DNA from: Candidatus Martarchaeota archaeon
GTDB taxonomy: Archaea > Micrarchaeota > Micrarchaeia > Micrarchaeales > CABMGC01
Length of the DNA stretch: 33,167 bases
Direction of reading: 5' to 3'
Assembly (NCBI GenBank): GCA_023379055.1
Contig: JAMCSX010000025.1
Span: 1 to 33,167 of the forward strand
Part shown: positions 1 through 33,167 of the stretch, in pieces
Numbering within the stretch: the first letter of the stretch is position 1
Layout of the letters: each line of letters starts with the position of its first letter
Translations under genes and position numbers: made by a program
Notes under the pieces: generated by a model
What the model was told of the DNA's origin: nothing
The model's input: only the letters and a program-made list of their open reading frames with translations
Databases searched by the model: none

Positions 1-332
1 TGTTTCTTTCCCTGCTTCTTCTCATTTACTCTTCTTAAGAAGTTCTGATATGCCTTTATAAGCCTGTATTCTATCTCGCATCTTGTCTGCGAGTATAGTT
101 TCAGGTATTTTTTGTCTTCTTGAATTATTTCCTTGACAAACCTGTTGAACTGTGCCATCGAGACTTTTGTCTTTCCGTTCTGGTAGGATGCAACTGACTT
201 CTCAAGAATCTTGTTGTAGAACTGTTGTGCAAGGATCAGCCGTTCATCTATTTCTTTCTGCCTTGTGGCATCAGGATAGATCCTGAATTTATAGGCTCTT
301 GTCAGTTCCATGACCTTTATATCGTTATCCAT
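1..332 (-). CDS. tnpB: TnpB family RNA-guided nuclease/transposon protein, N-terminal part (runs off left edge)
   Basis: The reverse complement begins with an ATG at 332 and encodes the same N-terminus as the complete copy at 11048, including the typical start YKFRIYP followed by a helical region. About 110 codons are visible before the window ends, so the RuvC-like catalytic residues and zinc ribbon are not in view and integrity cannot be judged. Identity with the copies at 11048 and 32845 is very high at the nucleotide level with scattered substitutions, indicating recent spread of one family. It is not in the supplied ORF track because it is open at the edge. TnpB proteins of IS200/IS605-type elements are RNA-guided DNA nucleases that help retain the transposon. 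Confidence 0.9.
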   Translation of the reverse strand, partial: MDNDIKVMELTRAYKFRIYPDATRQKEIDERLILAQQFYNKILEKSVASYQNGKTKVSMAQFNRFVKEIIQEDKKYLKLYSQTRCEIEYRLIKAYQNFLRRVNEKKQGKK

Positions 333-413
333 CTTTATACACTTTTCTGCGGTTCGCTCTCATCCCACCCTCGAAGGGAGCCCGAAGAGGGCGTGGGATT
401 TCACGCTCACGTT
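333..413 (-). repeat. Left end (LE) of the TnpB element, with imperfect hairpin
   Basis: This stretch precedes the tnpB start and is shared with the copies at 10964, 17065 and 32777. It contains an imperfect inverted repeat (ATCCCAC... GTGGGAT) followed by the conserved block GAGAGCGAACCGCAGAAAAG and then GTGTATAAAG just before the ATG. The outer boundary is set by comparison of the four copies, all of which have TTWAC immediately outside followed by AMY and GTGAGC. IS200/IS605-type elements carry subterminal hairpins rather than terminal inverted repeats, and this fits. Confidence 0.75.
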
Positions 414-469
414 GTAAATGTTTATTAACTGTACTATCATAATAATACCCGAATCTAACGGTGCAGAAC

Positions 470-1471
470 ATGCCATCAAAGACGAAGAAAAACAACACTG
501 AACGCTCAATGCATTCCCTTTGGATAGTGTCATCCGCAGCAATTGTGCTTGCAATCATATCCATGTTTGTAGCAGTATCTGCGGTGATGTACGCTGCGCA
601 GCAAAAAACAGTGCAAGCAACTACTTCTGTAGTGCAGCCAAATTTTGGATCTACTCTGGCAGGAATAGATACGCCGTTGAATAGCACCGACCTTGCAGTT
701 ATAAACAACGCATCCGATGTGTACTTCCAGACTGCCGGAGAGATGTACCTTAATGGGTCACTCTCAGATCCAATATTTACAAGCAACAACAAGGTTGCGC
801 CATTCATGGTAAACGGCAAGCCTTCAGTAATCTACCTTGGATCTATAACCTGCATATTCTGCGGTGAGAACAGGTGGGCAATGGCTCTCGCACTCTCGAA
901 GTTCGGTAAATTCTCGCAGTTGTTTACCGGATACTCCTCTTTTGGCGACGGCGACGTGCCAACGCTGTATTGGGCAGCTGATAATTACAATTCATCTGGC
1001 GATAGCGTAAAGAATTATTATTCGAGCAGCTATGTGAATTTTGTATCCATAGAAGATATCAATCCGATTCGAGGGGGCTTCTTACTTAATTCGCCTTCAA
1101 AAATAATCCAGGATCTCAATGCAACCGAAAATAAGAGCGCTATAGGGGCGTTTAACTACATAATAAACCTTAGCGCAGTAAAAGCAACAGCATTCATGGG
1201 AACCCCATATACTATATGGGGAACCCATCAGTTCTCAGGGGCTGATGCTGAGGTGTTCGGCAACACTACGCCTTCAGGAAGCGTCATCGACCTGACATAC
1301 ATGACTCACGCGCAGGTATTCTCCCAGCTTTCACAGCCTCAGGACCAGTTTGCATGGAGCGAGTATGCTGCAGCTGACATATACATTGCCTCACTGTGCC
1401 AGTCGCTGAACAATACTGTGCAAGTATGTTCGCTTCCTGCAATCAGATCAATAGAGGCACGAATAGCGTAA
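470..1471 (+). CDS. DUF929-like membrane-anchored thioredoxin-fold protein
   Basis: The first ATG (470) is preferred over the upstream GTG at 461 because GGTG lies 6 nt before it. The protein has a lysine-rich N-terminus, one hydrophobic segment at about residues 16-42 (signal anchor), and a long outward-facing domain with several N-x-S/T sites. The core motif is C128-I-F-C131 in the context GSITCIFCGENRWAMALALS, which closely matches the DUF929 family of archaeal proteins with a thioredoxin-like fold and CxxC active site. Two more cysteines lie near the C-terminus. The likely role is a thiol-disulfide oxidoreductase acting outside the membrane on secreted proteins; this is inferred from the fold and motif. 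The next gene, a membrane protein with a Cys-Gly-Cys motif, starts 41 nt downstream in the same direction. Confidence 0.8.
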   Translation: MPSKTKKNNTERSMHSLWIVSSAAIVLAIISMFVAVSAVMYAAQQKTVQATTSVVQPNFGSTLAGIDTPLNSTDLAVINNASDVYFQTAGEMYLNGSLSDPIFTSNNKVAPFMVNGKPSVIYLGSITCIFCGENRWAMALALSKFGKFSQLFTGYSSFGDGDVPTLYWAADNYNSSGDSVKNYYSSSYVNFVSIEDINPIRGGFLLNSPSKIIQDLNATENKSAIGAFNYIINLSAVKATAFMGTPYTIWGTHQFSGADAEVFGNTTPSGSVIDLTYMTHAQVFSQLSQPQDQFAWSEYAAADIYIASLCQSLNNTVQVCSLPAIRSIEARIA

Positions 1472-1483
1472 CTCAATAACGCA

Positions 1484-1493
1484 ATATATATTA
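1484..1493 (+). promoter_or_regulatory. TATA-like box for the 1513 gene
   Basis: The AT-rich run ATATATATTA is centred about 26 bp upstream of the ATG at 1513. This is the archaeal spacing from TATA box to transcription start and would make the mRNA leaderless. It lies within the 41-bp gap after the DUF929 gene, so the second gene may also have its own promoter. Confidence 0.5.
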
Positions 1494-1512
1494 CCGAATT
1501 AGTGCATTGCAC

Positions 1513-2046
1513 ATGGCCACAAAAAATAAAATATCTACGAACAGCGCGAACCGCAGGATCAACACTGCGATACGCATATTCAGCCATCCTCTCTACATTC
1601 TTATCGCAGTGCTTGGCTCATCGGCCTTCTTTTATATATTCCATTACCTTATATCCCGCTCAAACAACGGCGTATTCATCATATTCACACCAATATACCT
1701 GATATACGCGCTGGTTATAACATCCGGTATACTATTCTCAATAAGCGTATTTGCAATAATCCATTCGGTGGCATCAAGAAGATCAGGGGTATCGGGCGGC
1801 ATTGCCTCTGCCCTTCTTCCAGCCGCAGGAAGCCTTATAGCCAGTTGCGGATGCTCGTTTTCCCTCCTTGCATCCATTCTCCTGTTTCTTGGAATAAACA
1901 CGTTCGAGGCGGCAGGCATAATCTCATTCATAGGCAGCTACCAGGCCTGGATAATACTTGCAATGATATCCGCAAACATATTGATGATAATATACTATCT
2001 CGGGAAGCCGTTCGGGCTCCACCAACCTCTGCGCAAGCGCGGCTAG
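1513..2046 (+). CDS. Small polytopic membrane protein with Cys-Gly-Cys motif, function unknown
   Basis: The ORF track starts at a TTG (1507), but the ATG at 1513 fits the TATA-like element at about -26 and a leaderless start. The product of about 177 residues is strongly hydrophobic with four predicted membrane segments separated by short loops, a basic N-terminus and a basic C-terminal tail. Within the third hydrophobic stretch is SLIASCGCSFSLLASILLF, giving two cysteines one residue apart at or near the membrane face. I do not recognise the family. Being next to a DUF929 thiol protein suggests it could be a membrane redox partner in the manner of DsbB/VKOR, but it lacks an evident CxxC and this is only inference. 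A metal-binding role for the cysteines is the main alternative. Confidence 0.7.
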   Translation: MATKNKISTNSANRRINTAIRIFSHPLYILIAVLGSSAFFYIFHYLISRSNNGVFIIFTPIYLIYALVITSGILFSISVFAIIHSVASRRSGVSGGIASALLPAAGSLIASCGCSFSLLASILLFLGINTFEAAGIISFIGSYQAWIILAMISANILMIIYYLGKPFGLHQPLRKRG

Positions 2047-2128
2047 GATGCGACATTACCAACCATGGACTATGTGGGCTTCCAATGGCGCTTTGACTGA
2101 CAGACATCTCCCATTCGGCCGGGCCAAC

Positions 2129-4801
2129 CTAGGCGCTAATCTTTGCACGCTTTCTGTCATCTTTCCTTTCATGCAGGAACTTGTACCACAGATCGTCGCT
2201 TAGTCCAAGCCCCTTCCTAAGCCGTGGGCTGAAGACATGGCTGAGTACCTCCCCTTCTCTCGCATTGATCTCAGTATACAGGTATCCAGTCTGGCCGTTA
2301 TTCCGGGCAACTGCAGATCCCAGTGTCTTCACATAAGTATCCGTGGAAGTCTCCGCCATTGTCGGCGCCTGCACAGCCTCGAAGTCATTTGTCACCACAT
2401 CCCTAACAACGTGGCCATGCCCTGTCCATATGAACTTTGATGAGCCCCTCTTGTTTTCAAAATGGCTGACTACTGTCGACTCCTTGCTTGAAAGTCCGTG
2501 TCTTATCTCGACTGGTATGTCCCTAATTACAAAAGTCTCTGCACCTATGTCCTGTCCAGACGCCTTCTTAACATAGTCATATTTATGCTCTTTCCAGTCC
2601 TCGGGCAGCCCAAGCTTCTCGCGTGCTCCGTCAAGCATTGCATATATCTGCCCTGCGACCGCTGACGCCTCGTCCCTGGTTATATCCCTAGTGGACTTGT
2701 TATCATGATTCCCTGAGGACACAACAACATACCCTCCTCTCTTTACCACATCGAATATCAGCTCCCTGAGCGGCTCTACGAATACTTCGGGCTGTGCATC
2801 GGTGTTGTGTATCACAGAGTTCCTCAGCTTCTCGTATCTCTCTATCATAAGTTCTGTTCTCTTTTCTGCTGTCACCCCATTCTTTTTCAGCCAGTAATCG
2901 TACTCGCGCATTATGTTCGGATCGTTCTCTACTCTTGGGGCATCCATGTGCTTCTGAAGGTTCCCCTCAATATTGTCGCCATTTAGTATAAGCACGTCCG
3001 GCTTGAGCTTAAGGGCATCCTCTGCAGCTGCCTTGAGCAGCCTCAGATCGCCAAAATTGCCTATATGTACATCTGAAAACTCAACCACGTGTATGTTCTC
3101 CGCAGCATCCGGTGCGGTTCTGCCAGCGTTAGGAACCAGCGACCTAAGAAGTTGCTCGTCTGCATATTCAAGTTCAGCATCTGTTATCTCAGATGGCCTC
3201 TTGCCCCTAATCAATGCCCTCTGCAGTTCAGGGTCGCGGCTTATGTCGCCAGATTTAATCACTGTACCAAGCTTCTTCACCAGCAGCTCAATTACTTCCG
3301 CCTCCTCCCTGTCCGATAGCAGCCTGTGCTCCTCCAGCAATGCAGGCTTTAAGGTCTCATGCACCAGGTTTCCAGACCCTTCTATTCTTATCATGCTTAC
3401 GCTTGTATCAATGAGCCCCCGCTCTGGCAGCCTTGTCTCATCAGTCCTTGTCCTGTTCAGGTACTGTCTTGTGGCCTCTGCAGCTGACAGGAAAGGTCCC
3501 TTTGCAAGTGTAGCAATTACTGTATCCGTCTGATCCTTCCATGGATCTATGGCAAACGACGTGAATGTTGATTTTCCCCCAACCAGCACGTTCAGAGCTG
3601 CAGAATCAATCTTACGCTTCTGCTCTCTTCCGAGGCTCTCGACCACGTTAAATGTCCTTTTCAGGAGAGTTGTATTGCCGCTTCTCTCGTACATTCCTGA
3701 CCCAAGTCTTAATCCGTCAGTAACAACCAGATTCGAAGCGCAGTGCACAGAAGACGAACTTATCTCATATACTGCAAGCTTCTCTGTTTGTATTGTCACA
3801 TTCATAGACCTTCCAATAGCGTCCTTAACCAGTGACAGGTACTCTGATCTTGCAAGCTCTGAAAGTACGTCGTTTATGTCTTTTGGCAGCGGTATATGGC
3901 CTATAAACCTGAAGTTGCCCCCGAACCTCTGCATCATTTGCTGCGCAGTCTCCCCATCAACAGTCTCTTTCAGCCTCTTTGAAAGTGCATGCCTCCTGTT
4001 TCCAAGGATCTTTACCTCCTTCTCAAGGGCTTCATATTCTGTTGATCCTGTTGCAACGAGTTCAGGCGTGAGCCTGGCGTTCGCATCGTCAATTTTAACC
4101 TTTACCTCATCAAGCATCTGTTTTATCTTTTCCTTCGGTATTTTGGAGAATGCATGCTGCTCAAGTATGTTGAAAAGCTCAATACGGTAGTTCTCCTCTG
4201 CCTTCTGCTCCTTTCTCAGCTTCAGGTTCTTCTTCTGCTTCGAGAGCTCATCATTAAGCCCAACGAGCGCGTCTTGATTCGATGCGCCTTCAATCCTCCT
4301 CTTCAGGTCGGATACCGCAAGTCCAAGATTCTCTATCTCGTGGCTCCTGAGGTCTACCTGTGCCATGGCCTCGTCCCTGTATTCCTCTATCGCCTCATGA
4401 GGCGTTCTGCCCGCAAGTGCCCTAGAGTACTTCTGCTTTATGTCTATTATGTTCCTCAGGTCTGACCATCCAAACACATATATCAATTGTGAATCTTCAG
4501 GAAGAGATGATTTAATCCTCTCTATACTGGGCCTGACCACTTGTGCGGCAGCCTCAAGATTCTTTATTCCATCAACTATTACGGAGAGCTTGTCATGGTT
4601 GAGTGGCCCTCCCCTATTAAGCGGCATGTCTGGAAGAAGACCTCCGTTTACAACAAGCACGTCCGGCTTCTCATTGTCAGGAAGCCCCTTCAGGTAGTGG
4701 GCAAGGCCTATCAGTCCATCTTCATATGCATACTTCTTTGCGCAGTTTATCTCCGAGATTACAAGTACGTTGTACGAATCCTTAGAGACATTTGCCACCA
4801 T
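2129..4801 (-). CDS. Large protein with two metallophosphoesterase-like domains, the first degenerate, and a central coiled coil
   Basis: 890 residues. The ATG at 4801 is preceded by a strong Shine-Dalgarno (GGGAGGG) and a TATA box at 4838-4847. The C-terminal third (about 571-890) has the full calcineurin-like metallophosphoesterase motif set in order: SDVHIG, NGDNIEG, SSGNHD, a histidine in IRHGLSS and TGHGHVV. These residues normally bind two metal ions for phosphodiester or phosphomonoester hydrolysis. The N-terminal region (about 10-120) has the same pattern of strands but with changed metal ligands: SEIN for SDxH, NGG for NGD and GWSD for GNHD. A later VLVGGKS may be a degenerate GHxH. 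Residues of about 150-290 are rich in K/E/L and look coiled-coil. This arrangement is not one I know by name. Nuclease or nucleotide phosphatase activity is plausible but unproven. It is transcribed divergently from the ABC-associated gene at 4980. Confidence 0.75.
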   Translation of the reverse strand: MVANVSKDSYNVLVISEINCAKKYAYEDGLIGLAHYLKGLPDNEKPDVLVVNGGLLPDMPLNRGGPLNHDKLSVIVDGIKNLEAAAQVVRPSIERIKSSLPEDSQLIYVFGWSDLRNIIDIKQKYSRALAGRTPHEAIEEYRDEAMAQVDLRSHEIENLGLAVSDLKRRIEGASNQDALVGLNDELSKQKKNLKLRKEQKAEENYRIELFNILEQHAFSKIPKEKIKQMLDEVKVKIDDANARLTPELVATGSTEYEALEKEVKILGNRRHALSKRLKETVDGETAQQMMQRFGGNFRFIGHIPLPKDINDVLSELARSEYLSLVKDAIGRSMNVTIQTEKLAVYEISSSSVHCASNLVVTDGLRLGSGMYERSGNTTLLKRTFNVVESLGREQKRKIDSAALNVLVGGKSTFTSFAIDPWKDQTDTVIATLAKGPFLSAAEATRQYLNRTRTDETRLPERGLIDTSVSMIRIEGSGNLVHETLKPALLEEHRLLSDREEAEVIELLVKKLGTVIKSGDISRDPELQRALIRGKRPSEITDAELEYADEQLLRSLVPNAGRTAPDAAENIHVVEFSDVHIGNFGDLRLLKAAAEDALKLKPDVLILNGDNIEGNLQKHMDAPRVENDPNIMREYDYWLKKNGVTAEKRTELMIERYEKLRNSVIHNTDAQPEVFVEPLRELIFDVVKRGGYVVVSSGNHDNKSTRDITRDEASAVAGQIYAMLDGAREKLGLPEDWKEHKYDYVKKASGQDIGAETFVIRDIPVEIRHGLSSKESTVVSHFENKRGSSKFIWTGHGHVVRDVVTNDFEAVQAPTMAETSTDTYVKTLGSAVARNNGQTGYLYTEINAREGEVLSHVFSPRLRKGLGLSDDLWYKFLHERKDDRKRAKISA

Positions 4802-4837
4802 TTAACCCTCCCATAATTAATTAGGATGCTTCTGGAG

Positions 4838-4847
4838 ATTATATAAA
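4838..4847 (-). promoter_or_regulatory. TATA box of the tandem metallophosphoesterase gene
   Basis: On the minus strand the sequence reads TTTATATAAT, an almost ideal archaeal TATA box about 40 bp upstream of the ATG at 4801. It predicts a short leader of about 12-15 nt carrying the GGGAGGG ribosome binding site seen at 4806-4812. Confidence 0.6.
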
Positions 4848-4885
4848 CCTAATCTGCAAAGAGCAACATTCGCAGTTCTGGAACA

Positions 4886-4938
4886 GGCCAATAGCAGTGG
4901 CTGCTGGCCACCAACTCATGCCCATTTGTCGTTGGCAT
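4886..4938. other. Two adjacent inverted repeats in a divergent intergenic region
   Basis: In the 178-bp gap between the divergent genes at 4801 (-) and 4980 (+) there is GGCCA...TGGCC (4886-4909) enclosing a nested GCAG/CTGC pair. It is followed by ATGCC...GGCAT spanning about 4918-4938. They sit upstream of the TATA-like CTTAAAAG at 4948-4955, which is about 28 bp before the 4980 start codon. They could be operator sites for the divergent pair; nothing beyond the symmetry supports this. Confidence 0.3.
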
Positions 4939-4979
4939 ACCACATAACTTAAAAGCTTTATTATTCATATAAAGGATTC

Positions 4980-5459
4980 ATGGAGGGTCTATTTCCGCTC
5001 GGCACTGGAATAAGCCGTGTCCGAGGCATTGTAAACCTGATAAAGCAGCACAAAGGACGCATGGAGATATCAGAGCTTGCAGAGGAGTCTGAGGAGGATG
5101 TAGACGATCTCCTGCCGCTCATCGAGGCGTGCAAGATGCTAAAGTTCGTCACAGTGGAGGACTCTGTACTAAGATTGACCGAGAAAGGAGCCAGGCTTAC
5201 TTTTTCAAATTTTTCGAAATCAATAAAAGAAGGGCTTGATGATGTTGAACCATTCAAATCAACGCTTAAAATAGTCAACGAACGCCAGATCACCTCAGCA
5301 GAGCTCTTCTCGAAGCTCAGGAGCAGGGGCATAATGTTTCATGGCGACGAAGCCGCAAACGACATAATGCTCAAGCGACTTCTCATAAGATGGGGGGTGC
5401 GCTCAAAGCTTATAGAGTACGACCCACAGAATGACGTCTGGTCAAAGGCAAGGGTCTGA
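4980..5459 (+). CDS. Free-standing AAA-associated C-terminal domain protein (ABC transporter ATPase accessory domain)
   Basis: 159 residues. The N-terminal two thirds read like the domain usually fused to the C-terminus of archaeal and bacterial NitT/TauT-type ABC ATPases (AAA_assoc_C): an opening PLG..ISRVRGIVNLIK, then ISELAEE, then DDLLPLIEACKMLKFV, and LTEKG. This is a winged-helix-like fold. Here it is a separate gene with no Walker motifs. An ABC ATPase and a duplicated permease of that transporter class lie about 0.5-3 kb downstream on the opposite strand and lack this domain, so the protein may work in trans with them, perhaps as a sensor or regulator. A TATA-like CTTAAAAG lies about 28 bp before the ATG, suggesting a leaderless mRNA. 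Confidence 0.7.
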   Translation: MEGLFPLGTGISRVRGIVNLIKQHKGRMEISELAEESEEDVDDLLPLIEACKMLKFVTVEDSVLRLTEKGARLTFSNFSKSIKEGLDDVEPFKSTLKIVNERQITSAELFSKLRSRGIMFHGDEAANDIMLKRLLIRWGVRSKLIEYDPQNDVWSKARV

Positions 5460-5460
5460 A

Positions 5461-5484
5461 CAGATTTTCCATCTGCATGGAAAT
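5461..5484 (+). terminator. Possible transcription end hairpin after the AAA-associated domain gene
   Basis: Immediately after the TGA stop is TTTCCA-TCTGCA-TGGAAA, a 6-bp stem with a 6-nt loop, followed by AT-rich sequence. An alternative pairing CAGAT/ATCTG overlaps it. Archaeal termination relies mainly on T-rich tracts, so the assignment is weak. Confidence 0.3.
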
Positions 5485-5582
5485 ATTGCCTATTAAATTT
5501 CTTCTAACATAGTCTGTGCCAGATCAGGTTTAACGTCGGTGAATATTCTAATCTTAAACAGGATTTTATACATGATGATGGC

Positions 5583-5590
5583 TTTAAATA
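5583..5590 (+). promoter_or_regulatory. TATA-like box for the ankyrin gene
   Basis: TTTAAATA lies about 37 bp upstream of the ATG at 5624. It predicts a leader of about 10 nt that contains the strong ribosome binding sequence GGGTGGG at 5614-5620. Confidence 0.45.
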
Positions 5591-5623
5591 TCTGGGATTT
5601 CATAACCCTCTCTGGGTGGGTAT

Positions 5624-5950
5624 ATGAAGACAACAACTAGACCAACACAGGCAAGTCTGAATGAAGACTTGATAAATAAGGCAACAATCGGAAATCTCGA
5701 AGGAGTAAAAGCGGCATTCAGGAACGGAGCAGACCTTAATGCATCGGACAGGGGTCTATCCGCAATTGACCATGCAGCCAGAATAGGGCACGCGGACATA
5801 GTCAGGTTTTTCCTAGACTATGGCGCAACTATATCTCCTAAGACCATCAGGATGGCGCAGCTCAGCGGCAGCCAAGAGATGGAACAGCTCATAAAAGCGA
5901 TGAAGGAGAAGCAACAGGGACATGTGCTCGAGGGCGCAATAAGGGAGTAG
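5624..5950 (+). CDS. Small ankyrin-repeat protein
   Basis: 108 residues, ATG start preceded by GGGTGGG. Two ankyrin repeats are clear: NLEGVKAAFRNGADLNASD, and LSAIDHAARIGHADIVRFFLDYGA, which has the typical helix-turn-helix and a GH.DIV.FFL core. A third, degenerate helix pair follows before a charged tail. There is no signal peptide or membrane segment, so a cytoplasmic protein-protein interaction role is likely; the partner is unknown. The gene sits between the AAA-associated domain gene and the convergent ABC ATPase (16-bp gap to the ATPase stop), so an association with the transporter is possible only by position. Confidence 0.8.
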   Translation: MKTTTRPTQASLNEDLINKATIGNLEGVKAAFRNGADLNASDRGLSAIDHAARIGHADIVRFFLDYGATISPKTIRMAQLSGSQEMEQLIKAMKEKQQGHVLEGAIRE

Positions 5951-5966
5951 AATCCCTTATGTGGTC

Positions 5967-6716
5967 TCAATGGGCAAGGATCGCGTAGATTTCATCCATT
6001 TTTTTCGATAGGACCTCCGATCTCTTGTCCCTGGGCCTCCCTGCCTTAATGCTTATTACCTTCTTGACTGTTGCAGGCTTGTCTGACAGCACAACTATCT
6101 TGTCTGACAGCTGCACTGCCTCCTCAACGTTGTGTGTCACCATTATAACCGAATTAACTGATATGTTCTTGTTCTCAAGCATGTACACAATATCGGATCT
6201 CAGGGTCTCTGCTGTAAGTTCGTCAAGTGAGCTGAACGGCTCGTCCATAAGTATAACGTTGGGATCGGATACGACTGCCCTTGCTATCCCAACCCTCTGC
6301 TTCATGCCCCCGCTAAGTGCATTCGGATAATAAGAGCCAAATCCCCCGAGTCCGAATCTGTCGAGCAGCTCAGATGCCAGCCTATTCTTCTCAATATCGC
6401 TGAGACCTGACATTGACAGGCCTATCTTCACGTTTTCAAGGTTTGTCAGCCACGGAAGCAGGGCGAAGTCCTGGAATACAAACGACATCTTTCTGTTCGG
6501 GCCAGTTATCTCCTTGTTCATGAATTTCACGCTCCCAGTAGTTGGCTGTATGAGGCCGGCTATTATCCTGAGAAGTGTGGATTTCCCGCAACCCGAAGGC
6601 CCGATTAATGATACAAATTCGCCCTTTTTTGCGGCGAACGATACATTATCCATTATCTCAAGGTTGCTATTCTCGAAGGTGAACGAGACATCATCTACGG
6701 ATACTATTGCCATCAT
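5967..6716 (-). CDS. ABC transporter ATP-binding protein, NitT/TauT (nitrate/sulfonate/taurine) type
   Basis: 249 residues with all nucleotide-binding-domain motifs in order: Walker A GPSGCGKST, Q-loop FVFQDFALLPW, signature LSGGMKQRV, Walker B VILMDEPFSSLD and H-loop VTHNVEEA. Sequence around the Q-loop and signature is like the TauB/SsuB/NrtD group of anion and organosulfur importers. It ends soon after the core domain and lacks the AAA-associated C-terminal extension found in many archaeal relatives; that domain is encoded separately at 4980. The start ATG-ATG at 6716 follows GAGGT with 6-nt spacing, and the upstream permease stop is 9 nt away, so the two genes are co-transcribed. The substrate cannot be told from sequence. 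Confidence 0.92.
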   Translation of the reverse strand: MMAIVSVDDVSFTFENSNLEIMDNVSFAAKKGEFVSLIGPSGCGKSTLLRIIAGLIQPTTGSVKFMNKEITGPNRKMSFVFQDFALLPWLTNLENVKIGLSMSGLSDIEKNRLASELLDRFGLGGFGSYYPNALSGGMKQRVGIARAVVSDPNVILMDEPFSSLDELTAETLRSDIVYMLENKNISVNSVIMVTHNVEEAVQLSDKIVVLSDKPATVKKVISIKAGRPRDKRSEVLSKKMDEIYAILAH

Positions 6717-6725
6717 AAATTTACC

Positions 6726-8294
6726 TCAGCCATACATCTTTGCTATGCTCCTATAATATTTCTTCCACACGAACGTGTTTATCAGGATAATCATTACTAC
6801 AAGGTTTAAAAGTGCCACAGCCATCAGGACCAATCCGCCGCTAGATATTGCAGTATCCAGCAGCCTGCCAATGCCTATGCCTACAGAGCTTATCACCTGT
6901 GATCCTGACACCCCTGTTGTTGTGAAGTATTCCGCGACTATGCTCGCGTTCCACTCCGCAGCTATTCCAGTTATTGCCCCAGTTATGAGCCCCGGAAGTA
7001 TTGCCTTAAGGTATATGTTCTTCCAGGCATTTGATCCCTTCACACCGAATATCTTCTTGACCTCAAACATGTTTTCAGGGAGCGTGCGCGTGCTTGCCAT
7101 AATCCCGAATATCACATACCATATCCCGCTAAGGAAGAATATCACGAATGCAACATACTCGCCGCCATGCGTGCTCCCATGTACAAAGGTTTCTGCAATA
7201 AGCGGAAGAAGTATGGTTGCAGGGATCGAGGCAAGCACCTGAAACAGAAGTATGTAGCTTGAGGTCTTCTTGGTCATGAATATAAGATATATGCCTACAG
7301 GAACTGCAACTGCAAGTATGACAATAAATGCGATCCATATACGCGCAAAGGACGCCGCAAGCGCAGGTATTACCTCCAATTCGTAACCCAGCAGTATCCT
7401 GTTGGATGCTATCACGTATATTATTGCGGCGGCCATGAGCACTGCCATAATCCTGTAATACGATGACATATCCTTTGTATTTTTGTGTATTGCAGGTTTC
7501 CTCGCTGTTCCCTTACCAGAGCGCGTTACGGCAAATCCTGCCGAATCAAACACCTCTCTATTTCTTGGTATGGCGTGGCCTATCCAGTCAAGCACTCTCT
7601 TCTCGTAACGCGGCAGGACCGCAGATGCATCTGCAGACTGCCCGCGCATGTATCTTGTAGAATATTTTTCGAGGGGCCTGAAGAACAGGAACCTGGTTGC
7701 AACTACAAACGCTACAAACACTCCTATTGCCATTATATACGACGTGCCGGCAAGCGAAGGAAGCACGCTCCCTATTCCGTATGTCACATGGTAGTTTACA
7801 TTGCCAGTAGAGAATATCTCGCTGGTCACTAGGTAAAACAGGCCTATGGCCCATGACAGTATTGACTGCTGCACTATTCTCGGCATGCTTGCTGGCACAT
7901 ATATCCTCCTCAGCCTGCTCCAGAAATCGAAGTGATACATGTCTGCAAGCTCTATGAATTCCTTAGGCATGGTCTTCACCGACTCATACACGCCGAAGAT
8001 TATGTTCCACAGCATGCTGGTTACTATAAGAAATATCACTGCCGCGTTTATTCCTATGTATCCAGGAAGCAGGAACACGAACACGAATATCGCAAATGGA
8101 AAGAATGCAAGTATCGGGATGGTCTGGAGCACGTCCACAACCGGCAGGATTATCCTCTCAGCGCGCGCATTTGTAGCAGCATATATGCCCACGAATATGC
8201 TTATGAATACAGATATGAAGAGCGCAGCAAACATCCTGATCCATGATGCCGATGTATCCACTACCAGCATAAGCAGGAGCGACAGGAAATCCAT
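6726..8294 (-). CDS. ABC transporter permease with two fused membrane domains (duplicated anion-transport type permease)
   Basis: The ORF track begins at 8483, but the region beyond 8361 overlaps the divergent 8361 gene. The ATG at 8294 has a TATA-like box about 29 bp upstream, so I take that start (522 residues). The protein contains two copies of a binding-protein-dependent permease domain joined by a hydrophilic linker of about 90 residues. Each copy has an EAA-type coupling loop: ESVKTMPKEFIELADMYHF in the first and ASTRTLPENMFEVKKIFGV in the second. This matches the duplicated permease component of anion-type ABC systems. One polypeptide can therefore supply both transmembrane halves. 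No solute-binding protein gene is visible in the window. Confidence 0.85.
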   Translation of the reverse strand: MDFLSLLLMLVVDTSASWIRMFAALFISVFISIFVGIYAATNARAERIILPVVDVLQTIPILAFFPFAIFVFVFLLPGYIGINAAVIFLIVTSMLWNIIFGVYESVKTMPKEFIELADMYHFDFWSRLRRIYVPASMPRIVQQSILSWAIGLFYLVTSEIFSTGNVNYHVTYGIGSVLPSLAGTSYIMAIGVFVAFVVATRFLFFRPLEKYSTRYMRGQSADASAVLPRYEKRVLDWIGHAIPRNREVFDSAGFAVTRSGKGTARKPAIHKNTKDMSSYYRIMAVLMAAAIIYVIASNRILLGYELEVIPALAASFARIWIAFIVILAVAVPVGIYLIFMTKKTSSYILLFQVLASIPATILLPLIAETFVHGSTHGGEYVAFVIFFLSGIWYVIFGIMASTRTLPENMFEVKKIFGVKGSNAWKNIYLKAILPGLITGAITGIAAEWNASIVAEYFTTTGVSGSQVISSVGIGIGRLLDTAISSGGLVLMAVALLNLVVMIILINTFVWKKYYRSIAKMYG

Positions 8295-8316
8295 ACCTGT
8301 TAATCCCGACAGGATG

Positions 8317-8324
8317 AATATAAG
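8317..8324. promoter_or_regulatory. TATA-like element between divergent genes, possibly shared
   Basis: The 66-bp gap between the permease start (8294, minus) and the V4R gene start (8361, plus) holds one clear AT box, AATATAAG. Read on the minus strand as CTTATATT it is about 29 bp before the permease ATG (leaderless). Read on the plus strand it is about 40 bp before the ATG at 8361, leaving a short leader with GGTGA at 8353-8357. A second AT-rich block at about 8336 could serve the plus strand instead. Confidence 0.4.
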
Positions 8325-8360
8325 TCTTTCCGTGGAAAATATTGTGGTAACTGGTGAATC

Positions 8361-9374
8361 ATGCAAAGAAAAACAAAGAAAATCGATAATAGGACAGCTG
8401 CAAAACGCGGGCCAGTAACGTCGAAGAAAGTTCGTGCTTCTCACAAGAAAACGCGCGCAACAAAGCCAAAAGTTGCCGTGCACATCAATGCACCTGACAT
8501 CGAAGACTTTCTAATCGGCATGGCCATGGAGCACGGCACCAATCAGGGCAATGGCGCAGACGTGGAAAACCTTCTGTACAGCGTGACTGGAGGCATGTCG
8601 GATCTTGGTTACCGATTTGGGTTTTCGATAGGAAAGGCGATCGCCCTAAAGTCAGAAGGTAAAAAATCCTTCGACGAGCTGTTTGGTATTATTGGACTCG
8701 GTGACTCACTATACCACCCGTTCAGGGATAAGGTGATAATAACATCAAGGCCGTCTATCCTCCCTGTATTTCAGCTGAAAAGGAACATTCACATATACGA
8801 GGCAGGGATAATATCAGGTTCCCTGTCTCAGAAGGCAAACATAGTTGTCAATACAATAGAGAAACAGTGTATATACAACGGATCCGAATCCTGCCAATTT
8901 GTTTCGAAGCCAATGTCTGGCAGGCAGCAGCCTGCCTGGATAGGGGTTGATGCGGCAGCAGATGCGATAGCGCACGCAATAGCCTTCAGGCATTTCTCAA
9001 GGCATGACGGCGAGTACATGCGCGCACTTGCATACCTTCCTCTTATCGAAGGCAATATGGGCAAGCATGTGTTAAAGATAATGATAATGTCAGGGAAAAA
9101 ACTTGGGGGCATGTCCGGATATCAGGACACTGCCCGTATAGTATCCTCTATAGCTAACTATTTCGGAGCTGCTGACCATCATGTTGAAAAAAGCGGCAGG
9201 AAAACGCTTATAAGATTGCAATACGAGAGCTATAACTCTATGCAGGGCTTTATCTCGCTTGGTGCCGCACTAATGACGGGCTTTTTGGAGTCGATAGGCA
9301 TGTCCGCAAGTGTAAGCTTCATAACGAACAGGGATAAAAGCTATACTACCATAATAGAGGCAAGGAGAGCGTAA
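8361..9374 (+). CDS. V4R-like (predicted small-hydrophobic-molecule binding) domain protein upstream of secY
   Basis: 337 residues, ATG preceded by GGTGA. The first 40 residues are very basic and probably disordered. Around residues 140-180 is a block typical of the V4R/heme-NO-binding-like fold: HIYEAGIISGSLS, then an NIVVNTIEKQC strand, then NGSESCQFV. In V4R proteins this pattern of glycine, glutamate and two cysteines contributes to a ligand or metal site. The second half (190-337) has alternating helices and a closing strand pair and may be a further divergent domain. There is no membrane segment. The TAA stop is directly followed by the secY ATG, so the two are almost certainly co-transcribed and translationally coupled. 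The function is not known. Confidence 0.65.
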   Translation: MQRKTKKIDNRTAAKRGPVTSKKVRASHKKTRATKPKVAVHINAPDIEDFLIGMAMEHGTNQGNGADVENLLYSVTGGMSDLGYRFGFSIGKAIALKSEGKKSFDELFGIIGLGDSLYHPFRDKVIITSRPSILPVFQLKRNIHIYEAGIISGSLSQKANIVVNTIEKQCIYNGSESCQFVSKPMSGRQQPAWIGVDAAADAIAHAIAFRHFSRHDGEYMRALAYLPLIEGNMGKHVLKIMIMSGKKLGGMSGYQDTARIVSSIANYFGAADHHVEKSGRKTLIRLQYESYNSMQGFISLGAALMTGFLESIGMSASVSFITNRDKSYTTIIEARRA

Positions 9375-10835
9375 ATGGGAATCCTAGATATCATCACGCG
9401 GGCAATACCCCATATAAAAAAGCCGGAGAAGCCGCTTACATTCAGGGACAAGCTCAAGTGGACCGCAATAATAATGACAGTGTACTTTATAATGTTCAGT
9501 ACTCCTGCATACGGGGTAAACCTGTCCACACTGAATGAGCCAGTGCTTCAGCTTATCAACATAATATTCGCCGCAAGGACAGGAACCCTGATAACTGTGG
9601 GAATAGGGCCCATAGTGCTCTCAAGCATAGTGCTTCAACTTATACAGGGCACTGGACTGATAAATCTTGACCTTTCAGATCCAGAGCAGAAAGGAAAGTT
9701 TCAGTCAATACAGAAGCTTTCGGCGATTGTAATAGCCCTTGCAGAGTCGGTAATATTCACAACTACGGGATATGTGCCTCTTGCAAGCCCCAGCTACTTT
9801 GGAATAGTAGTATTCCAGCTTGCAATAAGCGCAATAATAGTCATATACCTTGACGAGATGATGGTCAAGTACGGCCTTACTTCCGGAATAAACCTGTTCA
9901 TAGCTGGGGGCGTCGCATATTCCGTAATAGCCGGAACCGTGAGCATACTGATACCTGACGCAATGGGCGCAATCGCCGCAGGAGGTGCATCTGCATTGCC
10001 CAACGCTATTCTTGCATTCGGCCCACTTTTCTTTGCGATAATAGTGATGCTAATAAGCATATACGCGTACGACATAAAGGTTGAGATACCGCTTGCCTTC
10101 AGTCAGCTCAGAGGGGTTGGGGGAAGGCTGCCGATACCCTTCCTCTATGTCAGCGTGCTTCCGGTAATACTTGCAACGTCCCTTACAATATCAATGAGTG
10201 TCTGGTTCTCATTCCTTGCGCATGCTACCGGACCGCTTGCATCGCTGGCGCATTTCATAGCATACTACCAGGTGACCCCAACACCGACTGGCGGCACGTC
10301 AAGCAACCTTGTCGGAGGTGTACTGTACCTGATATCCCCGAATTTTCCCCTTCCATATTCATCCCCGTACGGAATAGGTGGATATCCCCAATACGTCTCT
10401 TTTCTGCTTACCAGCACCAGCTCATTATACCTTCCGTGGGGCGGAGTCCTATTTGTCCCAGAATGGATCCATATAATAACATATACTCTCATGCTGATAC
10501 TTCTCTGCATAATATTTGGGAAGTTCTGGGTCGAGATGACTGGGCAGAGTCCAAAGCACGTCGCGAACCAGCTCCAGGAAATAGGGTGGCAGGTTCCTGG
10601 ATTCAGGAGGGATCCAAGGATAACCGAGAATATATTGAACAAATACATCCCCTCAATAACCGTGCTGGGAAGCATATTCGTGGCACTTCTCGCTGCGCTT
10701 GCTACGCTTACCGGTGCAATAGGCTCGGGCATGGGAATACTGCTTACGGTTGGGATCATGTACATGCTCTACCAGCAGGTCGAGAGGGAGAACATGTTGG
10801 AGGGCATGCCAGGCCTTGATAGCTTCCTGTCATGA
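9375..10835 (+). CDS. secY: Preprotein translocase subunit SecY (Sec61 alpha)
   Basis: 486 residues with ten predicted membrane segments. It begins with an amphipathic helix and FRDKLKWT before TM1, and a plug-like region after TM1 (PAYGVN...). TM2 has the GIGPIVLSSIVLQLIQG sequence characteristic of archaeal SecY. Cytoplasmic loops contain KVEIPLAFSQLRGVGGRLPIPFLYVS and the C-terminal VEMTGQSPKHVANQL region, which contact the ribosome and SecE. It forms the protein-conducting channel with SecE and Sec-beta in the cytoplasmic membrane. In many archaea secY follows the ribosomal protein spc operon; here it is paired with a V4R-like gene, and no ribosomal protein or adenylate kinase gene is beside it. 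Confidence 0.97.
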   Translation: MGILDIITRAIPHIKKPEKPLTFRDKLKWTAIIMTVYFIMFSTPAYGVNLSTLNEPVLQLINIIFAARTGTLITVGIGPIVLSSIVLQLIQGTGLINLDLSDPEQKGKFQSIQKLSAIVIALAESVIFTTTGYVPLASPSYFGIVVFQLAISAIIVIYLDEMMVKYGLTSGINLFIAGGVAYSVIAGTVSILIPDAMGAIAAGGASALPNAILAFGPLFFAIIVMLISIYAYDIKVEIPLAFSQLRGVGGRLPIPFLYVSVLPVILATSLTISMSVWFSFLAHATGPLASLAHFIAYYQVTPTPTGGTSSNLVGGVLYLISPNFPLPYSSPYGIGGYPQYVSFLLTSTSSLYLPWGGVLFVPEWIHIITYTLMLILLCIIFGKFWVEMTGQSPKHVANQLQEIGWQVPGFRRDPRITENILNKYIPSITVLGSIFVALLAALATLTGAIGSGMGILLTVGIMYMLYQQVERENMLEGMPGLDSFLS

Positions 10836-10963
10836 TGTGGATGCAGGAACGGGTCCTACTGGCACATTCTTGCAGATGCCTTGTAAATCCATAGCGGGAA
10901 GCGTCCATCCTTCAGACGGGAGATGAAAGCGAATGCGGCAACAAAAGACATATAAGTTTTAAC
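10836..10963. other. Intergenic region with a possible decayed TnpB-element left end
   Basis: The gap between secY and the intact TnpB element holds no credible ORF. The stretch AGCGGGAAGCGTCCATCC followed by TTCAGACGGGAGATGAAAGCGAA at about 10890-10935 resembles, with many changes, the left-end pattern GAGCGGGAAATCCC...GGGATGAGAGCGAACCGCAG just downstream. It may be an older, degraded end of the same family, or the 3' end processing region of secY mRNA. Confidence 0.3.
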
Positions 10964-11047
10964 ACCGTGAGCGGGAAATCCCACACCCTCTTCAGAGGGT
11001 TCCCTTCAGGGGTGGGATGAGAGCGAACCGCAGAAAAGTGTATAAAG

Positions 11048-12289
11048 ATGGATAACGATATAAAGGTCATGGAACTGGCAAGAGCCTATAAATTCAGAAT
11101 CTATCCTGATGCCACAAGGCAGGCAGAGATAGACGAAAGGCTGATCCTTGCACAACAGTTCTACAACAAGATTCTTGAGAAGTCAGTTGCATCCTACCAG
11201 AACGGAAAGACAAAGGTCTCGATGGCTCAGTTCAACAGGTTTGTCAAGGAGATAATCCAAGAAGACAAGAAATACCTGAAATTGTATTCGCAGACAAGAT
11301 GCGAGATAGAATACAGGCTCCTAAAGGCATACCAAAAATTCTTCAGGAGAGTCATGGAAGGAAGCAAGAAGGCAGGATTTCCAAGATTCAGGTCAAGAGA
11401 CAGGTACAAGTCAATAACATACCCGCAGGACAACGGTTCTTTCTCAATAAGGAGGGATAGACTACGGGTATCAAGGATAGGCACAATGCGAATCGAACTT
11501 CACAGAAAGATAGAAGGCATAATAAAGACGCTTGCGATAAAGAGGGAAGGAGGAAATTATTATGCGGTCTTCACCACAATAAATGACATCAAAGTTCCAG
11601 AAGTGAAGGACACAAATCCCGTAGGGATAGATGTGGGACTGAACTCGTTCGTTGCAATGTCGGACGGGACAAAGATAGAGAAGCCGAAGTTCGTGAAGAA
11701 GTCCGAAAAACATATTGCAAGATGGCAAAGGATTGTCGCAAGGAGGAAGAAAGGCTCAAATAGGAGGGAAATGGAAAAAGAAATGCTGTCAAAGAAATGG
11801 GAACACACAACGAACCAGTCCGACGATTTTGCACATAAGCTATCGGGCAAACTGGTAAATTCAGGATACACCTCATTTGCTGTGGAAGACCTGCATATCC
11901 AAAACATGGTAAAAAACCATCGTCTTGCGCAATCAATCCATAACGCTTCATGGAACAGGTTCATAAACATGCTTTCGTACAAGGCTGAAAGTGCTGGTAT
12001 GAAGGTAATAAGGGTGGATGCAAGAAACACCTCGAAGACATGCAGCGACTGCGGCAACATTCGGGATGTGCTGCTGTCGGAAAGGACATACACCTGCAAC
12101 AGATGTGGTATGCAGTTGGACAGGGACATAAACGCATCAATAAACATACTCAAAAGAGCTACCCTCGGACAGAGGGGAAGTCACGCTCAGGGAGATATGG
12201 CCTCTGCGATTCAACAGGAATCGAAAAGCCGCATCGAAGAACTGAGAACCGATAAAACACATCCTTTGCGGGATGCAGTGATTGCATGA
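11048..12289 (+). CDS. tnpB: TnpB RNA-guided nuclease, apparently intact
   Basis: 413 residues with a full catalytic set: RuvC-I aspartate D195 in NPVGIDVGLNS, RuvC-II glutamate E280 in SFAVEDLHI, and RuvC-III aspartate D360 in QLDRDINASINIL. The zinc ribbon C332xxC335...C350xxC353 lies between RuvC-II and RuvC-III. The N-terminus has the helical RNA/DNA-binding region with YKFRIYP. The length is normal for the family, with no frameshift, so this is the master copy among those visible. Known TnpB proteins cut DNA beside a short target-adjacent motif that equals the sequence left of the element's left end; by that rule the motif here would be TTWAC-like. The copies at 332 (-) and 32845 (+) are near-identical over the parts seen. 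Confidence 0.95.
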   Translation: MDNDIKVMELARAYKFRIYPDATRQAEIDERLILAQQFYNKILEKSVASYQNGKTKVSMAQFNRFVKEIIQEDKKYLKLYSQTRCEIEYRLLKAYQKFFRRVMEGSKKAGFPRFRSRDRYKSITYPQDNGSFSIRRDRLRVSRIGTMRIELHRKIEGIIKTLAIKREGGNYYAVFTTINDIKVPEVKDTNPVGIDVGLNSFVAMSDGTKIEKPKFVKKSEKHIARWQRIVARRKKGSNRREMEKEMLSKKWEHTTNQSDDFAHKLSGKLVNSGYTSFAVEDLHIQNMVKNHRLAQSIHNASWNRFINMLSYKAESAGMKVIRVDARNTSKTCSDCGNIRDVLLSERTYTCNRCGMQLDRDINASINILKRATLGQRGSHAQGDMASAIQQESKSRIEELRTDKTHPLRDAVIA

Positions 12290-12335
12290 CGCGGAGGAAG
12301 CCCACGCCGTTTACGGGTGGGAGGATGTCATCCGT
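12290..12335 (+). ncRNA. Right end and probable 3' portion of the TnpB guide RNA
   Basis: The sequence after the stop contains the stem CCCAC...GTGGG around 12301-12320 and the small palindrome GGATGTCATCC. In related elements the omega RNA covers the last part of tnpB and the right end, with the guide lying just beyond the right boundary. The exact end is not determinable without another intact right end to compare. Confidence 0.35.
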
Positions 12336-12367
12336 TTGAATCTTGGTATATCTAAAAGTGATTGGGC

Positions 12368-13090
12368 ATGTATGCAGGCAAGTCAGAGGTTGTTGGCGGA
12401 TTAAGATCCTTGTTAAGGGACGCTTATAAATCAGGTACAAGCGTAAGAGTGGCAATAGACATAGACCATACGCTTGCAGTGATTGCACCCCTTATGCTTG
12501 CAGCTTTCAACAGAGATCACGGAACCAGCTTTACTGCTGACGATCATGCAGATTATGAATTCAGGAGCATAGGCTCTAATTACGAAGAGATGATGCCGTA
12601 CTACACGGAGGTATGGAAAAGTCAGTACAAGCAGATACCGTTCTCAGGCAATGTCGGTCAGATAAAGGAGCTTACCAAATACTACGAAGTCAACATTCTT
12701 ACGGCAAGAAGCCAGAACAATGAAGGTCCAACAGGAGGGACTGTAGACGCTATGCACGACTGGCTCAGAATCAATGGGCTTGGAGACATACACGTAGAGA
12801 TATGTGACCGTATGAAGAGCAAGGTAGCGGATTTTGACTATCATGTATACATAGACGACTCTCCTGTACTGGCAAAAGAGATAGAAAGCACCGAAGGCAG
12901 GTTCATGTTTCTGGTAAGTCACAGATACAATGAACATATAGCCAACGGTCCGAGGGTATTGCACGTTGCAAAATCTGAAGTCGCCACCAATGCACTTCTA
13001 GACATCGCCAGAAAGGAGATTGCAGCGGCCAGAAAATCAGATAATCTTGATAAGCTCCAACACGCCAGCAAACCCCTATCTTTGAGATAG
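12368..13090 (+). CDS. HAD-superfamily 5'-nucleotidase-like phosphatase
   Basis: About 240 residues. The ATG at 12368 is preferred over the TTG in the ORF track (12362) because a GTGAT ribosome-binding-like sequence precedes it. HAD motifs are in order: motif I AIDIDHTLAVI, motif II NILTARSQ, a lysine in KSKVADFD and motif IV YHVYIDDSPVLA. The insertion between motifs I and II (FNRDHGTSFTADDHADYEF...) resembles the cap of the 5'(3')-deoxyribonucleotidase (NT5C-like) group. It probably dephosphorylates nucleoside monophosphates or a related small substrate. Thymidine kinase lies about 0.4 kb downstream on the same strand, which fits a role in deoxynucleotide balance, although a decayed tnpB separates them. 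Confidence 0.75.
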   Translation: MYAGKSEVVGGLRSLLRDAYKSGTSVRVAIDIDHTLAVIAPLMLAAFNRDHGTSFTADDHADYEFRSIGSNYEEMMPYYTEVWKSQYKQIPFSGNVGQIKELTKYYEVNILTARSQNNEGPTGGTVDAMHDWLRINGLGDIHVEICDRMKSKVADFDYHVYIDDSPVLAKEIESTEGRFMFLVSHRYNEHIANGPRVLHVAKSEVATNALLDIARKEIAAARKSDNLDKLQHASKPLSLR

Positions 13091-13110
13091 GAGTAAAGGC
13101 ATGCAAGAAA

Positions 13111-13120
13111 GTATATAAAA
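13111..13120 (+). promoter_or_regulatory. TATA box in front of the tnpB remnant and tdk
   Basis: GTATATAAAA is centred about 26 bp before the ATG at 13141. Since tdk has only a 3-nt gap to the upstream ORF and no promoter-like sequence of its own, this box probably drives both. Confidence 0.45.
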
Positions 13121-13140
13121 ATGAAAAACAAAGGGGAAAC

Positions 13141-13482
13141 ATGGAAACTATGTGTTTCTATAAATTCAGGATATACCCTGCCAAGAAAAGTCAGATAACC
13201 ATAGACAATTCCATATCAATTTCTCAAAGACTCTACAACAAACTTCTCGAAAAAACGATAGAAGTGCACAAATCATGCCCTACCTCAAAAATATCCCAGA
13301 AAATCATTAACCAGGTGGAAAAGATAACCAGCAAAGATGTAAAAACCCTGTTCCCCGTTCACTATCCCACCAATAGCCATGTCTCAGAGTACGAAACAAA
13401 AGTAATCAGGGTTGCAGATGTAAATCACGCCACGGTCCCGCTTACCCATGCTGCAAAAACCAAGGGGATAAAAGGTGTATAA
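13141..13482 (+). pseudogene. Decayed TnpB: N-terminal region fused to a scrambled tail
   Basis: The 113-residue ORF begins YKFRIYPAKKSQ and continues with QRLYNKLLEKTIEVHKS, matching the TnpB N-terminal helices. It jumps after about 85 residues to KVIRVAD, which resembles the KVIRVDARNTSK segment just before the zinc ribbon, and then loses similarity. The RuvC residues and zinc ribbon are absent, so it cannot be a nuclease. It is clearly diverged from the 11048 family, so it is an older insertion. It still has a good promoter-like element, GTATATAAAA at 13111-13120 about 26 bp before the ATG, plus AAGGGG. Its stop is 3 nt before the thymidine kinase ATG, so it may still act as the leader ORF of tdk. 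Confidence 0.65.
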
Positions 13483-13485
13483 CAT

Positions 13486-14103
13486 ATGCCAAAAATCGGA
13501 AAGATCGTAGTTATAATCGGTCCCATGTTTGCTGGAAAGACGACACGGCTTCTGAAGGAGATACAGAAGGCGCGAAAGGGAAGTAGGAAGGCAGTGTTAT
13601 TCAAGTCTGGCATAGATAACAGGTACGGCGAGTCCGAGGTAGTGACACATGATGGTGCAAGGCTCCCAGCGATGGTACTTCCTGATGGCGAGCGGTGCAT
13701 ATCTGTGCTCAGGAAGGCTGCAAAAGAATACGACATAATAGGAATAGACGAAGGCCAGTTCTGGGACAATACTGACGGTCTTGTAGAAGAGCTAAATAGG
13801 CTTGCCTCAAACTCAAAGTCGATATATATATCCATGCTGAACTCAAAGGCGGTATATATACCCATGCTGAACAGGAAGCTCAAAGGCGAACTTTTTGATA
13901 TAGGGTATGAATTGCTAGCATGCGCCGACCATATATACACACTTCGGTCAAAGTGCTGGAAGTGCGGAAGGAAGGCATCATTCACACAGAGGATCACTCC
14001 GTGGCCAAAGAGCAATAACATGGCAGATTTTGTAGGCGGTGCAAAAGACTACCAGCCAATATGCAGTACATGCCTTTCAAAGATCGATAATCCAGGGCTC
14101 TGA
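13486..14103 (+). CDS. tdk: Thymidine kinase (type II, TK1-like)
   Basis: 205 residues. Walker A is GPMFAGKTT (residues 12-20), Walker B is DEGQFW (88-93, with the catalytic glutamate E89). The zinc-binding lid has C157xxC160 and C193xxC196, with ASFTQR following the first pair. It phosphorylates thymidine in the salvage pathway. A striking feature is a 10-residue in-frame tandem repeat, NSKSIYISML-NSKAVYIPML (109-128), where the family normally has one strand of the type VIVAGLD before the GELFD segment. The extra copy would lengthen or duplicate a core beta strand close to the active site. Whether the enzyme is still active cannot be told. The start ATG directly follows the tnpB remnant stop. 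Confidence 0.92.
   Translation: MPKIGKIVVIIGPMFAGKTTRLLKEIQKARKGSRKAVLFKSGIDNRYGESEVVTHDGARLPAMVLPDGERCISVLRKAAKEYDIIGIDEGQFWDNTDGLVEELNRLASNSKSIYISMLNSKAVYIPMLNRKLKGELFDIGYELLACADHIYTLRSKCWKCGRKASFTQRITPWPKSNNMADFVGGAKDYQPICSTCLSKIDNPGL
13811..13870 (+). repeat. 30-bp tandem duplication inside tdk
   Basis: Two head-to-tail 30-nt units, 13811-13840 and 13841-13870, differ at 3 positions and keep the reading frame. They encode NSKSIYISML and NSKAVYIPML. Confidence 0.95.
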
Positions 14104-14111
14104 TCAGATCC

Positions 14112-14276
14112 TTACTCTCGGCTTTTTTTTGTTCCAGAATGCATTGCTGTCGCCTTCAATGCATCATGAATAGACGTTTCCAAAATTCCAACCATTTTTG
14201 CAGCCTTGATCTCTGCAGGATTCAGCAGGTCTCCATTTCTCTCTGGATCAGAATCATGCCTTCTATGCCTTTTGTA
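14112..14276 (-). pseudogene. 3' remnant of an unidentified gene cut by the rearrangement breakpoint
   Basis: The minus-strand ORF 14112-14444 is real only up to 14276; beyond that it is antisense to the duplicated rdgB fragment. The remaining C-terminal 55 residues, with NPAEIKAAKMVGILETSIHDALKATA, look like ordinary protein with an amphipathic helix. They end in a basic tail, converging on tdk with an 8-bp gap. I do not recognise the family. The N-terminal part is not visible elsewhere in the window, so the gene was probably destroyed when the 254-bp repeat copy was joined at 14277. Confidence 0.45.
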
Positions 14277-14511
14277 CAAGCCCATTATTTTCACAACAGA
14301 GACCAGGGGAAAAATCGCAAGGGCGGCATCTGGAGGCAGGAAAATGGGGTGGGCAATAGAGCAATTCTTCATACCCTCTGGATTCGACAAGACTCTTGCG
14401 CAGCTTGACGATAGTGAATATAATTCTTTTTGGCAGGATTTCAAAAAGAGCCTGCACTACTCACAATTAGGTGCATACCTTTCACCAGTGAATGATCACA
14501 AGCGGGCATGA
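14277..14511 (+). pseudogene. Duplicated 3' fragment of rdgB
   Basis: This encodes the last 77 residues of the XTP/dITP diphosphatase (PIIFTTETRGKIA... to HKRA) with at most three amino-acid changes from the intact copy. It lacks the N-terminal substrate-binding loop and the EDSGL motif, so it is not functional alone. The ORF track entry starting at 14206 only adds unrelated upstream codons. Confidence 0.9.
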
Positions 14512-14530
14512 CGGGATTTGAACCCGCAAC
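14503..14530 (-). pseudogene. 3' fragment of tRNA-Arg (T-arm and acceptor strand)
   Basis: The sequence is identical to the 3' part of the intact tRNA at 18677-18751: GCGGG-TTCAAAT-CCCGT plus CATGCCCG. The 5' half is missing; upstream sequence in the transcript direction shows no matching acceptor strand. It is part of the 254-bp duplication. Confidence 0.85.
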
Positions 14531-14635
14531 TCCATAGGAGAACTCGACGAAGTCTGATGGTCTTTTCTAATCACGGATCGTTTAACGATTGAATCGCATT
14601 GTTATGAGTCTGCCGTGTAGAGCTTTTATGTAGTA

Positions 14636-16996
14636 TTATCGATATACCATAAACCTCTTCAGCGCAGCCACTTTTACGAAGTCGTTTATCAGCATGAAAG
14701 CCGCGCCGAGCACGAAGATAAGCACTATTGGCACTATCCCTATACTTGCCACGAATATGCCAAAATATGATAGGCTCACGCCTATGGCAATGCCAAGCAC
14801 AGATGAGAGTATGAGCTTTGTACTGGGCCTAGATCTCCAGAAGTGTCTCTTCTCCCTAAGACTGAAAACTGCAAACTGGTCGGTCACATTAAATATAAGG
14901 AAAGCAAATGTCTGGAACTGCACTATGCTGAGACCGAGTACGTAGAGACCCAAAGGCACGAATGCGAGTGCCTCAACCATAAGAAGAATACCAATAACGC
15001 CGGAAATTTTCATTATGGGTTTTATATTCCACGAATCTGGCTTTCCTGAATAGTCGGCATTATCTGTGGAGATTGCTATGTTAACTATATCATTTGTGAA
15101 TATCAATAGGATGAGCAGGAACGGGGTGATGGGCATGAACTTTAAGGCTATGAAGGTTATGGCTACAAAACCCACTATCTGGAAGACCTTTGCCACCTTG
15201 ACAAGGGTATATGTTATCATTCTTGCAAAGATCCTCCTGCTTTCCTTGACTGCGTCCACTATCACTTCGAGCCCATTCTTAGTGAGGACAAGGGCCGCAG
15301 AGCTCTTCGCCACATCGGTTGCATTTGCCACTGCTATGCCTACCTCTGCTTCCTTCAACGCAGGAGCATCGTTTACTCCGTCGCCCGTCATGCCCACAAC
15401 ATAGCCCGCAGATTGCAGCGCCTTGACTATCCTGTATTTGTCCTCGGGGTAGACTCCTGCAAATCCCTCAGCAGTTATTATTCGTTTATCGGATCCCTTA
15501 CTCTTACCCCCAAGCATTAGTATATTCTTGCCAAGTCCGACTTCACCGGCAATCTCCTTTGCCACAGGCAGGCTGTCCCCTGTTATCATCTTAACAGAGA
15601 TGCCGAGTTCGTTAAGCTCTCCCATAAGGTGCTTGGCCTCGGGCCTGGGAGGGTCGTAAAGTGCGACAATGCCCATCATCTTCCATGCGCCTGCACCGTT
15701 TCGCATAGCCACTGCAAGAGACCGCAGACCACGGTCTGCAAGGTTGTTGACAGTAGCGTTAATCTTCTTCCTCTGCTCCGGGCTTAACTGTACAAGCTTC
15801 ATTACCGCCCATGCGGCACCTTTGGTAACTTCGTATTTCCTGCCGTCCCCTATAGCTGCCTGCGTCCTCTTGGTAGACGGATTGAATGGGCTGAAAGAGA
15901 GTTGCCTGCCTGTCTTGATATGCAATGCGGAGGCATATGACAGCACGGCAGTATCTATTGGATCATTGTCTTCCTGCCGCGAAGCCTCTGCGGCGTATTT
16001 CAATACAGTCTTCTCATCGCTCCAGTAAGGTATGATCTCCTTCAGGGTTATTGCATTTTGGGTGAGAGTGCCAGTCTTGTCTGTGCACAATATCTCCATA
16101 GTAGATGTATCTTCTATCGCTTCCAGCCTTGTAACAAGAACGGATTCCTTTGCCATCTTCTCGGTTCCTAACGCCATGGAGGCAGTAAATGCTGCAGAGA
16201 GGGCCACAGGAACAGACGCCACAAGTATAACTAGCAGGAATGGAAGCAGTATGCTTATGCTCAGCCCTACCACAAGCGTCCCGTATAATAACATTATGAG
16301 AACTATTACAGAATCTGCAGCTACAAGATACTTGACAATTCCCAGTATCGCACCCTCGAGGTGCGATCTCGGCTCGGCCACCTGAACAAGCTTCTCCGTC
16401 ATCCCATATTTTGTATCATATCCGGTTCCCGTTACAATGCATGTTGCCTCTCCGCGCTTTGCCACGGAGCCCTGATATACCCTATCTCCTTCCTTCTTTT
16501 CAGCAAGGAAGGACTCGCCGCTTATCACAGATTCGTCCATCTCGAGAAGCTCGCATTCAAGCACTTTTGCATCTGCAGGTATTATGTCTCCAAGCCTTAT
16601 CCTGATCACATCCCCTGGTACAAGCATCCTTGCAGGCAGCACTTTCCATTCACCATCACGTAGCGCCCTTGCCGTTGAGGCAAGCATGCTGCTAAGCGTT
16701 TCGACTGACTTGTCGGCTCTGTACTCCTCAAGAAAACCTACAACCGCATTGAAAATAAGAAGCGCCATTATTATATAGAAGTCTGCAGGTTTACCTGTTA
16801 TTAATGATATTATCGCTACAATCCAGAGCAGCACCTGCACAGGTCCGTAAAACTTCCTAACAAACAGGAGAAGCGGGTTCTTCTTCTTCGCTTTTATCTC
16901 GTTGTATCCGTATTTCTCTACAAGCCTCTTGGCTTCTCCAGAAGTCAGACCTGCATGCTTACTGTTTGATCTGGCTTCCTGTTTTCCATGTCTCAT
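14636..16996 (-). CDS. P-type ATPase, plasma-membrane proton pump type (P3A)
   Basis: The ATG at 16996 is chosen over the TTG of the ORF track (17038) because a TATA box lies 26 bp upstream; the product is about 786 residues. Motifs: SGESF in the actuator domain, the phosphorylation site CTDKTGTLTQN, nucleotide-binding KGAAW, MTGDGVNDAPALKEA, and PVAL in membrane helix 4. The sixth helix has FTNDIVNIAISTDNADYS followed by PDSW, as in plant and fungal H+-ATPases, where the aspartate of this helix carries the proton. It would export protons at the cost of ATP, useful for pH homeostasis in an acidic habitat. It has no long autoinhibitory C-terminal tail. It lies inside the region bracketed by the 254-bp repeats. 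Confidence 0.9.
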   Translation of the reverse strand: MRHGKQEARSNSKHAGLTSGEAKRLVEKYGYNEIKAKKKNPLLLFVRKFYGPVQVLLWIVAIISLITGKPADFYIIMALLIFNAVVGFLEEYRADKSVETLSSMLASTARALRDGEWKVLPARMLVPGDVIRIRLGDIIPADAKVLECELLEMDESVISGESFLAEKKEGDRVYQGSVAKRGEATCIVTGTGYDTKYGMTEKLVQVAEPRSHLEGAILGIVKYLVAADSVIVLIMLLYGTLVVGLSISILLPFLLVILVASVPVALSAAFTASMALGTEKMAKESVLVTRLEAIEDTSTMEILCTDKTGTLTQNAITLKEIIPYWSDEKTVLKYAAEASRQEDNDPIDTAVLSYASALHIKTGRQLSFSPFNPSTKRTQAAIGDGRKYEVTKGAAWAVMKLVQLSPEQRKKINATVNNLADRGLRSLAVAMRNGAGAWKMMGIVALYDPPRPEAKHLMGELNELGISVKMITGDSLPVAKEIAGEVGLGKNILMLGGKSKGSDKRIITAEGFAGVYPEDKYRIVKALQSAGYVVGMTGDGVNDAPALKEAEVGIAVANATDVAKSSAALVLTKNGLEVIVDAVKESRRIFARMITYTLVKVAKVFQIVGFVAITFIALKFMPITPFLLILLIFTNDIVNIAISTDNADYSGKPDSWNIKPIMKISGVIGILLMVEALAFVPLGLYVLGLSIVQFQTFAFLIFNVTDQFAVFSLREKRHFWRSRPSTKLILSSVLGIAIGVSLSYFGIFVASIGIVPIVLIFVLGAAFMLINDFVKVAALKRFMVYR

Positions 16997-17017
16997 GAAT
17001 ACCCTTTGCAATAAAGC

Positions 17018-17027
17018 ATATAAAAAA
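17018..17027 (-). promoter_or_regulatory. TATA box of the P-type ATPase gene
   Basis: On the minus strand it reads TTTTTTATAT, centred about 26 bp before the ATG at 16996. This supports that start codon and a leaderless mRNA. Confidence 0.55.
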
Positions 17028-17064
17028 GCATTTACCAAGAGGAAGAATAACCCAGAGGATTAAC

Positions 17065-17185
17065 AACGTGAGCTGGAAATCCCACGCCATTCATGGGCGG
17101 GATGAGAGCGAACCGCAGAAAAGTGTATAAAGATGGATAACGACATGAAGGTCATGGAACTGACAAGAGCCTACAAATTCAGAAT
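17065..17185 (+). mobile_element. 5' remnant of a TnpB element (left end and 17 tnpB codons)
   Basis: The left end follows TTAAC (17060-17064) and is nearly identical to the 32777 copy, including the hairpin CCCACGCC-ATTCAT-GGGCGGG. The tnpB start at 17133 continues through ACAAATTCAGAAT, and then similarity to the family stops at 17185, where the IS200-type element begins. The rest of tnpB is absent on the far side, so the element was truncated, not merely interrupted. Confidence 0.85.
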
Positions 17186-17880
17186 AACCAAGAGCTTTCC
17201 CCCGACTTCGTCGGGGTGCAACAGTCTAGTCCTGCAACAAACAAAAGTCTTCACTTCTAGATTCCTCTGACGGCGAGTGGGCGCGGATTCTACGCACCCG
17301 GATTTTTCGCCGCCGAAGTGTCAATATGGTTAGCGTAGCGTATGCAAAGAATAAAAAGGAATTGGCTTGGGTATACAATTTTCAACACGTTGTGTTGGTA
17401 TCAAAATGTCGATTCAAGGTCTTCAAGAACCCGAAGACGCAAAGAGTTGTGATGGATGCGTTCCGAGAGGTAGAAATGCAATTCAATATACGCATAAAGG
17501 AACTTTCCTTCGGAGACGACTACGCCCACGTTCACATGGAAGTGAATGTGCCAAGAAACCTTTCAATGCAGCAAGTGGAACAGATCCTGAAATCACATTC
17601 AGCGTCAAAAGTCTTCAAAGAAATGCCGAACTTCATAAAGAGATATCCGAGAGGGAGTTTCTGGGGAGGCCAACCATCAGGAACCCGTGTTGGGTCTGTC
17701 GGAGAGAACATAATAAAGAATTACATCCGCCGACAGGATGTCTCATACGAACCATTCCTGCCAGACAGGGATGAAGGGAAACAAATGAAACTGTGGTTCA
17801 ACTGAAACTATAATCGTCGGGCGAGATACCGCTAGCTTGCTGCGGAGCGAGCCCGACGTGCTTGGGGTTCAAAAGGGGCG
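17186..17880 (+). mobile_element. IS200-type insertion sequence (tnpA only)
   Basis: A single Y1 transposase gene is flanked by subterminal hairpins. The left one is CCCCGAC-TTC-GTCGGGG (17200-17216, perfect 7-bp stem). The right one is CGTCGGGC...GCCCGACG (17815-17822 with 17851-17858) enclosing an inner CCGC/GCGG. The 110 bp between the left hairpin and tnpA is non-coding, as usual for IS200, where a leader structure represses the transposase. The outer boundaries are estimates, because IS200 elements lack terminal repeats and make no target duplication. Confidence 0.8.
17326..17805 (+). CDS. tnpA: IS200-family Y1 (HUH) transposase TnpA
   Basis: 159 residues, the usual length. It has the HUH motif H68-V-H70 in DDYAHVHMEVNV and the single catalytic tyrosine Y133 in ENIIKNYIRRQ. 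The N-terminal strand YNFQHVVLVSKCRF is typical of the family. It cuts and rejoins single-stranded DNA at the element ends. All active-site residues are present, so it may be active and could also act in trans on the tnpB-only elements nearby, although their end hairpins are different. Confidence 0.95.
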   Translation: MVSVAYAKNKKELAWVYNFQHVVLVSKCRFKVFKNPKTQRVVMDAFREVEMQFNIRIKELSFGDDYAHVHMEVNVPRNLSMQQVEQILKSHSASKVFKEMPNFIKRYPRGSFWGGQPSGTRVGSVGENIIKNYIRRQDVSYEPFLPDRDEGKQMKLWFN

Positions 17881-18099
17881 AAGTCCCTTATTTCATTCCT
17901 TAAATTTAGGAGATTTGACAGGTCTAGAGAGCGCATATTGAGTATTGATAACATACTGAAAGAGATGGAAGAAGAGCGTAATGAGGCTATCAGAATATCC
18001 AGAGAACATGAAAAGAGATTAGTAATTTTGCATAATAACATAGGAACTGATTCTGTTGCGGAGATGTGCACTATACTGCACGGGTTGTTAAGGGAGTGA
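17881..18099 (+). pseudogene. 5'-truncated ORF upstream of rdgB, unknown protein
   Basis: The frame ending at the TGA at 18097-18099 reads as credible charged helical protein: FRRFDRSRERILS, then NILKEMEEERNEAIRISREH, then IGTDSVAEMCTILHGLLRE. The frame stays open back towards the IS200 right end without a good start. The only in-frame ATG is at 17965 (44 residues) with a weak ribosome binding site. The stop is 1 nt before the rdgB ATG and AGGGAG overlaps it, so translation is coupled. The helix pattern faintly recalls the N-terminus of translin-like proteins, too weak to assign. The ORF was probably truncated by the insertion on its left. Confidence 0.45.
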
Positions 18100-18100
18100 C

Positions 18101-18685
18101 ATGAAACTTGTATTCTTTACATCAAGCAAAACCAAATTCAGCATAGCACGTGACATATTGAACGATTACGGTATAATGTTAACTAAAAGAAAGTTTAATT
18201 TTGATGAGATCCAGGACATAGACGTTAAAAAAGTAGCACTGAATAAGTCTAATCAAGTTGAGAGGGGATATAACGGGCCCTTCATAATAGAAGATTCCGG
18301 ACTATACATAGAGTCTCTTAATAACTTCCCGGGTGCGCTTCTAAAATTTGTATATTTGCATTTAGGTGCTGAAAAAATCCCATTGATGGTTGCTAATAAA
18401 GGCAGGTTCGCAGTATTCATAAACGTCCTGGTTCTGCGTATGCCAGAGTCCAAGCCCATTATTTTCACAACAGAGACCAGGGGAAAAATCGCAAGGGTGG
18501 CATCTGGAGGCAGGAAAATGGGGTGGGCAATAGAGCAATTCTTCATACCCTCTGGATTCGACAAGACTCTTGCGCAGCTTGACGATAGTGAATATAATTC
18601 TTTTTGGCAGGATTTCAAAAAGAGCCTGCACTACTCACAATTAGGTGCATACCTTTCACCAGTGCATAATCACAAGCGGGCATGA
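18101..18685 (+). CDS. rdgB: XTP/dITP diphosphatase (Ham1/RdgB, ITPase family)
   Basis: 194 residues, normal length. It starts FFTSSKTKF, where the family usually has T.N..K; the lysine is kept but the asparagine is serine here. It has the signature FIIEDSGLYIESLNNFPG and the C-terminal GWAIEQFFIPSGFDKTLAQL. It hydrolyses deaminated purine triphosphates (ITP, XTP, dITP) to monophosphates and cleans the nucleotide pool. The ATG follows AGGGAG. The stop codon lies inside the opposite-strand tRNA-Arg gene: the last four sense codons (HKRA) and stop overlap the tRNA acceptor end by 9 bp. The 3' 235 bp are duplicated at 14277. Confidence 0.92.
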   Translation: MKLVFFTSSKTKFSIARDILNDYGIMLTKRKFNFDEIQDIDVKKVALNKSNQVERGYNGPFIIEDSGLYIESLNNFPGALLKFVYLHLGAEKIPLMVANKGRFAVFINVLVLRMPESKPIIFTTETRGKIARVASGGRKMGWAIEQFFIPSGFDKTLAQLDDSEYNSFWQDFKKSLHYSQLGAYLSPVHNHKRA

Positions 18686-18704
18686 CGGGATTTGAACCCG
18701 CAAC
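18451..18704. repeat. Direct repeat copy B (parental copy)
   Basis: Partner of 14277-14530, offset 4174 bp, 3 mismatches in 254. Here both the rdgB and tRNA-Arg parts continue into intact genes, so this is the original and copy A the derivative. Confidence 0.95.
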
Positions 18705-18751
18705 CCTCGGGTCCGAAGCCCGATGCGCTATCCAAATTACGCCACATGCCC
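18677..18751 (-). tRNA. tRNA-Arg (anticodon TCG)
   Basis: Acceptor GGGCATG pairs with CATGCCC. The anticodon arm is TCGGG-CTTCGGA-CCCGA, giving anticodon TCG, and the T-arm is GCGGG-TTCAAAT-CCCGT. The discriminator is G, CCA is not encoded, and there is no intron. The 3' end overlaps the rdgB stop on the other strand. Confidence 0.95.
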
Positions 18752-18846
18752 TTGCATACCTATCTCACGTCAACCAATAAATAACCACGCTCGTCGCCGA
18801 GGAAAGGATTTTAAACGTTCTACTTCTATATTAGGATAGTGATTTT

Positions 18847-19263
18847 ATGATAACAGGCATAGATGTAACTAAGATAGAGGCAAACCGGGCATCAAAGGAA
18901 CTCATATCCAATATGAAGTTCAACATAAACTTCGACAATGTCAAAGTTGAGAAGGAGGATGTAAATGTAACATTCACATTTACTGCAGTGTATGATGGCC
19001 CACAGGGCAACGGCGATGTAGGCAAGCTTACGATAGTTGGCAATGTGGCCTCAAAGGAATCAAAGAAGGATGCGGAAGACATAGAGAAGACATGGTCTAC
19101 AAAGAAGACACTTCCATTAAAGTATGCAGAGGACATGATAAATATATTAAATTTTGAGTGCGGCGCAAGAGGTACTCTTGTGGCATACTCAATAGGATTT
19201 GTGGCACCTCTGCCTTTGTCAAGGGCAAAACTTCAAGAGGGCTCTGCAGGCAACGTATCCTGA
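18847..19263 (+). CDS. Conserved-looking protein of unknown function (138 aa)
   Basis: An ATG start with TTAGGATAGTG upstream and a TATA-like TTTTAAAC about 36 bp before. The product is a soluble alpha/beta protein with an internal run of strands (FNINFDNVKVEKEDVNVTFT, FTAVYDG) and a long helix (KESKKDAEDIEKTW). A conserved-looking C-terminus, LPLKYAEDMINILNFECG, is followed by a hydrophobic strand and a closing APLPLSRAKLQ. The arrangement of antiparallel strands plus helix, and the ending, loosely resemble SecB-like chaperone folds; I cannot confirm this. It is 29 bp upstream of polB on the same strand, so the two may be co-transcribed. Confidence 0.6.
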   Translation: MITGIDVTKIEANRASKELISNMKFNINFDNVKVEKEDVNVTFTFTAVYDGPQGNGDVGKLTIVGNVASKESKKDAEDIEKTWSTKKTLPLKYAEDMINILNFECGARGTLVAYSIGFVAPLPLSRAKLQEGSAGNVS

Positions 19264-19292
19264 GATAGCAAATTAGTTTTTCTACTGAGATA

Positions 19293-21710
19293 ATGGATAG
19301 AAAGGAGTTAGACGGAGTTATAGTCGATATCGACTATATAACGCTGGACGGTAACAGCACCATACGAATTACTATCAAGTCTGCAGGAAGAATAGTCTCC
19401 TTGTTTGATCCAGATTTTCATCCATATTTCTATCTAGTCCCTTTCAGCAAGGATCTCGATCCTGAGTCAATAAAGAACATGGACATACGCTCTGGCGTTG
19501 AAAAAATAAACATACTCTCAATAGAAAAAGAGAACCTTAGCATATTAAGCGCAGATATGGTTGCACTTAAAATAACAACCTCGAGCACACGCTCAATACC
19601 GGAGCTAAGCGAGAGGTTAGGGGAGTTCGGGGACAGATACGAATACGATATACTTTTCTGGAAGAGATATCTGATAGACAATCGGGTCTCACCGCTTTCC
19701 GGCGTGCATGTAGTGTACCACGAAGGAAAAGAAGGGAGGCTGATAATAGACGAGATCAAAAAGTCTGAGGCCGATCAGGCGCAAGGCCTTACCCACATAT
19801 CATTCGACATAGAAACTTACAATCCCACCATTGCTCCGCGGCCAGAGAAGGATCCGTGCATAATGATAAGCTACTCTACCGAAGGGAAAGAAGGGGTGCT
19901 AACCACAAAGAAAGTGGATAGGGATTTTGTAACGCTCTGCAAGGACGAAAAGGAGATGATATCCGGATTCATAAATCTGATAAAGGAGGTAGATCCAGAT
20001 ATAATAGACGGCTACAATTCATCAAACTTCGACATACCCTACCTGATGAAAAGGGCCAAGAAGCTTGGCCTGCCGTTCGACATAACGCGGTACGGCGAAG
20101 AGCCGCGTGAAGAGAACCATGGCCTTCTGAAGGCGATAAAGATACCTGGCAGGATAAATCTGGATGTGTATAATGTAACCAAATTCATATCAATAGTCGG
20201 TGCATCAGAGGCACTGCTCAAGATAAACCACTTCACTCTCGGCGATGTGTATGGCGCAATAACCGGGGACGTTAAGAGGACGGTGGTGAAGAAAAACATA
20301 TGGCAGATGTGGGACGGAAGCAGGGAAGACCTAGAGAACCTTGCCGACTATTCACTAAGTGATTCGCGTGCCCTGAGCGCTCTGTACAGGTTTTTCCTTC
20401 CACTGGAGATAGAGGTTGCCAAAGTATCCGGAACAACACTCGGAGAGGCGGCAGTCTCAACAACCGGCCAGCTTGTAGAATTCTTCTTAATGAGATATGC
20501 CTCGATAAACGGCGAGATGATACCAAACAAGCCTGAAGATGCAGAGATACGGGCAAGGCTGTCAAATCCCATAGAGGGCGCATATGTCAAGACTCCGGAG
20601 GCAGGAATATACAACAATATAACGGTTTTCGATTTCAGGGGGCTGTATCCCTCCATAATAATAGCTAACAACATAGACAACTCCACAATATGCAAGGAAT
20701 GCAGTGATTTTTACGAATCGCCAATAGGTACAAGGTTCAAAAAGAGCCCGCAGGGAATAATCCCAAAGGCGCTTGAACTCCTTATAGCCGAAAGGTCAGA
20801 CGTGAAGAAAAGATACAAAAAGGATCCAGACAACAAATCGCTTGCTGCAAGGTCCCAGGCGCTCAAAATAATAGCTAACTCATTTTACGGTTATCTTGGG
20901 TATGCAAGGTCAAGGTGGTATTCAAGGGATTGCGCAGCAAGCGTGACAGCATTCGGAAGGGAGACAATAACAAATACCATAAAGGACGCAGAAACTAACG
21001 GTTTCAAGGTCATATACTCCGATACCGATAGCATATTCCTCTTAATGCAGAAAAGGACAAAGGAGGAAGCCCAGGCATTCATGGCTTCGGTAAACAAGAA
21101 ACTGCCCGGCGCAATGGAGCTTGAACTTGAGGATTTCTACACGCGAGGGGTATTCGTAGGCAAGAAAGGAAAGTCAGAATCAGGGGCAAAGAAAAAGTAC
21201 GCATTGCTCTCAGAATCCGGACGCATAAAGATAAAGGGATTTGAGCTTGTAAGGAGGGACTGGTCAAATGTTGCAAGGGAGACGCAGAAGAAGGTACTGG
21301 AGGCAATACTAAAAGAGGGAAGCAAGGAGAAGGCGCTTGACATAGTCAAGGACACGGTTAAGATGCTTAAGGAAGGCAGGGCCGAGTTAAAGGACCTTGT
21401 CATATACACGCAGCTGAGGAAGGCCATAGACAAGTATGACAACACCTCCCCAGAGCTTGAGGCAGCCAAGAAGGCAATAGCAGAAAATGTGAAAAGGAAG
21501 GACGAGCTGGAGGGCGCAACAATAGGGTATATAATAACAAGGGAAGGAAACTCAATATCAGAGAAGGCAGAGATAGAGGAAACTGCAAAGTCATACGATC
21601 CTGACTACTACATAAACCACCAGGTTCTGCCTGCAACCATGAAGATACTAAAGGAGCTCGGGTTCAGCGAAGAGGAATTGAAAGGGCAGGGATCACAGAG
21701 GAGATTGTGA
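19293..21710 (+). CDS. polB: Family-B DNA polymerase with 3'-5' exonuclease
   Basis: 805 residues in one piece. Exonuclease motifs: Exo I FDIET (D172, E174), Exo II YNSSNFDIPYL (D247), Exo III YSLSDSRAL (Y353, D357). Polymerase motif A is DFRGLYPSII (D447), motif B KIIANSFYGYLGY (K525-Y537) and motif C YSDTDSIF (D577, D579). All catalytic acidic residues are present, so it should be a proofreading replicative polymerase. The thumb region extends to the C-terminus with charged helices. No split into two genes is seen, unlike in some nanoarchaea. Its TGA overlaps the start of the aminopeptidase gene (TGATG), so translation is coupled. Confidence 0.97.
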   Translation: MDRKELDGVIVDIDYITLDGNSTIRITIKSAGRIVSLFDPDFHPYFYLVPFSKDLDPESIKNMDIRSGVEKINILSIEKENLSILSADMVALKITTSSTRSIPELSERLGEFGDRYEYDILFWKRYLIDNRVSPLSGVHVVYHEGKEGRLIIDEIKKSEADQAQGLTHISFDIETYNPTIAPRPEKDPCIMISYSTEGKEGVLTTKKVDRDFVTLCKDEKEMISGFINLIKEVDPDIIDGYNSSNFDIPYLMKRAKKLGLPFDITRYGEEPREENHGLLKAIKIPGRINLDVYNVTKFISIVGASEALLKINHFTLGDVYGAITGDVKRTVVKKNIWQMWDGSREDLENLADYSLSDSRALSALYRFFLPLEIEVAKVSGTTLGEAAVSTTGQLVEFFLMRYASINGEMIPNKPEDAEIRARLSNPIEGAYVKTPEAGIYNNITVFDFRGLYPSIIIANNIDNSTICKECSDFYESPIGTRFKKSPQGIIPKALELLIAERSDVKKRYKKDPDNKSLAARSQALKIIANSFYGYLGYARSRWYSRDCAASVTAFGRETITNTIKDAETNGFKVIYSDTDSIFLLMQKRTKEEAQAFMASVNKKLPGAMELELEDFYTRGVFVGKKGKSESGAKKKYALLSESGRIKIKGFELVRRDWSNVARETQKKVLEAILKEGSKEKALDIVKDTVKMLKEGRAELKDLVIYTQLRKAIDKYDNTSPELEAAKKAIAENVKRKDELEGATIGYIITREGNSISEKAEIEETAKSYDPDYYINHQVLPATMKILKELGFSEEELKGQGSQRRL

Positions 21711-22618
21711 TGGAAAACGAAGAAACAGAATATGATTACAAGAAGCTCAAGGAGGCAGGCAAGGTCTCTGCAGATGCGCTGAAGCATGTGGCTACAGTGA
21801 TAAAGCCCGGGACAAAGCTTTCGGATGCAGCTGAAAGCATAGAGAGATTCATAGCTGATGCTGGGTGCGGCATGGCATTTCCTGTGAACCTCTCAACAGG
21901 GGCAGAGGCAGCGCATTACACTCCCGAGTTCTCGGACCAGAGGGTAATCGGGGATAAGGACGTGATCAAGATAGACCTCGGAGCCCGGAAGGATGCATAC
22001 CTGACTGATTGTGCAATGACTATGGCCCTTGATCCTGCGCACCTGAAGCTTGTGGAAGCCAGCGAGAAGGCGCTTGAGGATGCAATAAGCCTTGTAAAAT
22101 CCGGAAGAAGCATAAACGAGATAGGCCGCGAGATAGAGAAGACTGCAAAGTCCTGCGGATTCAATACCATACGGAATCTTGGTGGCCACGGAATAAGCCA
22201 GGAGGAGCTGCATGCTGATATATTCATACCAAACTTCGACAATGGGGACACAACTCCACTTGAAGAAGGGCAGGTCATAGCGATAGAGCCGTTCCTCACT
22301 ACCGGCGTCGGGTATGTGACAAATGGCGAGTCCATCCAAATATTCCAGAAAACCGGGGACGTGATGCCAAGGTCGCAGGATTCGAGGGACGTGCTAAACC
22401 ACATAACAGAGCACTTCAGTACGTATCCATTCGCAATGCGATGGCTGATAAAGGGCATGGATGGCAACGAATTCAAGGCGAGGAGGAGTATTGCAGATCT
22501 ATTGAATGCAGGGGATCTCGAGGCGTTTCCGGTGCTTGTGGAGAAATCCGGTGGCATTGTGTCACAGGCAGAGAAGACGTTAATAGTTGAGAAGGATTCA
22601 TGCGCTATTGTCACATAA
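21710..22618 (+). CDS. map: Methionine aminopeptidase, type II
   Basis: About 302 residues from the ATG at 21710 (the ORF track uses GTG 21707); AGGAG precedes it. The five metal ligands are seen: D89 (IKIDLGA), D100 (LTDCAMT), H160 (NLGGHGISQ), E193 (AIEPFLTTG) and E288 (QAEKTLIVE). The insert between the histidine and the second glutamate marks the type II (archaeal/eukaryotic) class. It removes the initiator methionine from nascent proteins. It is translationally coupled to polB by a 1-nt overlap and converges on rpoA2. Confidence 0.95.
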   Translation: MENEETEYDYKKLKEAGKVSADALKHVATVIKPGTKLSDAAESIERFIADAGCGMAFPVNLSTGAEAAHYTPEFSDQRVIGDKDVIKIDLGARKDAYLTDCAMTMALDPAHLKLVEASEKALEDAISLVKSGRSINEIGREIEKTAKSCGFNTIRNLGGHGISQEELHADIFIPNFDNGDTTPLEEGQVIAIEPFLTTGVGYVTNGESIQIFQKTGDVMPRSQDSRDVLNHITEHFSTYPFAMRWLIKGMDGNEFKARRSIADLLNAGDLEAFPVLVEKSGGIVSQAEKTLIVEKDSCAIVT

Positions 22619-22767
22619 TCATGCAATGTCCAGGCAAAATCATCCATGTTGCTGCCAGAAGCCGGGAAGCCAAGAGAATATCTATCTGTATTCGGTCAAA
22701 TACCCTCAGCCATTTCACTTTTTCTATCAGCAGTCTTGCCCTTGCAAATTTTCGTGAGCCTGCACTA

Positions 22768-23835
22768 TCATTCCTTCTTCGCGTCCTTTGGCTTTATCTT
22801 CGCAAGGTCCTCCTTCTTTATGGCGAGCTTCACAGACCCGGTGCCTATCGGTATCTGCTTGCCTACAAGTATGTTTTCAGTGACTCCCTTCATCGGGTCG
22901 ACCTCACCGTATGCTGCTGCGTGTATCAGGTGCTTCAGCGTCTCTTCGTATGCAGCCCTTGCGAAGACAGACTTCTTCTCCCCGCTGAGTCCGTGCCTTC
23001 CGACTCCCTTTATCGTGCCGCTTGCAGTCATTGCGTCGGCTATGAGGAAAAGGTGCCTGTCCTCTACTGAGATCTTCTGCTCCTTAAGCGTTCTCTTGAG
23101 CTCGTTTCCAAGCGCATTCCTTGCCGCTTCTATTCCGAACAGCCGGTATATTGCAAATACGTCGTTGGTTGTGGTTCTCTCCTTGTCAACTCCATCTACT
23201 GCCATTACTCCCTCTATATTGCTTCCACCAGACACTAGGTAGAATTCGCCTGTCCTGTCATCCTTTCTTATCGTCGCCTTTCCTGCGCCGTCAACACCGC
23301 TTACCAGCGCCTTCATTATCTTTATGGATGCTGCGCGTATGTCTTTCAGGTTCTTTGTATGCATGTTTATTATTATGCCTCCTTCCTCAACCGTTGCGTC
23401 TACCTTTCCAAGCTCCTTCTCTATCCTTGATGCCACCTGCCGTGCCGTCAGGTTCTCCGACTGAAGCTCCTGTACGTCAAGTATGACCTTTATCTTGCCT
23501 TTTGAGAAATTCTCCAACACCCTTTTTGCGATGTTCGACATCCTGACCTCATTCACCTTCTTCAGGACCTCCTGAGCCCTGTCGAAGCTCTTGCCTATCC
23601 TCTCATCAAGATAAATATATGTTATTGGAGTGGATGGCTTCTTCTTGGCATCTACAAGCTCTATTATCCTTGGAAGTCCAGACGTCGATATTGTGGACTC
23701 TATTCCTGCGAGATGGAATGACCTGAGGATCATCTGTGTTCCAGGCTCCCCTACCGACTGCGCGGCAATTATGCCAACCGGTTCCCCGTATTCCACAGCG
23801 TATTTTTTATCTACCTTGTCCCTTGCCATAAACAT
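22768..23835 (-). CDS. rpoA2: DNA-directed RNA polymerase subunit A''
   Basis: About 355 residues. It begins with the trigger-loop-proximal block [20 protein letters not shown] and RSFHLAG, followed by [19 protein letters not shown]. Its C-terminus has [15 protein letters not shown] and [20 protein letters not shown], as in archaeal A''. I place the start at the ATG at 23835, overlapping the rpoA1 stop by one base (TGATG); the ORF track uses a TTG one codon upstream. It is the last gene of the polymerase operon; the rpl30e, nusA and rps genes that often follow in archaea are not here, and map converges instead. The 149-bp gap to map holds no gene. Confidence 0.97.
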
Positions 23836-26408
23836 CAACTCTCTTTGTCCATCTTCTCAAACTGGGTGTATACCGGATTGATGATGTCCCCCCCGTAAAC
23901 AGTCTCTATCATGTTATTGTTCGTATCCCTGACACTGTAGTCATCGGTAACGTAGAAATCCTGGAGCGCATTCGACAGCCTTCTGTAGAGATATCCCGAC
24001 CTTGCTGTAAGCAGTGCTTTGTACACCTCCGAGCTTCTTGAGCCTACTGCGTGCATGAACAGGTCCTTAGGCGCAAGCCCGGAATAATAGCATGTTGCAA
24101 CGAATCCCCTTGCCCCGGGAGCGATGTCCCCTGGCACTATGTGTGGAAGCACCCTGTTCGTATAGTATCCCCTCTTTATCCTTCCTCCGCTGAGCGTTGC
24201 CTGCTGCCCGAGGAACATGGTCATCTGCTCTATGTTTAACGTGCTTCCCCTTGAACCTGACCTGGTCATCTCCACTGCCGCATTCTCCTCTGTCTCGTAT
24301 TTAAGCAGAGTCTCTCCTGCCTTGTCCCTGACTATGTTAAGCTCGGCTATTATCATCCTCTCAAGCGACTGCCTGAGCGTGTAGCCTATGAGCGGTTCAA
24401 GCTTCCTGTTCCTGTAGTCGTCTATGAGCTTGTTTATCTTCCTGAACGTATCCTCAAGTATCTTCACTCTCTCTTCCTCGAGCCTCTTGCTTGTTGTGTA
24501 CTCCCTTACCCCTACTGTAACTCCCATAAGCGTAACGAATGCATCCGCAACCTTTGCGGTTGTGAATATGAACCTCTTCAGCTCCTCGTATCCGAAGTCC
24601 TTCCCGATCTTTACCATAAGCCTGTTGTTTCCCCTCCCATATGTGTCCTTTGTCACCACCCCTTCGACAAGCCTGCCCTTCCTTATTACAAAAGGGGCCT
24701 TACCTGACACTCCATCAAAGTCAAGATCCTTTGGCAGCAGCATTGAGAATACATCCCTGCCCTTGTAAAGGTCTCCCTTAGAGGCCTTTGGCAGCTCGTA
24801 AATGCCTGCTATCGAGAGCAAGTATACCGCCTGCTCCTTTGTAAGATATGAATCGTCCTTTGTAAGCAAGTACATTCCGGTTATCCCGTCTTCGTTGTTA
24901 GATATGATGACGTCGCCGTCCCTTGGCGAAAAGATCTGAAACTGCGGGCTCATAAGGTTCCTTGCCTCTGACTGCGACTCAAGGCTCTGCGGCACATGAA
25001 GGTTCATCTCGTCTCCGTCGAAGTCTGCATTGTACGGCGCAGTCACGCAGTAGTTCATTCTGAATGTCTTCCCCACAAGCACCTTTGCCTTGTGCGACAT
25101 TATCGATACCCTGTGGAGCGAAGGCTGCCTGTTGAACAGGGTTATGTCGCCGTCCATTAGCTGCCTCTCAAGTATATCGCCTACCTGCAGCCCCTTCAGG
25201 AGCTCCTCCCTGTTAGTATCTATGACCCTCTTCCTCTTTCCATCCTTTGATATGACGTTTATTACCATCGGGTACTCAGTGCGTGCAAGCAGCTCCTTTG
25301 CCTTTTCAAGATTCCACAGGGTCACATAGAAAGGAACAGTGAGCTTTGAGGCTATGTCAATTGGCACTCCCACTTCATCAAGATCTATATTCGGGTCAAC
25401 GCTTATCACAGTCCTGGCAGAGTAATTGACCCTCTTTCCGCTAAGGTTGTATCTGAACCTGCCTTCCTTTCCCTTAAGCCTCTGTGCAAGCGTCTTGAGC
25501 GCCCTTCCGCTCCTGTGCCTTGCTGGAGGTATGCTTGCTGTCTCGTTGTTGAAATATGTTGTTACGTGATACTGCAGAAGCTCCCAAAGGTCGTCTATTA
25601 TGATCTGTGGAGCGCCAGCATTCAGATTCTGGTCCAGCCTCAGATTTATCCTCATTATGTCCACGAGCTTGTGCGTAAGGTCGTCTTCGCTCCTCTCACC
25701 ACTCTCCAGCGTGATTGATGGCCTTACATTTACCGGCGGTACGAGGAGCACGCTCAGTATAACCCACTCCGGCCTGCTCACTGCGCCGTCTATTCCAAGC
25801 ACCGCAAGGTCTTCGTTGCTTATCTTTGAGAGAAGGTCGCGTATCTCATCAGGCTTCAGTTTGTAATCATCAACATAGAAGTATGTAGGCGCGGAGAACT
25901 TGAACTTTCCTTTTGAGGCCTTGCACCTCTCGCACTTCTTCATGTTCTTCAGTCGCTTGAGCATCGCTGCGGATCCCGAAAATCCCTTCTCAGATTCCGC
26001 CCCCTGTGGCTCCAGATCCCCTTCAACGCTCTCCTCAAGCTTTGGAAGCACACTCCTGTACTCTGCTATATGCTCATCGCTCAGCATGAGCCTGTGGCAC
26101 ACCCTGCACGTTGACTGGAGTATCATGTATATTATCTTTGAGAACTCTGAATGGATTACTGGCCTGACAAGCTCTATCCTGCCGAAGTGGCCCGGGCACG
26201 ACTTTGCCCGTGCGCCACACGTTTTGCATATAAGGCCAGGGTCTATTACCCCCATCCTCTGGTCCAGAAGTCCGCCGTCTATCGGATAGCCGTCTTCATT
26301 GTATGTGTCAGGCACCGTAAGCTTGACAACGCTAAGCCTCTTTGCGTCGTCCGATCTCAGAATCCCGAATTTTATGTGATCTATTACCTCTGTTTGCATG
26401 ATGATCAT
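23835..26408 (-). CDS. rpoA1: DNA-directed RNA polymerase subunit A'
   Basis: 857 residues. The N-terminal zinc clamp has C61xxC64...C71xxH74 ([20 protein letters not shown]). Further cysteine pairs lie at 101-104 and 159-162. The active-site loop [10 protein letters not shown] is at 460-469 with the three magnesium-binding aspartates. RQPSLHR lies at about 427-433, and the bridge helix region follows with [26 protein letters not shown]. The split from A'' is at the usual archaeal position. The ATG overlaps the rpoB1 stop (ATGA). It forms the catalytic half of the enzyme together with A''. Confidence 0.98.
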
Positions 26409-28228
26409 TCATTCAGTTTTATTGTAGGCATTATGTGCAGCGACCTTATCTCGTCAAGCAGCACCTTGAATGCATAGCTTATCTCTACCGGAACAAAGCT
26501 GTTCTCCTTGCATACTGTGCATACCTGCACCTTCTTTATGTGATCATAATATCCAAGATTGCCGCAGTTCTTGCATATCAGCACCTCTGTCTTGTCGCTT
26601 TGGTCAAGCAGCCTCTCCTTAAGCAGCAGGCTAGCGCCGTAGCCTATAAGTGCATCTCGTTCCATCTCTCCAAACCTGAGCGCCCCCTGCCTGGCTTTTC
26701 CTTCAGTAGGCTGGTGTGTGAGTATCTGCACCTTGCCCCTGCTCCTTACCTGTATCTTGTTGCTTACCATATGGTAAAGTCTGTTGTAATATACAACTCC
26801 ATTGAACAGCACCGACTTGAATGGCATGCCTGTTATCCCGTCATAGAGCACCTCGTTTCCATAAGCCTCAAATCCATGCCTTTTAAGTGTCTCCCCGTAT
26901 GCAGTTATCCTGTCAGTCCCGGCCTCGCTGAATGCAGTTCCGTCTATAATGTTTCCGTCAACAGCGCCTGCCTTTCCAGCAAGCATCTCAAGCAGATGCC
27001 CGAATGTGAGCCTTGTGGGTATGCTGTGAGGGTTAAGAAGAAGGTCAGGTACAATTCCGTCTGAAGTGAACGGCATGTCCTCAGGAGGGACTATGAGGGC
27101 AACCACACCCTTCTGTCCGTGCCTGCTTGCAAACTTGTCTCCATTTTCAGGTATCTTATTCGATCTTATCCTTACCTTCACTATCTTCGTTGCCCCTGTG
27201 GACTCGGTAAATATCACGCTGTCAACTACTCCCTTCTCCCCAGTTTTCAGCACTACGGAATCATCGCGCATCTTTTCCTCAAGTCCTCCGGCACCAAGGT
27301 TCTCCTCAAGGAACCTTGGTGGCGCAACCTTTCCTATAAGCGCATCCCCTTCCGCAACCTCCATCTCCGGCTCTATTATGCCGTCTTCGCTGAGCTTTGA
27401 ATAAACGTGCTCCCCCATGTATCCATCCGCTGTCGGCTGCGGTAACCTGAACTTATCCTTCTGTCCACCAGGATATCTTCTCTCCTCATCCACATAAGTC
27501 TTATAGAACATGCTCCTTCCAAGTCCGCGGTCTACCGCAGCCCTGTTCAGCACTATCGCGTCAGACATGTTGTACCCATAATAGGTGGATAGCGCAACTA
27601 CAAAGTTCTGCCCACTAGGATGCGTAGATATCCTTGCAGTGTCATAAGCCGAAGTGGTTACTATCGGCTTCTGCGGATAGTAAAGTATGTAAGCCCTTGA
27701 ATCGAACCTCTGATTGAAGTTAGTTGCATATACTCCCTGCGCCTGCTTCGTAAAGTTTGCAAGCATCGCGTGCCTTGCAAGCGAGTTGTGCTCAGGGTAA
27801 GGTGCGGTGTTTATGGTAAATCCGAAGATCGACGTTATGTCTACCTCAAGGTGGGTGTGCCTCTCAGTTATATCCCTCTCGCTGAGTGCAACGAGGACAT
27901 TCTCCTCCTCCTCTGCGTCAAGATACTCTATTATCCCGTTCCTTAACAGGTAGTTGAAGTTTATCTCCTTGCTTTTTAGTTTTGCGAGAATCTCCTTTGT
28001 CAGCTTCGTCTGACCGTTTTCGAGTATTATGTAGGGTTTCCTTATTCTACCCCTGTCAGTATTTATGTTAACTGAATTGAGCTTCTCATTGAACGATACG
28101 TTCACTTCTCCGGATATTATGCCCCTCCGCCTTGCGCTGCGTATCTCCCCGGCAAATTGTGCCGGATTCCCTACTGTCCCTATTACCTTGCCATTTACAT
28201 ATACATATGATTTATTCTCATCTGCCAT
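26405..28228 (-). CDS. rpoB1: DNA-directed RNA polymerase subunit B' (C-terminal half of B)
   Basis: About 607 residues from the ATG at 28228. AGGTG overlapping the rpoB2 stop sits 5 nt before it, better than the GTG start of the ORF track (28234). Conserved blocks include ESTGATKIVKVRIRSNKIPE, GDKFASRHGQKGVV and GRVQ-like KVQILTHQPTEGKARQGALRFGEMERDAL. The C-terminal zinc ribbon is CKNCG...CTVC. The B subunit is split into B'' and B', as in many euryarchaea and several DPANN lineages. Confidence 0.97.
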   Translation of the reverse strand: MADENKSYVYVNGKVIGTVGNPAQFAGEIRSARRRGIISGEVNVSFNEKLNSVNINTDRGRIRKPYIILENGQTKLTKEILAKLKSKEINFNYLLRNGIIEYLDAEEEENVLVALSERDITERHTHLEVDITSIFGFTINTAPYPEHNSLARHAMLANFTKQAQGVYATNFNQRFDSRAYILYYPQKPIVTTSAYDTARISTHPSGQNFVVALSTYYGYNMSDAIVLNRAAVDRGLGRSMFYKTYVDEERRYPGGQKDKFRLPQPTADGYMGEHVYSKLSEDGIIEPEMEVAEGDALIGKVAPPRFLEENLGAGGLEEKMRDDSVVLKTGEKGVVDSVIFTESTGATKIVKVRIRSNKIPENGDKFASRHGQKGVVALIVPPEDMPFTSDGIVPDLLLNPHSIPTRLTFGHLLEMLAGKAGAVDGNIIDGTAFSEAGTDRITAYGETLKRHGFEAYGNEVLYDGITGMPFKSVLFNGVVYYNRLYHMVSNKIQVRSRGKVQILTHQPTEGKARQGALRFGEMERDALIGYGASLLLKERLLDQSDKTEVLICKNCGNLGYYDHIKKVQVCTVCKENSFVPVEISYAFKVLLDEIRSLHIMPTIKLNE

Positions 28229-28236
28229 AAGCACAC

Positions 28237-29706
28237 CTATAACTTCTCTATCTTCCTTATCTCCCTTATCTTCTGCTCCGTAGATGCCTCATCTGCACCC
28301 ACAGTTATCTTTGACATTATAGCCAGATACTTGGTCAGCCCTACCTCCTGCCCTTCCGGAGTCTCCGAAGGGCAGATCTTTCCCCACTGCGTTCCATGTA
28401 CGTCCCTTGCCTTGAAGTGCGGATGCTTCTTTGCCAGCGGAGACTTCACCCTTCTTAAGTGTGTATAAGTGCTTATGAGATTTGTCCTGTCAAGGACCTG
28501 CGACACTCCAGTCTGCCCTGCCACCCATGTGCCGGTCCCCATTGCATACGCTATCCTGTCTGATATCGTGTCAGGATTGATTATGGACTGTATGCTAAGC
28601 TTCCTCCCCCTTGCACTTGTTCTCTCTACCTGGTACTTAACCTCCTTAGTAAAGAACCTGAATGCATATGCAAAGAGCTCTTCCATAAGCTCCCCAGAGT
28701 ATTTCACCCTCTTGTTTCCATAATGGTCCTTGTCATCCTCCCGTGTTATCCCGTTTCCAACTATTGTTGACTTCCTTGCCATCTGTATCAGGTATTTGCC
28801 CTTCTCATACCTGTCCTCCGGCTTCTCTCCTATGTGTGGAAGAAGATAGTTATCTATCTGGGTCTCTGCCCTCTTCTGCTGATATTCCTTTGCCTGCCCT
28901 GGCGCAGAGAGCTTCCCAAGCTCTATTAACGCATCGCTGCCTGATATGTCCTTGAATCCCGTGAGTTCGAAGTTTAGCATCATGTCGTTCTTGAATGTCA
29001 GAAGGTCGGCATAATCAAGCATATCTTCCTGTTTCATTCCAAGCGCCTTCAGGAGCAGTATGAAGCTAAGGCTTTTGGGTACCGTTGGGAAATCCACAGT
29101 AAACGTGCCGCTCTGTGCCCTTGTAACCACGCATCGTGCCCTGAATCCTGGTGCAGTGGAGAATACCACGCTTGAGACCTTATCTCCTGTCTTCTTCTTT
29201 GTTGTTATTATCCTGTTTGCAGCTACATCCTCAAGTCCTACAAGCACCCTCTCAACGCCCTTCATTATGAAGTAGCCGCCCGGATCCTCTACGTCCTCCC
29301 CATTCTCCACCATCTGCTCTTTTGTAAGCGTCTTTATGTAGCACAGATTGCTGCGCAACATTATGGGCAATTCTCCTACAAACACCTCACCAAACGATGC
29401 CGATTTCTCTATGCCCCTTATGACCGGAACAACCTCTATGAATATTGGTGCTGCATATGTCTGGTTCCTGAGCCTGGCCTCATTAGGCATTATCGCCCTT
29501 CTGGATCCATCAGCCTCAATAACCGACGCCTTCTCAAGCCTTATCTTCCCAAGCTTTAGTGCGAACCCCTCAACGCTCGGCTCTATTATATTCTGTCTGT
29601 CTATCACAGACTGTATGCCTGAGTCAAGGAATCTGTTATAGCTCTCTATCTGGTGCTGGACCAGGCTGTTTGATTCTAGATAAGACCTAAGTATCTCGTT
29701 TCCCAT
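28237..29706 (-). CDS. rpoB2: DNA-directed RNA polymerase subunit B'' (N-terminal half of B)
   Basis: 489 residues. It has the N-terminal protrusion and lobe sequences, including GYFIMKGVERVLVGLEDVAANR, DDKDHYGNKRVKYSGEL and, near the end, HGTQWGKICPSETPEGQEVGL. The natural split from B' follows. The ATG at 29706 has GAGGT six or seven bases upstream, overlapping the rpoH stop. It is followed by rpoB1 with an 8-nt gap to the ATG chosen there. Confidence 0.98.
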   Translation of the reverse strand: MGNEILRSYLESNSLVQHQIESYNRFLDSGIQSVIDRQNIIEPSVEGFALKLGKIRLEKASVIEADGSRRAIMPNEARLRNQTYAAPIFIEVVPVIRGIEKSASFGEVFVGELPIMLRSNLCYIKTLTKEQMVENGEDVEDPGGYFIMKGVERVLVGLEDVAANRIITTKKKTGDKVSSVVFSTAPGFRARCVVTRAQSGTFTVDFPTVPKSLSFILLLKALGMKQEDMLDYADLLTFKNDMMLNFELTGFKDISGSDALIELGKLSAPGQAKEYQQKRAETQIDNYLLPHIGEKPEDRYEKGKYLIQMARKSTIVGNGITREDDKDHYGNKRVKYSGELMEELFAYAFRFFTKEVKYQVERTSARGRKLSIQSIINPDTISDRIAYAMGTGTWVAGQTGVSQVLDRTNLISTYTHLRRVKSPLAKKHPHFKARDVHGTQWGKICPSETPEGQEVGLTKYLAIMSKITVGADEASTEQKIREIRKIEKL

Positions 29707-29715
29707 AAAATAACC

Positions 29716-29946
29716 TCAGTCTTCTACGACTACCCTGTAGTATGGCAGCGTTGCGTTTTCGAAGCGCCTAAGTATCCTTATTACCTGCCCTGGCCTTGCC
29801 CCAAGCTTAACTGCCTGCGGATCTGTGGAGAATATGCGCGGAAGGTTGGTTATGTCAAGATTCATGGTCTTTAAAAGCTCCTTCGTCTCCTTATCACTAA
29901 CTAACTCATGTACCGGTACAAGCTCATGTCCACTCTTCGAAGGCAA
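29716..29946 (-). CDS. rpoH: DNA-directed RNA polymerase subunit H (Rpb5 C-terminal domain)
   Basis: The ORF track starts at 30003, but the first 19 codons are not typical of the family. A TTG at 29946 is preceded by AGGTGGA with 4-nt spacing and gives a 76-residue protein, the usual RpoH size. Conserved features: HELVPVHELVSD, LPRIFSTDPQAVKLGARPGQVIRI and the ending YYRVVVED. It binds subunit A at the downstream DNA jaw. It is the first gene of the operon rpoH-rpoB2-rpoB1-rpoA1-rpoA2. A TATA box lies at 30005-30014, predicting a leader of about 35 nt. Confidence 0.92.
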   Translation of the reverse strand: MPSKSGHELVPVHELVSDKETKELLKTMNLDITNLPRIFSTDPQAVKLGARPGQVIRILRRFENATLPYYRVVVED

Positions 29947-30004
29947 AAATCCACCTAAAATAAGCACTAACAGTGACGGACTGCTGATATATGTATTATG
30001 CAAT

Positions 30005-30014
30005 GTTTATAAGC
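30005..30014 (-). promoter_or_regulatory. TATA box of the RNA polymerase operon
   Basis: The minus strand reads GCTTATAAAC about 60 bp before the TTG start of rpoH. With initiation about 25 bp downstream it leaves a leader holding the AGGTGGA ribosome binding site. Confidence 0.45.
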
Positions 30015-30133
30015 GTTATTGTATGGCAAAGGCTTTTCAGTAAAAGCCTGAAAATTGGGCTTTGTCGGAAAAGTCCCATTTTTAGATAAGATAAGGGTTC
30101 TCTCTCTGATTTTGCAGTAGAGAATAAGTAGAT

Positions 30134-30206
30134 TGCGACCGCCGGGATTTGAACCCGGGCCATTGACTTGGCAAGCCAAAGTCCTACCAGGCTAGACTAC
30201 GATCGC
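30134..30206 (-). tRNA. tRNA-Gly (anticodon GCC)
   Basis: Acceptor GCGATCG pairs with CGGTCGC (one T-G pair). The D-arm is GTC-TAGCCTGGTAG-GAC. The anticodon arm is TTGGC-TTGCCAA-GTCAA, giving GCC, and the T-arm is CCGGG-TTCAAAT-CCCGG. The discriminator is A, with no encoded CCA and no intron. AT-rich promoter-like sequence lies upstream (30211-30240). Confidence 0.95.
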
Positions 30207-30306
30207 ATTGCATATATCATTTATACTTCTCTGTTTTTAACCCCTTCGCAGATAAATTCTTATTATGCCTGTGTGCAAATATATCCGGATGCAGTGTGCA
30301 AGTAAA

Positions 30307-31527
30307 CTACCCCAGGCTAAAGCCTGTGGGCTTTCCATAAGCTGATGAAACATGTCGCACAGCAACAATCGGTTCAACAACCGCATCTGGACGGATGTGT
30401 CTGTTTACAGGGACTCGCCTATTGGAAATCTGGAAAGAATCATGGTTAGTGGTATCTCTCCGCTCCAACAGGGATTTTATGGCAATATTGAGGCTTGCCT
30501 TTCTATCGGAGTTCACGACAACCCCACACTTCTTGCACCTGAACAAGGCATAATTGCTACTGTCATGTCCCTTCCCAACAGCACCGCAGTTGGAGCAGAA
30601 CTTGGACGTATGCCATGCATCAACGATATTCAGCGCAATATTCTTGTCAAAGCACCTCTGCATGAGGTTCTGTTTGAAAGTAAGGAAAGGGATACGCATA
30701 ACTTCACGATTGAATCTCCTTCCCTTGGGACTGAATCGTCTGAGGTCTTCAATGGAAATGTCAGCATCGTATTGCAGAGCCATTTCAGTAATCTCTCTGA
30801 CAACTTCGCCTATTCGGTTCTTCACGAAGTTATGCTCATTTTGTTTAATCTCCTTCAATGCCCTATTTGCATATTCGCTTCCGGTATCGGCATAACTCTG
30901 CAAAACAGACTTCCTTTCAAACAACTTCTTCCTTTTCTGCCAAATGTCCTTTCCGAAGTAATCCTGATGCAGAACCTTACCTTCAGAAGAGATGACCGAA
31001 ACAGCGAAGCATTTACTGTTCACGTCAACTCCCAGAACGTTCTTCTTCAAAGGCAATTCAGTTTCTTCTTTGGAAAGATATGCGACAATCCCAAGTCTGG
31101 AGGTAAGTCCATACGTTTTGCATATCCACCCAGACTTCAAAAGGTCGGAATAGCGTTGGAAATTCCTGTTCTTCTTTATGGGAACTGCGATTCTGTTTCT
31201 TGGATAGATTCCCAGTTCAATAAAAGTCATGGCCATGTCAAAAGTCTTGCAGTTGCGAGGGACGTTGAACTTGACAGTAATTCCTTTGGATTTGACTTTG
31301 CTTCGCCATACTGCACGTTCCAAAGATGCATAAACCTGAACGTTGAATCCAGTCCTCTTTTTAGATTCGGCAAAAGTCTTTCTATGGAAGTCTATGAAAG
31401 TATTGCAGAAATCCCTGTCTTTCCAGAGTCTATTGAATTCAGAAGTCGCCTTCAAAGAAAAGTCCCTTGGAATTCTACCCTTCTTGGCAGTAATTCCATC
31501 AATCTGCAAGAGAATAGCACGTTTCAT
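30307..31527 (-). CDS. tnpB: TnpB family protein (second lineage)
   Basis: 406 residues, with little similarity to the 11048 family outside the motifs. RuvC-I D168 is in NVLGVDVNSKCFAV, RuvC-II E260 in DISIEDLRRF, and RuvC-III D341 in VVNSDRKASLNIAI. The zinc ribbon is C311xxC314...C331xxC334. The C-terminus ends GKPTGFSLG, as in many archaeal OrfB proteins whose last codons form the right-end hairpin. All catalytic residues are present, so it may be an active RNA-guided nuclease. The ATG at 31527 is preceded by GGTTAGTGGT. The plus-strand ORF of 424 aa over the same region is a shadow. Confidence 0.93.
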   Translation of the reverse strand: MKRAILLQIDGITAKKGRIPRDFSLKATSEFNRLWKDRDFCNTFIDFHRKTFAESKKRTGFNVQVYASLERAVWRSKVKSKGITVKFNVPRNCKTFDMAMTFIELGIYPRNRIAVPIKKNRNFQRYSDLLKSGWICKTYGLTSRLGIVAYLSKEETELPLKKNVLGVDVNSKCFAVSVISSEGKVLHQDYFGKDIWQKRKKLFERKSVLQSYADTGSEYANRALKEIKQNEHNFVKNRIGEVVREITEMALQYDADISIEDLRRFSPKGRRFNREVMRIPFLTFKQNLMQRCFDKNIALNIVDAWHTSKFCSNCGAVGKGHDSSNYALFRCKKCGVVVNSDRKASLNIAIKSLLERRDTTNHDSFQISNRRVPVNRHIRPDAVVEPIVAVRHVSSAYGKPTGFSLG

Positions 31528-31574
31528 ACCACTAACCAGATATATATGTTCGCAGAATTATATACTACTAACTA

Positions 31575-31621
31575 CTCGACAATTCCTCTCACCCGGAAAC
31601 AATGTGAGCTTCCTTGTCGAG
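31575..31621. repeat. Left-end hairpin of the second TnpB element, just upstream of trpS
   Basis: Outer stem CTCGACAA/TTGTCGAG (8 bp) and inner stem CTCAC/GTGAG, 47 bp in all. It ends 5 nt before the AGGTGA ribosome binding sequence of trpS. Confidence 0.8.
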
Positions 31622-31634
31622 ATTAGGTGATTGA

Positions 31635-32759
31635 TTGCCAGATGAATACAAAGTAGACGCATATTCTGTTGAAGGGAAGGTGGATTACGAAGATGCAGTG
31701 AAGAAATTCGGCATAAGCCTTATAGATGACGCGCTAAAGGCGCGCATAAAGAATGATGCCGGCGATGTTCATTTCATGATAAGGCGAGGCCTGTATTTCG
31801 CGCACAGGGACATGAACTTGCTGCTGGACAAGTACGAGAAGGGGGAGAAATTCTATGTTTATACCGGAATTGCACCTTCAGGAGGCATGACTGTTGCCCA
31901 TCTAGTACATTTCATTATGGCGCAATGGCTCCAGGAAAAATTCGGGGCAGATGTGATGATCCAGATCCCTGATGAGGAGAAGTTCCTTGCCAAGAAGAAC
32001 ACGAATCTTACACTTGGGTCCACACATGAACTCGCATACAAGGATGCCCTTGACATTGCAGCCCTGGGATTCAATCCAGACAAGACAAAAATATTCCTTA
32101 ACACCGAATATGCAAGCGTGCTATACAAACAGGCGGTGCGCGTCTCGAAGTACCTGACCTTCTCAATAATAAAGGACGCATTTGGGTTCGGCAATGATAC
32201 AAACATAGGCACCATATTCTATACGAGCATGCAGGCGGTTCCTGCCTTCCTTAAATCGGTAGAGGCCGGTAAGAACGTGCCATGCCTGGTACCTCTTGGG
32301 CTTGATCAGGACGTCCATTTCAGGGTTGCGAGGAATGCCATAGACAAGCTTGGGTACTATAAGCCTGCAATTATGCACTCAACTTTCATACCCTCATTAA
32401 AGGGAGGTCCAAAGATGTCAGCAAGTGACCCTGACAATGCGATATACCTTGATGACAGTCCCGAGACAGTCGAGAAGAAGGTGAACCGAGCAATAACTGG
32501 CCAGCAGTCTACCGCAGAGCTGCAGAAGAGGCTTGGCGGTGACCCTGACAAATGTGCAGTGTGCCAGTACAACAAGTATCTTTTCGAGCCGGATGACAAG
32601 AAGCTCGCGAAGATCATCGAGGGGGAGAGGAGAGGCACTATGAGAATCGGTGAACACAAAAAGGACCTAGCTGCAAAGATAAACAAATTCCTTGCAGAAC
32701 ATAGGAAAGAGAAGGATAGAATAAGGGACAGTATGGATTCGTTTATGCTTAGGGCGTAG
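31635..32759 (+). CDS. trpS: Tryptophanyl-tRNA synthetase
   Basis: 374 residues. The start is TTG at 31635, with AGGTGA 4 nt upstream. Class I features: a HIGH-equivalent region YTGIAPSGGMTVAHLVHF, in which the motif reads TVAH, and KMSAS in GPKMSASDPDNAIYL. TrpRS-specific blocks match archaeal and human TrpRS: VMIQIPDEEKFL, CLVPLGLDQDVHFRVARN, HSTFIPSLKG and LGGDPDKCAVCQYNKYLF. It charges tRNA-Trp. The first histidine of HIGH is replaced by threonine, as far as I can align it; the second is kept. The gene lies directly downstream of the divergent TnpB element, and the left end of another TnpB element begins 17 bp after its stop. Confidence 0.95.
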   Translation: MPDEYKVDAYSVEGKVDYEDAVKKFGISLIDDALKARIKNDAGDVHFMIRRGLYFAHRDMNLLLDKYEKGEKFYVYTGIAPSGGMTVAHLVHFIMAQWLQEKFGADVMIQIPDEEKFLAKKNTNLTLGSTHELAYKDALDIAALGFNPDKTKIFLNTEYASVLYKQAVRVSKYLTFSIIKDAFGFGNDTNIGTIFYTSMQAVPAFLKSVEAGKNVPCLVPLGLDQDVHFRVARNAIDKLGYYKPAIMHSTFIPSLKGGPKMSASDPDNAIYLDDSPETVEKKVNRAITGQQSTAELQKRLGGDPDKCAVCQYNKYLFEPDDKKLAKIIEGERRGTMRIGEHKKDLAAKINKFLAEHRKEKDRIRDSMDSFMLRA

Positions 32760-32776
32760 GCATTATTGTTTTTAAC

Positions 32777-33167
32777 ACTGTGAGCTGGAAATCCCACGCC
32801 ATTCATGGGCGGAATGAGAGCGAACCGCAGAAAAGTGTATAAAGATGGATAACGATATAAAGGTCATGGAACTGGCAAGAGCCTATAAATTCAGGATCTA
32901 TCCTGATGCCACAAGGCAGGCAGAGATAGATGAAAGGCTAGTCCTTGCACAACAGTTCTACAACAAGATTCTTGAGAAGTCAATCGCATCCTACCAGAAC
33001 GGAAAGACGAAAGTATCGATTGCACAGTTCAACAGGTTTGTCAAGGAGATAATCCAAGAAGACAAGAGATACCTGAAACTCTATTCGCAGACAAGATGCG
33101 AGATAGAATACAGGCTTATGAAGGCATATCAGAACTTCTTCAGGAGGCTCAAGGAAGGAAACAGAAA
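32777..33167 (+). mobile_element. TnpB element of the first family, running off the right edge
   Basis: The left end follows TTAAC (32772-32776). The hairpin CCCACGCC-ATTCAT-GGGCGGA and the block GAGAGCGAACCGCAGAAAAG are as in the 17065 copy. The element continues past the window end. Confidence 0.85.
32845..33167 (+). CDS. tnpB: TnpB, N-terminal part (runs off right edge)
   Basis: The ATG at 32845 and about 107 codons are near-identical to the intact 11048 gene, with scattered third-position and a few coding changes (for example SIAS for SVAS). The reading frame is open to the edge. The catalytic part is outside the window. It was not in the ORF track because it has no stop in view. Confidence 0.9.
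   Translation, partial: MDNDIKVMELARAYKFRIYPDATRQAEIDERLVLAQQFYNKILEKSIASYQNGKTKVSIAQFNRFVKEIIQEDKRYLKLYSQTRCEIEYRLMKAYQNFFRRLKEGNR

Follow-up and report, generated by a model that had tools for sequence, protein, structure and literature searches.

A tandem calcineurin-like phosphoesterase of Micrarchaeota with a degenerate N-terminal copy split by a helical hairpin and an intact C-terminal copy

The gene described here belongs to a tiny, symbiotic archaeon and encodes an 890-residue protein with two phosphoesterase-like halves, one of them apparently dead. The window, i.e., the whole stretch of 33,167 nucleotides that was analysed, belongs to a genome of Candidatus Micrarchaeota (862 kb in 28 contigs, approximately 85% complete). 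The gene is a minus-strand open reading frame that runs from an ATG at 4801 to 2129, with an SD-like GGGAGGG at 4812-4806 and a TATA-like TTTATATA at 4847-4840 on its 5' side. Its product is confirmed as a tandem calcineurin-like metallophosphoesterase (MPE), in which a degenerate N-terminal copy, split by a helical hairpin, is followed by an intact C-terminal copy. This architecture is apparently without earlier description; a literature search for Micrarchaeota together with phosphoesterase returned no paper.

Elsewhere in the window, the translations indicate the RNA polymerase large subunits as four consecutive genes on the minus strand (22768-29706; B'' 28237-29706, B' 26405-28234, A' 23835-26408, and A'' 22768-23838), which adjoin genes for PolB (19293-21710) and methionine aminopeptidase. 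Two proteins that are TnpB/OrfB-like and carry CxxC zinc motifs (11048-12289, plus strand, and 30307-31527, minus strand), an incomplete TnpB/OrfB-related frame at the window edge (3-332, minus strand), and an IS200-like (TnpA) transposase gene (17326-17805, plus strand) were likewise recognized from translations only. A V4R-domain-like protein (8361-9374, plus strand) lies between SecY and an ABC permease and is conserved within the genus.

The features of the tandem MPE are listed in Table 1. The AlphaFold model of the whole protein has a pLDDT of 84.6 and a pTM of 0.82, and residue counts refer to an alignment of 38 homologues that includes the window protein. Full-length homologues in related genomes are 862-1095 aa long, and because 37 further proteins keep the architecture at 15-44% identity, it is not a product of chance. 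The initial annotation had placed a coiled coil of about 140 residues between the two halves. A helical, coiled-coil insert is indeed present, but that length was too short (about residues 131-306 were found), and the insert of approximately 175 residues lies within the N-terminal MPE, after its third core strand, with the second part of this domain following it. The predicted helices of the insert span residues 134-172, 176-219, 223-243, 246-251, 254-279, and 286-300; the coil is 167-236 aa long across all 38 homologues, and Lys264 within it is Lys in 35 of them and Arg in the other 3. In many homologues, from different genera, the last residues make up a short basic K-x-K-x tail, for example KVKA or KSKTR.

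Table 1. Features of the tandem MPE gene in the window
Feature	Residues	Position in window	Strand	Basis
Whole gene, tandem MPE	890 aa	2129..4801	-	full-length homologues; stop codon 2129-2131
N-terminal degenerate MPE, first part	9-130	4412..4777	-	structure, profile alignment, column counts
Helical coiled-coil hairpin insert	131-306	3884..4411	-	structure prediction; coil in all 38 homologues
N-terminal degenerate MPE, second part	307-512	3266..3883	-	structure, profile alignment, column counts
Linker, conserved K-R/L-P-S-E	513-562	3116..3265	-	PSE 536-538 near invariant
C-terminal catalytic-type MPE domain	563-889	2135..3115	-	PF00149 match, structure prediction
Motif I, SDVHIG	576-581	3059..3076	-	D577, H579 invariant, 38 sequences
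Motif II, GDNIEG	608-613	2963..2980	-	GD 37/38, E612 33/38, G613 37/38
Motif III, GNHDN, catalytic His699	697-701	2699..2713	-	G, H invariant; N698 35/38, N701 36/38
Motif IV, His	768	2498..2500	-	invariant, 38 sequences
Motif V, GHGH	794-797	2411..2422	-	H797 invariant; H795 = H in 26, D in 12

The C-terminal half matches Pfam PF00149 at residues 571-700 (E = 1.4e-4; 22.8 bits, above the curated cut-off of 21.5), as do 15 of 19 relatives at E <= 1. Its predicted strands comprise residues 568-576, 603-607, 691-695, 744-747, 754-759, 762-769, 790-794, 799-803, 808-811, 839-848, and 851-861. The metal motifs that had been read in this half are real. All five (DxH, GD, GNH, H, and GHxH) are present, as D577-x-H579, G608-D609, G697-N698-H699, H768, and G794-H795-x-H797, and they are near-invariant across the 38 homologues. 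The pairs E612-G613 and D710-E711, together with Q670 and N701, are conserved as well. A protein in which both halves are non-catalytic and serve as a scaffold is very unlikely; the Asp at position 795 in 12 homologues and the losses of N698 or D609, which are confined to isolated relatives, would fit it, but D577, H579, H699, H768, and H797 are invariant in all 38 sequences (D609 in 37) over a very large divergence. The retention of the ligands at such low identity was counted in favour of a catalytic C half, which, to judge by its residues, very probably hydrolyses phosphodiesters by a dinuclear-metal mechanism.

Judged by sequence profiles and predicted fold, the C half appears most like DP1, the proofreading nuclease subunit of archaeal DNA polymerase D. 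When its profile was compared by hhalign with the other MPEs of the same genome, DP1 gave P = 1.5e-5, the third MPE P = 0.006, and Mre11 P = 0.008, a comparison that favours DP1 somewhat, as the DP1 profile was built from four sequences and the other two from one each. In a Foldseek search of the PDB with the whole model, DP1 ranked first (6t8h_A, E = 8e-5), with Mre11 and the cyclic-nucleotide phosphodiesterase Rv0805 close behind, the latter scoring almost equal to DP1; purple acid phosphatase and GpdQ were also among the leading fold matches. The best-recurring phage family was the PHROG family phrog_7339, "DNA repair exonuclease" (14 of the 38 members, best 1e-8), and in NCBIfam YaeI and LpxG were matched weakly. 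Seven metal ligands and a catalytic His have been described for Pyrococcus abyssi DP1 (PMC10721889, PMC4996933), the ligands being D360, H362, D404, N450, H497, H560, and H562 and the catalytic residue H451 (PMC10721889). The C half has the same D/H/D/N/H/H/H ligand set and catalytic His, and it further resembles DP1 in the GDxxD/E-G sequence, an invariant Gln between GD and GNH, and a Gln after GHxH.

These matches also bear on the nature of the substrate. The C half may be a phosphodiesterase or phosphatase of small molecules (a cyclic nucleotide, dinucleotide, nucleotide sugar, or lipid head group), with the N half sensing a related ligand and no nucleic acid involved. We regard this as a serious but doubtful alternative. 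Rv0805, purple acid phosphatase, GpdQ, YaeI, and LpxG all point towards it, and an anion or a nucleotide would be a suitable ligand for the Gly-rich loop and Lys/Arg residues of the N half, but the profile is nearest to the DP1 and phage exonuclease families, and the big helical insert after GD, Q670, and the M/L-Q near residues 815-816 are more DP1-like. Nucleic acid as the substrate of the C half is given an even chance or slightly better.

In the N-terminal half, the metal motifs have been lost, i.e., DxH is replaced by E/DxG or N, GD by GG or GE (GE in part of the second clade described below), and GNH by GxxD. In the window protein, SEIN (16-19), NGG (52-54), and GWSD (111-114) occupy these places, as the initial annotation had read them, and VLVGGKS (405-411), which it had offered as a counterpart of GHxH, agrees with the relatives: the position of the first His (residue 410) is His in 15 of 38, while the second His is never kept. 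The half also has a conserved set of its own, which consists of a Gly-rich (GGG) loop after strand 1, K90, R95, D114, N117, K264, and R331; the last five are invariant or near-invariant in the 38 homologues. The core strands of the first part are residues 9-16, 48-52, and 105-109, and those of the second part are 335-338, 342-347, 356-361, 403-408, 414-420, 428-433, 468-474, and 479-484. Modelled alone (pLDDT 84.4, pTM 0.82), the N half shows the same elements as in the whole protein, and in the predicted structures its strands and intervening helices correspond one to one in order with those of the C half.

The coil-free N core and the C core gave an hhalign score of 25.8, compared with 13.9 +/- 2.0 (maximum 19.6, n = 150) for column shuffles and 17.9 for a reversed-profile control. 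None of 68 neighbouring families reached 25.8 against the N core, and against the C core only DP1, the positive control, exceeded it (53.9). A low-threshold alignment sets the two halves against each other colinearly across 269 columns, with the regions of motifs I, II, IV, and V falling opposite one another. The local P of hhalign for this similarity is 0.01-0.02, and the probability is low in hhalign's terms; since its own P is modest, the case for homology of the halves draws jointly on the controls, the colinear register, and the structure. The N half thus probably shares an ancestor with the C half, and it is predicted, with support of moderate strength, to be an MPE fold without a metal site. 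The structure predictions of the whole protein and of the N half alone and the controlled profile comparison all agree with the degenerate MPE that had been proposed.

The conserved residues of the N half and the weakness of the direct sequence similarity between the halves could instead indicate an independent alpha/beta domain with a catalytic site of its own, in which the order of elements has converged on that of an MPE. This is decidedly unlikely. The one-to-one order of secondary structure, an N-C score beyond both the shuffled and natural-family nulls, the first GHxH His kept in some relatives, the GE that replaces GD in some members of the second clade, and the MPE structures among the Foldseek matches of the N half alone all stand against it. 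In that last search, the best PDB match (E = 2.7e-3) was aligned over the full length of chain B of the YydD-YydB model 9a6c; purple acid phosphatase and SbcD were also listed, and most of the others were helical or coiled-coil matches. Chain B (481 aa in an integrative model) is, we infer, Bacillus subtilis YydB. The likeness lies in this leading match over the whole length of YydB; YydB differs in having no tandem, and the target is itself a model matched at that E-value. No YydD-type ATPase (DUF2326, PF10088) exceeded the cut-off in the approximately 85% complete genome, and none was noticed beside the gene. The B-subunits of the eukaryotic polymerases alpha, delta, and epsilon are inactive; they have kept the MPE fold after loss of the metal site and have a structural role (PMC10721889). 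The N half resembles them in retaining the fold, whereas they pair with a polymerase subunit and the dead domain of the tandem MPE is fused to a live one.

The initial annotation had seen a general likeness to Mre11-type or DNA polymerase D small-subunit-type proteins. The likeness holds for the C half, which is closest to DP1, but the gene is separate from those of both DP1 and Mre11. The same genome contains DP1 beside DP2, a 409-aa Mre11, and a third small MPE of 244 aa, so the tandem MPE is none of these. It differs from DP1 in being fused to a dead MPE and a coiled coil and in not being paired with DP2; a Pfam search of the window protein and its relatives found no PF04042 or OB match, whereas both are found in the true DP1 proteins of two relatives. 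With Mre11/SbcD it shares the fold and the metal motifs, and Mre11 works with a coiled-coil partner, Rad50/SbcC; however, its profile match to Mre11 is weaker than that to DP1, and the coil of the tandem MPE is inside its own pseudo-MPE chain and not in an ATPase. Two Rad50/SMC-type ATPase genes are present in the window's genome, where the Mre11-type gene and a Cdc6/Orc1-like gene adjoin each other in the same orientation (locus L111, 907-3334). Mre11 was found in 157 of the 164 genomes of the order and in all 51 near-complete ones, of which 18 carry the tandem MPE; by this co-occurrence, a replacement of Mre11 by the tandem MPE is rejected.

More broadly, the gene could be a lineage-specific duplicate or replacement of DP1 or Mre11 that has taken over its job. 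The DP1-like C half and the position of the gene beside DP1-DP2 in one genome (G031) would agree with this, but the intact DP1 next to DP2 and the Mre11 in the same genome, the universal Mre11 of the near-complete genomes, and the lack of an OB domain and a PF04042 match make it scarcely credible. In G031 (locus L054, 2715-10604), the tandem MPE gene is convergent to the DP2-DP1 genes, an adjacency that is absent from the other loci examined.

Four family libraries (Pfam, NCBIfam, PHROG, and PADLOC) were scanned, and none has a model that spans the full architecture or the N half, which bears out the view that no named family describes it. The PADLOC defence models gave scattered weak matches, none common to more than 4 of the 38 members, and searching the PDB with a profile of the family alignment yielded coiled-coil chance matches only. 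The parts are known folds, and the order pseudo-MPE(coil)-MPE is new among the named families searched. Neither a non-MPE fold for the N-terminal region nor a named family with this architecture has emerged, the two findings that would have spoken against the initial annotation.

The survey of related genomes that it had suggested recovered the same architecture in 46 of the 164 genomes of the order and in two more carriers elsewhere in the class. The cultured Candidatus Mancarchaeum acidiphilum Mia14 (genome G042) is a putative carrier. The survey beyond the phylum comprised the genome_contigs, viral contig, phage, and plasmid searches; the window protein as a query found no homologue in any of them, and a homologue search with a congener's protein returned four Micrarchaeota records. 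In a tree of the tandem MPE, two deep clades are seen, and the two members from outside the order pair together. Both of the order's families are represented in each clade, so an old duplication or transfer probably lies behind them. One genome (G022; loci L061 and L062) has two divergent copies, one of 854-931 aa depending on the choice of start and the other of 999 aa.

In three congeners (G003, G009, and G010), the flanking genes are kept in order, adjacent or nearly so, and the tandem MPE has been lost cleanly from an otherwise intact locus. The protein is 32-45% identical to its full-length counterparts in congeners, where Mre11 is 58-66% identical. Given this patchy occurrence, the clean losses, and an identity lower than that of Mre11, the tandem MPE is an accessory trait of Micrarchaeota and evolves much faster than Mre11. 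No conserved operon partner was found across genera in the 39 loci compared. Genera from each of the order's two families have the gene near SecY/DUF929 genes, and this recurrence suggests that the neighbourhood is its ancestral location.

We somewhat favour a function as an accessory phosphodiesterase, probably a nuclease, of the DP1/Mre11 kind with a built-in pseudoenzyme. In the C domain, two metals held by D577, H579, D609, N698, H768, H795, and H797 would activate a water molecule, H699 would act as the proton donor, and nucleic acid or another phosphodiester would be cut. The N domain, having lost its metal ligands, would serve in cis as a clamp or sensor with no catalysis of its own, which binds a substrate, ligand, or partner protein and gates entry to the C-terminal site; the chances for and against such a cis role are about balanced. 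A narrower version, which we consider unlikely, is that the N half is a ligand-sensing pseudo-phosphoesterase, in which a nucleotide or phosphate end would sit where the metals once did and would switch on the DP1-like nuclease via the coil. The Gly-rich loop, K90, R95, K264, and R331, together with D114/N117, would then be the candidate binding set. If this version were true, a complete regulated nuclease would be contained in one chain, perhaps as part of a conflict system, and Micrarchaeota would be the one group in which it has so far been seen.

Phosphoesterases in the active and the inactive state are known, both as separate subunits and in separate lineages, as in PolD DP1 and the eukaryotic polymerase B-subunits. 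With both states in one chain, and with the coil inside the dead copy, the tandem MPE makes the role of a pseudoenzyme directly testable in one protein, and it provides a testable biochemical hypothesis for a family of large proteins, so far without a name, from ultrasmall symbiotic archaea.
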